64,000 nucleotides of DNA from Bythopirellula sp. (GTDB taxonomy: Bacteria > Planctomycetota > Planctomycetia > Pirellulales > Lacipirellulaceae), in NCBI GenBank assembly GCA_028285205.1, contig JANQQA010000343.1, positions 1 to 64,000 on the forward strand, given 5' to 3'. The position numbers were made by a program, and so were the translations under genes. Under the pieces are notes generated by a model. The model was not told the DNA's origin and ran no database searches. It worked only from the letters and a program-made list of their open reading frames with translations. Below, one piece after another: positions 1 through 64,000 of this stretch. How positions within the stretch are numbered: position 1 is the stretch's first letter; the number at the start of each line of letters is the position of its first letter.

Positions 1-1
1 C

Positions 2-937
2 CCTGGAGATGCCAATACCGACAACGACTATGAGGTAGAGGTCACCGCCGACGACGGTAACGGGGGCACGACCGCGCAGACCATCACGGTCTCGGTGACC
101 AACGAGAATGAACCCCCTAATGTCGAGGACCAGATTTTCTCGGTCGGCGAGCACAGCAGCAATGGTACGCCAGTGGGAAGCATTGTCGTCAATGATCCCG
201 ACGCTGGTGACATCCCGACCTTTAGTGTTACAGGAGGAAGCGGCGACGGTATATTTGGTGTGAGTCCGACCGGCGACATTACCGTAACCGATAATAGCCT
301 GCTTGACTTTGAGACGCTTGGTACGCCAGAGTTCACCCTCGACGTGACGGTGACGGACGGCGGGTCTCTAACAGACACCGCGGTCATTACTATCAATATC
401 ACCGATGTTACGGAGCGTGACGCTGATTTCGACCAAGATGCCGACGTCGATGATGTCGACCTTGGACACTGGCAGTCGGGTTATGGTATTCAAAGTGGAG
501 CGAACAAGTCGGACGGTGACGCTAACGATGACGGAGCTGTCTCTGGATTGGACTTCCTGCTCTGGCAAATCGATTTCGGCAAAGACTTGCCGTCAATTCC
601 CTCGCCGCTTTTGGCAGGTGCTCTAACGATCGAGACTATCGAGAAATCTGTTGCTCCCAGTGAAGCGGCGGCAATTTCGCTGCCTGAAACAGTCGTGGCT
701 GCCTCCGTGTTTGAGCACGGCAGCACAGAGTCTGCGCGTGCAATCACACGACCCGCTGCTCGCAATGACTACGCACCAGTAGACGGTGCTTTCGGAGCGG
801 TCGCCAGCTTCGCCTTGAAACAACACGCGATCTCAGTCGACGCACAGGATGACCGCGGAGACAACCAAGTCGACATCGATCGGATATTTGAAGAATTGGG
901 CGGCGAAGAGTCATGGTTGGACTCGAGTGATTTCTAG
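2..937 (+). CDS. C-terminal part of a cadherin-repeat/dockerin surface protein (5' truncated by window)
   Basis: The frame is open from base 2, so the true start lies left of the window. The visible 311 codons begin in the end of one Ig-like/cadherin-type repeat (EVTADDGNGG then TITVSVTNENEPP). A full cadherin-like repeat follows, with the pattern GTPVGSIVVNDPDAGD, FSVTGG and LLDFETLGTPEFTLDVTVTDGG. Next is a dockerin-like pair of calcium loops (DFDQDADVDDVDLGHWQ and DGDANDDGAVSGLDFLLWQ). The acidic tail ends IFEELGGEESWLDSSDF. The family is typically exported, and cadherin repeats and dockerin loops bind Ca2+. A role in adhesion or surface assembly is inferred. No membrane anchor is visible. 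Confidence 0.85.
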   Translation, partial: PGDANTDNDYEVEVTADDGNGGTTAQTITVSVTNENEPPNVEDQIFSVGEHSSNGTPVGSIVVNDPDAGDIPTFSVTGGSGDGIFGVSPTGDITVTDNSLLDFETLGTPEFTLDVTVTDGGSLTDTAVITINITDVTERDADFDQDADVDDVDLGHWQSGYGIQSGANKSDGDANDDGAVSGLDFLLWQIDFGKDLPSIPSPLLAGALTIETIEKSVAPSEAAAISLPETVVAASVFEHGSTESARAITRPAARNDYAPVDGAFGAVASFALKQHAISVDAQDDRGDNQVDIDRIFEELGGEESWLDSSDF

Positions 938-1390
938 GACTCGGATCGGCTGCGTCCCGTGGAGTACACTTAGTCCTCGAGGCAGGTTGTATGCAGCTAA
1001 CTTATCGATGCGCTCCGTGCGTAGCATGCTTACCTATCGCCTGAACAACGGACTTACGATTCGATAGGACCTTTAGGCACACCACTACTGCATTGACCGT
1101 CGCTTTGTAGCTCGTGCGGTTGCGATGCGCGCTGCCGAGGGCCTGCACGCGAGTCGTGACCACAGATCAACGCGTCAGCTGCGTACTCCGAGTCAAGAAT
1201 CGGGCTGATTCTCACTTGTAGACTTGGCTTCGGTAGCAAGGACCCAGCGCTGCCAAGTAGAGGGCTGTTGGAGAGCGACTTTCTCTTTTTTCCGGCGTAA
1301 CCGCATTGTGGAAATATGGCCTAGATGTCCACGACGGTGATCTTTGGTGGGCACTTGTCTTGCTTCTGCGATGATCTATTGGACGCGTCT
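938..1390. other. Intergenic/degenerate DNA
   Basis: No convincing coding frame. The overlapping minus-strand frame at 1212-1658 has no family-like sequence in this part. The region lies between the dockerin gene and an IS630 transposase remnant and is best read as decayed accessory DNA. Confidence 0.5.
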
Positions 1391-1540
1391 TTAGCGTAGT
1401 CCAAGCAATAGTTGCTTGACCTTCGAGAAGACGTATTCGATCGGATTCACGTATGGTGAATAAGGTGGCAAGTAGACTGCTTGTGCCCCCACGGCTTCGA
1501 TGGCCGGAATTGCTGATGCGAATCGGTCGATCAAGTTCAA
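1391..1540 (-). pseudogene. IS630-family transposase C-terminal remnant
   Basis: In the minus-strand frame ending at the TAA at 1391-1393, the last 49 residues contain AIEAVGAQAVYLPPYSPYVN followed directly by PIEYVFSKVKQLL. This is the hallmark end of the DDE transposase of the IS630/Tc1 superfamily, including the catalytic Glu of NPIE. The rest of the roughly 300-residue enzyme is absent. Upstream the frame runs into unrelated sequence beside a zinc-ribbon fragment, so the copy is 5' truncated and cannot be active. No terminal inverted repeats were recognised. Confidence 0.7.
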
Positions 1541-1554
1541 GGTAAGCTTGCATC

Positions 1555-1675
1555 GCTTCAGTCGACGCCATCACGAACGATGTGTGGCAAGCTGGACAGT
1601 GAGCTTTCTTGCCCAGATGCTCATCGGGGACGCTGAAGCATTTTTGCAGCCTGGACATATCGCTCTAATCGGCAT
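1555..1675 (-). pseudogene. Fragment of a zinc-ribbon protein N-terminus, frameshifted
   Basis: Starting at the ATG at 1675 the minus strand reads MPIRAICPGCK. After a run of five A (plus-strand T at 1641-1645) the frame must shift by one base to continue as KCFSVPDEHLGKKAHCPACH. Joined, this is the CPxC...CPAC zinc ribbon that begins many planctomycete proteins. After HTSF the similarity stops and the sequence runs into the IS630 remnant. It is a fragment, probably broken by mobile-element activity. Confidence 0.55.
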
Positions 1676-1980
1676 GTCTTGACCTCCAGGAACGTGTAAA
1701 ACGGTCTTTTTGGTATGACCGTGTGTTGGGTAGGATCGCACTTAGATGATAATTGCCTGACCGATTTCGTGACTTCACGGGTCGCAGGGCAGGGGTTATT
1801 GACGCTCATTGCCCCCACCAACGTCCCCAGCGAACCACAGTACAGACGTCCCCATCAAAAACTCACGTGGCTCCGCAGGCAAAGAGCATGAATTCGGGAT
1901 GGCCGTGCACGAATGCAAATTGCACCGACGACGTGGCGGCAATGCGAGCGGCTACTTCTTAAGTGCTTTCCGTCGACGCC
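1676..1980. other. Non-coding/decayed stretch
   Basis: About 300 bases with only short frames that resemble no family. It lies between two mobile-element remnants. No repeat or RNA structure was recognised. Confidence 0.4.
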
Positions 1981-1987
1981 GGTGATC

Positions 1988-2788
1988 AGTTCAATATCAT
2001 CCGGGGATGCTAGAGATTTCCGCAACTACCTGCTGGCACGCACCGGTGATCAGGGAGGGACTTGAAAAGCCGAGCCGCTGTCTGAGGCGACAGTACGACG
2101 GCGCTGCGGATGCGGTTCGGAACTGACAAATCGACGTGAATCCGTTTGATTCAAAGACCATTCCGACGACTGCACCAAACAACGTGCAGAAGCAGTTTGT
2201 TACGCCCGAAGATGCTTTGCTCATCATGGACAAGCTTCGCAGCGCAGAGTGGCGTTTGCTGTTTGCTATGGCCCGATGGGGAGGGATGCGAGTCCCCTCT
2301 GAGCCGGAGTTGCTGCGTAGGTCTGATATCGACTTTGACCGAAACAGCATCAACTTCCGCAGTCCGAAGAAGGAGCATCATGACGGTATGTACACGCGAT
2401 AGATACCGCTGTTCCTGATTTGGCTGAACTGCTCCGAGAGGTACTTGAGATTGCTGAACCGGGGTGCGAGTGTGTCTTCTCATTTTGGCGAGACATTACG
2501 GGGGCGGCACTGAGGAAGCCGCTATTGGCCGCCACCAAGGCATCACAGCTGAAACCTTGGCCGACGCTGTGGAACGCTCTCTGGGCGTCACGCGTGGCAG
2601 AATTGCGCGAATACTATCCGGCCCAAGTTGTCCACACCTGGATAGGCCACGACGACTCAGTCGCCAGGAAGCACTACGCTCAATCTCTTGACGCCCACGA
2701 CGAGCGAGCAGTCCGAAAATGTAGCCAAAACGCGGCCAGGACTAACTGGCACACGACTGCACGCCTTACAGAAACCGCCGGAAAATAA
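1988..2788 (+). pseudogene. Tyrosine recombinase/phage-type integrase pseudogene
   Basis: Joining three frame segments recovers a planctomycete-type integrase. The core-binding part (ISSGDARDFRNYLLA, then LSEATVRRRCG) is in frame 2. A middle part with IDVNPFDS and GGMRVPSEPELLRRSDIDFD, including the first catalytic Arg region, runs from about 2124 in frame 3. A C-terminal part with PWPTLWNALWASRVAEL, VVHTWIGHDDSVARKHY and a final TGA-free tail runs in frame 2 to 2788. Lesions are a TGA at 2063, a frameshift near 2100-2120, a TAG at about 2400 and a one-base shift near 2412. In this family integrases use a catalytic Tyr; here HY at the end of VARKHY is in the expected place. It abuts the 3' end of tRNA-Val, the usual location for a tRNA-targeting element. 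Confidence 0.75.
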
Positions 2789-2827
2789 GCACAGTCCAGC
2801 ACAGCGTTGCAGGCAAAAGAACAAAAG

Positions 2828-2901
2828 TGGGCGATGAGGGACCCGACCCCCCGACATCTTCCTTGTAAGGGAAGCGCTCTAGCCAACTGAGCTAATCGCC
2901 C
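2828..2901 (-). tRNA. tRNA-Val (anticodon UAC)
   Basis: The minus strand gives a 7-bp acceptor stem GGGCGAT/ATCGCCC without mismatch. The D-arm contains TTAGCTCAGTTGGCTAGAGC. The anticodon stem CTTCC/GGAAG holds loop CTTACAA, with anticodon TAC. The variable loop is ATGTC, the T-stem is GGGGG/CCCTC, and the discriminator is A. CCA is not encoded. The T-loop reads GTCGGGT instead of the canonical TTCRANT, so the usual T54 and A58 are both G. The rest of the cloverleaf is intact. The gene lies head to head with the membrane protein at 2925, and its 3' end faces the dead integrase. Confidence 0.85.
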
Positions 2902-2924
2902 TTGAATTGCCCTGTGGGCAAGCC

Positions 2925-3998
2925 ATGATGGTAGCTGCTGAAACAGCGAAGTGTCAATGTGATGTCCATACACCTGAGGCGAAATTGATTGATTGGTTGT
3001 TGACAGGCGTGCTCTGCGTTCACCTCCTGGCAATGAATGTGGCTAGCGCCGGGCCACTGATAGGAATGTGGTTGTGGGGCAAGGATAAGAGTCGCTTGCC
3101 GCGTCAGCAACCTACAGGGAGGGCACTGGCATCTTTCTCGATTTGGGCCTTGCTGTCGGGAATCCTGCTCGGTGGTGTGTTGTGGTTCGCCACGCACTCG
3201 GCGGGCTTGGGAGCAGCGGTTGCCCGCCTGCCTGTGCGGGCGTTGTGGTTCGCTGCGGTGGAATTGGTGTTCTCTCTGGTCTGCATGTTGGGCTGCCTCT
3301 GGTGCTGGAACGCAGAACGTAACCGGCGGTGGTTGCACGCTTTTCTCGCGATCCTTACGAGCACCAACCTGCTCTACCATTTTCCGCCATTCATGGGTGT
3401 GATCGGTCGCGTCGCGAGTGATCCGGCATGGGCGCGGGCCGCAGTGCTCGATCGCCCGGAGCTGTTGAATCTGATGAAGCGGACCGAGATAGTTGCGCTC
3501 TCGATGCATTTTGTGCTGGCATCGATTGCGGTTTCTGCCGTCGCGGCTTTGTGGATTTTGAGTAGAGACGCGAACGACCTGTGGAAATCCAATGCGCTCC
3601 CGCTTGCGCGCGGCAATGCCTGGATCGCGCTGATCACAACCGCACTCCAGTTACCTGTTGGTATCTGGCTGATGGTTTCGCTTCCCAAGCACGAGCTCGC
3701 GGCGATGATGGGCGCGCATCTCACTGCCAGCCTTGGACTGCTGGCTGCAATGTTGTTGACGTTCGTGCTCTTGCAAAGATTATTGGGTATAGCCATCGGA
3801 GATCCGAGTCCTCCCGACTTACGCGGGGTCACATGGGTCCTGGCAATGCTGGTTCTACTTATGACCGCCACACTCAAGGCAACACGTGAGTCGGCAGCGG
3901 AAAGCCCCACAACCCGCATCCCAACAAAATCAGCCCTGGAGCGATTCGCCAAGATAGCGTCGCCCCAGGGCTGCTGGGTTTCCAAACTTCAGAAATAG
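2925..3998 (+). CDS. Polytopic membrane protein of unknown function
   Basis: Encodes 357 residues from the ATG at 2925. A TTG at 2907 would extend it by six codons, but that almost touches the divergent tRNA. Hydrophobic segments include LIDWLLTGVLCVHLLA, a segment near ALASFSIWALLSGILLGG, one near ALWFAAVELVFSLVCMLG, then FLAILTSTNLLYHFPPF, HFVLASIAVSAVAALWI, IALITTALQLPVGIWLM, SLGLLAAMLLTFVLL and VTWVLAMLVLLM. This suggests about eight transmembrane helices. His residues occur in or near several of them, a layout seen in haem- or quinone-linked membrane proteins. The downstream neighbour is a c-type haem protein on the other strand, so a redox role is possible but not shown. I do not recognise the family. 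Confidence 0.7.
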   Translation: MMVAAETAKCQCDVHTPEAKLIDWLLTGVLCVHLLAMNVASAGPLIGMWLWGKDKSRLPRQQPTGRALASFSIWALLSGILLGGVLWFATHSAGLGAAVARLPVRALWFAAVELVFSLVCMLGCLWCWNAERNRRWLHAFLAILTSTNLLYHFPPFMGVIGRVASDPAWARAAVLDRPELLNLMKRTEIVALSMHFVLASIAVSAVAALWILSRDANDLWKSNALPLARGNAWIALITTALQLPVGIWLMVSLPKHELAAMMGAHLTASLGLLAAMLLTFVLLQRLLGIAIGDPSPPDLRGVTWVLAMLVLLMTATLKATRESAAESPTTRIPTKSALERFAKIASPQGCWVSKLQK

Positions 3999-4025
3999 GT
4001 GCGAGCGGTTTCGCCTCTAGTAAGC

Positions 4026-4493
4026 TTACTTGGGAGCGCCCTTCGTGTCTGAGCCTGGCTTGGGTGCACCATCAGGCCAGCGTTCTTCGGGCTTTTTCTT
4101 ACAATCTTCCAACGTGCCCCCAGGCAGTTTGCCAGCCTTGATGAGTTCGCCGAAAGTTGGGCTTTCTTTGTCTTTAGGGTCGGAGTACATCTTGGAGACC
4201 TTCTCTAAAGCCTCAACAATCTTCTTCGGATTCTTAGCGTCCTTCTTTTTATCCAACAGCACGGAAAGATGCATGCCGTAGAGGTTTCGATCTTTCTTTT
4301 TCTTGCCTTGATGACAGGTAAAGCACTTCGCCTCGAGCACCTTTTTGGTGAGCTCGGTTTGCACGTCTGCCGACTTGTCGACTTTGTAGAGCTTCATAAA
4401 CTCGTCGCTGAACTGCTTAATCGCCAAGGCAGGCTGCGACAGACCAGCGAATGCGAACGCACTAACAAACATCGTCAAAACTAGTTTCTGCAT
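4026..4493 (-). CDS. Exported mono-haem c-type cytochrome-like protein
   Basis: 155 residues with a signal peptide (MQKLVLTMFVSAFAFAGLSQ, cleavage after PALA). There is one CxxCH haem-attachment motif, CFTCHQG, near residue 57, followed by a Lys-rich stretch (GKKKKDRN). A Met-rich segment around MYSDP could supply the sixth ligand; this is inference. The C-terminus is Pro/Lys/Gly rich. A GAGGAG Shine-Dalgarno lies about 8 bases before the ATG. c-type haem proteins act outside the cytoplasmic membrane as electron carriers. It converges with the membrane protein at 2925-3998. Confidence 0.75.
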   Translation of the reverse strand: MQKLVLTMFVSAFAFAGLSQPALAIKQFSDEFMKLYKVDKSADVQTELTKKVLEAKCFTCHQGKKKKDRNLYGMHLSVLLDKKKDAKNPKKIVEALEKVSKMYSDPKDKESPTFGELIKAGKLPGGTLEDCKKKPEERWPDGAPKPGSDTKGAPK

Positions 4494-4652
4494 CTATCGA
4501 ACTCCTCACTTGCTCTCTAGCTGGGAAAACACCGACCTCAGAAAGCGGGCAAAAGCCTCAACCTAGGCTGAGTTACCCCCTGAGATGGCTCTTCAGTAGA
4601 ACTGCCGTTTTTTGGCATGTCAAGCAATGTATAGGACGGTCACGCGAAGAAA

Positions 4653-6158
4653 TTAATCGGACTGAATGATAATTTCGTCCAATCTAAGGGTGTCCTCGTT
4701 GAACTCCCCAACATCTTCATTCTCTAGCGTGTCACCTGATGGAAAATCGAAAATCGACGACTGGAAGGGTTGACTGGACTGGGGTGAGTAGAAAGGCCAG
4801 TCTGGGGTACCAAACGGGGCGCTGATCGGCGTCTCGCCTCCGTTCGGACTGTCCGTCGGCGAATTCTCGGCTGCTTCGAATGTGTCGCGTGGCCGATCAT
4901 TCTCCTGTTCGCCCGCAACGCTTTCTTGCTGCGTCGTCGCAACGCTTGCACCAGACTCCGCCGGGCGTCTTAGCGGCGTGAACTCAACCGAAGCGTCCGC
5001 ATCCCGACCGCCGGATTCCCATAGCATCGCGATCAGCAGCAACAGCACGATCGGAACTATCCAAGGCAGGTGCATTGCCCACGGCGATGGGACTGGCGCC
5101 GGCGCGCTGATCTTCAATGGAGTCAGCGTCGCGGGTGGCTGAATACCCAATTCCTGGCAAATCAGATAGCATCGCTGTAACAGTTCAGCCGGCGTCTGAG
5201 GTCGCAACTCAGGTGACTTCGCTAGCATGCTGCTCGCTAGCTTCGACACAGACTCGGGCAATTCAGGGCGAAGTTGCGACAGGCTCGGCGGCTCCTGATC
5301 TTGATGCTTTAGTAGCTTCTGTACGGCCGTGCCGTCCGCAAAGGGTGGACGGCCGACCAGCATGTAGAACAGAGTGCAGCCAAGCGAGTAGATGTCGCTC
5401 CGTGTGTCAGCCTCGCGCGGGTCGCGAGCCTGTTCGGGCGAGATGTAGTCAAACGTTCCGAGAGTCACGCCGGTGTTGGTCAACTCGTCGTCCGTTGTCT
5501 CAACTTGGTGCAACCTTGCCAGACCCATATCGACAAGTTTCGCCTGCCCATCACGCGTGATCAGAATATTGGACGGTTTGATGTCACGATGGACGACCTC
5601 CTTCTCCCACGCATGCGCTAGCGCGTGAGCGATTTGGCAAGTGAAGCTCAACGCGTCACCCAAAGGAATCGGTCCGTGATTGGTGATCAGGTCGCGGAGA
5701 TTGACTCCGTCGATGTACTCAAACACGATGTAGGGCAACCCGCGGTCGCGACCGACGTAGTGAATGCGGGCGATGTTTGGATGATCCAGCCGCGCGGTTG
5801 ATTGCGCCTCGATCAAGAACCGGCGTTGCAGGTCTTCGTTGCTGATCGACTGAGAAGCAACGACCTTCACCGCGACAATTCGGTCTAGCGTCGTGTCGAG
5901 CGCCTTGAACACCGCGCCCATTCCGCCGCCACCGATAAACTCCTGCAGATGGAAATGCCCTAGCAACTGGCCTTTGAGCGTCAGTGCTAGCTCACGTGGC
6001 GAGAGGCCTTGCGGAAACTCTTCGGCCTCCAACGCCGTCGACGTGCCAACGACGGTGATGTCCTCGGAATCATCGCCGGCGGGAGTTCCAATCGCGTCGC
6101 CTGCACCTGCGTCATCCAGACCTGATTCCGCCTGCGGATCGTCCGCCTGATTTGTCAT
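4653..6158 (-). CDS. Hanks-type Ser/Thr protein kinase with single C-terminal membrane helix
   Basis: About 501 residues from the ATG at 6158; an in-frame ATG at 6179 adds seven. An acidic N-terminal region is followed by a kinase domain at roughly residues 70-335. It has a glycine loop IGGGGMGAVFKA, the Lys in VAVKVV, the catalytic loop HRDIKPSNI, DMG in place of DFG (KLVDMGLAR), and APE replaced by SPE (YISPEQA). A membrane helix follows (WIVPIVLLLLIAMLW), then an acidic extracytoplasmic tail of about 110 residues. The family phosphorylates Ser/Thr on target proteins. The substrate is unknown, and the tail may sense periplasmic conditions. It stands alone, with the nitroreductase about 280 bases upstream on the same strand. 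Confidence 0.9.
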   Translation of the reverse strand: MTNQADDPQAESGLDDAGAGDAIGTPAGDDSEDITVVGTSTALEAEEFPQGLSPRELALTLKGQLLGHFHLQEFIGGGGMGAVFKALDTTLDRIVAVKVVASQSISNEDLQRRFLIEAQSTARLDHPNIARIHYVGRDRGLPYIVFEYIDGVNLRDLITNHGPIPLGDALSFTCQIAHALAHAWEKEVVHRDIKPSNILITRDGQAKLVDMGLARLHQVETTDDELTNTGVTLGTFDYISPEQARDPREADTRSDIYSLGCTLFYMLVGRPPFADGTAVQKLLKHQDQEPPSLSQLRPELPESVSKLASSMLAKSPELRPQTPAELLQRCYLICQELGIQPPATLTPLKISAPAPVPSPWAMHLPWIVPIVLLLLIAMLWESGGRDADASVEFTPLRRPAESGASVATTQQESVAGEQENDRPRDTFEAAENSPTDSPNGGETPISAPFGTPDWPFYSPQSSQPFQSSIFDFPSGDTLENEDVGEFNEDTLRLDEIIIQSD

Positions 6159-6436
6159 GAATGCCCCGAGAATCTGCAAGAATAGAGTAGGTGCCGTTCC
6201 TAATCTATTCTATTCTGCTTGTGCAGACAGTCAATTTTGTGGGTGCAGCAGGATCGCTCCGCGTGGCCGTATTCCTGACCGACAGAATGGCTCATCGTCC
6301 TCGATGAGCGATAAAATCGGAGCCGCGCCGCCATCCGCGGAGCTGGCGTATAGAGGCAGCATTTCTTCGGGCAGACACCATGGTTTTGGGGGTGCCCTTT
6401 CGGCGGCCAGATATTGGGCCGAGTCTGAGTCTTCGG

Positions 6437-7114
6437 CTACTCGGGCCGCGGATTCCAGACGGTGACTTCGTCTGGTGACTTTCGCGTTAGGTCGGGTACG
6501 ACCGCGTCATCGGATGGGTAGCCGATGGGAAAGAGGATGTAAGGCTTTTCGTTTTTTGGCCGAGCGAGAATCTCGGACAAGAAACCCATCGGACTGGGCG
6601 TATGAGTAAGTGTAGCCAGTCCCATGTTGTGCAGAGCCGCGACAAATACGCCACAGGCGATGCCGACGCTCTCCTTGACGTAGTAGTTCTTGATCACCTG
6701 TCCATCGGGGGTAACACCGTGTTGTTCCTCGAACACGATGACAAGCCACGGCACGGTTTCGAGGTAGGGCTTTTGCCAGTTGGTACCCATTGGCGCGATT
6801 GCTGCGAGCCAATCGGGCGGCATCCGCTCTTCGTATGAGATGCGTTCCTCTTCTTCAGCGGCGATGCGAATCTCACGTTTGGTTGCGGGGTCGCTCACTG
6901 CTACGAATCGCCAGGGCTGCCGATGCGCACCCGAAGGAGCCGACGAGGCGGTCATAATTGCCAATTCGATTAGCTCTTGCGGGACCGACTCGTCAGAGAA
7001 GAATCGAACGCTGCGTCGCGACTCCATCAGTTCGCGGAATTCGCGAGCCCGAGCGAGCATTGTCTTTTCGTCGAGCCGCTTCGGTCGGTATGGAATGAAA
7101 CGTTCGTCAGACAT
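6437..7114 (-). CDS. Iodotyrosine-deiodinase-like flavin nitroreductase
   Basis: 225 residues from the ATG at 7114 (MSDERFIPYRPKR). An earlier ATG at 7201 would overlap the end of hemH by 62 bases, so I prefer the shorter form. Nitroreductase-fold hallmarks are RSVRFFSDESVP (FMN phosphate contact), ASSAPSGAHRQPWRFVAV, and GIACGVFVAALHNMGLATLT. The pattern EEEERISYEERM...TNWQKPYLETVPWL, plus the ending NEKPYILFPIGYPSDDAVVP, matches the iodotyrosine deiodinase branch, where the lid Glu/Tyr/Lys bind halotyrosine. The lid has E, Y and K in comparable positions. Predicted FMN-dependent reductive dehalogenase or related reductase. It lies just downstream of hemH in the same direction. Confidence 0.85.
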   Translation of the reverse strand: MSDERFIPYRPKRLDEKTMLARAREFRELMESRRSVRFFSDESVPQELIELAIMTASSAPSGAHRQPWRFVAVSDPATKREIRIAAEEEERISYEERMPPDWLAAIAPMGTNWQKPYLETVPWLVIVFEEQHGVTPDGQVIKNYYVKESVGIACGVFVAALHNMGLATLTHTPSPMGFLSEILARPKNEKPYILFPIGYPSDDAVVPDLTRKSPDEVTVWNPRPE

Positions 7115-7139
7115 AGCTGGAATTTTCGCCTGCGAACGC

Positions 7140-8186
7140 CTACCTCGCCACAGGCGGTCGCGTCGGAGTATATAGGCAGCAATCTTCGGGACAAACGTCA
7201 TGGTTGGGGGGCATGTTGCCGAGAACCAGACGTTGGGGATCGTCGGAGATGCGTTCGGTGATGAGTTCGCGGATCATTTGCACGAAACGCGGATGAGTGC
7301 CGACAGTGGGGATGCGTTGCAGATGAATGCCTAGCTTCTCGCACAGCTCTTGAGCTTCGGTATCGAGGTCAAACAACACTTCCATATGATCGCTGATAAA
7401 GCCTATCGGCAAAATCATGAGGTGTTCCAGCCGATCACCTTGTTCCTCACGCTGCTTGTGCAAATCCTCGATGTGATCGCAAATGTCGGGCTCGAGCCAC
7501 GGTTGTTGTGGCGGACCGCTGCGGCTCTGATACACCAGATCCCAATTCGCGTGGTCGACTTGGTCGGCCACGATACGGCAGGCTTCGTTGAGCTGCGTTT
7601 CGTATTTGCAGTTCTCCGCCATCGACATCGGGATACTGTGGGCGGTAAACAAGAGCGGTGTCTGCTCGCGATGGTGTGCGGGAATCTTGTCGAGTGCCTC
7701 ACGCACCGACGCGATCATAGGTTCGAGAAAACCCGGGTGGTTGAAGAAAACACGAATCTTGTCGACTTCGGGAGCAAGATCGCCCACTTGCTCGCGGGCA
7801 CGCATGATGTCCTCACGATACTGGCGGCAACCTGAGTAGCAGCTAAATCCACTGGTGAAAAACGCAAGCGCTCGTTTCACTCCGTCATCGGCCATCCTTT
7901 GCATCGTGTCGGGTAGCATCGGATCCCAGTTGCGGTTGCCCCAGTACACGGGCAGGTTTGGACCGTGCTCAGCAAGTTCAGCTTCCAATGCGGTGATCAA
8001 CTCGCGGCACTGCTCGTTAATCGGGCTGACACCGCCGAAGTGCTGGTAGTGCTCAGCGACCTCAAGCATCCGCTCCCGGGGGACATTCTTGCCACGCAAT
8101 ACATTTTCGAGAAACGGCAGGACGTCGTCGGGGCCCTCTGGGCCGCCGAAGGAGACGAAAAGAATAGCGTCGTAGGAAGCAGGCAT
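7140..8186 (-). CDS. hemH: Ferrochelatase
   Basis: 348 residues, normal length for the family. N-terminal AILFVSFGGPEGPDDVLPFL is typical. It also has HFGGVSPINEQC, the region VYWGNRNWDPMLPDTM, the conserved TSGFSCYSGCRQYRED, the active-site His in FTAHSIPMSM, YQSRSGPPQQPWLEPD, and the Glu-rich ILPIGFISDHMEVLFDLD. Ferrochelatase inserts Fe2+ into porphyrin for haem synthesis (protoporphyrin or coproporphyrin form, not decided here). The C-terminus ends with CPEDCC, and with the internal SGC cysteine this resembles ferrochelatases that carry a [2Fe-2S] cluster. It is the first gene of a pair with the nitroreductase. Confidence 0.93.
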   Translation of the reverse strand: MPASYDAILFVSFGGPEGPDDVLPFLENVLRGKNVPRERMLEVAEHYQHFGGVSPINEQCRELITALEAELAEHGPNLPVYWGNRNWDPMLPDTMQRMADDGVKRALAFFTSGFSCYSGCRQYREDIMRAREQVGDLAPEVDKIRVFFNHPGFLEPMIASVREALDKIPAHHREQTPLLFTAHSIPMSMAENCKYETQLNEACRIVADQVDHANWDLVYQSRSGPPQQPWLEPDICDHIEDLHKQREEQGDRLEHLMILPIGFISDHMEVLFDLDTEAQELCEKLGIHLQRIPTVGTHPRFVQMIRELITERISDDPQRLVLGNMPPNHDVCPEDCCLYTPTRPPVAR

Positions 8187-8434
8187 GGCAATGGAAGTGA
8201 CGAATGGCGAAATATCCCGTGAAAAAAATCAAACCGGAGGCTGTTTCACAGGTTAACGCAGATGGCGGTTCTGATCCGCACACGGAACACCGGACGGCAA
8301 GGCCCTATGCTATCCGATCCGGTTTCGGGCTTCCAGGCGACTCTATGACCTCGTTCAGCAATTCGGAGGTCGGCATTTTCCGTGCCGTAGGTTCGCGTAT
8401 GGTTCGTTGCCGGAAACACAAGGAGAATCACGCG

Positions 8435-9775
8435 CTAACGACGGATTTCTTCTCCTGGTGGGTACTGCTCGACGAGTACACTCGTCCCATTGTTATCTTT
8501 CTTGAGCGTGAACGCATCGTAGAGTTTGCCGGTAGCGAGTCTAGCTTCATAGCGCACCTGATGCGGCTCGACATGGATGACCTGAAACAACTGGGCACCT
8601 GAAGCATTGCGGCTGACATCCCAGGCTTCCTGCACCGGATACATCTTCGGTCCGCTGACGCTAACGACGTAGACGGTGTTGCTGTTGGCGCGACGCAGGC
8701 CTTCGGGCACATTCTTTGGTCCGCCAAGTCCAGAGCGGGCGTACGCGTGGTCATGTCCCTGCAACACTAGGTCGACGTGATTGTCTTCTAGGATCTCTCG
8801 CCAAGCGGCTCGCAAGACGGGATTGTCGCGGCCCCGCGCTGCGGAGAAGATTGGGTGGTGGAACGTCACGAATGTCCACCGTGGGCGTTTGGGATCTTGC
8901 AACACGGATTCCAACCATGCTTTCTGCTGCTCGATTCTCTCGTTGGAATTGAGCGAAATGATCCGCGCGTCCTGATAGTCGATCCAATAGGCCGTCTCTT
9001 CCAGGCCGGGTGGACCGTTTTCGGGGAAAGCAAATTGCGGACGCCAGTGGCGTGAGAGCCCGTCGATGTATTCGTGATTCCCTGGACAAGCAACCACAGG
9101 AATCATCCCATTTAGCCATCCCGCGGCCCCAAACCACTCGCCCCAATCCGCGTCGCGATTGCCATTGTTGACCAGGTCGCCCGCATGGAGCATGAATGCC
9201 GCACGAGGAGCATGCTGATTTGCCTCGCGTACGACTCGCGACCACCACGAACGCACATCGTTTTGGGCGTCACCGAAGTAAACAAATGTGAACGGCGTGC
9301 TCGACGTGCTTGCCGTGCGGAATTGAAACCATTCACTGAAGTGCTCGCCATCGCCAACGCGATAAGCATACATCGTGTCCGGCTGGAGCCCGCTTATCTG
9401 ACCGGAGTGCAAGAGGCACTTGCCCAAGTCCGACGAAAACTCGTTAGAAGTCCCTGTAGCCTGTTCGCGGCCGGCAACCTCGGCCCGCAAATCCCCCAGC
9501 AGTTCACTGGCGAGGACGTATTCCACAACCGGCTTGCCGACGCTCAGGTCGGTACGCCAGGTGACATCGATCGAACTGGTGGGATCGCCGCTCCAAGTCA
9601 GAACCACTCGATCAGGCAGCGGAGTGGGGCGATGCTGCTCGACCTCCGTGAATGCTTGCGTTTCTGCAACTGCCTCGTGAGCAACTGCTACAACGTGTGT
9701 AACCAATCCATAGCAAGCCCCAACCGCCACAAATGCTGCCAGTCGAATCGTCTTCGCCAAGATCTTTATTTCCAT
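8435..9775 (-). CDS. Exported purple acid phosphatase-like metallophosphoesterase
   Basis: 446 residues with an N-terminal hydrophobic export segment (LAAFVAVGACYGLVTHVVAV). A fibronectin-type/PAP N-terminal domain follows (PDRVVLTWSGDPTSSIDVTW, then SGLQPDTMYAYRVGDG). The metallophosphoesterase domain has ordered metal motifs: FGDAQ, HAGDLVNNG, CPGNHEY, TFHHP and GHDHAYAR. Their spacing fits the dinuclear metal centre of purple acid phosphatases, which hydrolyse phosphomonoesters outside the cytoplasm. Export and fold are well supported; the substrate is unknown. The gene is monocistronic in appearance, with gaps of about 250 bases on each side. Confidence 0.9.
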   Translation of the reverse strand: MEIKILAKTIRLAAFVAVGACYGLVTHVVAVAHEAVAETQAFTEVEQHRPTPLPDRVVLTWSGDPTSSIDVTWRTDLSVGKPVVEYVLASELLGDLRAEVAGREQATGTSNEFSSDLGKCLLHSGQISGLQPDTMYAYRVGDGEHFSEWFQFRTASTSSTPFTFVYFGDAQNDVRSWWSRVVREANQHAPRAAFMLHAGDLVNNGNRDADWGEWFGAAGWLNGMIPVVACPGNHEYIDGLSRHWRPQFAFPENGPPGLEETAYWIDYQDARIISLNSNERIEQQKAWLESVLQDPKRPRWTFVTFHHPIFSAARGRDNPVLRAAWREILEDNHVDLVLQGHDHAYARSGLGGPKNVPEGLRRANSNTVYVVSVSGPKMYPVQEAWDVSRNASGAQLFQVIHVEPHQVRYEARLATGKLYDAFTLKKDNNGTSVLVEQYPPGEEIRR

Positions 9776-10025
9776 TCAGTTGCGTTTCTCGAAAAATTTC
9801 ACGAAGTTGCGTTCGCGACCTGGGGTAAACTGGCAATCACGCGAGGTTTGCGACAAGCCGGAGTCCAGCTAGACGCTAAGAGCTTCGTGTGGGAGGCCTC
9901 TCCAAGATTATACCAGATCAAGCGAGGAACAACGGCGGGCCCTCAACAATCGGTCGCCGCATAGACGTGGCATGCTCAGAGGGCTATTGCAACTCTAGCA
10001 CTAGCTCAAAATGAGGCCTTGCCGA

Positions 10026-10769
10026 TCACGCCGCTTTTTCAATCTCGACGCAAATCCCGCCTGCGCGGATAGCTTTGTGCATTTTGGTGAACCAGATTTC
10101 CTGCTTGCAGACCAAGCCGAGGTGTTCACAAGTGTGGAGAAGTTCCTTGCGGTTGTACATGCGGCAATACCAGAAGCGGCTCGTCATGGCGCCGCCAAAA
10201 TTGTCTTCGGTCGTGAGCAGGAACATACGACCGCCAGGCTGCAACACGCGGGCCATCTCGGCGAGTCCCGGCTCCGGGTTGGGAAGGTGCTCCAGCACGT
10301 AGCCGCAGGTGACGCAATCGAACGAGCCATCCGCAAACGGCAGGTGAGTCAGATCGGCCGTGACGAACTCGGGGTCACTGCTCTTGAGTTTGACGCGAGC
10401 ACGACGCAACATCGGTTGCGACAAGTCGGTACACGTGATGGTTGTCTCAGGATCGCAATATTTGATCAGGTGTCGAGCAATCTGCCCTGCCCCGCTACCA
10501 ACATCCAGCACGGAGCGCACGCCTCGCAAGTCGAACTTCCGTGTACGAAACAGGCGCTCGCCCAACGGGATATGTAACGAGAGCGTACTTGCTAGCGAGA
10601 GCAGCGCTCCCTGAGGTCCACCGTAAACGCGTTTAACTTTGCGTTTGTACTCGTCATCGCTGACGCGTGTGATGAGGTCGTTCGAGATGATTTTGGTGAG
10701 CGCCTGCCGTCGTCGCTGGCGTCGTGCTCGACGTCGGCTCGACTTATTCTGTCTAATCGTGCTTGGCAT
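10026..10769 (-). CDS. Class I SAM-dependent methyltransferase
   Basis: 247 residues from the ATG at 10769; a TTG four codons earlier is possible. A very basic N-terminus (NKSSRRRARRQRRRQ) precedes the Rossmann methyltransferase core. Motif I is VLDVGSGAGQIARHL, followed by CTDLSQPMLRRAR, then FVTADLTHLPFADGSFDCVTCGYVLEHLPNPEPGLAEMARVLQPGG, a UbiE/COQ5-like methyltransferase-11 pattern. The substrate cannot be read from sequence. It follows the BatA-like gene after about 100 bases on the same strand. The Arg-rich tail may bind RNA or membrane phosphates (inference). Confidence 0.85.
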   Translation of the reverse strand: MPSTIRQNKSSRRRARRQRRRQALTKIISNDLITRVSDDEYKRKVKRVYGGPQGALLSLASTLSLHIPLGERLFRTRKFDLRGVRSVLDVGSGAGQIARHLIKYCDPETTITCTDLSQPMLRRARVKLKSSDPEFVTADLTHLPFADGSFDCVTCGYVLEHLPNPEPGLAEMARVLQPGGRMFLLTTEDNFGGAMTSRFWYCRMYNRKELLHTCEHLGLVCKQEIWFTKMHKAIRAGGICVEIEKAA

Positions 10770-10870
10770 CTTCGGCTTCAATCCATTCGATATCGATTGT
10801 GTTCACGTTTGTTAGATCGCGATGTATTCAACCGACAAAAGGTACCACACTTGTTCGTCGAGCCTATTTG

Positions 10871-12907
10871 CTAGATATAAACTCGACGATTATAGATGTA
10901 CCACTCTAGCATAAGCACCAGCAGAGCGGCAATAAGCAGAGGTTTCCAAAGTTCGCGGCGTACCTGCGACGTAGGCGATTGCGCATCGACGTCGACGTAG
11001 CCGATCGCTAGCGATTCGACCACCTGCAAGCCGTCTTCGCTGTCCTTGCGCACACGTAGACCGATATCCGACTCGTCACGCGCAAATAGATTCACGGCAA
11101 ACCGCTGCTTCACTTGACTTCCCTCGCGTACTTGATAGACGCCCAACTGGCTGGTGTCGTGATATTCTAACCGTCCGGGCTGTTCGGGCGTGATCGTGTG
11201 ACGCGAACCATCGGGGGCTTCGACTTCCAGTTGTTCCGCAGATCCCGGAACACGCATCTCCACCAACCGACCAGGCGGGTTATGAGTCAGCGACGCGCCA
11301 GCATTGCCCGCAAAGTACTCCAGCACATTCAGCCAGAATCCTGGGAAGCTGTGCTTGCGCGGCCAATCTGTGTTGAACGTCTTCGCCCCGTCGGGCTCAG
11401 TTCCCACGATCTCGAAACCGAGCACGGCATCTTCGTACCTATCGCGCGGGGCAATCGCCATTAACGGCCCAAGTGTCGAATCGATGAGCAGCCTCCCACC
11501 CAACGGCGGTCGTACCTGCAAGCTGTCGGCGATTTGAATGTTGCCCAACTCCAACAGATTGAGCAATGGGTGACCGCGCTGCCAATCGATAATCTGCGGA
11601 CCGTAGATCGGTTCGGTCGGAGATTTTTCTTTCCAACTATCGATCGGCGGAATGCGACCCACAAACAACGTATGCGCCTGCGGCATAAACTCGGGGACAC
11701 ACTGATCAAAAATGATCAGATCGTAGAAGTCGGTCTGCGCTTGTGTTTTGAAATCAGCCGTGCTCAAGACGTCGGTCGAGACCTTATCGACGATTGCCAA
11801 ACGATTGGCACGCTCGGTTGCGAGTGCCGACTCGAGCGTCGTGTTGCCCGGCGTCACCAGCAGCACCCGTCCATCGCTGCGTTTGCTGAGGATGGCAAAA
11901 GCCTCATTGTCGAGAGAAAGCCGGTCGTTGAAGTCCCTGGGGGCGTCGAGTTTCGCATGCAAAGATCCCTCGGTCTCACCGCTGAGATTGAACGTGGACG
12001 ATGCGACTTCGCCAGCCGGAATTGTGAGTTCCGCCGCATCGAGCAGACGATTGTCGAGGTGGACCTCAACCACGGTCGTCTGTTCCGCATCGCTAAAGTT
12101 GGCGACCTGCACGAACGCTTGCTGCAGATTGGGACGTTCTTCGTTTCGTCGCGTGTTGAAAGCGGTGATGGCAAGATTCTCGCCCTCAAAACTCCCCAGC
12201 GGCAAAAACTGAGGACGTAGGTTGCCCATCGAAAAGTCCTCGATGCTTGGGAAACGCCCGTCGGAAAAAATGTATAGCTCGACGTCCTGCTGCTCAGTCA
12301 CCTCGAACGCCTGATCAGTGGTCTCGTCCATCACCCGCTCGGGATTGGCAAAACCATCCGCCAACTCCAACGCACCGCGCAAGTCGGTTTGACCAGCACT
12401 GGGTTCGATGCGGTCGAGGGCTTCGCGGAGTAGGCGTTTGTTATTTGTGAATTCCTGGACGACGTCCGGCTGCTCGGCGAAGGTGATGATCATCGCCGAC
12501 ATGTCAGAATCGAGTTGCTCGATAAGGCTCGCCACGCGTTGTTTTGCTTCGTCGAGACGGCTGACGTCGTCCTTCGCGTCGGTTGCCGACATGCTGGCCG
12601 AATGATCGATAAGAAAAATGAACCGCTGGCCATCGAGTGCTTGCCCCTGCCAACCCGGTCGCAACAGCGCAAGCATCGCTAACCCGACCATCAGCAGTTG
12701 TAGCAACAGAAGCAAGCTCCTTCGCAATCGCTGCCACAAACTATTGACGTGGAGGTCCTCGATCACGCGATGCCACAAATACGTACTCGGCACCTCGATC
12801 GGCTGCCGCTTGAGCTTGAGAAAGTACAACGCAAAAATCGCCGGCGGCACCAGCCCCAACAGCAGCCACCCCGTCGGCCCTAACGAATTGCGAAACAACG
12901 TATCCAT
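10871..12907 (-). CDS. BatA-like membrane protein with VWA domain
   Basis: 678 residues. The N-terminal aerotolerance (BatA) region has GWLLLGLVPPAIFALYFLKL and a second helix SLLLLLQLLMVGLAMLALL. A von Willebrand A domain follows with an intact MIDAS start, DHSASMS, and TDLRGALELADG. Beta-rich segments occupy the middle, and a C-terminal helix LLIAALLVLMLEWYIYNRR ends the protein. Its ATG (12907) directly abuts the stop of the DUF58 gene, which supports translational coupling. In the family, VWA membrane proteins work with MoxR ATPases and DUF58 proteins; the substrate here is unknown. Confidence 0.88.
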   Translation of the reverse strand: MDTLFRNSLGPTGWLLLGLVPPAIFALYFLKLKRQPIEVPSTYLWHRVIEDLHVNSLWQRLRRSLLLLLQLLMVGLAMLALLRPGWQGQALDGQRFIFLIDHSASMSATDAKDDVSRLDEAKQRVASLIEQLDSDMSAMIITFAEQPDVVQEFTNNKRLLREALDRIEPSAGQTDLRGALELADGFANPERVMDETTDQAFEVTEQQDVELYIFSDGRFPSIEDFSMGNLRPQFLPLGSFEGENLAITAFNTRRNEERPNLQQAFVQVANFSDAEQTTVVEVHLDNRLLDAAELTIPAGEVASSTFNLSGETEGSLHAKLDAPRDFNDRLSLDNEAFAILSKRSDGRVLLVTPGNTTLESALATERANRLAIVDKVSTDVLSTADFKTQAQTDFYDLIIFDQCVPEFMPQAHTLFVGRIPPIDSWKEKSPTEPIYGPQIIDWQRGHPLLNLLELGNIQIADSLQVRPPLGGRLLIDSTLGPLMAIAPRDRYEDAVLGFEIVGTEPDGAKTFNTDWPRKHSFPGFWLNVLEYFAGNAGASLTHNPPGRLVEMRVPGSAEQLEVEAPDGSRHTITPEQPGRLEYHDTSQLGVYQVREGSQVKQRFAVNLFARDESDIGLRVRKDSEDGLQVVESLAIGYVDVDAQSPTSQVRRELWKPLLIAALLVLMLEWYIYNRRVYI

Positions 12908-13804
12908 CTATCGCACCAACCCCCGACGGCGGAGTTGTTTGGCAACGAGGTCTTGCACAGGCATCTGATTGTTGGCGAGGAGATAGTGGATGCCTCGGCG
13001 AGAACAGAATTCCTGCGCGCCCGCGACGAATGAGTTCAGCGTTTGTTTGTACTTTTTTAGCAACGGGGCACTGACCGTGATTTCGGCTTCGTCCTGGTCT
13101 TCGCAATCGACCAGTTTGAGATCACCTTGCAGATCAGGCTCCAGTTCTTCTTGTGACAGGACGTGAATGACAAAGCAATCGACCTGATGCGAGACAAAAT
13201 AGCGCAGCGCCTGCTGGTATCCGGCCTTGTCCATCAGATCGCTAATCAGCACGACGACGCCACGACCGGCGTTGCGCAGGCAGAAGTTTTTCACGCCATC
13301 AGCCAAGGTGGTCGAATCCTCATCCGGCTGGATCGACTCGACATGCTGCAGCATTCTCCATACACTTGAGCGGCCGCGCAATACAGGGCTACGCTCACCA
13401 ACGCGTTGATTGATGGTTTCGATCCGCACTCGGTCGGCGCGAATCAGTCCCACAAAGCCGAGTGCGGCTGAGAGTTGCTTGGCATATTCGAGCTTGGAGG
13501 GATCGCCAAAGTCCATCGACAGACTCGAATCGATAAGCGTGTAGAAGTGCAAATCTTCTTCTTCGAGAAACAGTTTGATGATCAGCTTGTCGAGCCGGGC
13601 GTAGAGATTCCAGTCGAGCAGCCGCAGATCGTCGCCGGCGACGTAATTCCGAAAGTCAGCGAACTCCACGCTCTGCCCTTTGCGCTTACTGCGGCGTTCG
13701 CCTTTCATCCGTCCGCGAAACACCTTGCGCGTGACCAACTCCAACCGTTCCAACTGCGCTAGCAGTTCTGGGCTCAACAGTTTTGATTCAGCAGCCGTAC
13801 TCAA
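12908..13804 (-). CDS. DUF58 domain protein
   Basis: 298 residues from a TTG start, preceded by a GGAAGG Shine-Dalgarno about 7 bases upstream; no ATG lies near. The family pattern is clear: LLSPELLAQLERLELVTRKV, then FRGRMKGERRSKRKGQSVEF, and DFRNYVAGDDLRLLDWNLYARLDKL with the DUF58 WNxxAR motif. The second half is VWA-like (TLIDSSLSMDFGDPSKLEYAKQL, DxSxS MIDAS). It is soluble and acts with the adjacent MoxR ATPase and VWA protein. Gap to moxR is 48 bases; gap to the BatA-like gene is zero. Confidence 0.9.
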   Translation of the reverse strand: MSTAAESKLLSPELLAQLERLELVTRKVFRGRMKGERRSKRKGQSVEFADFRNYVAGDDLRLLDWNLYARLDKLIIKLFLEEEDLHFYTLIDSSLSMDFGDPSKLEYAKQLSAALGFVGLIRADRVRIETINQRVGERSPVLRGRSSVWRMLQHVESIQPDEDSTTLADGVKNFCLRNAGRGVVVLISDLMDKAGYQQALRYFVSHQVDCFVIHVLSQEELEPDLQGDLKLVDCEDQDEAEITVSAPLLKKYKQTLNSFVAGAQEFCSRRGIHYLLANNQMPVQDLVAKQLRRRGLVR

Positions 13805-13852
13805 GCGATCCCTTCCGTTCCGAAATCCAGATGCCTCAGTCCACGATCGTCG

Positions 13853-14869
13853 TTATGCAACTTTCGAATCTTCACTCTTCTCGGGAACTTTTTTCACAAT
13901 GTCGGTGAGTACCTGGTCGGGATCGATGCCTTCGGCTTCGGCCTCGAAGTTAAGAATCACTCGATGCCGCATCGACGGCAGGAATACCCGCCGGACGTCG
14001 TCGAAACTTACGTTGTAGCGTCCACCCAGCAACGCTCGCACCTTGGCGGCAAGGGTGACGGTTTGCGCACCGCGCGGACTGCTGCCCCAGCGCAAATACT
14101 TGTTGGTGCTATCCTGTGCGAACGGGCCATCGGGATGAGTGGCGAGCGTGAGCCTCACGATGTAGTCCTGCACATGAGGTGCGACAATCACCTCGCGTAC
14201 CAGTTGCTGCCATTTGACGATTTCGGCGCCGTCCATCACTTTGTCGGGCTCGATCGTCACGCCACGCGTGGTGCGGTCGATGATCTCGGCCAGCTCCTCG
14301 CGCGTTGAGTAGCCTACGACCAACTTGAAGAAGAAGCGGTCGAGCTGTGCTTCGGGCAACGGGTACGTGCCTTCTTGCTCCAGCGGGTTTTGCGTTGCCA
14401 TCACGAAGAACGGCGGCTGCATCGCAAATACGTTGCCAGCGATGCTCACCTTCTTCTCCTGCATCGTTTCGAGCATTGCCGATTGGGTTTTTGGCGTCGC
14501 GCGATTGATTTCGTCGGCCAGACAGATTTGCGTGAAGATCGGTCCCTTTTGAAACTGAAACTCCCGGCCCCCTTGTTCGTTTTCGACGACCATGTTCGTA
14601 CCCAGGATGTCGGCGGGCATCAGGTCAGGTGTGAATTGAATGCGCGAGAAATCCAAGTCGAGCGTCTGCGCTAGTGTTCGCACGAGAAGCGTCTTCCCCA
14701 AACCGGGGACACCTTCCAGCAGGCAATGTCCGCCCACGAACAAGCAGGTCAACACGCCATGCACGATGTCATTGTGACCTACGATGACGCGCCCAAGCTG
14801 CTCTTGGACCGCCTTGTATCGAGCGGCGAACTCCTGCGCCCGCTGTTCAATCGATTCGCCTATGCTCAT
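13853..14869 (-). CDS. moxR: MoxR-family AAA+ ATPase
   Basis: 338 residues. Walker A is [16 protein letters not shown]. Walker B is [20 protein letters not shown]. Sensor 1 region is [28 protein letters not shown], followed by the family's C-terminal lid domain with [23 protein letters not shown]. MoxR ATPases are chaperone-like AAA+ proteins that act with VWA partners. The gene sits between the large VWA protein (67 bases upstream) and DUF58, the usual arrangement of this module. Confidence 0.95.
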
Positions 14870-14936
14870 GTAATTCGCTTTCTGCTATTTGTGTTCCTGT
14901 TCCGAAGCCGGAGCTTGAAACCGATTGTCCATCAAT

Positions 14937-17900
14937 CTACTTCTTGTCGTCGGACCCTTTGTCGAGGTCGCGTCGTGCCTCGCGTTTTGCCTTGAGTAAT
15001 CGCTCGGTGTACGAGGGACCTTGGGGTTCGTCGGGGGCATCGTCGGCGGGCTGTTTCGGACGGCGAGCCTCCGGTGGCGCGGCCGCTGAAGCCTGTGCGA
15101 TCGCGTCGGTCGCATCGGCGGGTTCGACCGCTTCCGCGGGCTCTTCGAAGCGCGTAGCCGCACGTCGTTCTTCAATCTGTTCCTTGATCTCGCGCTTACG
15201 ACTTTGCAGTCGGCTCATCGTTTGCGGCTCAGGCTGTTCGCGCTCTCGCCGCAACACCCAATCGCGACCGCGCGCTAGCAACGGCACCAACCAATCTAAG
15301 TTAATCTGCACACGTCGCACGAACACATCGGCGAAGAACAGGCAACTGCCGATGAGGATGATCCACGGCCAGATCGATTGATTGGAAATCGCTGGTTCCA
15401 GATCACGCCGGAATGGATTCGCCTTCGCAATCTGCTCAGGTTGACTCAGATCGAGTCCTGTCTCGACGAGCACGCCCTCGGGTCCGTCTTTGGCAGGCAT
15501 TTCGGCGAGTGCTTTGAGCAGCGCCATGTTAGTCTCGTTATCGCGATACTCGGCTGAGTACCCGACGTTTACACCTGTTCGAATGGGAGCACGGCCAGGA
15601 CCCGGATTGACCACGATCAAGTAACTACCCGCCGTGTCGGATGGGAACTCCCCGACGTAGCGACCAGGTGCCGTCTGCTCGATGCGTAGTGGCAACGAAG
15701 CCATGTCGGGTGCGACGACCGAACCGGTCATCGACTGGTTGTTGAGGAACTCGTCTTCGGCGTCGACCGCGGTGATGACCACCTGGGTCTTGCCGTCACG
15801 TACGTTCGTGGCCACGCTGAAGTTGCCCAGGTCGCCGGTGGGCCGCATCGCCCAACGGACCATCTGGCTGAATAGCTTGTCGTAGCCGTCCCATTCCGAC
15901 CAACGATTTGCCCAGCGGTTCCCCGCGTCGGTCGTGAGCGCCACGGCCTTCCCCGCGCCGTATGTCCAGCTGGCCAGAATCGTCGAGTTCTTCTGCGTCG
16001 TCGGTTGCGGCGACTGCAAGATGACTTCCACCAGTGGATTGTCTTTGACCGAGGTGAGCACGAAGCCCGTGATCGGCGGAACGCCGCCTTCAACGCCCTG
16101 CAGCATCTCATGCTGCGAGGTAATGTTCGGTCGGAAAGGATTCTCGCGCTCGTATACCAGTGGACGGGCGATGCGACGGGCTTCGCGTTGATAGATTTTC
16201 GGCAACGCCTTGGCACTTTTGACTTTGTAGTATTTGCCGCCGGTAACACGCGCGATGCGTTGCATCTCAGGCGTTCCCAAAAAACCGTGCGAACCAACCG
16301 CGACGGTGCTGATTTTCACGCCCTGCGTCTTCAGGTTGTTAAGCGTCGAAGTCTTGGTAGGCGAGGGATCACCGTCGGAAATGACAATCATGTGCTTGAT
16401 CGCCGCATCCTTCACGCCAGCGAACGCAGTCGCCGCCATTTTCATCGCGCCGTCAAAGGCAGGCATGTCCCCGATGGTCATGCGATCGGTCCGCGCGAGC
16501 ATCATCTTGCGGTTGGGCCCGACGCGAATCAGTCCGCCCTTGGATTGACCCCAGAGCCACTGATCGGTTCCGTTCCACTGAATTAGTCCACAATAGTCGC
16601 GGCTGCCCAGGATCTTGATCGATTCGAAGGCAATCCGCTTCTGCCAATAGTTGGATCTGGCCATTTCGCCAGCGTGCATCATGAGCACGAGCGCTCCCAC
16701 CGGAGTGACCTTCGTGTTCTTGATTTCGAAATCGACCGGCATCGCCTTTTCGAGTTCCGTATTCGTCCAGCCCCCGGCCCCGAAGGTGTCGGGCCCGCCC
16801 AACATGATCAGACCACAGCCCATTTCTCGCGTGTTGCGCGTGAGCATACTGATCTGATCGTTGGAAAAACTACTCACATTGTCGGCATCGGTACCGGTGC
16901 TGCGCGAGACGTTGGCCAACACAATGCAATCGTAACGCTGCAGTTCAGCCAGCGAATTGAACAACCGGTTGCTCGGCAAGACGGTCACCGCGATATCTTC
17001 GTTGCGTAATCGTTCAACCAGATAGTCGAACTCACCTTGCTTGTCCCAGTTTTCAATCAACAGCACGTGGCCCTTGCCGCGGACGTGTGAAAACGCGGAG
17101 GCGATGTTGTTCTGCGCCATGCCGTCGGAATTGATATCGTCGGGACTGAACCGCGCTTCGTAGGTGTAGAAATCTGGCTGGTCGATCTCCTCGGAAATCG
17201 TGAACACTCGTTTGCCGGGCGGCACCACAACAGACTGCGTGACGATCGCCTCGGTATGCTCTGCCGTCTTGCGATAAATCGTTAGTTTGCCGGGAACTGA
17301 GCGTTCGCTACCTTCGGGCGCATCATTGCCCAGCACAACTCGCATCTCAAAGGGCTGACCGCGCCGCGCGCTGGAAGGGACATCGATCTTCTCGACGGCT
17401 ACCTCGCTACGTGGCGCGAGCATCACTGGTACAACGTCGATGCTTACGCCCGCAGCAGTCGCGGCCTTGGCTTCACGCTGGGCATTGCCCACGTTCTGGT
17501 TGCCATCGGTGACCAGAACAATGCGCTTGGCTGAATCAAACGGGAACATCGCCTTAGCGCGTTGGATGGCCATCGACAAGTCTGAATACTCAGGGTCGAG
17601 AATTGTTTCGACGTTCTCGTTGAGTGCGATCCCAAGCTCGACCAGCGGCATTTCCACCGCCGCGTCACGGCCAAACACGATCACAGCATACCGGTCCTCC
17701 TGCGTGGTATCCTGATGCTCACGGATAGACGCATTGACGTACTTGACCATTTCCTGCCGCTGTTCGATCGGGATGCTCAGTGATTGGTCGAGCAAATAAA
17801 TGACCGACAGCTTCTCGCTGCGCCGTTGGTACTGCACGTCCGCGAGCGCAACGACGATCGCGGCAAACACTACCGACCGCAAAGTCAGTGCAAACAACCG

Positions 17901-18014
17901 CCGCCACGTACCCAGGCCCGACAATCCCGCGTAGCTCAGCCACCACATCACCGGCAGCAGTGCGAGCAGCAGCAGATATCCGGGACTGTCGAAGGCGATG
18001 CTGTGATTGAACAT
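14937..18014 (-). CDS. Large membrane protein with VWA and glutamine-amidotransferase-like regions
   Basis: 1025 residues. N-terminal helices (GYLLLLALLPVMWWLSYAGL and a second at LRSVVFAAIVVALAD) precede a VWA domain with MIDAS-like DQSLS and SDLSMAIQRAKAMF. A beta-rich segment follows. Then comes a class I glutamine-amidotransferase-like region (GHVLLIENWDKQGEFDYLVE, GCGLIMLGGPDTFGAGGW) that lacks an obvious catalytic Cys in the visible motif. A second VWA-like stretch has KHMIVISDGDPSPTK. A C-terminal helix (WPWIILIGSCLFFADVFV) leads into a cytoplasmic, charged, possibly coiled-coil tail. First of the MoxR module genes in transcription order. Its function is unknown. Confidence 0.85.
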   Translation of the reverse strand: MFNHSIAFDSPGYLLLLALLPVMWWLSYAGLSGLGTWRRLFALTLRSVVFAAIVVALADVQYQRRSEKLSVIYLLDQSLSIPIEQRQEMVKYVNASIREHQDTTQEDRYAVIVFGRDAAVEMPLVELGIALNENVETILDPEYSDLSMAIQRAKAMFPFDSAKRIVLVTDGNQNVGNAQREAKAATAAGVSIDVVPVMLAPRSEVAVEKIDVPSSARRGQPFEMRVVLGNDAPEGSERSVPGKLTIYRKTAEHTEAIVTQSVVVPPGKRVFTISEEIDQPDFYTYEARFSPDDINSDGMAQNNIASAFSHVRGKGHVLLIENWDKQGEFDYLVERLRNEDIAVTVLPSNRLFNSLAELQRYDCIVLANVSRSTGTDADNVSSFSNDQISMLTRNTREMGCGLIMLGGPDTFGAGGWTNTELEKAMPVDFEIKNTKVTPVGALVLMMHAGEMARSNYWQKRIAFESIKILGSRDYCGLIQWNGTDQWLWGQSKGGLIRVGPNRKMMLARTDRMTIGDMPAFDGAMKMAATAFAGVKDAAIKHMIVISDGDPSPTKTSTLNNLKTQGVKISTVAVGSHGFLGTPEMQRIARVTGGKYYKVKSAKALPKIYQREARRIARPLVYERENPFRPNITSQHEMLQGVEGGVPPITGFVLTSVKDNPLVEVILQSPQPTTQKNSTILASWTYGAGKAVALTTDAGNRWANRWSEWDGYDKLFSQMVRWAMRPTGDLGNFSVATNVRDGKTQVVITAVDAEDEFLNNQSMTGSVVAPDMASLPLRIEQTAPGRYVGEFPSDTAGSYLIVVNPGPGRAPIRTGVNVGYSAEYRDNETNMALLKALAEMPAKDGPEGVLVETGLDLSQPEQIAKANPFRRDLEPAISNQSIWPWIILIGSCLFFADVFVRRVQINLDWLVPLLARGRDWVLRREREQPEPQTMSRLQSRKREIKEQIEERRAATRFEEPAEAVEPADATDAIAQASAAAPPEARRPKQPADDAPDEPQGPSYTERLLKAKREARRDLDKGSDDKK

Positions 18015-18086
18015 GAGTTGTAGTCGCGAGTCTCACATCGCGGCGTGGAGTTAGGAATCTGTATGCTCGCGACTCATGCCCCAAAC

Positions 18087-19076
18087 CTAAAATATCGCTC
18101 GCTGCACGCGATGGTTGTTCGAGTCCAAAACATGCAGGCGCCCTTGGCTATCCAGTGCCAACGCCCACGGGTTGTGTAGCTCACCCGGTCCGCGACCTTG
18201 TCTTCCCCAGCTTCCTACTAGCTGGCCATCCAGCGTGAATTTCTGCACGCGGTGGTTACCGTACTCGCAAATGTAGATGTGACCTTCTCCATCGAACGCT
18301 AAATCGTAGGGATAGTACAGTTGCCCCGGCGCGCTGCCTTCTTCGCCCCAGAGCTGGATGAGCTCGCCATCGGTGTCAAAAACTTGGATGCGATGATTGC
18401 AAGCGTCGACGATCCAAATCTGGTCCTGCTCGTCGATGGCCATGTTCTGTGGCCGACGAAATTGACCTGGCTCGCTGCCGTGCGTTCCCCATTGTAGGAG
18501 AAATTCGCCATCGTGCGAAAATTTCTGGATACGATCGTAGTCCCCATATTCCCCAATGAAGTAGTTTCCTTGCGAGTCTTCGACGATATCGGTGACAAAT
18601 CCGAACTGCCCCGGCTCGCGCCCCATCGTTCCGCCGATTGTCTCGGGTTCGACGGCAGTTCCATCAGATTGGTAGACCAGCATCCGATAGTAATGTGTGT
18701 CCGCAACCAAGAGTCGTCCGGCGCGGTCGATGGACAGTCCCGAAGGCCGACCATTCTTGCTGACCGGCGTCTTCCACCCGCGAAGATACTTGCCCTCGGT
18801 GTCGAACACCTGAATGCGGGCGGTCATATCGACAATGTAGAGTTGGTCCTGCTCGTCGATCGCGATCGCGCGCGGCTTCTGCAATTTGCCCTCGGTGATC
18901 CCCGCCTCGCCCCAGATCAGATCGGCGGTCCCTTCCGCTTGCGGCCCAAACGTGCAACCCGCAAGGGCGATCACGTGCAACGCAGCAAGCAGCAGTAGCA
19001 GTCTACCGGTGCATGCTATGGGAGTCCGTCCGTCGATGGGGCGACGGTTCGCTTGACCCAAGTGTGCACTCGCCAT
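18087..19076 (-). CDS. NHL-repeat lipoprotein
   Basis: 329 residues from the ATG at 19076; a TTG at 19115 would add 13. A signal peptide ends in the lipobox ALAGC, predicting lipid attachment at Cys. At least five NHL/6-bladed beta-propeller repeats follow, with the recurring pattern GxLxxPxxIAIDxxxxIYIxDxxNHRIQVF (KPRAIAIDEQDQLYIVD, RPQNMAIDEQDQIWIVDACN, YPYDLAFDGEGHIYICEYGN, NPWALALDSQGRLHVLDSNN). Propellers of this type bind proteins or ligands. The gene lies 72 bases upstream of the large VWA gene on the same strand and may belong to the MoxR module. Confidence 0.88.
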   Translation of the reverse strand: MASAHLGQANRRPIDGRTPIACTGRLLLLLAALHVIALAGCTFGPQAEGTADLIWGEAGITEGKLQKPRAIAIDEQDQLYIVDMTARIQVFDTEGKYLRGWKTPVSKNGRPSGLSIDRAGRLLVADTHYYRMLVYQSDGTAVEPETIGGTMGREPGQFGFVTDIVEDSQGNYFIGEYGDYDRIQKFSHDGEFLLQWGTHGSEPGQFRRPQNMAIDEQDQIWIVDACNHRIQVFDTDGELIQLWGEEGSAPGQLYYPYDLAFDGEGHIYICEYGNHRVQKFTLDGQLVGSWGRQGRGPGELHNPWALALDSQGRLHVLDSNNHRVQRAIF

Positions 19077-19115
19077 CTTAGGACCCCAACGTGCCTCAAA
19101 CTGTTCGTAAGCCAA

Positions 19116-19502
19116 GATCTCGACAAGACTTCCGTGACCAACGGCCCAGTTTCGGTCGCTTGACCGAGTTTGTTGCCGAGCGTTATATTTGTCTAAATAT
19201 TAACATATCATTGTTGAGCACCGGGGACACTCCAATTTCCCTCAACCGCTCTAGAACATCATAACCAGTTCCGCACAATTGCGTGCATCCGGAGACTACG
19301 CGAGCCAGCGTTTTTTTGCTGCTCCAACCGTATTCCTCGGCTGACTAACGGTTCGATTCCGTAGAGGAGGTTGAAACTTATCCCGTGGGACTTTCCTGCC
19401 GATTGGTACGCGGCTTGAATTTGGTTTAGGATTCGAAGCCGTTGGTTTGTTCCCGCAACCAGCCTCCCTTACGAGTCTGCATGGAGCATTAGAACCGAGC
19501 CG
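19116..19502. other. Divergent intergenic region with an AT-rich patch
   Basis: 387 bases between the minus-strand NHL gene and the plus-strand tsaC fusion. An unusually AT-rich patch at about 19185-19216 (TTATATTTGTCTAAATATTA) stands out and may hold promoters. A GAGGAGG at 19363-19369 is not followed by a reading frame. No RNA gene was recognised. Confidence 0.4.
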
Positions 19503-20642
19503 ATGCCACCTCATGTAATCGACCTTCGCCGGGCAGACGATCGACGAGATGTGGTTCATCGCGCGGTGCAAAGTCTCGCGGAAGGTGGTCTGGTCGTCTT
19601 CCCAACAGAAACCGTCTACGGCGTCGGGGCAAGTGCTCTGAGCGCTGCGGGTGTTCAGAGGATTTTTGGTGCCAAGGGCCGCTCACAGCAGACACCGTTA
19701 GCGTTGGCCATTAAAAGTGCCGAAGAAGCGATGGATTATGTGCCGAGTCCCGGTCGTGTTGCCGAACGACTGGCACGACGCTGCTGGCCGGGCCCGATCA
19801 CCTTGGTGATGGAGTACGGCTGCAAGGAACAGGCTTCGCCAGGTGGACTCGTCAGCCGACTACCCGCCCAGGTACTTAGCGCCGTAGCGCCTAACGGCAC
19901 GGTTGGGCTTCGTGTTCCCGCCGATGACACGCTGTTGGCGATATTGCACATGTTGGCGGGTCCGATTGCACTAACCAGTGCGAATCGGACGGGGGAACCC
20001 GCGGCAGTCACCGCCGCGGATGTGGTGGAAATCCTGGGCGACGAGGTGGCACTCGTCCTAGACGGAGGACCTTGTCGCTACGGTCAGCCCTCGACGGTCG
20101 TCAAGGCCACGCCTGAGGGCATCACATGTTTGCGAGAAGGCGTAGTAAGTCAGTCAGCACTGGAACGACTCTCTAGCATGATCATATTGTTCGTTTGCAC
20201 GGGAAATACCTGCCGCAGTCCGATGGCTGAAGTGATGATGCGAAAGCTGGTCGCGGAACAGCTTGGCTGCACCGAGGATGATCTTGAACAGCAGGGAGTG
20301 ATCATCACGTCCGCGGGCATCGCCGCCGCACCGGGATGCGCACCTAGCGCCGAAGCGGTGGACGTCATGCGAGAGAAATCACTCGACCTGGCGGCTCACG
20401 GGTCGCAACCGCTCACCGAGAAGCTCGTCCGACACGCGGACGCAATCTACACGATGACCGGTGGACACCGACAGGCAATCTTGCGGCGCTGGCCTGATGC
20501 CGCAGCGCGCACTCAGACGCTGCTACCGAATTCTGGCGACATCAGCGATCCGATCGGCGGCCCGGTAACGGTATACCGAGAGTGCGCACAACAGATAGAA
20601 AATGCATTACGTATGCGAATCGAGGAGTTGGATTTGAAATAG
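19503..20642 (+). CDS. tsaC: Threonylcarbamoyl-AMP synthase fused to low-molecular-weight protein tyrosine phosphatase
   Basis: 379 residues in two domains. Residues 1 to about 215 are YrdC/Sua5-like: GGLVVFPTETVYGVGASALS, FGAKGRSQQTPLALAI, WPGPITLVM, VGLRVPADD, PIALTSANRTGEPA and DGGPCRYGQPSTVVK. This domain makes threonylcarbamoyl-AMP for the tRNA t6A37 modification. From about residue 225 a complete LMW-PTP follows. It has the phosphate loop FVCTGNTCRSPMAE (CX5R) and the general-acid Asp in SGDISDPIGG. The phosphatase begins IILFVCTGN, so it looks like a whole protein joined in frame. rpiB follows 93 bases downstream, and a TsaC/LMW-PTP/RpiB neighbourhood is plausible as an operon. Confidence 0.93.
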   Translation: MPPHVIDLRRADDRRDVVHRAVQSLAEGGLVVFPTETVYGVGASALSAAGVQRIFGAKGRSQQTPLALAIKSAEEAMDYVPSPGRVAERLARRCWPGPITLVMEYGCKEQASPGGLVSRLPAQVLSAVAPNGTVGLRVPADDTLLAILHMLAGPIALTSANRTGEPAAVTAADVVEILGDEVALVLDGGPCRYGQPSTVVKATPEGITCLREGVVSQSALERLSSMIILFVCTGNTCRSPMAEVMMRKLVAEQLGCTEDDLEQQGVIITSAGIAAAPGCAPSAEAVDVMREKSLDLAAHGSQPLTEKLVRHADAIYTMTGGHRQAILRRWPDAAARTQTLLPNSGDISDPIGGPVTVYRECAQQIENALRMRIEELDLK

Positions 20643-20735
20643 CGTAGACTACTTTCGCTGAACAAAGCCAACGCATCGGAGCAAAAGACCGGGCTCGAAG
20701 CGAGATTTTAGAATCCAACGGAAAGGCGAGAAACA

Positions 20736-21188
20736 ATGCGAATTGCCGTCGGGAGTGATCATCGAGGGTACCACCTCAAGGAAAAGTTGGTCACCATCCT
20801 AACCACCAAGGGACACGAAGTCATTGACGTCGGCACCGACGCGACCGATGCGGTCGACTACCCAGACTATGCGGCGGTCGCCGCCCAGCAGGTCAGCGAC
20901 GGGACTGCTGATCGTGGGGTGCTGATCTGCGGCACTGGCATTGGTATGGCCATCACTGCCAACAAGTTTCCCGGCGTCCGCGCAGCGGCTTGTACCGACG
21001 AAGTCACGACCGAGATCAGCCGACGACATAACGATCTGAACGTGCTCTGCCTTTCGGCTGACATGCTTAGCCCGCGGGCGGTCGAGCGGATGGTCGAAAT
21101 CTGGCTAGAAACAGAGTTCGAGGGCGGACGCCATCTCCGTCGCGTGGAGAAGATTCAGAACATCGAATCCGAGAATGAAGACTGTTAG
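20736..21188 (+). CDS. rpiB: Ribose 5-phosphate isomerase B
   Basis: 150 residues, normal length. MRIAVGSDHRGYHLKEKL is the RpiB N-terminus. VIDVGTDATDAVDYPDYA carries the catalytic-region Asp/Tyr. GVLICGTGIGMAITANKFPG contains the catalytic Cys, and CTDEVTTEISRRHNDLNVLCL the substrate-binding Arg/His/Asn. It interconverts ribose 5-phosphate and ribulose 5-phosphate in the pentose phosphate pathway (cytoplasm). A GGAAAGGCGAG Shine-Dalgarno precedes the ATG. It converges with the kinase at 21201 with only 12 bases between stops. Confidence 0.95.
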   Translation: MRIAVGSDHRGYHLKEKLVTILTTKGHEVIDVGTDATDAVDYPDYAAVAAQQVSDGTADRGVLICGTGIGMAITANKFPGVRAAACTDEVTTEISRRHNDLNVLCLSADMLSPRAVERMVEIWLETEFEGGRHLRRVEKIQNIESENEDC

Positions 21189-21200
21189 GCGTGGCAACAC

Positions 21201-22661
21201 CTACTTGTGTTTCAGCACTTTGAGGAATGCCTGCCGCAGCTCTCGGGATTTTACAGGCATCTTCAGCACAAGTCGGTGCTTTTCCGGCTGCACTTGTTTC
21301 GCCCAAGTTCCGTGATTCTCTCCCAGCAGCAACACCACCGGCACGGTCTTGGTGGCCGCTTCGGTACCAAGGCGATTGAACGCCTCGACTGCAGGCGACC
21401 CGATTTGCCCGGTGCTGAGCAAAATGATCTCAGCCGTCTTGTTGTTCTCGTAGAATCGATGAAAAAGCCTGTCAGGATCGCTAGTCACAAGCACGCGGTA
21501 GCCGCGTTTCTTGAATAGATTGCGAAACAGGTCCTGCATCTTCGTGTCCGATTCGACGACCATTACTTTACGGGGCTCGCCGTTCTCGTCATGGCCTTCC
21601 AACGGAGTCGCGTCAGCGGACGCCTCGGCCGTTTCTGCGGATTGTTCCGACAGTCGCTTCATCGTGAGCTTGAGATCGGCCAGCATCTCACCTGGCGTCT
21701 GATACCTACGATCCGGATCGAATTCCAGTGCCTTGTTGGCAATTCGGACCAGCGGCAACGGCAACTCTGGAGCGATCTGCACGAGGGGTTTGATCTCTTT
21801 GTAGCGTTGCTTGTCGAGGCGCTGTACACGGTCGCGAGTCTCAGCGATCGCAGGCCTTCCGCACAATAGCTGATAATAGATACACCCAGAGAAGAATATA
21901 TCGCTTCGCGTGTCATCTTTGCGAACATTGGTAGCCCGCTCCAGCCCAGCGTAGTCGATTGCGCGTGGGTTCGCTCCGTCTCCCTCTTCGTCTGGGCCAC
22001 CTAACCCGGCCAAACCGAAGTCAACGAGTTTGGCTTCGCCCTCGCTGGAGAGGATGACGTTGGACATCTTGAGATCGCGGTGCGTAATGCCTTGCTGAAA
22101 TGCGTAATTCAGCCCAGCGAGCATACCGGAGGTGATGCGGCTCGCCTCCAGGGGTTCAAACTTGCCTCGCACTTTAAAAAAGTCGCGTAGATTATGTCCC
22201 TCGACGAAATCCATCACGATGTAGTGCGATCTGCCCTCCGAAGCCACCTCATGGATAGCCACGATGTTGGGGTGCTTGAGCTTCATGCCCAACTCGCCCT
22301 CACGACGGAAAAGATCCGCTTCGCCGGGGATTTCCGCCTTGCTCTTCCGCAGCACCTTCACGGCAAATAGTTCGTTGGTATCGCGATGTGTGGCCCGATA
22401 GACGCGTGCAAAAGTGCCCGCTCCAACCAAATACAGTACTTTGTATTCGCCGTAGAAGAACCCGGTGCGGAAGTTCTGTTGCAGACGCTCCAACTGAAAG
22501 TTGGTCACCAAACCACGTCGCACAAGCAATTGCTTGAACTGCTCGAACTCGACATTGCGTGTGCCAAGTTCACCCCACACCGAGCGCATGTCGCGCTCCG
22601 ACACGATATTGACGTCGAGCGCGCGTTGGGCGAGTTCGTCTGCGGTCAATTCAGTGGCCAT
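21201..22661 (-). CDS. Ser/Thr protein kinase with degenerate response-regulator receiver domain
   Basis: 486 residues from the ATG at 22661; TTG at 22691 would add ten. A helical N-terminal part precedes a Hanks kinase domain: LVGAGTFARVYRATH, VKVLRKSKAE, HRDLKMSNV, KLVDFGLAGLG and DIFFSGCIYYQLLCGRP. After an acidic linker the last 120 residues read as a receiver fold (KVMVVESDTKMQDLF, EIILLSTGQIGSP, TVPVVLLLGEN, LVLKMPVKSREL). The conserved phospho-acceptor Asp position is Ser in LLSTGQ, though the distal Lys is kept. Predicted cytoplasmic signalling kinase whose receiver is a pseudo-receiver docking module (inference). Confidence 0.88.
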   Translation of the reverse strand: MATELTADELAQRALDVNIVSERDMRSVWGELGTRNVEFEQFKQLLVRRGLVTNFQLERLQQNFRTGFFYGEYKVLYLVGAGTFARVYRATHRDTNELFAVKVLRKSKAEIPGEADLFRREGELGMKLKHPNIVAIHEVASEGRSHYIVMDFVEGHNLRDFFKVRGKFEPLEASRITSGMLAGLNYAFQQGITHRDLKMSNVILSSEGEAKLVDFGLAGLGGPDEEGDGANPRAIDYAGLERATNVRKDDTRSDIFFSGCIYYQLLCGRPAIAETRDRVQRLDKQRYKEIKPLVQIAPELPLPLVRIANKALEFDPDRRYQTPGEMLADLKLTMKRLSEQSAETAEASADATPLEGHDENGEPRKVMVVESDTKMQDLFRNLFKKRGYRVLVTSDPDRLFHRFYENNKTAEIILLSTGQIGSPAVEAFNRLGTEAATKTVPVVLLLGENHGTWAKQVQPEKHRLVLKMPVKSRELRQAFLKVLKHK

Positions 22662-22855
22662 GTCGCGGGATCGCCCAAACTCCAACTGCAATAAACTTCG
22701 ATTTATGCCACTAGGCTAAGGGAATGCTCTGTGGCTGAACCTCAAACCAGGTCAAGATCCGACCGCATAGCCAATCTCCGACACCTCAGCAACAAGAACC
22801 GCTGTCCCTTGAGACCAGCGATAGCGTCGGCGACCAGAAGCTGGCCGCAAAGTCC

Positions 22856-23134
22856 TTACTCCTCAAGTTTCAGGCGGTAATCGTCACGTTCACGTCGCGT
22901 GGCCTCAAGATCAAACATGAGGTACTTCATGTCGAGGCGAAGCTGACCAAGTGCGTCTTGGACTAGGGTCAGGATACGTCGACGTCGCTTCGTGCTTTCC
23001 ACCACCGCGTCGACCAGCGGAGCCAACTGTGCAGCGTACTCATCGGGAATATCGTGGAGTGCGATGGCCAGTTTCTGCAGGTCCGCTGGAATCTGTTCAG
23101 CGGTGGTGGTGGGCGACTCGGTTGGGTTACTCAT
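22856..23134 (-). CDS. Small helical protein of unknown function
   Basis: 92 residues, with an AGGAG Shine-Dalgarno about 9 bases before the ATG. After a Thr/Pro/Glu-rich N-terminus, the rest is strongly helical (IPADLQKLAIALHDIPDEYAAQL, then STKRRRRILTLVQDALGQLR and LDLEATRRERDDYRLKLEE-like heptads) and likely forms a coiled coil. No domain recognised. It is about 195 bases downstream-side of the kinase start on the same strand. A codon pattern like its neighbours makes it a likely real gene. Confidence 0.65.
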   Translation of the reverse strand: MSNPTESPTTTAEQIPADLQKLAIALHDIPDEYAAQLAPLVDAVVESTKRRRRILTLVQDALGQLRLDMKYLMFDLEATRRERDDYRLKLEE

Positions 23135-23520
23135 GGGTGCGTCTCCTGGAAAAATGGAAGGTCGACGCGTTCAAAAGCATGGCGCATACCGAACTGAGCA
23201 GTTTGCTCAAGCCGCCCGACGCAAGTAATTATATCGTAATGACTTGCAACGAATCAACGGGCGCGATAGCAGTTTTAGCTCAGCTCGAATCATGTGGCGT
23301 TTTCGCCACAGATCGAACTGGTTGATGCGCGGAAATACTGATATAAGCGCGACTTACATCACTTTGGCGGGTCAACGGTCCATGTTGACCTAGGGAAACG
23401 GGCAGTGCAGGTCGGCTGGCCGGATGTGGGTACTGTGTTCCGGTGACTGATGTCTGAGGGCACTTGGTATCTCGCCCAGCGCACCTTTCTGCAACAAGTC
23501 CTACTTCTAATCGTAATCAA
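23135..23520. other. Divergent intergenic region with small palindrome
   Basis: 386 bases between the minus-strand small protein and the plus-strand exported protein at 23521. Contains the hairpin GGTCAAC-GGTCCAT-GTTGACC at 23370-23390, which could be an operator or transcript stem-loop. No other structure was recognised. Confidence 0.4.
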
Positions 23521-26238
23521 ATGCCACGTTCGAGGCGACTACTCTGCAGAAACGGGCCACAGAATCTCGCCCTGTTGGGTGGTGAATGCGTCTTGCTCCT
23601 GGTGCTCGCGTGGCTCCTGCCGCTGAGCCATGCTCCGGCGCAGACCGCTGCGACTACCTCCGCTCCGGCCTTAGTGGACCATATGGACGGTGCCAGCACC
23701 AAGTTGTTGCTGCTGGATAGTCGTTCCAACTTCCGAGTCGCACACCGGTCGATTGACCGGCGGAACTTTCGCTTCGGTTCAGGTGCAGAACGACTCCAGC
23801 TGCGCGGTCCAGCGGGAGAATCCGCACAGGTGGCCTATTCGATTGGCAAAGCACCCGTGATCCGCGAGCTGCGGCTTAGTGCCGACCTGACCTCGAATCG
23901 GGCAGGTGTGCGACTTGCGGCGCGAATCGTCTTACCCCGCTCGATCGATGCTTCGACAGGGCAGCCTTTCGCGTTGTTGGTGCGGGGTAGCATGCTGACT
24001 TCAGGCAGTAGCTGGCAACAGCTGACGCTTGACAATATCCCACAACAGCTGGCCAGCCACGCCCGAGTCGCGCGGGCGAAACATCGCCAGGCGCTCGACG
24101 AGCGCGGAGCGTACGTCTCGCACATCGTCTTTCTCACTCCCGGCGGTGCCGGGACCACAGAGTTGCTCGTTGATCGCATCCGTACATTTGGTGTTGTGAC
24201 CCCCGCCCGTTCGGCGCCGCTGGCATCGCGGGTTCCCAAGTTCACATCCCCGCAGTCCGCTACCTCCGATTCCGATCATACGAGTCTTGCATCTTCCGGC
24301 ACACGACCCCGTGGCGCTAAGAAACGAGTTGTACGTGTTCCGCGCATCATTCAATGGCAGGGTGAGCCTTTCGAGAAGCTGCAGCAGTTGGGATTCAACA
24401 CCATTGCTTTGGATCGCATGCCAACTGAACAGGAACTCCAACAAGTCGAACGGCTGGGCATGGCAATGTTCTGCCCTCCCCCGCCTCCGGACTTGCTGAC
24501 CGCCAAGGCGATCACTGCCAAACACAATTCGATCTTGGCATGGAATCTGGGCGAGTTGCTCTCCAGCGGCGACCTGGAGCAGGTTGAAAACTGGGAGCGA
24601 CTCATCACACGCTACGACCCGATCGGCGCGCGTCCTACGGTACTCGCCCCCCAGCTCAATGCGCTCGAATCCAGCCGGATCAGCGATGTTATCCTCATCG
24701 GTCGACCGCTATTGGGAACCGAATTGACCATTCGCGAACATGCGGCCTGGCTCACTCAGCGTCAGCAGCTGGCTCGCCCAGGCACACCAACGTGGACCAT
24801 CATTGAGACGCAGCCAAGCTCCAGGTATCGCCTGCAATTGGCGGCGCTGAGTACCGCGGAAACTCGGCATACTCAGGCCAGCTATGCACAGCAGCTTGCC
24901 TCGCTCTCGGCCGCTCTAGGCACGAAAACCAGCGGCTTTTACTTCGAATCGCATTCGCCGCTCGATGCGGACGATGCCGCTACGCAGCGTCGGGCGATGA
25001 CCCTCGAACTGTCCAATCTGCGCGTGCAATTGACTGAACCCTGGTTGGGGACCGGCAGGCAGGTTTCGTCCGCGCGTGCTTCGCAGGCGGACTTGTCCGC
25101 GCTGGTGCTGCAGGCTGAGCGGTCGCACCTGCTGGTGCCTGTATGGTGGTCACAGAGCATGCAGTCTGAGGTTCATCCACGTGAGGCCGGACCGGTGTCG
25201 TTCGTCGTGCCAGGGGTTGGCGAATCGTCCGAGGCTTTCCTGGTCACGTTGGGCGGTATCGAACGCGTGCGTCATAAGCGCGTTACTGGAGGCATTCGCA
25301 TCAGCTTGGAACAGTTGCCGCTCGATGCGTTCCTGCTGCTTTCCGACGATCGCCAGGCAATCGCCCAGATCACTCAGTATGTGCGCCGCATCGCTCCGCG
25401 TGCCACAAAGATCCGTCGCGAACTGGCGGGGCTTCGGTTGCAGCAAGCCGTTGATATCGCCCTGCACCTGGACCACCTCGCCGACGATATGAACCAGACA
25501 CGCGCTCTGCTGCGACAAGTCCAAACCGAACTTGGTTCCTGCGATCGCGCGATCCAGGCCAACAGCTTCACACTTGCCTACCTGCATGCCGATTCGGCTG
25601 ACGCGATGATTGATCGGGTGTTGGAATCGCTACTGGCCAAGGCTCCTGCGTCGCCGTCCCGCGGAAATGCAATGGTTAGTCATGTCTCAATACCGTTGGC
25701 TGACCAGTTGCAACTCCAACGCAAGCTCGCGCGGGCTCCGCTCACAACGAACCTACTACGTGGTGGCGGCTTCGAAGACCTGGCGAAGCTATTGGACAGC
25801 GGTTGGCGTCACAAGCAACTCACCGTCGATGGAATTACCTCAACGGTGCGTCTGTCACCCGATGCCCCGCACAGCGGTTCGTATTGCCTGGAGCTGGAAG
25901 CCCGCCCCATTGACCCAACGGCACCGGTGACCATCGTGCCCACCGCGCCAGTGTGGATTACCTCGCATCCGGTGCAAGTACGTCAAGGCGACTTGCTGGA
26001 AGTCACCGGCGTCGCGCGCCTGCCCGAGCCACTGGTCGGCAGCGTCGACGGACTACAGATCATCGATTCCTTTGGTGGTACCGAAATGGCCCTGCGAATC
26101 CAGGACGCCCCCACCTGGCAACCCTTCAAAGTAATCCGCGCGGCCACCAGCGACGCCCACGTGTCGGTAACGATCGCGCTGAGTGGTGTGGGCCGAGCGC
26201 AAGTCGATGACGTCGCGGTCCGCGTGGTGCGGAAGTGA
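23521..26238 (+). CDS. Large exported protein of unknown function
   Basis: 905 residues from the ATG at 23521; a TTG at 23464 would add 19 but gives a poor signal peptide. The N-terminus MPRSRRLLCRNGPQNLALLG followed by VLLLVLAWLLPLSHA predicts export. The body has no recognised catalytic domain. One stretch (KKRVVRVPRIIQWQGEPFEK, then NTIALDRMPTEQELQQ and SILAWNLGELL) looks like a TIM-barrel-like fold. The C-terminal 170 residues read as a carbohydrate-binding/galactose-binding-like module (NLLRGGGFEDLAKLLDSGWR, HSGSYCLELEARP). Such proteins are common in planctomycete genomes and uncharacterised. No neighbours share its direction closely. Confidence 0.7.
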   Translation: MPRSRRLLCRNGPQNLALLGGECVLLLVLAWLLPLSHAPAQTAATTSAPALVDHMDGASTKLLLLDSRSNFRVAHRSIDRRNFRFGSGAERLQLRGPAGESAQVAYSIGKAPVIRELRLSADLTSNRAGVRLAARIVLPRSIDASTGQPFALLVRGSMLTSGSSWQQLTLDNIPQQLASHARVARAKHRQALDERGAYVSHIVFLTPGGAGTTELLVDRIRTFGVVTPARSAPLASRVPKFTSPQSATSDSDHTSLASSGTRPRGAKKRVVRVPRIIQWQGEPFEKLQQLGFNTIALDRMPTEQELQQVERLGMAMFCPPPPPDLLTAKAITAKHNSILAWNLGELLSSGDLEQVENWERLITRYDPIGARPTVLAPQLNALESSRISDVILIGRPLLGTELTIREHAAWLTQRQQLARPGTPTWTIIETQPSSRYRLQLAALSTAETRHTQASYAQQLASLSAALGTKTSGFYFESHSPLDADDAATQRRAMTLELSNLRVQLTEPWLGTGRQVSSARASQADLSALVLQAERSHLLVPVWWSQSMQSEVHPREAGPVSFVVPGVGESSEAFLVTLGGIERVRHKRVTGGIRISLEQLPLDAFLLLSDDRQAIAQITQYVRRIAPRATKIRRELAGLRLQQAVDIALHLDHLADDMNQTRALLRQVQTELGSCDRAIQANSFTLAYLHADSADAMIDRVLESLLAKAPASPSRGNAMVSHVSIPLADQLQLQRKLARAPLTTNLLRGGGFEDLAKLLDSGWRHKQLTVDGITSTVRLSPDAPHSGSYCLELEARPIDPTAPVTIVPTAPVWITSHPVQVRQGDLLEVTGVARLPEPLVGSVDGLQIIDSFGGTEMALRIQDAPTWQPFKVIRAATSDAHVSVTIALSGVGRAQVDDVAVRVVRK

Positions 26239-26308
26239 CCGCTTCAACGTCCTCGCGAGGCGCGCTCCGCTTTGCACGACTCAGCGAACTTCATTTCATC
26301 GAGCAAAA

Positions 26309-26331
26309 GGGTGCGCCGCACCCCTTGTTTT
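26309..26331 (+). terminator. Possible Rho-independent terminator
   Basis: Stem GGGTGC/GCACCC with a three-base loop, followed by CTTGTTTT. It lies 71 bases after the stop of the exported protein. Short stem, so only moderate support. Confidence 0.4.
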
Positions 26332-26991
26332 CATGCTTCTGGCCGCCAATAAGCGCAAGCAAAACTCGTGGCTTCGCCGCCGATCGGACGTCACCTAGCA
26401 ATCGCCTTAGCTTGGATTTTACCAAACCGAGTGGCCAAATTTCATCAACTAGCTTCGCCTGATTTCTCCGTGCAGGGCTGTCATTGCAACGCAGCCGATC
26501 GAGGCAGCTGAGCTACACGCAAGGCACGGCGCTCATCGCAGGAATCCCACACTTGTGGAATCGCTCCGGGAACTCTCTCTTCAAGTCGAAAGTCAAAGTT
26601 ACTCGCGTCGACTGCTGGCCATTGGCAAGCTGACACATTTGAACGCCGCTGCACGGCGACGTGTCGCTCTACGTCAGTACAGTCCTAGTCCATACCCCGA
26701 GGCGCCCATCGGTCTCTCGTTCATCGACCGTCCACATCGAAACTCCGGCCAACGCCGTTGGCGTCCGTTGGGCTTCGGTGATGGCCTGCGGGAACAGTTT
26801 ACGGTCTAACGGAGTGGCGTCGATCTCTACTTTTGCCGGAGTCGTCTGAAGTCAAAGCAGTAGCTGATAGGCGCCGACGTTCCACGTCCAAAATAGGGTA
26901 AGAACCGTGTTGTCCGCTGTTCCTTCGACTTTGCGACCCCTATCGCTTGGAATTCAGCCGTCATAACAATCGACTGTATTAGGGTTTTTCT
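26332..26991. other. Long intergenic region without recognised gene
   Basis: About 660 bases. The plus strand has an 84-codon frame at 26555-26809 and the minus strand a roughly 55-codon open stretch across 26650-26830 (with KVEIDATPLDRKLFPQ). Neither matches a family I know. Best read as a mixture of decayed coding sequence and the promoter of the beta-helix gene. Confidence 0.35.
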
Positions 26992-29841
26992 ATGTATCGT
27001 CAATATCGACCAAGGTGCATTCTGCGGAGTAGTTTCGGTAGTGTGCGTTCGGGGACGCGCCTGTCTATTCTTCCTTATTCACGACGACTAACAATTGAAT
27101 CGCTGGAAGAGCGGAGCATGTTGGCTGTTGTCACGGTCGATACGGTCGACGACTTGGTGGACTTCAGCGACGATTTCACTTCGCTGCGTGAGGCCGTGCT
27201 CGCCACCAATCTCCTGTCGGGACCCGACGAGATCCAGTTTGACTTCGGTATCGATGGACCGGTGACACTCGTGTTGACCGAGGGACAGTTAGCGATCACT
27301 GACGCGCTAACAATACGCGGGGACGGGGCCGACCTGCTCACGATCGACGGCAATGGGAATCGCATTTTCCATGTTGATGACGGCGAAGACTCGACGGACG
27401 CGCCCTTTGCGGTGGTTGGGGCAACCCTTACTGGTAGCGATGTCGGACACGATCAGGGGGGCGCGATTCGTTCTGCCGAAAGCCTGACGATTGAATCGAG
27501 TGCAGTCCTCGGCAATGTCGCGGACCGTGGTGGTGCCGGGATCTTTGTCAGTTCATCGACGGGGGGCGTGACGATCGTTGACTCGACTTTGGCTGAGAAC
27601 CGATCCGATGACGGACGTGGAGGTGGAGCGCTCATTTCGAGCGCTGGGAACGTCGAGATCATCGGTAGCTCGATCACTGATAACTTAGGTGAAAACGGCG
27701 GAGGGGCTTACATTAGCTCCAGCGCATTAATCACGATTCGCGACAACGTCATTTCCCGGAACGTGGCGCGAGGCACCTCTGCTGGGGGAGGTGGCCTATC
27801 CATCGCCGCTGCTTCGGTCGTAAGCGTTGAGGGCAACACATTCACGTTCAATCGAACTGATGGCAATGGCGGTACGGGCGGGGCGCTCCGTGTCTCGGGA
27901 ACCGGATTGCTCACCATAAGTGGCAATTCGATCATGGATAATTGGACCGACGCGACTTCCGCTGTAGGAGGCGGCATGGCCCTCTATCTCTCGGGAAGCA
28001 CCACGATCGTCGATAATCAAATCATCCGCAATCGTACGGAAGGCAATGGCACCGCGGGAGGAGGATTGTACGTCTCGGCCAGCGGTATCTTGACCGTCGG
28101 CGGGAATACCATCGCGGACAACCGGACCGATGGCACGTCTGCCCAAGGTGGCGGTGCGGCAATTGTCTTTGCAGGAGGTGTGGCTATTCTTGAGAACGAG
28201 ATCGCGCGCAATCACACCGATGGCAACTCGACGGAAGGAGGTGGCATCTACCTCCGTCCAACCGGGACGGCATGGATTGCTCGCAACACGATTTCCCACA
28301 ATTCCACGGATGGCAGGGATCCCGGACACGGCATCTTCGCCAGGGCGGAAAATGCCACGATCGAGATCATTGACAATGACATTCTTGAGAACACCCATAG
28401 TCTGGCGCGGGGAGTCGGAGGAATCGCTACGAGGACGTTTGACAGTGGTGCGGTGGTCATTTCGGGCAACAGGATAACAGGAAACGATGGTGGAATCGTT
28501 GTCACAGGTAGCGGATCGACCACCGTGTCTGAGAACTCCATCGTCGAGAACAACGAAGTCGGGGTGACCCTGATCGCGTCCGATGGTGCCAGGATTCAGA
28601 CGGAGCGAAATACGATTACCAGCCAGTCGACCGATGCGATGGGCAGAGGGATGGACGTCCTGCTGCAAGGGAACAGACCCGCATTTGTCTCGATCATCGA
28701 CACGACGATCGCGGGCAACAGAAGCGTCGAGGGCGGTGGCGGCCTGAATGCTGATGTGCGCGCTGGTCATACGCTAGAAGTCTCCAGTTCCACGATTAGC
28801 GGCAATTCTGCCGGACGAGAGGGCGGCGGAATTTGGCTTCGTCTGGCTGGTGGCTCGGCGTTGCTGGAACAGGTGACTGTCAGTGGGAATTCCGCGATGG
28901 GTTCGGGCGGTGGCACTTATCTGGTTCCGCAGTCTCAGAGCGGCAACCTAGGGAATCAAGAACCAGGCGAACTCACGATTCGCCACAGTACGATCACACA
29001 GAACTTTGCAGATCTTGACGGTAGCGGCGACAACTTCGGTGGTGGAGTGTTCTTCGGCGAACTTGCCAGGCTCAGTCACACGATCGTCGCGGGCAACAAC
29101 GCACAGAGCAACTTCGCGAACAATGTCTTTGGAACTTACGAAAGTAGTTTCAATCTCATCGACAGCGGTAGCGAGTTCCTCGGCCCACTCGCCGACAATG
29201 GTGGTCTAACGCAGACACATGCCTTGCTGCCCGGCAGCCCGGCGATCGACCGGGGCGATCCCAGTGCGGCTGCCGGCGTCGATGACATTCCGGCGCGTGA
29301 CCAACGAGGGAGACCGTCTCGTCGGATGATCTTTGACCGGATCGTTGGCCAGATCGATGTCGGCGCCTACGAAGTGCAGGTTGTCCCAACGGCCGATTTC
29401 GATAGCGATGGCGACGTCGATGGATCCGACTTCCTGATCTGGCAACGAGGGTTCGGTATTGCGTTTGCCCGACGCGAAGATGGCAATAGCGATGACGACC
29501 GCGACGTCGATGCGAGCGACCTGGCGGCGTGGCAGGTCTCCTATGGCCAGCCGCAAGCGCCGGCCGCGATTGCCGAGATGCAATCCGCAGCCGCGTCGCA
29601 GCCGCTTGATGCAGCATTTGCTCTCGAATGGAGCAACCCGGGCGCGCCAAGCGTGCGAGAAACACGCTTCGATCCAGTCGCGATCGAGTCCGTGATCAAC
29701 ATGCCAGAATTCTCCGCTGTTCCAAAAAGCGCCGCGACTCAACCGACGGCGACAATTCTTAACAACTCAGCTGAGAAAGCCAGCCATAATGAAGACCTGT
29801 TGTGGCTCGATGACCAGGAACTGGAGCAGGTGTTCGGCTAA
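26992..29841 (+). CDS. Right-handed beta-helix surface protein with CSLREA-like start and dockerin repeats
   Basis: 949 residues. A basic N-terminus leads to [14 protein letters not shown], a planctomycete secretion-type motif, and then [14 protein letters not shown], a CSLREA-like element. Residues about 140-650 are a parallel beta-helix built from roughly 30-residue turns ([20 protein letters not shown] and relatives). A choice-of-anchor-Q-like end follows ([32 protein letters not shown]-like, IDVGAYEVQ). Two dockerin-like calcium loops come next ([36 protein letters not shown]). The acidic tail is [14 protein letters not shown]. Such proteins are secreted and glycan-binding or degrading; here no catalytic residues can be assigned. 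Confidence 0.88.
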
Positions 29842-29934
29842 GCACAAGCACGTTCGCTGAGCAGCCGATTGGTGTGTGGCACCGCGGAGAATTTGAACGA
29901 ACAAACCTTGTCGTCTGCGTTGACATACATTCAG

Positions 29935-31305
29935 ATGGCAAACATGCAACGCACCGCTCAACAACTTCGCGAAGATGCTCGGCGTATTTGGTGGGCGGGC
30001 GTTGAGGCGGTGCAGCCGGCGCGGTTGGTTCCCGAGTTTGTGACGCGGGACGCAACGACCCTCGTCGTGGGCGAATTGGAATTCGCGCTGGACGAGATCG
30101 AGCGGATCGTGATCGTGGGCGCTGGCAAGGCGAGCGCCGGCATGACCGTCGCGCTCGAAGCGGTGCTCGGAGCAAACCTGCTCAGCAAAAAGCACGTGAC
30201 CGGTTGGGTCAATGTACCGGCTGATTGCATCCTCCCAACGCAGTGTGTCACGCTGCATGCCGCGCGTCCCGCGGGCGTTAATGAGCCGCGCAGTGAGGGA
30301 GCCGAGGGCTCGCAACAGATTCTGAAGCTCGTCGGCAGTCTGGGGCCGCGTGATTTGTGTCTGTGCGTGATCTCTGGCGGCGGTTCCGCCTTGCTGCCGG
30401 CACCGATCGAAGGGCTGCCGCTGGCATCGAAGATCGCGTTGACGCGGGAGATAGCGGCGCGCGGCGGGACGATCGAACAGCTCAACGCGGTTCGCAGAGA
30501 ACTCAGCACGATCAAAGGTGGCGGTCTCGCGCGGGCGTGCCGCGCTGGGAATCTCGTCTCGCTCATTCTGTCGGACGTGCTGGGAGACGACCTGGAGGTC
30601 ATCGCTTCGGCACCGACGGTGCTTCGTCAGCCGACTCCTCAGCGTGCCCTCGAGGCGTTGAGCGAACTGCAACTGCTGGACCATCCGGCAGGAGCGGAGG
30701 CCGTAACGCTGCTGGAGACGCGGAGCCGGCAAGCTCCGGACGAAGCCGCGGCAGGGTGCGAAGTCCATAATCTGTTGATTGGCAACAACGCCACGGCGGT
30801 CGATGCGGCCGGCGTGCAGGCGGAGCAATTGGGCTACAGCCACGCGATGATCTCGGCGACGGAGTGCGAGGGCACGGCCGAATCGGTGGCGCAACATCTC
30901 GTGACGATGGCCCAGTCGATGCGGCGCGACGCAGGTCCCGATTGTCTCATTTCCGGTGGCGAGCCGACCGTCCAATTGGCGGCAGAAGGCAAGCGCGGCA
31001 AGGGCGGTCGCAATCAGCAACTTGTGCTGTCGGCGATGGCGTCGCTCGAGGATTGGCGCGGGCTGGCCTTGCTTTCAGGCGGCACCGACGGCGAAGATGG
31101 GCCCACCGACGCCGCTGGAGCGTTTGTTGATGAAGAGATCGCCAAAGCTGCCAATGAAAAGGAACTCAACCTGCAAGAATACCTGCAGCGCAACGATGCC
31201 TACCATTGCTTCGAGCAGCTAGACGCCTTGATCAAGACAGGTCCCTCGGGGACCAACGTGTGCGACCTGCGCGTGATTACCGTGGGGAGAAACGATGAAC
31301 GATAA
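29935..31305 (+). CDS. Glycerate 2-kinase, GckA/TtuD type (DUF4147)
   Basis: 456 residues from the ATG at 29935. A TTG at 29869 is possible but would start close to the end of the beta-helix gene. GAGKASAGMTVALE is the first nucleotide-binding loop. LCVISGGGSALLPAPIEGL is the family's Gly-rich active-site signature. ELSTIKGGGLARAC, VLGDDLEVIASAPTV, and SGGEPTVQLAAEGKRGKGGRNQQLVL with SGGTDGEDGPTDAAGA complete the MOFRL domain. It phosphorylates glycerate at the 2-OH, feeding lower glycolysis. It ends with a stop inside a run of GATGAAC repeats and converges with the gene at 31372. Confidence 0.9.
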   Translation: MANMQRTAQQLREDARRIWWAGVEAVQPARLVPEFVTRDATTLVVGELEFALDEIERIVIVGAGKASAGMTVALEAVLGANLLSKKHVTGWVNVPADCILPTQCVTLHAARPAGVNEPRSEGAEGSQQILKLVGSLGPRDLCLCVISGGGSALLPAPIEGLPLASKIALTREIAARGGTIEQLNAVRRELSTIKGGGLARACRAGNLVSLILSDVLGDDLEVIASAPTVLRQPTPQRALEALSELQLLDHPAGAEAVTLLETRSRQAPDEAAAGCEVHNLLIGNNATAVDAAGVQAEQLGYSHAMISATECEGTAESVAQHLVTMAQSMRRDAGPDCLISGGEPTVQLAAEGKRGKGGRNQQLVLSAMASLEDWRGLALLSGGTDGEDGPTDAAGAFVDEEIAKAANEKELNLQEYLQRNDAYHCFEQLDALIKTGPSGTNVCDLRVITVGRNDER

Positions 31306-31366
31306 GAGATAAACGATGAACGTCCACGCTGGGGTGCTCATCGTTCTCACTTCATAGTTCATCGTT
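31291..31366. repeat. Short direct and inverted repeats between convergent genes
   Basis: AACGATGAAC occurs at 31291-31300 and 31312-31321, and its reverse complement GTTCATCGTT at 31357-31366, with a partial copy at about 31337. They could form a stem-loop serving both convergent transcripts. No U-tract. Confidence 0.5.
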
Positions 31367-31371
31367 CCAAC

Positions 31372-32844
31372 TCAGTCCCACCACCACTTGTCGGCGGGCA
31401 AGTCGCTGAGGTCGACGGCGTTGCGTGCTTCGGCGAGTTCGCCTTTCTCGTCGGCCAGCAAGTTCTCCGTGTCGAGCGCTCGGTGCGCCTCGATTTGCAC
31501 ACCGCCGCCAACGGGAGTGGCCAAATGTCGGCCCTTCCACATGCTGTTCACCGCTGACGCGACCTGCTGCGGAGAGTTGTAGGTCTCCACCGGATAGATT
31601 GCTTCGTCGCCCAAGACGGAAAGATCCCAGCCCGCCTTGCCATAGAGATCTTGCTGTTGGACGAAGGCCGCCGCGACAAGCATGTCGACACAGTTACGCA
31701 GCTGACCGTAGATCGGTGCGTTCTCGGCGATCTGAGCGTATTTGTCGGTGAAACTCTGCGTGAACTTGCGACTCGCGCGGTTCTGGGTTCCCGACTGCCT
31801 ACGTGTGCCATCGCGGGCCACGACTTCATCCTCGCCGACCAACTTCACCCCATTGCCGACGAATTCGGCCGCACTGCCGTCTGCCGAGACCTTGACGCGT
31901 TGATAGTCGGGCACAAACCACCAGCGGCACATCGCGTTGCGAGCGATCGAGGTAAAGTTTGCCAATTCAAGGTAGCTACGGAATCGCGCCGGTGGCTGCT
32001 CCAGGCCCAGGCCGATCAGCTTCATCCGATAATCGGCTTCGACCATCACCTGGGCGAAGTGCGTCTTGCTCGAAATGCCACCTAGCGTGATTACTTGCAG
32101 GCCGAGATTTTCACGCAGCCCCTCAACGACATATTGCTCAAACTCTCGCTCGCGACCGTTGGGTACTTGTCGGCCTAGACTGCTGATGAACTGCTGCATA
32201 CGTTGCAGCCCTTCGGGCGTCGCGTCGATCGAGCAGTGCACGAGCGGATTGGTGTTTCCGCCAGGCGGGAAGGCACGTAGTGCAACAACCAGGTCCTGCA
32301 GTTCCATTACCGGCTGTCCGGTATGAAAACCAATGACCCGGCCGGTGCCCGTGTCCATCCATCCTTCAGCCGGCCCAGCAATCACGATGTCCTGGGTTTC
32401 CGGATAGTAGAAGACGTATTTGATTCGCGTCAATCCAGCCAGATGTCGCATCGCATCGTTGGGACCATGCCCCTCGTCGATCGCCTTCTCGATCAGCCGG
32501 GCGAGGCGGGTCAGCGAGACCTTCCGCATCGCGCTGCGCTGCGCGATGTCGGAATCCAACCGCGCCATAGAGTCTTGGATCCGCTGACGGGTGAGCTGTC
32601 CACTCGCGTCACGAACGGTTAGCTGACGCAATACGCCATCGGCGTCGACCGCGACCCCTGAGAACACGCCCGTGTTATTGTTGCCGCCAGCGCCGCCGCC
32701 GCCAACTCCGCCGCCACCACCACCGCCGCCGATCTGAGCCGTCGCACGTGGACCAGGAACGAGCAGAAAACTACAGCACGCCATCGCGACCAAAACAGCG
32801 CGGCAGGAAGCAGTCCAATGGAGATGTTGGAACCGGGAAATCAT
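31372..32844 (-). CDS. Exported DUF1598-like planctomycete protein
   Basis: 490 residues with a signal peptide (AVLVAMACCSFLLVPGPRAT) followed at once by a poly-Gly tract (IGGGGGGGGVGGGGAGG). The body has the pattern I associate with DUF1598: MRKVSLTRLARLIEKAIDEG, GLTRIKYVFYYPETQDIVIA, GPAEGWMDTGTGRVIG, STGQPVMELQDLVVALR-like, and MCRWWFVPDYQRVKVSAD. It ends in DKWWWD. Function unknown; the family is planctomycete-specific to my knowledge. Divergent from the DUF11 protein at 33208 over 363 bases. Confidence 0.75.
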   Translation of the reverse strand: MISRFQHLHWTASCRAVLVAMACCSFLLVPGPRATAQIGGGGGGGGVGGGGAGGNNNTGVFSGVAVDADGVLRQLTVRDASGQLTRQRIQDSMARLDSDIAQRSAMRKVSLTRLARLIEKAIDEGHGPNDAMRHLAGLTRIKYVFYYPETQDIVIAGPAEGWMDTGTGRVIGFHTGQPVMELQDLVVALRAFPPGGNTNPLVHCSIDATPEGLQRMQQFISSLGRQVPNGREREFEQYVVEGLRENLGLQVITLGGISSKTHFAQVMVEADYRMKLIGLGLEQPPARFRSYLELANFTSIARNAMCRWWFVPDYQRVKVSADGSAAEFVGNGVKLVGEDEVVARDGTRRQSGTQNRASRKFTQSFTDKYAQIAENAPIYGQLRNCVDMLVAAAFVQQQDLYGKAGWDLSVLGDEAIYPVETYNSPQQVASAVNSMWKGRHLATPVGGGVQIEAHRALDTENLLADEKGELAEARNAVDLSDLPADKWWWD

Positions 32845-33207
32845 GATGACCTCGGGATTACGTTGAGAATCTGTTCCGCACCGCCTGAAGCGGCTTGAAG
32901 TAGCTAGAGCCTGTCTGCGGAAAATGGGCAGTTGGGGCCAACTTTGATCTTAATTCCCTCGGTGCCGGGAAGCAAGGAATTACGGCGCCCAGGCTGCCAC
33001 ATCCCCGCTCATTTGCCGGGCCAGGGCTTCTGTGAACCACTCGACCGCTAAAACCCGCAGAAGCTGCCCGCAGATGTCGTCAAAACTCCACGGGAGCGTT
33101 GAAAAAACGCATCATTCATCCCCTAGGCGTTACATTTTATCAGCAGCTCCGCGCCCGTAGCGCGACAGATATGCCGCCAATAAATACATCCTAACCCACC
33201 CGTTCCG
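32845..33207. other. Divergent intergenic region
   Basis: 363 bases between DUF1598 (minus) and the DUF11 protein (plus). Presumably holds both promoters. I see nothing else structured, apart from a weak AATTCC/GGAATT pair near 32951-32980. Confidence 0.4.
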
Positions 33208-35583
33208 ATGCTTGCCCGCGTCAAAACTCGAGTTTGGCTGCTGACCGCCCTCGCGATTGCGATGTCGGGCTTCGCTGGCTGCGCCGGGCTGAGATGTCCG
33301 CGCATCGATCCCAGCGGCGAGCGGCTATTCGTCTGCTCGCGGGATCAGGTGCCTCCGGTCGCCGCGTCGGCAAATCCAGTCGCCCCGCCGGTATACACCG
33401 ATCCGGTGTTCCCCCAGCCGGCCCTGGCTGGGGCCTCACCGCAAGTCGGTGGCGTGGTACCGCCAGTGCCGCAAGATCGGTTGCGAATCACCCCGCAGCG
33501 TGTGCTCGCTCCGGTAGGGAGCGAGGTGATCCTGCGGGCAGGACTGTGTACGCGAGAAAACTATCTGCTCACCGACTCGAAAATCGAATGGCTCCTCGCC
33601 CGCGACGAGGCCGGCGAATTCGTGGAGCTGGGGGGACGCGGCTGGTGCAAAGATCCGTGGCTGCCCTGGAACAAGCCGCGGAAGATCGACAATCAGTACG
33701 CCATTGGCTACACCGCCAAAGTGCCACTCTCGATTACGCGCGGCACCGCCAATACGACTGACGACGTGGAAGTCCAACCGGGTGAAGCCTGGGCAAGCGT
33801 GACGTCGCCGGTCGAAGGCGTCAGTCACGTCACTGCCGTCGCGCCGGAGATCGTCGAATGGGCGAATCGACGCGCGGTGGCCACGATCTACTGGGTCGAC
33901 GTCCAGTGGACTTTTCCACCCAGCGCGGTGACTGCCGGTGGCGGCCAGGTCCTGACGACCACCGTGCTGCGGCAGACCGATGGTACGCCGCTGGAAGGCT
34001 GGGTCGTCCGCTACCAGGTCGCGGATGGGGCGGGTGCGCTCCGCGGCAACCAGGAAGGCCAAGTCGTCGAGGTGCGCACCGACGCCGAAGGGCGTGCGAG
34101 CATCGATGTCACGCCCACGGGCAGCGCGGGATCGACGACCCGCATTAATGCCCAACTCGTTCGCCCAGCGGGCTTCGGTGGCAGTAGCGCGCCACAGCTC
34201 GACATCGCCAGTGGCAGCACCCTTATCAGCTGGACTGACGGCGACTATGTACCGCCGCCCGACGATCTAGGCGATGTCGTCCCACCGAGCGACTTCCCTC
34301 CGGGCGGATCAACCACCCCCATTCAACCGCCAACCTATCAGCCGCCCACCAATAACGTGATGCCGCCAGTTGTGCCCGATCGCGCACAGATTGGGCCCAG
34401 GCTGGAAGTGGAGATACTGGACGATCCCGGCTCACAGATTCAAGTCGGCGGCACCGCGCGGTTCGAATTTGTACTGCGAAACACCGGAGACACCGCCGCG
34501 ACCGGCATTATTCTCCGTGATGAGTTTGATCTCGGCCTGACCAACGTCGGCGATAGCTTGGGACAAAACACGATCCAAACCAACCCGGGCACGATTCCCG
34601 ATATCGCCGCCGGCTCGTCCTACTCGTTGTTCCAGACTTTCGGTGTGCAAAAGCCGGGGCGGCTGTGCCAGAACGTGACCGTGACCTACAACGGCACCAG
34701 TCCTGCTACGGCTCGCTACTGTATTGACGTACCACAGCCTCAAGTACAGCGGCAAGGGCGGTTGCTCGTTACGAAGCAAGGCCCGGTATCGGCCAACGTG
34801 AACCAAACCGCAACGTTCACCCTGTCGGTTCGCAACGTCGGCGACGCGCCGCTTCTGAACGTCGAGGTCGTGGACTCCTACGACGCGGAACTCCAGGCTC
34901 AGCCGATCTCAGGCGCGGAGTTGTTCAATGGTAACCTGCGTTGGCGGATCCCGAGAATCGAGCCCAATGACACCTGGCAACAAAGGATCACCTGCCTCTG
35001 CCGAGCAGCCAAATCGCAAGTCTGCGGTACCGTACTGGTGACCGCAGACACTGGCACTCCGGTTCCGGCTCTGACTTCCTCCGATACCCACTGCCTCGAC
35101 ATCCTGGCACCGCCGGCAAACGTCACGCCGAATGTGGTGCCGCCACAAGAGGACGACCAACCGCTGGTCGTCCCACCGACAGATGGTGCAGCCGCGCAGG
35201 TCAATCCAAACGGTCTGTCGATGGAGATCGTTCTATTCAGCAATCCGGTAACCGCCGGGACAGGAACCAGATTTCAGATCACCCTGAAAAATAATGCGAC
35301 GGTGGTAGATCAACAAGTAAGACTGAGCGTGCAGTTTCCCGCAGAGCTAAGGCCGGACGTCGCTGCGTTTCAGCAGGACAACAATCTGCGAGCGCAACTG
35401 AACAATAACGGCGAGCTGCAAATTGATCCGATCCGTACCCTCCGCAACGATGAGAAGCTAGATCTCCGATTTCGCTGCAATGTGTTGCAGCCTGGGGTAC
35501 GGAATATCGTAGCGCGGCTGCAAAGCAACAACATGCCGGAGCCGATTCAGGTTTCCAAGGAGATCCGGATCTTGGGTGGTTAG
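33208..35583 (+). CDS. Exported DUF11/conserved-repeat protein
   Basis: 791 residues. The N-terminus has an export signal ending in a lipobox-like GFAGC, so it may be a lipoprotein. An Ig-like region follows (RITPQRVLAPVGSEVILRAG, then IYWVDVQWTFPPSAVTAGGG). A Pro-rich linker at about residues 345-390 comes next. Three DUF11-type repeats follow, recognised by ARFEFVLRNTGDTAATGIIL, TATFTLSVRNVGDAPLLNVE-like and RFQITLKNNATVVDQQV. These Ig-like repeats are common in large surface or cell-wall proteins. The function is unknown. It is followed 66 bases later by the LigD-PE protein. Confidence 0.8.
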   Translation: MLARVKTRVWLLTALAIAMSGFAGCAGLRCPRIDPSGERLFVCSRDQVPPVAASANPVAPPVYTDPVFPQPALAGASPQVGGVVPPVPQDRLRITPQRVLAPVGSEVILRAGLCTRENYLLTDSKIEWLLARDEAGEFVELGGRGWCKDPWLPWNKPRKIDNQYAIGYTAKVPLSITRGTANTTDDVEVQPGEAWASVTSPVEGVSHVTAVAPEIVEWANRRAVATIYWVDVQWTFPPSAVTAGGGQVLTTTVLRQTDGTPLEGWVVRYQVADGAGALRGNQEGQVVEVRTDAEGRASIDVTPTGSAGSTTRINAQLVRPAGFGGSSAPQLDIASGSTLISWTDGDYVPPPDDLGDVVPPSDFPPGGSTTPIQPPTYQPPTNNVMPPVVPDRAQIGPRLEVEILDDPGSQIQVGGTARFEFVLRNTGDTAATGIILRDEFDLGLTNVGDSLGQNTIQTNPGTIPDIAAGSSYSLFQTFGVQKPGRLCQNVTVTYNGTSPATARYCIDVPQPQVQRQGRLLVTKQGPVSANVNQTATFTLSVRNVGDAPLLNVEVVDSYDAELQAQPISGAELFNGNLRWRIPRIEPNDTWQQRITCLCRAAKSQVCGTVLVTADTGTPVPALTSSDTHCLDILAPPANVTPNVVPPQEDDQPLVVPPTDGAAAQVNPNGLSMEIVLFSNPVTAGTGTRFQITLKNNATVVDQQVRLSVQFPAELRPDVAAFQQDNNLRAQLNNNGELQIDPIRTLRNDEKLDLRFRCNVLQPGVRNIVARLQSNNMPEPIQVSKEIRILGG

Positions 35584-35649
35584 GCGATTCGCCCAGATTC
35601 TTTGCCGCAGCTGGTTTTTGTTGCTCGCAGAGGCGACAATGCACCGGTT

Positions 35650-36036
35650 ATGCCGCGTTTCGTTCTCCTTCGTCACGAGTGTCCCCCATCCAGCCAGCGG
35701 CCCAGCCACTGGGATTTCATGTTGGAGTGGGGCGACGTACTGCGCACGTGGGAGCTGCCCGAGCTGCCGACAGAATGGGCCAAGGTTATTGGGGTTTCCA
35801 AATCATCTGACCAAGTTTTAGCTGCACCGCTTGCCGATCATCGCATTGCCTATTTGGATTTTGAAGGCGCACTCACTGGCAATCGCGGCAGTGTAACGCG
35901 GTGCGACCGCGGCGAGTTCGAAGTCATTGATGAATCGCCGACAGTGATCGAAATCAAACTCCGTGGTGAGCGACTCGTTGGCGGCGTTCGACTTGAGCGA
36001 GATGCAAGCGATTGGCGGATGTCGACCGGATGCTAG
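35650..36036 (+). CDS. Stand-alone LigD 3'-phosphoesterase-domain protein
   Basis: 128 residues from the ATG at 35650; an upstream in-frame start at 35602 adds 16 without family likeness. MPRFVLLRHECPP, then SHWDFMLEWGDVLRTWELPE and APLADHRIAYLDFEGAL, follow the pattern of the phosphoesterase (PE) domain of bacterial LigD. The His-x-Asp of HWDF and the distal His of ADHR correspond to metal/phosphate ligands. The Arg usually found after HxDF is Met here. The PE domain removes 3'-terminal ribonucleotides or phosphates at break ends in LigD. As a stand-alone protein its role is inferred. Confidence 0.75.
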   Translation: MPRFVLLRHECPPSSQRPSHWDFMLEWGDVLRTWELPELPTEWAKVIGVSKSSDQVLAAPLADHRIAYLDFEGALTGNRGSVTRCDRGEFEVIDESPTVIEIKLRGERLVGGVRLERDASDWRMSTGC

Positions 36037-36262
36037 CGCGTGCGTGAAGTACATATTGCGCCGGTTGTGGTCGCAGTTGCAACCTTTGCAACGCGAGATT
36101 CACGCGTTCTCGCTATGTGAAGATCTCACCTAAACATTTGCGGCGGCCACGCGCAAAGGTTAGAATCAGCAGGGCTGCAGCTCCTATTCTCACAATGCAT
36201 GAGTCGCGGCCCGGGCAGAAGGGGGACGGTTTCACATTGTCCATCTTGCTTTGAGAGACACC

Positions 36263-38074
36263 ATGTTCACGACACACCGGCAGATGCGCGACGGAACGAA
36301 CCGCTCGAGAACTTTGCGACTCGAGTCACTTGAAGATCGTCGGATGTTGGCGATCCTCGTGGTCACTGACCTGGGAGACGATACCCTGGCGAACTTGGCC
36401 GGCGACGGCCAACTCTCGCTGCGCGAAGCGGTGGAGGCAATCAACATTGGTGAGCCCGTCGACGGCATCGATCCGATCGCAGGCGACTTTGGCGACAACG
36501 ATACGATCCTGTTTAGTGGGGCCCTTTTCTTGGGGGCACCCAAAACGCTCGCGCTCACAGCGGGGCAACTCGATCTGACCAGCGAAGTGACCATCGCCGG
36601 TCCACTAAACAACCTGCTGACAATCGACGCCCAGCAAAATTCACGCATCTTTGACATCGCCGAAAACGACGACGACTACGTCTTCAACCAATTGACGCTC
36701 ACCGGTGGACTCAACACCGCGCTGGGTGAACAGGGTGGGGCCATCCGTTCGTTTGCGGTCGGTTCGATAGAGGTTCGCAACTCTTACTTGCTCGACAACG
36801 GCACGACCGGGAATTTCGCCCCGGGAGGTGCGGTTTGGACACAAGGTTCGGTCGTGCTGGTTGACAGCGAGATTTCTGACAATCGCACGGAGGGGACCGG
36901 GTCGGCAGGCGGAGGGGTGTTTGCATTTGGTGACATGACCATCACCAACAGCATGATCAACGGCAATCGCACACTAGGGACTTTTTCCAGCGGCGGTGGC
37001 GTGAGCGCGAATGGGACCGTCACGCTGAACAGCAGTACGGTCTCAGCCAACGAGGTCCTCGGTCCCGGTTCGTCCGCTGGCGGCATTCTGGCCATTGCGG
37101 GCCTTGAGATGACTGAGAGTACCGTTTCAGGGAATCAAACCACTGCCGATACGGCGGGTGGCGCAGGCGTTAGTTCCGAGGGTGTGATCAACATCACGCG
37201 CAGCACGATCGTCGACAATCGCGCTTTGGGGGCAAGCTCCGTCGGCGGTGGCGTACGAACCACCGACACCGACATTAATGTCACGGGCTCGATTGTCGCT
37301 AACAACGTTGCCGGTACGTTTAGTGACATTGATCCGGGGACAGGCAGCTTATCCGTCGAGCACAGTCTCGTCGGCGATACGACGGGATTAACGATCCCTC
37401 CCGCCACGAATATTCTAGACCAGGACCCGCTGCTGGGACCGCTGGCTGGTGGCGGACTGACAGAGACGCACTCCCCGCTTCCCGGTAGTCCCGTCATCGA
37501 CGCGGGGGACCCGGCGATTGTCTCGCCACCGGCTCATGATCAGCGCGGCGCGCCCTTCGTCCGTATCGCAGATGGCGATGGTGTAGGTGGAGCAGTGATC
37601 GACATCGGTGCGCATGAAGTGCAAGGCATCCAAAGTTCCGATTTCGATATGGATGGTGATGTCGACGGCCAAGATTTTCTCGCATGGCAGCGCGGCTTCG
37701 GCATTGCGGATGCCACTGCCACCGACGGAGATGCCGACGACGACAGCGACGTGGACAGCCACGATCTGGCTGTTTGGCGACAACAGTACGGCGCGGCCCC
37801 GCCAAGACTGGGAACCGCCACTTCGCCCGCCGACGCGCTGGATGCGGTGTTGGGCATCGAGTTCGGCGATTCCGAGTCAGACGAGAGCGACGGCGTGGCG
37901 CTTCAGCCTGTCGTACTTGCGGATGAGACGGCTCGAGACCAGGTATTCGCACGGAGCATCTCCGCCTCGTCAGCGCATGCGACGGTCGCCCACGAGGTCG
38001 AGCGGGAACGTGCTAGCAAGCGAGCGGCGGCTGAGTGGTCGCTCGCTAAGGATGCGATCGCAAGCCAACTCTGA
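36263..38074 (+). CDS. Beta-helix surface protein with CSLREA-like start and dockerin repeats
   Basis: 603 residues from the ATG at 36263; a TTG four codons upstream is possible. It begins MFTTHRQMRD, followed by LRLESLEDRRMLAILV, the canonical planctomycete motif, and GDGQLSLREAVEAIN (CSLREA-like). Beta-helix turns follow (GNFAPGGAVWTQGSVVLVDS, SSGGGVSANGTVTLNSSTVS, AGGAGVSSEGVINITRSTIV). The anchor-Q-like ending is GGLTETHSPLPGSPVIDAGDP and VIDIGAHEVQG. Dockerin loops are DFDMDGDVDGQDFLAWQRGF and DGDADDDSDVDSHDLAVW. The acidic/Ala tail lacks the WLD element of its relatives. Export is inferred. It is about half the beta-helix length of the 26992 protein. Confidence 0.88.
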   Translation: MFTTHRQMRDGTNRSRTLRLESLEDRRMLAILVVTDLGDDTLANLAGDGQLSLREAVEAINIGEPVDGIDPIAGDFGDNDTILFSGALFLGAPKTLALTAGQLDLTSEVTIAGPLNNLLTIDAQQNSRIFDIAENDDDYVFNQLTLTGGLNTALGEQGGAIRSFAVGSIEVRNSYLLDNGTTGNFAPGGAVWTQGSVVLVDSEISDNRTEGTGSAGGGVFAFGDMTITNSMINGNRTLGTFSSGGGVSANGTVTLNSSTVSANEVLGPGSSAGGILAIAGLEMTESTVSGNQTTADTAGGAGVSSEGVINITRSTIVDNRALGASSVGGGVRTTDTDINVTGSIVANNVAGTFSDIDPGTGSLSVEHSLVGDTTGLTIPPATNILDQDPLLGPLAGGGLTETHSPLPGSPVIDAGDPAIVSPPAHDQRGAPFVRIADGDGVGGAVIDIGAHEVQGIQSSDFDMDGDVDGQDFLAWQRGFGIADATATDGDADDDSDVDSHDLAVWRQQYGAAPPRLGTATSPADALDAVLGIEFGDSESDESDGVALQPVVLADETARDQVFARSISASSAHATVAHEVERERASKRAAAEWSLAKDAIASQL

Positions 38075-38145
38075 GCCAGGTGATCAGCCGCGACAGAAGT
38101 GCTAGCATCAGCTGCGTTGAACCAGTTCTCATGGGTCACCTGGCT
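38074..38145. repeat. Inverted repeat after beta-helix gene
   Basis: AGCCAGGTGA at 38074-38083 (starting at the stop codon) pairs with TCACCTGGCT at 38136-38145, with a 52-base spacer. An inner CAGC/GCTG could extend it. Possible transcript 3' structure; no U-tract. Confidence 0.4.
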
Positions 38146-38294
38146 GCAGTGCCAACGAAGGAATTGCCGTCAACACGCTCGACGTAACTCCCGGTTCGCC
38201 CGCCTCTGCGAGCTGACGTTGACCGCGTTTGCCGATGCACTAAAATCTTACCTCCCTTAACTTTATTGCCTTCCGTCCCGCTCCCCGCCCGCCG

Positions 38295-39917
38295 ATGACG
38301 ACCTTGATGACCGAGCCTTCGAGCAATCAGGACCACGAACCCTCCGCCCTGGAAGCCGCCCGCCGTGAGAAAATGAAGCGGCTCGTCGATCTGGGCATCG
38401 ACCCCTGGGGCCAACGGTTTGACGATCGCACGCTCATCGGCGATATCCGCGCCCGCGCAGGCGAAGTCGTCTATCAAGTTGACGGCAAGGACATTCCGCT
38501 GCCCGACTTTGACAACGCCCCCGAAGATTTCAACTTCCGCCAGTGGAAGGCCGACCAGGGTGAAGGAGAGATGATTGGGCCTAAGTTCCGCGCTGCTGGA
38601 AGGATCATGCTCCAGCGCGGCCAGGGCAAGATGAAGTTCATCAACATTCGAGACTTAACTGGCGATATCCAGTTGATGATCGGCAAAAAACAGGTTGGCG
38701 ACGATTGGGCAGTCGTCGAGCAGCTCGACCTGGGCGACATCATAGGTGTTGAGGGCGATCTTGGGCGAACAAATACAGGCGAGTTGTCCATTTTCGCAGA
38801 GCGGATCTATTTCCTCACAAAGTCCATCGAGACGCCGCCAGACAAGCACTCGGGACTGCAGGACGCTGAACTTCGCCAACGGCAGCGCTACCTCGACCTG
38901 ATCCACACCGACGGCATGCTGCCGCGATTTCTCGATCGCACCAAGATCGTGCGTTCGATTCGCGAAACGCTCAACGCACAGCAGTTCGTCGAAGTCGAAG
39001 GACCCACGCTTCACAGCATTGCCGGCGGGGCCGCCGCTCGGCCGTTCCAGACGCACCACAACGCCCTAGACATCGAGCTCACGCTGCGGATCGCTCTGGA
39101 ATTACACCTCAAGAGGCTGATGGTCGGTGGCATCGAACGCGTTTACGAACTGGGTCGCGTCTATCGCAACGAGGGTATCGATCAGACGCACAACCCCGAG
39201 TTCACGATGCTCGAGGTCTATCAGGCGTACGGTGACTATCGCTCGATGATGGATCTTACCGAGGCGTGCATTTGCAATGCGATTCTCGCGATGCGCGAGG
39301 GGCCAGGAGGCAGGGGGCAGGCAGCGGGGAACGAACCGTATCTTCTGGACTGGGCAGGCAAGCAGATTGATTTCACGCCACCGTTCCAAAGAGCAACCTA
39401 CGACGAGTTGTTCCGAGAGCACGCCGGTGTGGACCCATCCGACGAGGCGGCGATTTCGGAACTGGCCAAGTCGCTGCACATCGACACCGCTGGACGGCAT
39501 CCCGACGTTATCAAGAACGACGTGTTCGAGGAAAAGGTGGAGGATGCGCTGATCGGTCCGATCTTCGTGATGGACTACCCCAGCAGCATCTGCCCGCTCA
39601 CCAAGCGCAAGCGTGACAATCCGGCGATCGCCGAACGCTTCGAACTGTTCGTCCACGGGATGGAACTGGCTAACGCCTACACCGAGCTGAACGACCCCGA
39701 CCTGCAGGAAGAACTGTTCAAAACGCAACTGGCCGGCCTCGACGAGGAAGAATCGATGGCCAAGATGGACCATGACTTCATCCGCGCGCTGCGTTACGGT
39801 ATGCCACCGGCGGGCGGACTAGGCATCGGCATCGATCGACTCGTCATGCTGCTGACCGACACTCAATCAATTCGCGACGTGATTTTGTTTCCGCTGCTCA
39901 GGCCGGAGAAATCGTAG
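38295..39917 (+). CDS. lysS: Lysyl-tRNA synthetase, class II
   Basis: 540 residues. N-terminal OB-fold anticodon-binding domain (ALEAARREKMKRLVDLG, AAGRIMLQRGQGKMKFINIR). Class II motif 2 region is ERVYELGRVYRNEGIDQTHN followed by PEFTMLEVYQAYGDY. Motif 3 is GLGIGIDRLVMLLTD. It charges tRNA-Lys in the cytoplasm. Around residue 335 there is an unusual GPGGRGQAAGNE stretch encoded by a G-rich run (39299-39330); bacterial LysRS normally goes directly from the helix to the Y-x-G segment, so this looks like an in-frame insertion. The lol genes follow after 55 bases. Confidence 0.95.
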   Translation: MTTLMTEPSSNQDHEPSALEAARREKMKRLVDLGIDPWGQRFDDRTLIGDIRARAGEVVYQVDGKDIPLPDFDNAPEDFNFRQWKADQGEGEMIGPKFRAAGRIMLQRGQGKMKFINIRDLTGDIQLMIGKKQVGDDWAVVEQLDLGDIIGVEGDLGRTNTGELSIFAERIYFLTKSIETPPDKHSGLQDAELRQRQRYLDLIHTDGMLPRFLDRTKIVRSIRETLNAQQFVEVEGPTLHSIAGGAAARPFQTHHNALDIELTLRIALELHLKRLMVGGIERVYELGRVYRNEGIDQTHNPEFTMLEVYQAYGDYRSMMDLTEACICNAILAMREGPGGRGQAAGNEPYLLDWAGKQIDFTPPFQRATYDELFREHAGVDPSDEAAISELAKSLHIDTAGRHPDVIKNDVFEEKVEDALIGPIFVMDYPSSICPLTKRKRDNPAIAERFELFVHGMELANAYTELNDPDLQEELFKTQLAGLDEEESMAKMDHDFIRALRYGMPPAGGLGIGIDRLVMLLTDTQSIRDVILFPLLRPEKS

Positions 39918-39972
39918 GAAGCGACTAGCTTTCAGCGATTCAGCTGTTAGCCCAACTCCCAAGGACGGGACC

Positions 39973-41496
39973 ATGTACAAACTTCTGCTTTGCTGGCGTT
40001 ATCTTCGCACTCGCTATATCGCGCTGATCTGCATCGTTAGCATCATGCTCGGCGTGGCCACGCTCATTGTGACCAATGCGGTGATGGCTGGTTTCTCGGA
40101 AGAGATGCAAGTCCGTATGAAGGGCATGATGGGCGATGTGATCATCGAAGCGCGCTCGATGAATGGTGCTTTCGACGCGGAGAGCAAGATTGCCCGCATC
40201 AAACACTTACTCGGCGATTCGCTGGTCGGAATCACCCCGACCGTCCGCGTACCGGCGATTCTCTCCACGGAGACCGAGCAGGGTAGCGTCACCCAACAGA
40301 TCATGCTGGTTGGCATCGACGAGCAGACGTACTGCGATGTGAGCATCTTCGGCGAGTACCTCCAACACCCGCAAAACCGCGAGCAGCTCAACTTTCAGCT
40401 GAAGGAAGGCGGCTACGATGTCTACGATCACACGGCCAGCTCGCCCGCAGAAGCCAAGCCGCGCACGGACATGAAAGACGCTGGATGGCATCGTCGGCGC
40501 AAGTACGCTGCATTCAAGAAACGGCAAGAGCGCTATCTGCAGGCACAGAACGCCACACCAGCTAATGCGGGCGATCCGTTCGCCGACGCGCTTCGAGCCA
40601 ACGGAGAAACGGAAGGTCGCGACTTTGACCCCGCCGTCGAGCAGCACACCGGCATTGTGCTTGGCTTCGGCCTGGCAAGCTGGCGAGATTCCAATGGTGC
40701 CGATCACTTCCGTACGCTGCCAGGGCTCGACGTGGCGGTGAGTTTTCCCAATGCCGCACTCCCACCCAAGGCGATCAGCGAAAACTACACCGTCGTCGAT
40801 CTGTACGAGAGCGGATTGGGCGAGTTTGATTCAAATATCGCGTTTGCGCCTCTCCGAGCATTGCAAACGAGTCGCGGACTGGTTGATCCGACAACGGGTG
40901 TGGCCCGATTTAATGCGATCATGCTTAAGTTGCAGGACGAGGTCGACGCGATCGAAGTGCGCAACGCGCTGCGAACTGAGTTCTCCAGCCAACTGTTTCG
41001 CGTCAGCACGTGGCGCGACCAGCAGAACTCGCTGCTGCAGGCGATTCAGATGGAAACCGTGCTGCTCAATCTGTTGCTGTTCATGATAATCGCCGTAGCA
41101 GGCTTTGGCATCTTCGCGATTTTCTTGATGATCGTGGTCGAGAAGACTCGCGACATCGGCATCCTCAAATCTCTCGGCGCATCGAGTCGAGGCGTGATGG
41201 GAATCTTCCTCAGCTATGGTTTGACGTTAGGCTTGGTCGGTGCGACCGCTGGACTGGCCCTGGGGATCCTCCTTGAGCGGAATATCAATACCGTCAAGGA
41301 CTGGGTCGCTTGGGTGACTGGGCAGCCGATTTTTGATCCTTCGGTCTATTTCTTTCACGAGATTCCCACGCTTGTTAATCCGTTGGCCGTCGTCTGGATT
41401 TGCGTCGGTGCGATTGCGATCGCGGTGCTCTCGAGCATCTTCCCCGCTTGGCGTGCTTCTCGCCTCCATCCCGTAAGGGCACTTCGCTATGAGTAA
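39973..41496 (+). CDS. LolC/LolE-type ABC transporter permease
   Basis: 507 residues. An N-terminal helix (RYIALICIVSIMLGVATLIV) lies close to the family's LRTRY motif. A large extracytoplasmic region contains the MacB/LolE periplasmic fold. Three C-terminal helices follow: VLLNLLLFMIIAVAGFGIFA, GLTLGLVGATAGLALGILL and VWICVGAIAIAVLSSIFPAW, ending ASRLHPVRALRYE, the standard LolC/E ending. The family moves lipoproteins from the inner membrane outward, or exports other substrates. It carries an insert of roughly 70 residues (AGWHRRRKYAAFKKRQERYL) that is charged and possibly helical. The next gene overlaps it by eight bases. Confidence 0.9.
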   Translation: MYKLLLCWRYLRTRYIALICIVSIMLGVATLIVTNAVMAGFSEEMQVRMKGMMGDVIIEARSMNGAFDAESKIARIKHLLGDSLVGITPTVRVPAILSTETEQGSVTQQIMLVGIDEQTYCDVSIFGEYLQHPQNREQLNFQLKEGGYDVYDHTASSPAEAKPRTDMKDAGWHRRRKYAAFKKRQERYLQAQNATPANAGDPFADALRANGETEGRDFDPAVEQHTGIVLGFGLASWRDSNGADHFRTLPGLDVAVSFPNAALPPKAISENYTVVDLYESGLGEFDSNIAFAPLRALQTSRGLVDPTTGVARFNAIMLKLQDEVDAIEVRNALRTEFSSQLFRVSTWRDQQNSLLQAIQMETVLLNLLLFMIIAVAGFGIFAIFLMIVVEKTRDIGILKSLGASSRGVMGIFLSYGLTLGLVGATAGLALGILLERNINTVKDWVAWVTGQPIFDPSVYFFHEIPTLVNPLAVVWICVGAIAIAVLSSIFPAWRASRLHPVRALRYE

Positions 41497-42256
41497 TTTG
41501 CAGACCGCTCCCTGGACGTCACCCGCACCGGTCGCGCAACCGACGCCGCTGAAGTTGCACGCCAAGGAGCAACTGGCCGCTCACGACTTGTTCAAGAGCT
41601 ACCAAAAGGGATCGCTGGGGATCCCCGTGTTGCAAGGCATCAACATGTCGGTGTACGAGGGTGAGTTTCTCTCGATCGTTGGCCAGAGCGGATGCGGTAA
41701 GAGCACCTTGCTACATCTGTTGGGCACACTCGACCAACCCGATGCCGGTGAGGTGCACTTCGACGGGCATCGAATCGATAATCTACCGGCACGCAGTCGC
41801 GACGTGCTGCGAAATCGCTACTTCGGCATGATCTTTCAGTTCTATCACTTGCTGCCTGAGCTGACGACGTTGCAAAATGTGCTCGCCCCCGCACTGATCG
41901 CCGAGAGCACATTCGGCTACTGGCGTCGGCGGGGTGATTATCAACGGCGTGCGATGGAACTGCTGGAGTTGGTCGGACTGAGCGAGCGGGCGAAGCACAA
42001 GCCTAGTGAACTCTCTGGGGGCGAAATGCAACGGGCGGCGATCGCTCGGGCACTGTTACTAGAGCCAAAAGTACTGTTGGCCGACGAGCCGACCGGAAAT
42101 CTAGACCGCGCCACGGGTGAGCAAATCATGGCAGTGCTGCGTGAGTTGAACCGCGAGCAAAAGCTCACTATAGTCATGGTGACGCACGACGGCTGGATTT
42201 CGCAGCAAGCCGATCGCGAAGTACGCTTGGTCGAGGGTCGGATTGTAGCTGCGTGA
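41489..42256 (+). CDS. lolD: LolD-type ABC transporter ATP-binding protein
   Basis: 255 residues. Walker A is IVGQSGCGKSTLLHLLGTLD, with the Q-loop FQFYHLLPELTTLQNV. ABC signature LSGGEMQRAAIARALL and Walker B VLLADEPTGNLD are complete; the switch His is in MVTHD. It powers the permease encoded immediately upstream; the 8-base gene overlap supports coupled translation. A leading ~30-residue extension precedes the core. Substrate is inferred from the family; MacB-type export is also possible. Confidence 0.93.
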   Translation: MSNLQTAPWTSPAPVAQPTPLKLHAKEQLAAHDLFKSYQKGSLGIPVLQGINMSVYEGEFLSIVGQSGCGKSTLLHLLGTLDQPDAGEVHFDGHRIDNLPARSRDVLRNRYFGMIFQFYHLLPELTTLQNVLAPALIAESTFGYWRRRGDYQRRAMELLELVGLSERAKHKPSELSGGEMQRAAIARALLLEPKVLLADEPTGNLDRATGEQIMAVLRELNREQKLTIVMVTHDGWISQQADREVRLVEGRIVAA

Positions 42257-42300
42257 CTTCGCCGCGAACCCATCTAGCTGTTTTGCTGTCGAGAATACCA

Positions 42301-42320
42301 TCACGGAGCCGCTACCGTGA
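42301..42320 (+). repeat. Short hairpin between lolD and ilvE
   Basis: TCACGG and CCGTGA flank an 8-base loop (AGCCGCTA) 45 bases after the lolD stop. Possible weak transcript end; no U-tract. Confidence 0.35.
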
Positions 42321-42408
42321 GGGAACGCTCTGGATGTAATCTTCCGCGATCCCTCGCGGTCGCGGCTCGACTTTCCCCTCTTTGCACGTCTCAAGAAAAC
42401 ACGACTAC

Positions 42409-43266
42409 ATGTCTCGCCAAGTCTACATCAACGGGCAACTCTTCCCGCAAGAAGAGGCCACCATCAGCGTGTTTGATCATGGATTGCTGTACGGCGACGG
42501 CGTTTTTGAGGGACTGCGTGCCTACGGGGGAAAGATATTTCGCTTAGAGCAGCATGTGCGTAGGCTCTACGAATCGGCCAAGGCGATCTGCCTGGAGATT
42601 CCGCTGTCAGAAACCGAAATGTGTCAGGCGCACAACGAGACGATTGCCGCCAACGACATTCAGGACGGCTACATCCGTTCGATCGTCACGCGAGGCGCTG
42701 GCACCCTCGGACTCGACCCCAACCGCTGCAGCAATCCGCAAGTGATTATCATCGCGGATGCGATCACCCTGTACCCCGACGAACTCTACGAAAAGGGTCT
42801 GGAGATCATCACGGCTAGCACCATTCGTAATCATCCGGCGGCGCTCAGTCCGCGCATCAAATCGCTCAATTACCTGAACAACATCCTGGCCAAGATGGAA
42901 GGCCTGCAAGCGGGATGTATCGAAGCGTTGATGCTGAATCACAAAGGTGAAATTGCCGAATGCACGGGCGATAACATCTTTCTGGTGCGGGATGGCGTAC
43001 TGATGACCCCGCCGATGGACGCAGGCATTCTGGGCGGCGTCACTCGCGATGCGGTGGTCGAGCTCGCCGCTGAGGCGGGCATCGAAGTGCAAAAAGTGAC
43101 GCTCACGCGCCACGATCTTTTCATTGCCGATGAGTGCTTCCTGACCGGCACCGCCGCTGAAGTGATCCCGGTCGTGAAAGTCGACGACCGCACCATTGGT
43201 AGCGGAAAACCAGGCCCCGTGACGCTCGATCTGAAAGAGCGTTTTCACAAGCTGACGCGGTCCTAA
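42409..43266 (+). CDS. ilvE: Branched-chain amino acid aminotransferase
   Basis: 285 residues from the ATG at 42409 (MSRQVYINGQLFPQEEA). A TTG nine codons upstream is less likely. ISVFDHGLLYGDGVFEGLRA is the fold-type IV aminotransferase motif. The PLP Lys is in SPRIKSLNYLNNILAKMEG, and the phosphate-binding segment is GDNIFLVRDGVL followed by GILGGVTRDAVVELA. The last part has ECFLTGTAAEVIPVVKVDDR. It catalyses the last step of Val/Leu/Ile synthesis using PLP and glutamate. It stands alone here, downstream of lolD. Confidence 0.93.
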   Translation: MSRQVYINGQLFPQEEATISVFDHGLLYGDGVFEGLRAYGGKIFRLEQHVRRLYESAKAICLEIPLSETEMCQAHNETIAANDIQDGYIRSIVTRGAGTLGLDPNRCSNPQVIIIADAITLYPDELYEKGLEIITASTIRNHPAALSPRIKSLNYLNNILAKMEGLQAGCIEALMLNHKGEIAECTGDNIFLVRDGVLMTPPMDAGILGGVTRDAVVELAAEAGIEVQKVTLTRHDLFIADECFLTGTAAEVIPVVKVDDRTIGSGKPGPVTLDLKERFHKLTRS

Positions 43267-43386
43267 ACTCGCTACGACCGAAACGATCGGCCATACCGGT
43301 GGTCTTGCGCAGTGACTCCGGAAAATGCACTAGACTTGCGTTGAGTGAGTTGCATTTTCACTTTCCACACCAGCAGGAGTCGAGCG

Positions 43387-43785
43387 ATGGGAGCCGAACC
43401 TTACGATTACTTCGTAGCCTATGAAGAAGACGTCCAGGCGGCACTGGAAAAGCTGCGAGCCGAGGTGTTCGCTAGCGGCGAGTACCGCGGCGCTGAGTAC
43501 GGTCCTGCCTCTCCGGAGGAAGCGCTTGAAATGATGGATGCCGACGGTACCGGATCGATACTCGACATTGAGCAGATCACGTCGACGCCCGATTTCTGCT
43601 GTGCCGCCCCGTTTACAAGTGACGAACTCGAGGAGTACTTCGGCACTGAGCGACCGACGCGAGAAGACCTCGACATCGGTGACATGTTCTGGGACGAACT
43701 AGAGCGTGGACAGGCACGCTACATGACGGTCTACGAAAACGATTCGCCCAAAGAGCTCTACTTCGTCGGCTACTCGTTCGATTGA
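43387..43785 (+). CDS. Small acidic protein of unknown function
   Basis: 132 residues from the ATG at 43387, with AGGAG about 9 bases upstream; an earlier TTG at 43345 looks like leader. [20 protein letters not shown], then [20 protein letters not shown] and [11 protein letters not shown]. It is rich in Asp/Glu, contains a Cys-Cys pair, and has no signal peptide or membrane helix, so it is likely cytoplasmic. I do not recognise the family. The clear start and conserved-looking layout support a real gene. Confidence 0.7.
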
Positions 43786-43829
43786 CGAGTGCGTCCAGCG
43801 ATAATTGCAAGCACAGAAACGCGGCTTAG

Positions 43830-44615
43830 TCACTTCGACTGGCCGCGTACTACGTCCTTTTCGCTGCGGCTCGCCAAGAAGTCTTTGTTGTCGACCTTCT
43901 CGAAGCTCGCCAGGTAGTTGCGAACTTCTTCGACCTGAGCTCGGTCCTCGCGTGACAGACGCCACGAAAACAAATGCGTCGCGCGCAAGGGGCTTCCCTT
44001 CGAGTCGATCTTGCGGCGGATTTCGACCGGGACGACACCGTGCTTTTCGAGTGCGGCGTTCAGCGCCAGTCGGGGCCCGGGAGGTGGCGCGCCGTGCATC
44101 ATCACGTTGAGCCGTGAGTACCAATCCACGAATTTGCGATACTCCTTGAGTGTCGCCTGATCTTCGGCGGGGATTGTGGCGACCGTGTAGTTCCATTGTT
44201 CGCTATCGAGCGTGAGTTGCCCCGTGCCTGCGTCGAACGACTCTTTGAAGTCAGGCTCGGCCGAGAACTTGAGCATCTCGTCTTCTTGCTCCTTAGCCCA
44301 CTTGGTCAGCTTGTCCATCAGTCCTTCGATTCTGGTGGTCGAGACCTCGGTGCGGCGTTTCGACTGCAAATCAAGCAGGATGAACTGCCCTTCGCGCGTT
44401 TCGCTCGGCAGGCGAAATACGGCGACCTCCTCACGTTCTTTGGAGAAATCGTAGACCGTCCCGGAATCGAATAGCGTGACCGTGTGACTGAGCGACTCAC
44501 TTTCACTGCCTTCGTACACATCGGTTTCGATGCGTAGCTCGCCCGCGTTGATCGGGGCAACGAAACCAATTGAGAGCATCGTGAGGATTGTCGGCAGAGG
44601 GCGGAGAACGGACAT
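43830..44615 (-). CDS. Exported protein of unknown function
   Basis: 261 residues. The N-terminus (MSVLRPLPTILTMLSIGFVA then PINAG) is a plausible signal peptide. The mature part starts ELRIETDVYEGSESES and contains YDFSKEREEVAVFRLPSETR, a Glu/Lys-rich helical middle, and a Lys/Arg-rich C-terminal half. No catalytic motif recognised. Planctomycete hypothetical; periplasmic location inferred. It converges with the small acidic protein (44 bases between stops). Confidence 0.65.
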   Translation of the reverse strand: MSVLRPLPTILTMLSIGFVAPINAGELRIETDVYEGSESESLSHTVTLFDSGTVYDFSKEREEVAVFRLPSETREGQFILLDLQSKRRTEVSTTRIEGLMDKLTKWAKEQEDEMLKFSAEPDFKESFDAGTGQLTLDSEQWNYTVATIPAEDQATLKEYRKFVDWYSRLNVMMHGAPPPGPRLALNAALEKHGVVPVEIRRKIDSKGSPLRATHLFSWRLSREDRAQVEEVRNYLASFEKVDNKDFLASRSEKDVVRGQSK

Positions 44616-44766
44616 GGCACAGGATTCCTAGACCGGGTGTGCGGAGTAGCTTTCGGGAGGCTGAGAATACGTGCAGCGGTCAGACGTGTAAATGTCGGTT
44701 CTATCGCTGCTAGCAACCGGGGTCGCTAGCAGGTTGGCTACCGAGCTGGCTGCGACTGGTCGCGAG

Positions 44767-46506
44767 CTATTCCACCTGCCAATCGTCCAGGTGAATCTCC
44801 ACCGAGACGCGTCCCTGCCAGTTGTTGATCACCGGGCGAAAGGCGATCGACAGCGTGCCGTCGACTTGGGCGAGTTCTTCCTCCCAATCGCCACCTCCGA
44901 ATGCAACGGCACGCATCTTAACGCCGTGCTGGTCGAACACCACCGACAGGTGCCGCCCGGTGGAGCCCATGCGCTTGGGAACGCCGGCCAACCGCACTGC
45001 GCTCGTGCAAAGCACCGGACGAGAATTGCCATGACCGAATGGCGCCAGACTCTCGATTTGCTCCACCGTCTGACGCGTGAGCATCTGCAGGGTCGCCTCG
45101 CCATCAATGAGCAACTCGGCAATGCGATTCGCCTGAGATAACTGCTCGGCAGCAACTGCGCAAAAGGCGTCGCGAAACGCGTCGACCTGCTCCGGACGCA
45201 CGCGGCAGCCTGCGGCAGCGGCATGGCCACCGTGACTTTCTAAAAACTTACTACAGCGGGCAAAGGCCGTGTGCAAGTCGAAACCAGGCACACTGCGAGC
45301 CGAACCTATCCCCGGCTTCACGCCCAGCGGATCTCCCGCGATCACCACGACTGGCCGATGATACTTTTCTGCCAGACGGCCCGCGACGATGCCGATGACA
45401 CCCGCGTGCCAATCGGTATCCGCGAGCACGAAGGCCGGCGCGTTTTCGTACTCGGGAGTCGCCTTGATTTGTTTGGTGGCGGAACGCATGATACTGCGCT
45501 CCAACGACTGCCGTTGTTGGTTGAGTTCGTCTAGATACTTCGCAATCGTGTCGGCCCGCTCCGTACTCTCGGTCGTGAGCAGTTCTATGGCGATCTCGGC
45601 CTGGCCCAACCGCCCCGCGGCATTGAGTCTTGGTCCGATCGTGAAGCCGAGATCTTCGCCCTCCAAACGTGACTTACCAATGAGCTTCGTCGCGCGTAGC
45701 AGAGCCGCGATGCCAACGGTTGGCTGGGCCTTAAGTGCGTCGAGGCCGTAACGGACGAGAATTCGGTTCTCGTCGAGTAGCGGCACGACGTCGCAGACGG
45801 TGCCGATCGCCGCCAGCCCGACGGATTGCAGCAAGAAATTTCGCAACCGCTCAGTAACGCGTTGGCCCTCGCTGGCACACTGGCAAATGGCCCACGCCAA
45901 CTTGAACGCTACGGCTGCCCCGCAAAGCCCTGGGAAAGGATAATCGCGGCCAGGCAGATTGGGATGGACAATTGCCGTTGCCTCGGGCAGCCGCTCGGCG
46001 AGTTGATGATGGTCGGTGATGATCAACTTGAGGCCGAGTTGCCGCGCTAGTGCTGCTTCCTCGACGCTGGCAACACCGCAATCGACGGTGACAACTACTT
46101 CCGTTCCTTGCTCAGTCAGTTGCTGAAGTGCCTCGGAGTTCAGGCTGTAGCCTTCGTCGATGCGATGAGGAACGTAATAGTCGACATTCGCGTCAAGCAA
46201 CCGCAGGCAGCGCAGCAGGATGGCCGTCGCGGTCATGCCATCGGCGTCGTAGTCGCCGTAGATGGTGATCTTTTTCTGTGCCTGGACGGCTTCATAGATC
46301 GATTGAGCCGCATCTGCTGCGCCCGGCAATTCGCCCGGGTCGCGTAGGCCATTGAGCTTCGGGTCGAGAAACTGGCGCGCCTCGTCAGGGTTGTGAATTC
46401 CGCGCGAGAGCAACAGTTGGGCGACCACCGCGGGAATGCCGGCAGCACGCTGTAGCGTCGCGACGCTCTGGGGATCACAGGTCGCGATTCGCCAACGTTT
46501 GGCCAT
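44767..46506 (-). CDS. recJ: Single-stranded-DNA-specific exonuclease RecJ
   Basis: 579 residues. DHH-family motifs are in order: ITIYGDYDADGMTATAILLR (motif I), VVTVDCGVAS, LIITDHHQLAERLP (DHH), and FVLADTDWHAGVIGIVAGRL (DHHA1). SLESHGGHAAAAGCRVR-like sequence and GGHAAAAG complete the catalytic core, followed by a C-terminal OB-type domain. RecJ is a 5'-3' exonuclease in recombinational repair and mismatch repair. It lies downstream of rpmG on the same strand (123 bases). Confidence 0.95.
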   Translation of the reverse strand: MAKRWRIATCDPQSVATLQRAAGIPAVVAQLLLSRGIHNPDEARQFLDPKLNGLRDPGELPGAADAAQSIYEAVQAQKKITIYGDYDADGMTATAILLRCLRLLDANVDYYVPHRIDEGYSLNSEALQQLTEQGTEVVVTVDCGVASVEEAALARQLGLKLIITDHHQLAERLPEATAIVHPNLPGRDYPFPGLCGAAVAFKLAWAICQCASEGQRVTERLRNFLLQSVGLAAIGTVCDVVPLLDENRILVRYGLDALKAQPTVGIAALLRATKLIGKSRLEGEDLGFTIGPRLNAAGRLGQAEIAIELLTTESTERADTIAKYLDELNQQRQSLERSIMRSATKQIKATPEYENAPAFVLADTDWHAGVIGIVAGRLAEKYHRPVVVIAGDPLGVKPGIGSARSVPGFDLHTAFARCSKFLESHGGHAAAAGCRVRPEQVDAFRDAFCAVAAEQLSQANRIAELLIDGEATLQMLTRQTVEQIESLAPFGHGNSRPVLCTSAVRLAGVPKRMGSTGRHLSVVFDQHGVKMRAVAFGGGDWEEELAQVDGTLSIAFRPVINNWQGRVSVEIHLDDWQVE

Positions 46507-46629
46507 AGAGGGAGGCTAACACATAGGACCTGGGGATGAGAGGCTCAGATCCGTAGAAGTCGATTGGGGCCATTCATCCCTAAATCCCGGCCCCTGTGTC
46601 CTTCGTCCACCGCTTGATTCTTAGTCCGC

Positions 46630-46809
46630 CTACTTTTTCTTTTCCGTGTGCATCGTGTGCTTGCGGAGCCGTGGCGAGTACTTCAGCAGCTTGAGCTTCT
46701 CCCCACCCACTTTGCGACGAATCGTGTAGTTGTAATCGCCCGTTTCCTCGCACACGAGGAACACGGATTCGACCTTCTTTTTCTTTTTTCCGCCGGATTT
46801 CTTTGCCAT
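46630..46809 (-). CDS. rpmG: Ribosomal protein L33
   Basis: 59 residues, reading MAKKSGGKKKKKVESVFLVC, EETGDYNYTIRRK and KYSPRLRKHTMHTEKKK. This is the bacterial L33 pattern (FLVCEETGDYNYT...KYSPRLRKH); the zinc-type CxxC pairs are missing apart from the single C, so this is a zinc-free version. It is part of the 50S subunit. Upstream 300 bases hold its presumed promoter; recJ follows. Confidence 0.92.
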   Translation of the reverse strand: MAKKSGGKKKKKVESVFLVCEETGDYNYTIRRKVGGEKLKLLKYSPRLRKHTMHTEKKK

Positions 46810-47113
46810 TTTGAACGCTCGGTTTAGAAAATACTGAGGTTATCGATATACGTTCTGGCGCGATTGCCAGGATTGTTCAAGTCACTCGCAGCCCCACCCC
46901 AGCCTAGCGAGTCCTGGATTTTAAGGCTTTTCCTCGCTTCGATCTAGTGGTGAAAATCGCACCTGGATTCTGCATGAGGGGTTATACTTGAATTTGAGCA
47001 TTAGGTAGGAGATTAGAGGCCTCCGTCCGGGAACCTGATGTCTCGTATCTTTCGAGTTCTCATCGCTCATCCGGAGCAGTTGGGGGCTCGGGAGGAACTG
47101 CGGAAGAGAGTAC

Positions 47114-48706
47114 GTGAATTCCTTACCAGCAGACAATCCGCCGCTGTTTTCAGAGCCCCCTCAGGATTTGCCACGGATCGCGGCTGATGCTGGAGACGCC
47201 GCTGCCGACCCCGAATCATCCGATTCGGCTTCATCGGAGTCTCAGTTGCCGCGACGTAGCTCGCTCAGCGAGCCCATCTCACTGCTCGCCAGCGCGGCAA
47301 TCCATGTCCTTGTGTTGCTGGTACTCTCGTTGTGGCTGTTTCCGCTCCCAGGCAAGAGGCTCGATTTGGGGCTGGCTGGTGCGTTCAGTGAAGAATCCGA
47401 ATTGTTGGAGCTGGACGTCAACGAATTAGATTCGTCTGGCGGCGAGTTGACGATGGACCAGGAGATCGCCATCGACTTGCCCACGACAGACAATCTCGCT
47501 GACACCAATGTTGTCACGCCTTCGGAACTTACATTGCCCCAGACAACCGCGCCGTCGAACGTGACGGCTAGCCTTACCGATGCGATCAGCCAACCGCTTG
47601 CTTCGCGCGGCGGTGGCCTGGACGGTCGAAAGGCCCAAAACCGTCGCAGCCTGGCGCTGTCGGGTGGCGGCACGGAAGCCAGCGAGGCCGCCGTCGAACG
47701 GGGACTCGCTTGGTTGGCTGCCCATCAGTTCGATGACGGCGGCTGGCGATTCGATCTGACGACCTGCCCACAGTGCGCCGGTGCCTGCCGAAACTCGGGC
47801 TTTCGCAGCTCAACCACCGATGCGACCGGGTTGGCATTGCTATGCTTTTTGGGAGCCGGGTACACGCACGAAGAAGGCCCCTATCAGAACGAAGTCTTGA
47901 AGGGTCTTTACTATCTGCAGGAAAAGATGCTGCTGAGCTCGATGGGCGGTGATCTTCGCGATCGGTCGGTCGTATCTGAATTGCAGGGCAACGTGCTGTT
48001 GATGCAGAAAAACGGCGACATGTATTCGCACGCCATCGCTACCCTCGCCCTCTGCGAGGCCTACGCGATGACCCGCGATAAGACGCTGGCAGACGCGGCT
48101 CAGAAGGCTACCGATTTTATCGTCAACGCCCAGCACGAGGCTGGTGGGTGGCGGTACGAGCCGGGCATGCCTGGCGATTTGTCGGTGACCGGTTGGCAAC
48201 TGACCGCACTGAAGAGCGCTGTGCACGGTCGGCTGCAAGTACCACGCGAAGTGTGGTACCGAGCGATCGAGTTTCTCAACAGTGTGCAAGCATCCCGAGG
48301 CTCGCAGTACCGCTACAAAGCCAACGAGAATCCGCAACGAGTGATGTCCGTGGTCGGCCTGTTTTCACGAATGCTATTGGGCTGGCCACAAGACCATCGC
48401 CCGCTACGCAAAGGTGTGGCGCTGGTCGCCGACCAAGATCCGCGCGAGAATCACATGTACTTCAACTACTATGCCAGCCAAGTGTTGCGCCACCACGGCG
48501 GTAGTGGATGGGATCGCTGGAACCCGCGAATGCGGGATTACTTGGTTGATATGCAGAACACCCAGGGCCACGAAACTGGCAGCTGGTACTTCGACGAAGA
48601 TTGGAGCAACCCCGGCGGTCGGCTCTACACAACGACGCTTTCGATCTTGACGCTCGAAGTGTACTACCGCTACATGCCCATGTATCAAGAAGAATTTCTC
48701 AAATGA
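47114..48706 (+). CDS. Membrane-anchored prenyltransferase/squalene-cyclase-fold protein
   Basis: 530 residues from a GTG start. A Ser/Pro-rich N-terminus and one helix (PISLLASAAIHVLVLLVLSL) are followed by an acidic linker. From about residue 195 a series of alpha/alpha barrel repeats recalls the squalene-hopene cyclase/prenyltransferase fold (VERGLAWLAAHQFDDGGWRF, TDFIVNAQHEAGGWRYEPGM, IEFLNSVQASRGSQYRYKAN, RDYLVDMQNTQGHETGSWYF). There is a CPQCAGAC cysteine cluster. It lacks the DXDD motif, so a cyclase activity is unlikely; the repeats may bind a lipid or protein. The 3' end faces the riboswitch transcript. Confidence 0.8.
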   Translation: MNSLPADNPPLFSEPPQDLPRIAADAGDAAADPESSDSASSESQLPRRSSLSEPISLLASAAIHVLVLLVLSLWLFPLPGKRLDLGLAGAFSEESELLELDVNELDSSGGELTMDQEIAIDLPTTDNLADTNVVTPSELTLPQTTAPSNVTASLTDAISQPLASRGGGLDGRKAQNRRSLALSGGGTEASEAAVERGLAWLAAHQFDDGGWRFDLTTCPQCAGACRNSGFRSSTTDATGLALLCFLGAGYTHEEGPYQNEVLKGLYYLQEKMLLSSMGGDLRDRSVVSELQGNVLLMQKNGDMYSHAIATLALCEAYAMTRDKTLADAAQKATDFIVNAQHEAGGWRYEPGMPGDLSVTGWQLTALKSAVHGRLQVPREVWYRAIEFLNSVQASRGSQYRYKANENPQRVMSVVGLFSRMLLGWPQDHRPLRKGVALVADQDPRENHMYFNYYASQVLRHHGGSGWDRWNPRMRDYLVDMQNTQGHETGSWYFDEDWSNPGGRLYTTTLSILTLEVYYRYMPMYQEEFLK

Positions 48707-48799
48707 CGCGGCACTTGCCGCACATCTGTCGGGTAGCCTAATCCATCACACGGGGTCACGCGTCGCCAGCGGGAATCGTCATTCTCCATTGACAAAATT

Positions 48800-48862
48800 G
48801 GGGATGAGCCCGGCATCGACGTATTGGGGGCACCTACAACGCCTCAGAACGGACTCATCCCC
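48800..48862 (-). terminator. Terminator-like hairpin downstream of riboswitch
   Basis: 13-bp stem (one G-T pair): GGGGATGAGTCCG pairs with CGGGCTCATCCCC across a 37-base loop, followed in minus-strand direction by AATTTTG. It starts 8 bases after the stop of a 32-codon frame. A weak U-run makes termination uncertain, but the stem is strong. Confidence 0.5.
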
Positions 48863-48869
48863 GTCTCTA

Positions 48870-48968
48870 TCATCCCCTTCGACGATAATTAGACGAGACA
48901 GGACGTCTAGATCTTTCTTGATAAAGTCTCTCCGGCAGAGGTAGACCGTCACTTGTAGAGATGCTCAT
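48870..48968 (-). CDS. Candidate 32-residue peptide downstream of c-di-GMP riboswitch
   Basis: ATG at 48968, 38 bases after the end of the riboswitch aptamer, with AAGGCGGAAAG as possible ribosome-binding region. The peptide starts MSISTSDGLPLPERLYQ and ends basic (RRPVSSNYRRRG). There is no family match and no signal peptide. A frame of similar length (57 codons, GTG at 48952 to TGA at 48779) overlaps in another phase. Either may be fortuitous. The position between aptamer and hairpin is the main argument. Confidence 0.25.
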   Translation of the reverse strand: MSISTSDGLPLPERLYQERSRRPVSSNYRRRG

Positions 48969-49005
48969 GAGCCGTCTTTCCGCCTTCAGATTGCCGATTA
49001 GTTCA

Positions 49006-49083
49006 ATCTCGGCAGCCTGGCGATCTGCGGGAGACCCATGGCTTTGCGCCCCGACCTCGCGGTCGGTTTGCCTTGAGCGAGAT
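49006..49083 (-). ncRNA. c-di-GMP-I (GEMM-I) riboswitch aptamer
   Basis: Minus strand. P1 pairs ATCTCG (49078-49083) with CGAGAT (49006-49011). Inside lies CTCAAGGCAAACC, then the GNRA-capped helix CCGACC-GCGA-GGTCGG, then GGCGCAAAGCC, the arm ATGGGTCTCC...GATC, and GCCAGGCTGCCGAG. These are the hallmark elements of the GEMM-I fold. The residues corresponding to G20, A47 and C92 of the Vibrio Vc2 riboswitch appear conserved, which predicts c-di-GMP as ligand rather than cGAMP. It is in the 554-base gap after the enoyl-CoA hydratase gene. No conventional gene lies downstream in its direction. Confidence 0.9.
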
Positions 49084-49260
49084 GCTCGTTTGGATAGGGG
49101 CAGCCTGACGTTCTCGCTGACGCGTTGGGAACGGAAAACTAGGCCGCTAATAAACAGGTAGGTCACGAAATGGGGCAGGTCAAACGCAAAGGCTGGAATA
49201 AAATGCGATTAAGCAGTTTAACTACCGGACGCACCAGTTCGACCCCTCGCCTGGGGGTTC

Positions 49261-50052
49261 CTAGCGCCATTGTGGTGCGCGTTGTTCCGCATAAGCCGCA
49301 AGTCCTTCCTGTGCGGCTTCCGTCGTGAAGGCAGTGGCACGCATCACTGCTCCCGACGTGAGTTGCGTTTCCAGCTGTTCGCCCACGGTTTCGTTGAGCA
49401 ATCGCTTGCTGAGTTGGATCGCCTCGGGAGCACCTGCGGCACACTCGCGTGCAAGTTCCATCGCCCGCGCCCAAACTTTGTCGTGCGGGATCAGCTCGTG
49501 GAACAGTCCGATCTGATGCGATTCTTTCGCGTCAATTGTGGTTGAAGACAGGAGCAATCGCGCCGCCTGTCCACCACCGACTCGGAAACTCAACAGCGGG
49601 GCAGACACTCCCGCAACCAAGCCGTAACGGGGATCAGGCAAACCAAAACTCGCATTCTCAGCCGCGACGACCAGGTCACTTGCCAGCACCAGCCCCGCCC
49701 CTTCCGACAATGCCGCGCCGTTGACCGAAGCAATGATCGGCTTGGTAATCTCGAGCATTCTCAGCACTAAGTCGCGCCAAGCCGCCGCGTCCTCACCCCA
49801 TTGCTGCTGCACAGCGAGTTCGTCTTCGTCGGATTGCATCTCGTGCCAGTCGAGCCCTTCCGAGAAAGTGTCAGCCGCCCCCGTCACGATGATCGCGCGG
49901 ACCTTTTTCTCCAGGTACAAATCGTCGAGTGCTTCGCCGAGTTGCTGTACCATCAACCGCGTCATGCGATTTCCGTGATCAGGACGATTGATGATGATCG
50001 TACCGGCGCAGTCGGTCACTTTCACCTCAATGAGCTCACTCTGCATGTACAT
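49261..50052 (-). CDS. Enoyl-CoA hydratase/isomerase family protein
   Basis: 263 residues. Crotonase-fold signatures are IIINRPDHGNRMTRLMVQQL, AIIVTGAADTFSEGLDWHEM, the oxyanion-hole region IASVNGAALSEGAGLVLASD and ASFGLPDPRYGLVAGVSAPL, with REIVASGAP-like C-terminal helices. The Glu positions of classic hydratases cannot be placed with certainty. Members hydrate or isomerise enoyl-CoA thioesters. It follows the AtuA-like gene by six bases, so the two are probably co-transcribed and may share a substrate such as an isoprenoid acyl-CoA (inference). Confidence 0.88.
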   Translation of the reverse strand: MYMQSELIEVKVTDCAGTIIINRPDHGNRMTRLMVQQLGEALDDLYLEKKVRAIIVTGAADTFSEGLDWHEMQSDEDELAVQQQWGEDAAAWRDLVLRMLEITKPIIASVNGAALSEGAGLVLASDLVVAAENASFGLPDPRYGLVAGVSAPLLSFRVGGGQAARLLLSSTTIDAKESHQIGLFHELIPHDKVWARAMELARECAAGAPEAIQLSKRLLNETVGEQLETQLTSGAVMRATAFTTEAAQEGLAAYAEQRAPQWR

Positions 50053-50058
50053 GAGACG

Positions 50059-51318
50059 TTATCTCCACTCATTCGCAGGACGCGTATCGACCGAAACCGC
50101 AATCGTATCGCGCGGGACCTCGCACGTGAACCGAGCAATTTCGCACTGCAACTCCGGCCACGCGCCGATCTCTGCAGTGCGTTCATCTTGCTGAAACGCG
50201 AGGTGGTTTCTGGCCGCAGCAACGAACTGTTCGCAGCGCTGCTTGTCTTCGCTGCGATAGCGCACTCTCCAGTGACGAGTCATCGAAGCGCGACCGATCG
50301 ATTCGCTTTCGACTTCCGGCATCCGTTTGAGCACCTCAACATCAAGTGAAGAACCTTCTCCGGTGCCAAACTCAGCTTGCAGCTGCGTGACGACGTCGGT
50401 AGCTCGATTCGCACCTGCTGATTCCTCCAGTGCGACACAGAAGTCGGCAACATAGTTGGCCAGGTATTCGACCTGCAGCAACCAACATGCTGAAGCCGGT
50501 TCCCCCTGAATCTGCCGCCAGTCGAAATCTCCATTCCGCGTTGCATCATGGTGCTGGCCTGAGACGCGATAGCGGATATCGGCATGCGCCACCACGGATT
50601 CTCGCTCCGCCAGTGCCTCGAGCGACGTTCGATCGCTCGTACGTCTCCCCTCCTCGCGCTGAAAAGGCGAAATCCGCACGCCATGGTCGGGCTGGAAATC
50701 AACGACGTCTCCCGCGCAACTCGACGCAAACGCTAACTGTGCCAACGGATCCGCATCGTTCCACTCGAGCATCGTTGCACTAATCGCTGCGGCGAGCAGT
50801 GGAGCCGCCTGGTCGTAGCAACCCGTCACGATAAATCTCGAACCTTCGTCTAGCGCCGTCTGGATCGGCCCGCCGCCTAGTTCGACGTGAGCCGATAGCA
50901 AGGGCCGCGTCAGTTCTTGCAGTCTTTGCCCACTGCTGACGTCTCGCAGGGGCACGTCTGCGGCGAACAACTCCTCGAGGCAGTCCAGCTGATTGTCGCC
51001 ACGAATCGCCGTGATGGGCAGTTCCGCGTTACCGTGTTCGCACAGGTAGTTGGCCACGGCTTCGACACATCCCGTGGTGTCGCCACCTCCGGCGTTGGTG
51101 ACTAGCCTCAGCTGGGGATCGAGGTACAGCGGCTTGCGTAGCTGCTGAAGCTGCTTCAGCAATCCTGCCGCGTAGCCCGCTCTCGAATGGTCGCCCTGAG
51201 CGATTACCGCAGGCCAGCGGTAGTCCAGCTGCAACACATCAAGCTCTGCGTGCTCCGCCAACCTATCGAGGGTCGGGTTGTAACAGTCGTAGGCGGAGAC
51301 AACACGGGCGAATCGCAT
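50059..51318 (-). CDS. AtuA-like protein (DUF1446 family)
   Basis: 419 residues from the ATG at 51318; a start at 51390 adds 24. LDVLQLDYRWPAVIAQ, LRLVTNAGGGDTTGCVEAVA, LPITAIRGDN, SAHVELGGGPIQTALDEGSR and FIVTGCYDQAAPLLAAA follow the AtuA pattern (DYL, TNAGG, GD, SAYxGA, GRVADA regions). AtuA is needed for acyclic terpene (citronellol/geraniol) degradation in Pseudomonas, but its biochemical step is not established to my knowledge. Key Gly/Asp positions fit, though some signatures are divergent (TGCYDQ instead of TGRVAD). The next gene is an enoyl-CoA hydratase six bases downstream. Confidence 0.75.
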   Translation of the reverse strand: MRFARVVSAYDCYNPTLDRLAEHAELDVLQLDYRWPAVIAQGDHSRAGYAAGLLKQLQQLRKPLYLDPQLRLVTNAGGGDTTGCVEAVANYLCEHGNAELPITAIRGDNQLDCLEELFAADVPLRDVSSGQRLQELTRPLLSAHVELGGGPIQTALDEGSRFIVTGCYDQAAPLLAAAISATMLEWNDADPLAQLAFASSCAGDVVDFQPDHGVRISPFQREEGRRTSDRTSLEALAERESVVAHADIRYRVSGQHHDATRNGDFDWRQIQGEPASACWLLQVEYLANYVADFCVALEESAGANRATDVVTQLQAEFGTGEGSSLDVEVLKRMPEVESESIGRASMTRHWRVRYRSEDKQRCEQFVAAARNHLAFQQDERTAEIGAWPELQCEIARFTCEVPRDTIAVSVDTRPANEWR

Positions 51319-51664
51319 GACTGGGCTAATGCTGCGTTGGTTGGTGGATGGGATTGTGAGGCTTACAAGTGGTTTCGCATCAACTGGCAAGCGTCACCAT
51401 CGTGGCCTTTTCTGAACCTGCTGAGTGTTCGGTGTTGTTTTTATTCCTCATCTGTCACTTCCGTTGCCCATGTGCCGCAATCTGGGAATCTTCGTAAACC
51501 CATGTGAACATGAAACTTACCGCTTGCAAAGACCCTCCGGCGAGCTTCCCGGCATAACCTCTGCAATGAACTCACGCCGAGCGAAGCCACCCCCCAATCT
51601 CGATCCACGTGCTTTGGGCCTTGTGGATTTCTAGGAGTCGTCGAAGCACTCGGAGGAAACAGCC

Positions 51665-53227
51665 ATGTCACGTCGAATCAGCAAAAAGACCCCCATCAAC
51701 GGAAAAACGGAGACCAATGGCAAGTCCACCGATAGCAAGGCACCAGCGCGACCACTGAATCGACTGGCATCGTCTGACGACGTGGCGGATGACGCGGTCG
51801 AGGAATCCGATTCCAGCGAACACGAATCCGCAGCTATCGACGATCCGGTACGCATGTACCTTATGCAGATGGGCGAGATTCCGATGCTGTCTCGGGATAT
51901 GGAGGTCACCTCCGCCAAACGCATCGAAGCCACGCGAACGCGGTTTCGTCGCACGATGCTGTGCAACGATTTCGTGTTGCACGGAGCGGTTGAGCTGCTG
52001 CAAAAGGTCGTCGACGGAAATCTGCGTCTCGATCGCACGATCGAAATCTCGGTGACCAACACAGCCGAGAAGAAGCGTGCCCTCAAGCGGATTACGCCCA
52101 ACCTGGTAACCATTCGCCACCTGCTCGGGCAAAACCAGACTGACTTTCGTATTGCCGTCAGTTTGCAGGCGACCCAGGCACTGAAGAAACAAGCGTGGCG
52201 CAGAATGATCAGCCGCCGCAACAAGGCTGTGCGTCTGGTGGAGGAATTGAATCTCCGTCTGCAGCGTTTGCTGCCACTGATGGAGCAACTCCACGAAATC
52301 TCCGCACGAATGACGACGGTAAAAGAACAACTGGCCAAACCCGAGCAGCTGTTGCACTCGGGTTTGCAGCACGAGTTCACCGAAGAGCTCCGCTACCTGA
52401 TGCGAATCACCCTGGAAACGCCGCTGACACTGGCTCGATTGACGGAGCGCACCAACCAACGCAAACGGAAGTACGACCTAGCCAAGCGTGATCTCTCGGC
52501 CGCGAACCTTCGACTGGTCGTATCGATCGCTAAGCGTTACCGCAATCGTGGCATGAGCTTCTTGGACCTCATCCAGGAAGGCAACACAGGGCTGATGCGT
52601 GCGGTCGACAAATTCGAGCACGCTCGTGGTTACAAGTTCTCGACCTATGCGACCTGGTGGATTCGTCAGGCGATTACCCGGGCGATTGCCGATCAGAGCC
52701 GCACCATTCGTTTGCCCGTGCACATGATTGACACGATGAGCAAGATTCGCTCCGTAACGGCAGACTTCGTGCAGGAATTCGGTCGCGAGCCAAACCCCGA
52801 AGAAATCGCCGAACGAGCCGGGTTGTCGGTCGAAGATGCCAAGTGCGTCTACAAGATGACTCGTCAGCCGCTGTCGCTCGATCAGCCGGTTGGGGATCAC
52901 GAAGACAACTACTTCGGTGAGTTCCTCGAAGAACAAAGCGAAGACGATCCGCTTTACGATGCCAACCTGGAAGCTCTCAAGAAACGATTGGAAGAAGTGA
53001 TGACCGATCTCTCCTATCGCGAACGGGAAATCCTCCGCCTGCGGTACGGACTCGCCGACGGCTACACCTACACGCTCGAGGAAGTCGGCAAGATCTTCTC
53101 GGTCACACGAGAACGCGTTCGCCAGATCGAATCGAAGGCAGTGCGAAAACTCCAATCGCCCTACCGTTCGCGCTCGCTGACCGGTTTTCTCGACGGTGCC
53201 GAGCCGGTTCAACTCGATACGAACTAA
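51665..53227 (+). CDS. rpoD: Primary RNA polymerase sigma factor (sigma-70)
   Basis: 520 residues. The N-terminus is a Lys/Asp-rich stretch. Region 1.2: [20 protein letters not shown]. Region 2 carries [40 protein letters not shown] and the promoter -10 motif [19 protein letters not shown]. Region 3 includes [16 protein letters not shown]. Region 4 ends [20 protein letters not shown], binding -35 DNA. A GGAGG Shine-Dalgarno precedes the ATG. A strong terminator follows. The roughly 190-residue non-conserved stretch between regions 1.2 and 2 is Lys/Arg-rich and helical. Confidence 0.96.
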
Positions 53228-53261
53228 CGACAACTCATTGACTGCAGTTTCCCTCTGTAGT

Positions 53262-53297
53262 GGCCCCGGCGCATTTCCCCCCGCCGGGGCCTTTTTT
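53262..53297 (+). terminator. Rho-independent terminator of rpoD
   Basis: 10-bp perfect stem GGCCCCGGCG/CGCCGGGGCC with a 10-base loop followed by six T, 35 bases after the rpoD stop. Textbook intrinsic terminator. Confidence 0.92.
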
Positions 53298-53891
53298 GTT
53301 CTGTGATACGCATTCTGACATTGCCCCTCCGTTGGGGTTTCCGTCCACGCAAAAAGCGCACGAACAACGTCGTCGTGTCCGAATATTGTCGACCTCGGGC
53401 ACTGCTTCCATGCAGCTAGTCCTTTCACCGTAAGGCCTTGCGCGAACGGCTTGCGTACAAGCAGCCCGAATATTAAGAAAACCGACGCTAAAAGTGTCCT
53501 AGAATTCCCTCCCCATGCATACGCAAATCACTGCAGGCAAACAATTTGCGCACGGAACGATTGATTCCTAAAAGTCGCAAACGTGCGTTGTTTGAGTTGT
53601 CAAAGAACATTCGGCATAGTTTGATGCCAGGACCAGTGTACCCGAAGTGCTGGCCCATTTTCAGCAACTGTTTTTGGGGCAGTTGAGCGCATGCGGAGGC
53701 GGCCGCGCCTGCCGATGACTATGCAGGTGTGGTATTTCCACCTTTGCTCTTGGTATCTCAACGGCGAGGCTAAGAAGTTAGAGCACACCGCCGCTACTTG
53801 CTACAATGTCCGCAAAGGCATTTGCCTTCCTCAGATAACGAAGCGTCGTTTGATTGGGCCCCGCCAATATCACCACATAGCTGAGGCTGAC
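53298..53891. other. Long intergenic region
   Basis: About 590 bases between the rpoD terminator and the HEAT-repeat gene. Overlapping frames (such as the in-frame upstream extension of the HEAT gene, 53691-53891) show no family likeness. The only features are presumed promoter sequence for the downstream gene; nothing else recognised. Confidence 0.4.
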
Positions 53892-54659
53892 ATGGATGCA
53901 TCAGAGAAAAAGGCCATTGGACTTAACACCACTTCCTGGCCGGCACTCTGTGTAGTTCTAGGATGCCTTCTGATTCTCATTTATGCCGCATGGTCGATGT
54001 GGGGGCGATCACTCTTCACGTTGAACTACTACCGAGCAGCAAGCGTTTCAGATTCACGGTCGGGTTTGCATGCAGAAGATGAGCTCGTTCGACTAGCTGC
54101 CGCACGAGGGTTGGGAAGAAAAGGAAGATCTGCATCTAACGCAATTCCCGATTTAATTGTCCTGTTAGACACCGATTCACCTAGGGTTGCATCAGCCGCT
54201 GCATGGGCTCTTGGTCACATTCTGTCGTCTGAGGCGCGCTACACAGATTCGCAAAGATCGGAAGCTATGACATCCCTAACAAGTGCTCTTGGAAACCAAG
54301 ACGTGGAGGTTCGTCGTTATGCGGCATACGCGATGTCATTGAATCCATCTATAGCGCGGAGGGCAATCCCACAGTTGACAGCATTGCTTGAGGACCCGAA
54401 TGCGGCATATGTGGCGGCGCGAGCACTGGGTGAAATTGGCCCGGAAGCCATACATACCACGCCAAATCTAGTAGCACTTTTGGATAGTTCAAATCCTGGC
54501 CATAGGGCCGAAGCCGCTGTCGCCCTCTCTAAGCTACAACCACTTCCCAAAGATGTTGTCACGGCCATCATGGAGTTGCTGGAAGATGATGTTGACTTCG
54601 TGCGTAGTTCTGCGGCGAGAGCACTGGACAACATTTCGTGGGCAACGGTAAAACCTTGA
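53892..54659 (+). CDS. Membrane-anchored HEAT-repeat protein
   Basis: 255 residues from the ATG at 53892. An in-frame upstream start at 53691 would add 67 residues without a recognisable domain. One N-terminal helix (WPALCVVLGCLLILIYAAWS) is followed by about six HEAT-like repeats: ELVRLAAARGLGRKGRSASN, ASAAAWALGHILSSEAR, VEVRRYAAYAMSLNPSIARR, AAYVAARALGEIGPEAIHTT, HRAEAAVALSKLQPLPKDVV and DFVRSSAARALDNIS. HEAT repeats form protein-binding superhelices; partner unknown. It converges with the gene at 54690 (30 bases). Confidence 0.75.
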   Translation: MDASEKKAIGLNTTSWPALCVVLGCLLILIYAAWSMWGRSLFTLNYYRAASVSDSRSGLHAEDELVRLAAARGLGRKGRSASNAIPDLIVLLDTDSPRVASAAAWALGHILSSEARYTDSQRSEAMTSLTSALGNQDVEVRRYAAYAMSLNPSIARRAIPQLTALLEDPNAAYVAARALGEIGPEAIHTTPNLVALLDSSNPGHRAEAAVALSKLQPLPKDVVTAIMELLEDDVDFVRSSAARALDNISWATVKP

Positions 54660-54689
54660 GACTCATTCAACAACCTGCTCGCATCACTT

Positions 54690-55619
54690 CTAATCACCAT
54701 CTGACTGGGTCGTTACCGGTCCAATGTACTCGGAAGCGATGACGAGATTATCGAAGTAGACGACGTTCAAAGGGTTTTCCGTCCAGCGATCGGTTACATA
54801 GCTCTCCAGTGTGAGGGCATTGGCTTGCAGGGCTTCGTCGGTTCGCCAATTGATGCCCTGCCAATGTCCGCGCAGTTGGCCATCGATCCAGTAGGCTTGC
54901 TCTCCGTTGGGCTGACCTGGTGTGTTGTGTCGGAGCATGAACTCGCAGCAGATCCATCGGTCTTTGGGAATGCCCGCCTGCTGCTCCGGCCGAAAGGCGT
55001 TTCCCCAGTAACGACCATCCGGGCTGGCCGTCATTTCATGCCAGTAGCTGTAGAAGTTCCAGCGTCCGGGAGCAGGCCATTTTCGCCAGTTGCCCCACGG
55101 TTCGAGCGCCGTTGAAAAACGCTGGTCCCCCTGCGGCCGGTCCCCGGCACCGCCGAAGCCACTCCAGCGGTCCTTGCCCGTCAAACTTCGGTTGGCCCGC
55201 AGCGTGACGAAATGGTGGACGTAGTCACAGTCGCTGACGAAGCGCGTGTAGAAACGGACAAACACCTGTGGCGACGACGGAAACCACTTCGTCAAACCGC
55301 CTCCAGTGTCCTGACCGAGATGGGCGGACACCTTTAGCGACTGAGATCCAACTGGAGCGGAGTCGTCGTCGAAGGTGGCGAGGGAAAGCACATTTCCATT
55401 CGGATTGCGGGCTTCGTCCCATCGCGCACCAAGTTGCCCAGACTCAAAGTCATCAACAAAGATGATCGCAGGTTGCTGGGTCTCAAGATTCGTGGCAGCC
55501 GCATCGGCCGCCAGCCCCGCACCGCTGGGAAGGGTCGATTTGCCAAGCTCGACGGCCACCGGCTCGGCACCGACCGAGAGGCAGCAGATCGTGAGTATCG
55601 ACGCGAATGTGGCCCGCAT
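54690..55619 (-). CDS. Exported LamG-like/lectin-fold protein of unknown function
   Basis: 309 residues from the ATG at 55619, which gives a signal peptide (ATFASILTICCLSVGAEP); earlier ATGs at 55751, 55703 and 55667 would add upstream residues with no signal. The mature part has IIFVDDFESGQLGARWDEAR, VFVRFYTRFVSDCDYVHHFV and the ending LNVVYFDNLVIASEYIGPV. This is the concanavalin-like jelly-roll pattern of secreted polysaccharide-binding or lyase-like proteins. No catalytic residues identified. The upstream 26-bp palindrome is in its promoter side. Confidence 0.7.
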   Translation of the reverse strand: MRATFASILTICCLSVGAEPVAVELGKSTLPSGAGLAADAAATNLETQQPAIIFVDDFESGQLGARWDEARNPNGNVLSLATFDDDSAPVGSQSLKVSAHLGQDTGGGLTKWFPSSPQVFVRFYTRFVSDCDYVHHFVTLRANRSLTGKDRWSGFGGAGDRPQGDQRFSTALEPWGNWRKWPAPGRWNFYSYWHEMTASPDGRYWGNAFRPEQQAGIPKDRWICCEFMLRHNTPGQPNGEQAYWIDGQLRGHWQGINWRTDEALQANALTLESYVTDRWTENPLNVVYFDNLVIASEYIGPVTTQSDGD

Positions 55620-55736
55620 AGCCACCAGATCGCATCGCTGAAGGGTCCTGTTGTGGGATCTCATACTCATCCTGGAGGCTCCGTGTAGCCCGCGTTGATC
55701 CATTTCAAAATAAGTGCCGAGCCCACGACCAATCCT

Positions 55737-55807
55737 GTAGGACGGTCCCATTGGGCCGTCCGTTCAAAAGAGGCTTCGATTCGGACGGCCCAATGGGACC
55801 GTCCTAC
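55737..55807. repeat. Perfect 26-bp inverted repeat
   Basis: GTAGGACGGTCCCATTGGGC continued by CGTCCG (55737-55762) is the exact reverse complement of 55782-55807, with a 19-base spacer (55763-55781). Either strand could fold into a 26-bp hairpin. It lies upstream of the minus-strand gene at 55619 and of the plus-strand gene at 56075. Resembles a MITE/REP-type element or a structured regulator; no transposase nearby. Confidence 0.9.
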
Positions 55808-56074
55808 GTTTTGGGGGAAGTTCCAAGCTCATTTTACCCGAGCCTACGTGTCGCGACATCAGCTCGTGGCCAAAAGCACGGCCCCCATCGCAAGCCCGCA
55901 GAAACAATTCAGAAAAACTCCTCAAAGATGCAATGAATCGCTCTTCTCCCGACATTTGGTGGGGAGAAAGCGTTTGTGAACCTGATTTCGCAACATTGTT
56001 GAGTAGTTCGCTCTTCCACGGTATGTGACGGAAGACTGTCAGTGCTTCATCCATTCGGAAAGGATCTTGGTCTA

Positions 56075-56689
56075 ATGCGCGTCTATCTGCTTATCAGCTT
56101 GTTTGTCGTGTCCTGCGTCCCCACGAGCTACGCCAACGATTACCAGGAATCGATTGATGGTGATCTATCGGGTGACCCGCTGAATCCGACCGCTGTGTCT
56201 CTGGACGTGGGAATCAACACGGTAACCGGGAGAGTGAGTGCTCCTGATGACACCCGCGACTACTTCACATTTAGCATTGGGGCCGGTCAGGAGCTCACCG
56301 AGTTATTCCTGCTCGAATACACGGATCTGGACACCGGCGGCACTGGCAATCGTGGTTTCATTCACCTTGATGATGGCTCGCAGAGTGTGATTCCTGGCCC
56401 AACGACGGCACTGGAGTTTCTCGGCGGGTCTCATCTTGATCGAGCTACCTTCCCTTCCCCAAGTGACGATGTGCTGCAGGCTTTAGCGGCAGCCCCGCAA
56501 GGTGGCGTTGGCTTCACGACCCCGCTTGGGCCGGGTGACTACACGATCAACGTCCAGCAGACGGGCCCCCAGTCAACCGGATACTCCTTGGCGCTCAACG
56601 TCGTGCCGGAACCGAGCGGTGTGATGCTCTTTGCTGCGGCCGCTCTCGGTTTGGTCGTGCAGCGATCTCGCTCTACCGACCGGCGTTAG
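56075..56689 (+). CDS. PEP-CTERM-anchored exported protein
   Basis: 204 residues from the ATG at 56075, with AAGGA about 12 bases upstream. Signal peptide (VYLLISLFVVSCVPTSYA). A beta-rich domain follows (SLDVGINTVTGRVSAPDDTR, DYFTFSIGAGQELTELFLLE), resembling a prepeptidase-type domain. The C-terminal sorting signal is VVPEPSGVMLFAAAALGLVV with a basic end (QRSRSTDRR). PEP-CTERM tails are cleaved by exosortase. A second PEP-CTERM gene follows 73 bases later. Confidence 0.88.
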   Translation: MRVYLLISLFVVSCVPTSYANDYQESIDGDLSGDPLNPTAVSLDVGINTVTGRVSAPDDTRDYFTFSIGAGQELTELFLLEYTDLDTGGTGNRGFIHLDDGSQSVIPGPTTALEFLGGSHLDRATFPSPSDDVLQALAAAPQGGVGFTTPLGPGDYTINVQQTGPQSTGYSLALNVVPEPSGVMLFAAAALGLVVQRSRSTDRR

Positions 56690-56762
56690 GCTATCGCTCC
56701 CCAAGTCGGCAGCTCGAAGACCAGTCAGTTTTTATGTGTTTGATTTTTTGAAGGAGACGGTG

Positions 56763-57452
56763 ATGTTGCAACGGTTGTTGTTCTCTCTTGGCACAGTCAT
56801 GATGCTGTCGGCGACGGCGTCCGCGGAAATTTCTTTGGGTTCGATAGACACCTTTGACAGCGACAACGAAGGCTGGCGCGTCGGCGACGCTGGGGTCGCC
56901 CCGACGTTCAACGGTGACAATAGTTTCGACGGGCAACCGGGTTTTCTACGCCACTTCTCGGACGGCGGTGGTCCCAACGGCAAGTGGATCATGTGGTCGC
57001 TGGAGTCCGACTGGACGGGGGACTACGTGGATGCCGGCGTTACCGGGATTTCGCTCTGGGCAGACGGGCGCACGGGCGACGATCTACCGTTCTGGCTCGG
57101 CTTCAATGGGCCGGGCGGTTGGTTCTTCACGCCAGCGCAGACCATCACCACGGCAGACGACTGGGAGCGATTTGTGTTCGACGTCTCGCCGGAGAGTTTG
57201 ATCTATTCCGCAGACAGTGGCGGTACGGGCAATGCCGTAGATACGATGAGCGAAGTGAGTCGTTTCGAGGTTTTTGCCGGTCCTGGGCCAGTCAGCTTCG
57301 CCAGTCGTGGCGATCTGCTGCGTGCAGGCAACTCGAACAACGTGGTTTGGCTAGACAATATCGCCGCGATTCCAGAACCTTCCACCGCTGTCCTTGGCGG
57401 ACTGACGATGACAATACTGCTCACGCGAAATCGTAGTAGAACTCGCGATTGA
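56763..57452 (+). CDS. PEP-CTERM-anchored exported protein
   Basis: 229 residues from the ATG at 56763, with GGAG about 7-9 bases upstream. Signal peptide (LLFSLGTVMMLSATASA). The middle is a jelly-roll-like domain (IDTFDSDNEGWRVGDAGVAP, WIMWSLESDWTGDYVDAGVT, VWLDNIAAI), as in carbohydrate-binding modules of the laminin/CBM type. The sorting tail is IPEPSTAVLGGLTMTILL with RNRSRTRD. The gene is preceded by the other PEP-CTERM gene and followed by a terminator. Confidence 0.88.
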   Translation: MLQRLLFSLGTVMMLSATASAEISLGSIDTFDSDNEGWRVGDAGVAPTFNGDNSFDGQPGFLRHFSDGGGPNGKWIMWSLESDWTGDYVDAGVTGISLWADGRTGDDLPFWLGFNGPGGWFFTPAQTITTADDWERFVFDVSPESLIYSADSGGTGNAVDTMSEVSRFEVFAGPGPVSFASRGDLLRAGNSNNVVWLDNIAAIPEPSTAVLGGLTMTILLTRNRSRTRD

Positions 57453-57485
57453 CGATTGGCAAACGAGTGTTCGAGGGGCACCGGG

Positions 57486-57516
57486 CGCCCTCCCGTTAGT
57501 CGGGTGGGCGTTTTTT
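57486..57516 (+). terminator. Rho-independent terminator
   Basis: GCCCTCCCG-TTAGT-CGGGTGGGC (one internal mismatch) followed by GTTTTTT, 34 bases after the second PEP-CTERM gene. Good stem plus six T. Confidence 0.8.
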
Positions 57517-57616
57517 CGTGCAAACTAGACCGATCACGTAACGGTTAGTCGGCTGTGAACCTCAACCTTGCTACGAATGCTCGGAAGACAATTGCCTCGT
57601 AATTGTCCCGTGCGGC

Positions 57617-58540
57617 TCAGCCGGCACGTAGTGAGAAGCACTCGATTTCCAGGCGCATCAATTCTGCTGCCAGGTTGGCGGCCGAGGAGGGGCGGCGTAG
57701 GGGATCCTTAGCCAACAGACGGTGAACGAGCGAGGCCACCGGCTTGGGTAGTGTGGGGACGGCGCGACGCACGCACTCAGGCTTCGTCTCGCGATGTAGA
57801 CGCAAGAGTTCTTCGGGGGCGCTCGCATGAAACGGAAGTTTGCCCGTAATCAGCTCGTAGAGCGTCACCCCCAGACTGTAAAGATCGCTGGAAACGTCCG
57901 AGGCAAGCGACGACGTGACGACTTCCGGGGCGATGTAGTTGAGCGTGCCGATGATCGGCCGCGACGACCAATGCTGCGCCTCGGACGCGGAGTGGGCGAA
58001 GCCGTAATCAATCAACGTGGCGTGTCCATCGGCGGACACAAGGATGTTGCTCGGCTTAACGTCAGCGTGAATCATGTGTGCCGACTCGTGCAGGACGGCG
58101 AGCGCCTCGGCGACCTGCCTCACGATCCACAGCGAAACGGGCAAGGGCAAACGCTTTCCCTGAGCCAGCACTTCAGCCAGCGAGCTGCCGGCAAGGTACG
58201 GCGAAACAAAGTAAAACGGCGCTTGCTGGACGCTGGCCGACAGTACGGGCAACAGATGGGGATGCGAGAGCTTCTTGCCAATCCACGCGGCTCGTCGTTG
58301 CATCTCGATCGCCTGGGTATCGCGCCACCACTCTCGGCGTAACACCTTCAGCACGTAATTAGCCGGCTGACCGTCGGGCGAGTCCGCGGGACGCGCAAGG
58401 TAGACGCGTGCCAGGTCGCTTTCGTTGAGCAGTCGCACGAGTTGCCAGGGTCCAATGCGACCCACGGCGTTGTGGCGGTCGGAAGCTTGCGTCGCGGCGA
58501 AGTTTGCGCGCACAGGCGCGGTAGGCTCTACTGTTGCCAT
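57617..58540 (-). CDS. Ser/Thr kinase-like protein with degenerate glycine loop
   Basis: 307 residues from the ATG at 58540; an upstream start at 58660 adds 40 Ser/Arg-rich residues. The kinase domain fills most of it: QLVRLLNESDLARVYLARPA, YVLKVLRREWW with the ATP-site Lys, HADVKPSNILVS (HRD changed to HAD), LIDYGFAHS (DFG changed to DYG), YIAPEVV and DVSSDLYSLGVTLYELITGK. The GxGxxG loop is LNESDLAR, with no Gly. It has no membrane helix. Activity may be low or the protein a pseudokinase (inference). Confidence 0.82.
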   Translation of the reverse strand: MATVEPTAPVRANFAATQASDRHNAVGRIGPWQLVRLLNESDLARVYLARPADSPDGQPANYVLKVLRREWWRDTQAIEMQRRAAWIGKKLSHPHLLPVLSASVQQAPFYFVSPYLAGSSLAEVLAQGKRLPLPVSLWIVRQVAEALAVLHESAHMIHADVKPSNILVSADGHATLIDYGFAHSASEAQHWSSRPIIGTLNYIAPEVVTSSLASDVSSDLYSLGVTLYELITGKLPFHASAPEELLRLHRETKPECVRRAVPTLPKPVASLVHRLLAKDPLRRPSSAANLAAELMRLEIECFSLRAG

Positions 58541-58708
58541 GCGTTGAAAGTGAGTTTGGGTCGAAGAGCTGCGGGGTCTGCCAGCCGAATGGGTTGGACT
58601 AGAAAGTTGATCGACCGTGAATCGCTCGCTTCTGCACGACGATTCCGCAAGTTTGGGCAAGCTGTTTGACCCGCGTGAGAAGCTGGGAAAGCGGTGGCAG
58701 GTTTGCCG

Positions 58709-59761
58709 TCAGCTCCCGAGATATTTTGCCAGCACCGTGCGTGCAACGGACTCCTCGTCGGTGCCGCCGATAATGGTGCGACCGTCGGCGAACACCGTCA
58801 GCAAATAGTCATCCACGGCGAGCCGCAACAGAAACGGATTGGTCGTCACTTGCCCCACCTCTCGCAAACGCTCGGCGAGTGCTGGCAAGTCGACGGTTTG
58901 GCTCACCTCGGGAGCGATCTGCACCGAATTCCGTCCGCATAGTCGGGTGATAGCACTGCCACGCCGAGCTTCCAGCCAGGCAAAGTCGCGCTGTCCGCAG
59001 ACGGGGCAATCGTTGCTCTTGCTGGCTCCGAGACCGATGGTGCGAATCTGATTGGTCCACAGATCAACGAGCGTCATCGCCGGATTGACGTGCTTGCGAT
59101 TGCCGCTCAGCAGCTTCAGTGCCTCGATCGCCTGTAGCGAAGCGATCACGTTGACGATCGGCCCCAACACGCCTGCGGTTTCGCACGTGGGCTGTGCCGT
59201 CGCCGGCGGCGGCTCGGGCATGATACAGGCGAGGCAAGGTGTCTCGCCGGGGACGATCGCGAACGTCTGCCCCTCGGCCCCCACACACCCCCCAAACACC
59301 CAAGGTCGGTCGTGGGCAATCGCGTAGTCATTGATCAGGTAGCGGGTCTCGAAGTTGTCAGTACCGTCGACGATCAAATCGACATCGTCGGCCAGTTGGC
59401 GAATGTTGGTGGAGTTTAAGTCGGCGACAACCGGTTCGACCGTGACACTGGAATTCACACGCGAGAGCCGATTCGCCGCGGCGACCGCCTTGGGCAATTC
59501 CGACTCAGCGTCGCTTTCGTCAAATAGAATCTGCCGATGCAGGTTGTCGATTTCGACAAAGTCGCGATCCACCAGTCGCACGAATCCAACGCCTGCACGC
59601 ACGAGTGTATCCGCCACTACGCAACCGAGTGCCCCGCTGCCAACGACCAGGGCACGACTCTCCAGTAGCCAACGTTGGCCCTCTTCGCCAAGCGGCGCGT
59701 AGCGCAACTGGCGTTTGTAGCGGTCGAGCACCGACTTCGAGGTTTGAACGTCGTCGGTCAT
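58709..59761 (-). CDS. ThiF/MoeB-type E1-like adenylyltransferase
   Basis: 350 residues. RYKRQLRYAPLGEEGQRWLL, the ATP-binding Rossmann loop VVGSGALGCVVADTLVRAG, VDRDFVEIDNLHRQILFDES, IVDGTDNFETRYLINDYAI, and CLACIMPEPP...CETAGVLGPIVNV, with zinc Cys pairs CLAC and CPVC. It adenylates the C-terminus of a sulfur carrier such as ThiS or MoaD for thiamine or molybdopterin synthesis. No rhodanese domain; the last 90 residues resemble the C-terminal domain of Bacillus-type ThiF. It overlaps the gene at 59758 by four bases (ATGA). Confidence 0.9.
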   Translation of the reverse strand: MTDDVQTSKSVLDRYKRQLRYAPLGEEGQRWLLESRALVVGSGALGCVVADTLVRAGVGFVRLVDRDFVEIDNLHRQILFDESDAESELPKAVAAANRLSRVNSSVTVEPVVADLNSTNIRQLADDVDLIVDGTDNFETRYLINDYAIAHDRPWVFGGCVGAEGQTFAIVPGETPCLACIMPEPPPATAQPTCETAGVLGPIVNVIASLQAIEALKLLSGNRKHVNPAMTLVDLWTNQIRTIGLGASKSNDCPVCGQRDFAWLEARRGSAITRLCGRNSVQIAPEVSQTVDLPALAERLREVGQVTTNPFLLRLAVDDYLLTVFADGRTIIGGTDEESVARTVLAKYLGS

Positions 59762-60657
59762 GGTGCCACGAAGTATCCGGCAAGGTCGAATTCGGGAGCC
59801 AGCTCTGCCTGCAGCCGATCGCAGGCGGCGCGCGCTTCGTGCAAATCGGAGTAGTCGACTCCGCGGCGAATGGCGATGAGCGGTTTGTCAATTTGCTGCA
59901 TCGCACGCGGTGGCCGTTCATCCTCGTTCAGTTCGACAACGATCACTTGACTCCAGTCTTCGCGCGCCGAATCGGGCGAGAACTCGCCATTCGCGCCGAC
60001 GACCTCCGCCAGCAGCTGTGAATGCGGCACGTAGGCAGCATCCATCTCGGGGATCACCAGCGCAACGGAAGGTTGCCATGTGTATCCGAGCAGTGTTTTG
60101 GTGAGGTCTGCCTCCGACTGGCGCGTATCGGCAACGACCATCACGCCGATCTCGCTGGCCTGCTGCAGAAAGTCCGTCGACGGATTCTTGATCGCAATTG
60201 CCACTTCCGCGTCTCGTGCAGCGAGCAGATCGACGTCGTGTTCCGCCGAGATAACCGCACCGCGTAGTACCATGCGTTTCCGTTCCAGGCGAAAGCTTCT
60301 TCCGTCAACCTCCCATCGGCGCAACCCCACGGTGTGGCTCGATGATTCTGATGTGCCATCGGCGTAAGCAATGTCACTTGCGAACTCGTAGAGAAACGGC
60401 AGTCGAGGCGTCCAATAACAGGGATCGACAATCGAGGTTTGAGTGAACGTCGATGCGCCTGGCTGCAGAACCTCGGATCTGGGGATCGGAAAGCTTGACG
60501 CCAATGTCTTGGCATAGCGGCAACTCGGACCTCGAAGTGAACCCCCGAAGTGTCCAAACAGCGTCGGCGAAAAGACTTCATAGAGCGCGAAGGACGCTTC
60601 CGATTCGGAGCTGCGGTTTACACTCGCGTCGAGCTGTTCGGTAAAGGCCACCGTCAT
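59758..60657 (-). CDS. GH2-like immunoglobulin-fold protein lacking catalytic barrel
   Basis: 299 residues from the ATG at 60657. The first part has the glycoside hydrolase family 2 sandwich signature (IVDPCYWTPRLPFLYEFASD, then TVGLRRWEVDGRSFRLERKR and MVLRGA). In GH2 enzymes this leads into the TIM barrel. Here instead about 150 residues follow that are alpha/beta-like (VDLLAARDAEVAIAIKNPST, SQVIVVELNEDERPPRAMQQ) with no catalytic Glu found. The gene sits seven bases after uvrA and overlaps the E1 gene. Function not assigned; a degenerate sugar-binding protein is one possibility. Confidence 0.6.
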   Translation of the reverse strand: MTVAFTEQLDASVNRSSESEASFALYEVFSPTLFGHFGGSLRGPSCRYAKTLASSFPIPRSEVLQPGASTFTQTSIVDPCYWTPRLPFLYEFASDIAYADGTSESSSHTVGLRRWEVDGRSFRLERKRMVLRGAVISAEHDVDLLAARDAEVAIAIKNPSTDFLQQASEIGVMVVADTRQSEADLTKTLLGYTWQPSVALVIPEMDAAYVPHSQLLAEVVGANGEFSPDSAREDWSQVIVVELNEDERPPRAMQQIDKPLIAIRRGVDYSDLHEARAACDRLQAELAPEFDLAGYFVAP

Positions 60658-60664
60658 GCCACAA

Positions 60665-63574
60665 TTACTCCGACTGCGCTGCACTATCGACAGAACGCCG
60701 AAACTCCTCCGCCAGAAACTTCCCCGTCAGCGACTGCTCACACTGGACGATCTCTTCGGGTGTGCCAATCGCCACAATGCGACCGCCCTCGTCAGCCGCT
60801 TGGGGGCCGAGGTCGATCATGTAGTCGGCCGCCTGCATCATCAGCGAGTTGTGTTCGACCACCACCAGCGAGTGCCCCATGTCGATCAGTGAATCAAAGC
60901 AATCGAGCAGTTGCAGCACGTCCGAAAAATGTAAACCGGTGGTAGGTTCGTCCAACACAAACAGCGTGCGTCCCTTGCGCGGCGCGGCGACGTAGGTCGC
61001 CATCTTCAGACGCTGTGCTTCGCCCCCCGAGAGCGTATTCGCCGGTTGACCCAACCGCAAGTAATCGAGCCCAACGTCCATCAGGCACTTTAGTCGAGCC
61101 AGAATCTTGCGGTGCCCGCGGAAGAACGTGAACGCCTCGCGTACCGACAGATCGAGCACTTCGGCGATGTTGCAACTCCGATACTTCACGCCCAGCACTT
61201 CGCGACGGTACCGCGTGCCTTGGCACTCGTCGCAACGCATGTAGACGTCGGCCATCAGTTTCATATCGATCTGCGTGTAGCCTTCGCCTTGGCACGCTTC
61301 GCATCGGCCGCCCTCGACGTTGAAACTGAAATGCCCCGCCTTGAACCCCTTCGCCTGTGCTTCATTCGACTCGGCGAACAGCGCGCGAATCGGATCGAAG
61401 GCTTTGATATAGGTAACTGGGTTGGAGCGCGGTGTGCGGCCGATGGGGGATTGATCGATCAGCACGACGTCTTCAATTTGCCCAGCGCCGAGCAGGTCGT
61501 CGTACGGAGCCGGCTTTTCCACGTCGATCCCCAGGCGACTGGCAACGGCCGGATACAGAGTTTGCTCCACCAGCGTGCTCTTGCCCGCGCCACTCACTCC
61601 GGTCACGACGCACAGCACTCCCAGCGGGAACTCAACGCTGACGTTCTGCAGGTTGTTCCCGCGCGCACCGTCGAGTCGGATCCAACCATGCTCGGTCGCG
61701 CGACGCTCGCCACGAAGACTGAGCGTGCGGCGGCCGGTCAGCCAATCACCGGTACGACTGTCCGCTTCGAGCATCGCTTCGGGTGATCCCTGGAACACGA
61801 CGTTGCCGCCAAACTCTCCGGCTCCGGGACCAATCTCGACGATTTCGTCGGCCGCGCGAATGAGCAGCGGATCGTGTTCGATCACCGCAACCGTGTTGCC
61901 GCGATCGCGCAGACCTTGAATCGTCTCGACCAGTTGCGGCATGTCGGAGGGATGCAGGCTGGCACACGGTTCGTCAAGCACGTATAGCATTCCGGTCAGA
62001 TTGGACCCTAGCGCCGAAGTCAACGACACCCGCTGTGCTTCGCCGCCGCTGAGCGTGCGTAACGGGCGATCAAGCGAGAGGTGCCCAACGCCGACCTGGT
62101 CGAGATACTGTAGCCGCGAGACGACCTGGTCGATCAGCAACCGCCCGACTTCGCGCTGCCACGGCGAAAGCTCCACCGCGACGAACCAATCGAGTGCGTC
62201 GCGAATCTTCAGCGCCGACAAGTCGGCGACGCTCAAACCGCCGATGCGGACCGCCAGCGCTTCGGGCTTCAGCCGCGCACCCTCGCAATCGCTGCAAGGG
62301 TAGTAGCTGCGCCAGCGACTCAAGAACACACGCAAATGCATCTTGTACTTGCGGCGCTCCAGCCACTTGAAGAACCCGTTGAGCCCACCGAAGTCTCGCT
62401 CCGGCACGCCTTCTCGGATCAGTCGCAGATGCTCGTCCTCGAGTGTCTTGAATGGCACATCGACCGGCAGTTTGTAGTCATCCGCCAACGCCAACAACTC
62501 CTCCAGCTCGTGCGCGTAGGCAGGCGTGTTCCAGGGAGCGATCGCGCCGTCACGCAGCGACTTCCGTGTATCGGGAACGACGCGATCCATGTCGACGTCG
62601 ATCACATTGCCGAAGCCCTCACACGTGGGACACGCACCGAGCGGGTTGTTGAAGCTCAGCAGTTGCGGCTCTGGCGTCGGGTAATCGATTCCGCACGCAT
62701 CGCAGCGAAACGATTGACTGTAACGCCGCATGTGCCACGGCCGACCGTCGATCGAAACGGTGCCGTTCGCGCGGTTCGGCGATTCCGCCGATTCCACCGC
62801 GTTCCAAACGATACACTCGCCGCGCCCTGCTGCCAGAGCAGACTCCAGTGAGTCGCGCAGACGCGTGAGGGCCTCGTCGCCAGAAGTCAATCGATCGAGG
62901 ATCACGTCGATCTGCTGGGCACCGTTAAGCTCGCTGCTCGCCGAGGGAGTAAGATCAATCGTCTTGCCATCGCGAATGCATCGTCGATAGCCCAAGGCAA
63001 CCAAATCCGCCAACCATACTTCGTCGGTCCGCTGCATCCCGCGGCGCGACGGAAAACCAACCATCATTCGCGTGCCAGCAGGTAACGCTTTCGCCGTTTC
63101 CGCTGCTGACTCGGCGGAGTCCTGTGAAACACGATTGCCACAGCCGTAGCAGATCACCTCGCCGATACGTGCGAACAGCAACTGCAAGTGCTCATTGATC
63201 TGAGTGGCGCTACCCACCGTCGCTCGGCTCGAGCGACTGACGCTCTTGCGGGTGACGGCGATCGAGGGGGGGATGCCTTCGATGCTCTCGGCGGTCGGCT
63301 TATCGAGTTGCTGCAGGAACTGCCGCGTATACGTAGAGAAGCTCTCGATGTACCGCCGTTGACCTTCCGCGTAGAGCGTGTCGAGTGCGAGGCTCGTCTT
63401 GCCGCTCCCACTCACGCCACAAAAGGCGATCAACTGACGATGCGGCAGATCGAGATCGACGTCGCGGAGGTTGTTGACCGCCACGCCACGTAACCGAATG
63501 GTGGAATTGGTCCCCCTGCCTGCAATCAAAACTCGCCTCGCCCCAGTGGTGTCGATCGTGCGACCTACAATCAA
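60665..63574 (-). CDS. uvrA: Excinuclease ABC subunit A
   Basis: 969 residues from a TTG start; the exact start is uncertain because no ATG lies close. Two ABC modules: Walker A FCGVSGSGKTSLALDTLY and VTGVSGAGKSTLVEQTLY, ABC signatures RTLSGGEAQRVSLTSAL and NTLSGGEAQRLKMATYV, Walker B VLDEPCASLHPSD and VLDEPTTGLHFSD. Zinc Cys pairs include CDACGIDYP...CPTCEGFG and CEACQGEGYTQ...CDECQGTRY. Part of the UvrABC nucleotide excision repair complex, it recognises DNA lesions. The first D-loop reads CASLHPSDM instead of the usual SIGLHxRD, so it may be a paralogous UvrA form. The downstream GH2-like gene follows 7 bases on. Confidence 0.88.
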   Translation of the reverse strand: MIVGRTIDTTGARRVLIAGRGTNSTIRLRGVAVNNLRDVDLDLPHRQLIAFCGVSGSGKTSLALDTLYAEGQRRYIESFSTYTRQFLQQLDKPTAESIEGIPPSIAVTRKSVSRSSRATVGSATQINEHLQLLFARIGEVICYGCGNRVSQDSAESAAETAKALPAGTRMMVGFPSRRGMQRTDEVWLADLVALGYRRCIRDGKTIDLTPSASSELNGAQQIDVILDRLTSGDEALTRLRDSLESALAAGRGECIVWNAVESAESPNRANGTVSIDGRPWHMRRYSQSFRCDACGIDYPTPEPQLLSFNNPLGACPTCEGFGNVIDVDMDRVVPDTRKSLRDGAIAPWNTPAYAHELEELLALADDYKLPVDVPFKTLEDEHLRLIREGVPERDFGGLNGFFKWLERRKYKMHLRVFLSRWRSYYPCSDCEGARLKPEALAVRIGGLSVADLSALKIRDALDWFVAVELSPWQREVGRLLIDQVVSRLQYLDQVGVGHLSLDRPLRTLSGGEAQRVSLTSALGSNLTGMLYVLDEPCASLHPSDMPQLVETIQGLRDRGNTVAVIEHDPLLIRAADEIVEIGPGAGEFGGNVVFQGSPEAMLEADSRTGDWLTGRRTLSLRGERRATEHGWIRLDGARGNNLQNVSVEFPLGVLCVVTGVSGAGKSTLVEQTLYPAVASRLGIDVEKPAPYDDLLGAGQIEDVVLIDQSPIGRTPRSNPVTYIKAFDPIRALFAESNEAQAKGFKAGHFSFNVEGGRCEACQGEGYTQIDMKLMADVYMRCDECQGTRYRREVLGVKYRSCNIAEVLDLSVREAFTFFRGHRKILARLKCLMDVGLDYLRLGQPANTLSGGEAQRLKMATYVAAPRKGRTLFVLDEPTTGLHFSDVLQLLDCFDSLIDMGHSLVVVEHNSLMMQAADYMIDLGPQAADEGGRIVAIGTPEEIVQCEQSLTGKFLAEEFRRSVDSAAQSE

Positions 63575-63744
63575 GTTAGTTTACAAGGGAGGAGGGGTCG
63601 GGGGCCAGGGGGCAGCAAGTTATCAGCTGTGCCGTTGCGGTTGCGACGCACTAATTCTCCGCACCCTGACCTCTCACACCTCACCCCTACTCTGCTACAA
63701 TTACGGTTTCTGACGCATATCCCTCCGAGACGAGAGTTGCGCAC

Positions 63745-64000
63745 GTGGCGAGTACGAAGAAGTGGAAAAACCCGTTTTACACCTTGCTAATCCCTGCTGG
63801 TGCTGCCTTTTGCCTGACGGGAATCGCGTTTGGCATGATGGCCTTTCAGCAAGTCAACGCCGGGCGCGACGCGATCGCGCAGACCGCATCGCACCCGCTG
63901 TTCACGTGGCTCCAGGCACACGGCACGACCGCGATGCTAGTTGAGCTGGCGATCTTGGCAGTGCTGACCGTGGGCGCCATCGCCACCGATGAGTGGTGGA
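63745..64000 (+). CDS. Membrane protein N-terminus (3' truncated by window)
   Basis: GTG start at 63745, open to the window edge (85 codons). Two hydrophobic segments: LLIPAGAAFCLTGIAFGMMA and MLVELAILAVLTVGAIATD. It starts with a basic VASTKKWKNP. Family unknown. The start of the gene may belong to a cytochrome-type or integral membrane protein; more sequence is needed to say. Confidence 0.6.
   Translation, partial: MASTKKWKNPFYTLLIPAGAAFCLTGIAFGMMAFQQVNAGRDAIAQTASHPLFTWLQAHGTTAMLVELAILAVLTVGAIATDEWW

Follow-up and report, generated by a model that had tools for sequence, protein, structure and literature searches.

What does a riboswitch control when no ordinary gene follows it? The question is raised by an aptamer on the minus strand of the window, as we call the whole stretch of 64,000 nucleotides analyzed here, which comes from a Bythopirellula sp. 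genome in 373 contigs. A preliminary description had placed this aptamer upstream of the 3′ end of a convergent gene, and proposed that its transcript encodes a tiny peptide or acts as an RNA, possibly antisense to the 3′ untranslated region of that neighbor. We propose, with a probability of roughly 0.55, that the locus is an autonomous small-RNA gene gated by the aptamer, with a promoter of its own, a short open reading frame (ORF) and a hairpin whose C-rich loop could pair in trans with other RNAs. The features concerned are given below in their order on the minus strand. We refer to the promoter-like element and the hairpin, with or without the aptamer, as the unit.

49151 to 49184, minus strand: predicted promoter, TTTGACC-N-CGTGACCTACCTGTTTATTAG (similar motif at all 23 unit loci)
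49007 to 49081, minus strand: c-di-GMP-I-GGC riboswitch aptamer, RF03167 (68.3 bits, E 5e-14)
48870 to 48968, minus strand: short ORF of 32 amino acids, MSIST...RRRG (position and comparison with relatives)
48800 to 48862, minus strand: terminator-like 3′ hairpin with a 13-bp outer stem, GGUGCCCCCA (covariation on 19 sequences)
48825 to 48834, minus strand: C-rich apical loop of this hairpin, GGTGCCCCCA, candidate pairing site (comparison of loci)
48794 to 48799, minus strand: short T run AATTTT, 3′ of the hairpin (sequence)

An aptamer of the GGC class outside the pilin genes

The aptamer belongs to a known family, the GGC variant of GEMM-I. A covariance-model scan (cmscan) matched the whole RF03167 model, positions 1 to 80 of 80, at 49007-49081 on the minus strand with 68.3 bits, above the gathering score of 59. 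This bears out the GEMM-I-type aptamer of the preliminary description, whose borders (49006-49083) agree with ours to within 2 bases. It was the single riboswitch above the gathering score in the entire window, and RF03167 was the sole family listed at E ≤ 5 in a search restricted to 48700-49260; weaker matches of the same clan were removed unnamed, one in the former search and two in the latter. RF03167 stands in the same clan as c-di-GMP-I (GEMM-I, RF01051), and the window aptamer has the sequence and structure of RF03167. From the family name and this resemblance, we infer that the ligand is c-di-GMP. The window's genome has six RF03167 matches, three of them above threshold. On its contig C263, two GGC aptamers lie 4 kb apart (4445-4527 and 8474-8555), the first with a protein downstream that looks secreted by eye.

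Matches to RF03167 occur in 42 of the 59 genomes that we searched, the window's own included; in a sample of 396 genomes from the order, 169 have one. We classified 60 of 63 matches by a motif search, leaving out the weak ones of G031 and G046 and the second of G052. Most of them (39 of the 60) precede an ORF with a Flp-type pilin motif, whereas a short ORF and a C-rich hairpin follow the copy in the window, one of the other 21. Eleven of these 21 loci are in the window's class; for the remaining ten, inspection by eye showed surface-type proteins, short ORFs or the end of the contig downstream of the aptamer. Two non-pilin loci near contig ends have 763 (L069) and 335 (L078) bases of downstream sequence. 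In L005, L033 and L068, the ORF right after a GGC-class aptamer has an LE(K/P)R.ML motif close to its N terminus; by eye, these ORFs probably encode surface proteins.

A short ORF downstream of the aptamer

The earlier view that the riboswitch has no conventional downstream gene holds: between the aptamer and position 48706, the 3′ coding end of the convergent gene, the minus strand has no ORF of ordinary size. The 32-amino-acid ORF at 48968-48870 could not be seen in the first reading. Relatives carry an ORF of 52 to 67 amino acids at the same spot in 10 of 14 aptamer-bearing loci, which lends substance to the "tiny peptide" half of the original proposal. The ORF of G012, a genome of the same genus, has 24 amino acids, and none was seen at the unit loci of G017 and G029. 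In 12 of the 14 loci, an ATG lies 80 to 127 bases past the CGCAAAG of the aptamer, with start codons picked by eye. The beginning MSIST is common to the window and G012, with third-position differences in the S, S and T codons.

Do these ORFs encode proteins? We compared seven pairs by protein-guided alignment; the pairs overlap, three of them sharing genus g6, and so are not independent. Differences are fewest, or tied for fewest, at codon position 2 in all seven and most numerous at position 3 in six; between G028 and G015, for example, the three positions show 10, 6 and 15 differences. This bias suggests that the aptamer-bearing relatives probably make a small protein, and the ORF of the window is probably a shortened remnant of it. 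Several of the peptides repeat a loose motif, (Y/F)A...D. Twelve such peptides exist, and none of the four scanned against Pfam had a match at E ≤ 0.1.

The locus could then be an ordinary riboswitch with an ordinary, if small, gene: the ORF would be this gene, the hairpin downstream its terminator, and the ORF of the window a copy in decay. The size and codon-position bias of the ORF in relatives and the spacing of the ATG speak for this possibility, as does the sequence GTCCGG in genus g13, which lies just before the start codon and is complementary to the 3′ strand of P1. On the other side, the scanned peptides resemble no Pfam family, and the hairpin with its C-rich loop persists where the ORF is missing (G017 and G029) or cut short (the window and G012). 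We also considered a strand competing with P1 as a general feature and rejected it, the combined test over 14 loci being borderline (Fisher chi-square 41.1, df 28). Such a strand is good only in genus g13 (13 to 44 of 500 shuffles equally good) and fair in the window (TGCCGA/TCGGCA, 49 of 500).

A hairpin with a covarying stem and a C-rich loop

Like the ORF, the hairpin at 48862-48800 could not be seen in the first reading; it would make the unit stop some 90 bases ahead of the convergent gene. A C-rich-loop hairpin follows the ORF region in all 14 aptamer-bearing loci, the copy of G030 lying further on, at +505. We aligned 19 hairpins with borders set by eye, 13 from aptamer-bearing loci and 6 from genus g2, leaving out that of G025. 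The outer stem of 13 pairs shows two-sided changes in 10 of them. Its cells are paired in 93.3% of cases, compared with a mean of 82.6 in shuffled alignments, and 40 cells are changed on both sides, compared with 16.7. None of 500 shuffles matched the observed stem on four measures and 9 of 500 did on a fifth, kinship being uncorrected in these tests. Sliding the stem partners destroys the pairing signal. The outer stem also appears in 12 of 13 folds of 114-base segments; another fold wins in G018, and the excised hairpins of G018 and G030 do form the stem. The hairpin is thus a conserved structured RNA part beyond the aptamer, and no Rfam family matches the window copy at E ≤ 5.

The loop is conserved as well. 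The motif GTG[TCG]CCC lies inside the hairpin in 9 of the 14 aptamer-bearing loci, the other five having variant loops, and it occurs within 560 bases of the aptamer in only 2 of 39 pilin-class loci. Runs of T follow many of the hairpins but not all, and are weak in several (G035, G033 and G059). If the hairpin were just the terminator of a small gene, it would need no conserved loop, which is a further point against the ordinary riboswitch.

A promoter type probably shared with pilin riboswitches

Upstream of the aptamer, the unit has a promoter-like element of the form TTTG(A/C)C, about 16 bases, then (C)GTGACCTA. Such sites were found in 23 of 23 unit loci, chosen by a loose motif and compared afterwards, with nnnTTTGnnnnnCCCCnnAnCGTGACCTA as their consensus; L207 lacks a good upstream block. 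A generic sigma-70 scan gave no sites in the unit region of the window. A similar motif, TTTGAC...GAC(A/C)TA..TTT, lies upstream of 34 of 38 pilin-class aptamers (e.g., L004, L009 and L018) and in none of 3,800 shuffled sequences, the 39th locus having too little upstream sequence to be counted. At a 1% threshold, only 19 of the 38 pass a weight matrix built from the unit loci. We therefore suggest that the unit and the pilin riboswitches probably share a promoter type, and it is possible that they form a common regulon. With such a shared promoter type, one signal could drive the pilus genes and a trans-acting RNA together.

Distribution of the unit

The 14 aptamer-bearing loci share the layout of promoter-like element, aptamer and hairpin. 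Because this layout also served to define the class, the agreement among the loci carries no independent weight. The closest case is G012, where an enoyl-CoA hydratase gene, the aptamer, some 500 bases and a convergent toroid-fold gene follow one another as in the window. The two loci are 81% identical over 137 bases including the aptamer and share three more blocks: the promoter-like element, the surroundings of the ATG and the 3′ hairpin. Twelve further loci combine aptamer and hairpin, eleven in Lacipirellulaceae and one (L207) in a Pirellulales MAG; L207 was alone in having the hairpin among the 20 loci, of 110 named stretches, whose 400 downstream bases were viewed.

To follow the hairpin itself, we used a covariance model (R1) built from 19 of an initial 20 unit loci, all but G025. 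At E ≤ 0.1, 21 of the 43 family genomes have a match to it, one apiece. Eighteen of these genomes supplied sequences to the model, the window among them (48795-48862, minus strand, 55.1 bits), and three are independent: G019 (56.5 bits), G031 (54.7) and G023 (28.6). The three have the promoter motif 175 to 380 bases upstream of the hairpin, with no aptamer string in 1,500 bases and no RF03167 match there. Past the enoyl-CoA hydratase gene, six genomes of genus g2 (G034, G063, G065, G014, G027 and G064) likewise have the promoter motif and the hairpin, whose loop reads, for example, GGCGCCCTCC or GACGCCCTC. These hydratase loci lack the aptamer, and no RF03167 match was found at E ≤ 1 in nine loci. 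That genus g2 keeps promoter and hairpin without an aptamer suggests that the hairpin does not merely serve the riboswitch.

In total, 22 of the 43 Lacipirellulaceae genomes have the unit, 13 with the aptamer (G025 included, whose hairpin has a different stem and is missed by R1) and 9 without. Between promoter and hairpin, three of the nine aptamer-less units (G065, G064 and G023) have no ORF of at least 20 amino acids, and the other six have only putative ORFs, called mechanically. The persistence of promoter and hairpin in these nine genomes, three of them without such an ORF, speaks against a hairpin that only terminates a small gene, and we regard the ordinary riboswitch, on balance, as unlikely, though it deserves to be taken seriously. 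The "RNA" half of the original proposal gains from the same data: 14 loci with the C-rich-loop hairpin, a covarying stem, and a hairpin kept at the aptamer-less locus in nine genomes.

Across the order (396 sampled genomes, E ≤ 0.01), R1 gave 21 matches, 20 of them in the family. We rejected the one outside (L305, in G127) as false; by eye, it has no promoter and no C-rich loop motif, and it follows sequence that looks coding. Within the window's own genus, R1 matches just 2 of 14 genomes (several are incomplete), which suggests that the unit is dispensable. On a tree of the enoyl-CoA hydratase from 37 genomes (a single gene, midpoint-rooted), each of the two deep branches has aptamer-bearing units, aptamer-less ones occur at two places, and the aptamer label needs 5 changes. 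The simplest reading is that the aptamer is ancestral and was later lost in some lineages. In the genus-g2 loci (L227, L236, L238, L230, L233 and L235), the place of the aptamer downstream of the hydratase gene is taken by a long G+C-rich inverted repeat, GGCCGYCGGCGTGCG...CGCACGCCGGCGGCC. Most copies carry CCCC in the loop, and the repeat may serve as a different sensor or as an additional site for pairing.

A unit that changes neighbors

We located the neighbors of the unit in relatives by tblastn with eight proteins of the window. Upstream of the aptamer and on its strand, the window has the enoyl-CoA hydratase gene (49261-50052), which is also directly upstream of the unit in G012, G018, G017, G030, G029 and the six g2 genomes. 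Downstream, between the unit and rpmG, lies the convergent gene of about 1.6 kb. It weakly matches Pfam families of the squalene-hopene cyclase, pectic acid lyase and prenyltransferase toroid types. This toroid-fold gene is found downstream of the unit in G012 and G017 and, in pieces, in G029. In G035, G028, G015, G018 and G030, it was not found within 3 kb, and rpmG and then recJ, on the same strand, are the next genes. In G033, G059, G025 and G019, the unit adjoins neither the hydratase gene nor rpmG. Autonomy is the simplest reading of a unit that stays whole while its neighbors change.

This mobility of the context bears on two other explanations. One is that the riboswitch attenuates rpmG and recJ. 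It draws on the five genomes in which these are the next genes, and on G023, where the hairpin is just upstream of rpmG, albeit at a locus without an aptamer. However, the convergent gene intervenes in the window, rpmG is far away or on another contig in G033, G059, G025 and G019, and transcription would already stop at the hairpin, which a T run often follows. We find such attenuation very improbable. The other, part of the preliminary description, is that the transcript is antisense to the 3′ end of the toroid-fold gene. An antisense-acting riboswitch, as outlined in PMC9943018, gives rise to a transcript that enters the antisense strand of the neighbor it regulates. The convergent arrangement would allow this in the window, G012 and G017, perhaps with the fragments in G029, and by eye the 3′ end of the toroid-fold gene also lies downstream of the hairpin in genus g2. 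Yet five relatives have the unit and no toroid-fold gene within 3 kb, and in the window the predicted transcript would end at the hairpin, some 90 bases before it reached the coding region of the neighbor, though it may overlap the 3′ untranslated region. We give the antisense proposal hardly any credence. Beside the unit, the AtuA-family and hydratase genes (49261-51390, minus strand) lie next to a sigma-70-type gene (51665-53227, plus strand), a neighborhood also present in G012, G030, G017 and G029.

How the unit could work

In the small-RNA reading, which we prefer, a transcript of about 350 nucleotides would start at the predicted promoter, run through the c-di-GMP-I-GGC aptamer and the short ORF, and end at the terminator-like hairpin. 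Its conserved product would be the small RNA. The loop, approximately GNG(Y)CCC(C/U)C, resembles an anti-Shine-Dalgarno sequence; if exposed, it could pair with G-rich stretches such as the ribosome binding sites of other mRNAs. In the aptamer-bearing lineages, the second messenger would set the amount of active RNA and, where the ORF is intact, also that of the small protein. A broader proposal, which we hold tentatively and judge somewhat likelier to be wrong than right, is that this small-RNA gene of Lacipirellulaceae ancestrally had both a c-di-GMP riboswitch and a small-protein ORF, i.e., was a dual-function RNA gated by the second messenger. Some genera would later have lost the sensor or the ORF.

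The partner of the loop could also lie in the same transcript. The loop would then pair in cis with the GGGG(A/G)CGC strand of the aptamer, and hairpin and aptamer would form one switch. Loops and aptamers of the same locus do pair better than re-dealt ones (2 of 20,000 permutations were equal, with kinship uncorrected), and where ten loci have an A-U pair, the window and G012 have G-C. Nevertheless, there is no discrimination in the lineage of G017 and G029 (-6.15 versus -6.10 kcal/mol), the pairing is poor in G060, and nine genomes keep the hairpin and its C-rich loop without an aptamer. Such a switch appears improbable to us. For pairing in trans, we counted the 10-mer that complements the loop, hairpin included: the window's genome has 13 copies, compared with 7 of the backwards control, and G012 has 6, compared with 0. 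Among the 12 and 5 other exact-complement sites of the two genomes, we found no homologous gene pair that would point to a conserved target.

If the small-RNA reading is true, it would suggest that a second messenger can be wired into RNA-based regulation without an intermediate protein, and relatives with and without the sensor, with and without the ORF, form a natural series for testing the steps of this wiring. To our knowledge, few small RNAs have been studied in planctomycetes, and the unit is a concrete candidate for one. The only riboswitches that we know to control a non-coding RNA are a few that sense cobalamin (EutX, Rli55 and AspocR). The arrangement described here would be a new variant of riboswitch-controlled RNA, built on an aptamer family already known; titles and abstract openings in the literature revealed no riboswitch-headed RNA of this kind in planctomycetes.

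EutX and Rli55, of Enterococcus and Listeria, are small RNAs controlled by adenosylcobalamin riboswitches (PMC5821096, PMC8079631). Like the predicted unit, they are riboswitch-headed non-coding transcripts with their own promoter that act in trans, so that their orientation to the targets is irrelevant. They differ in the ligand class and the phylum, in that the window-type aptamer is absent from some genera, and in mechanism: they sequester the protein EutV by an ANTAR element (PMC5821096, PMC8079631), whereas we propose base pairing. AspocR of Listeria, an antisense RNA under a B12 riboswitch, is similar in that the riboswitch controls an RNA and not a downstream gene, but AspocR is antisense to pocR (PMC8079631), whereas the neighbor of the window unit is not a likely target. 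The loop has its closest counterpart, by description, in the LhrC small RNAs, which have UCCC motifs in loop A, in the linker and, in LhrC1-5, in the terminator loop, and bind ribosome binding sites with them (PMC8079631). Both would have a C-rich terminator loop, with binding to G-rich ribosome binding sites shown for LhrC and proposed here; no aptamer or short ORF is mentioned for LhrC (PMC8079631). Finally, aptamer, short ORF and terminator-like hairpin also follow one another, in a similar manner, in two planctomycete MAGs (the plus-strand copy of L136 and the minus-strand copy of L208), an arrangement that by eye has no sequence relation to that of the window.
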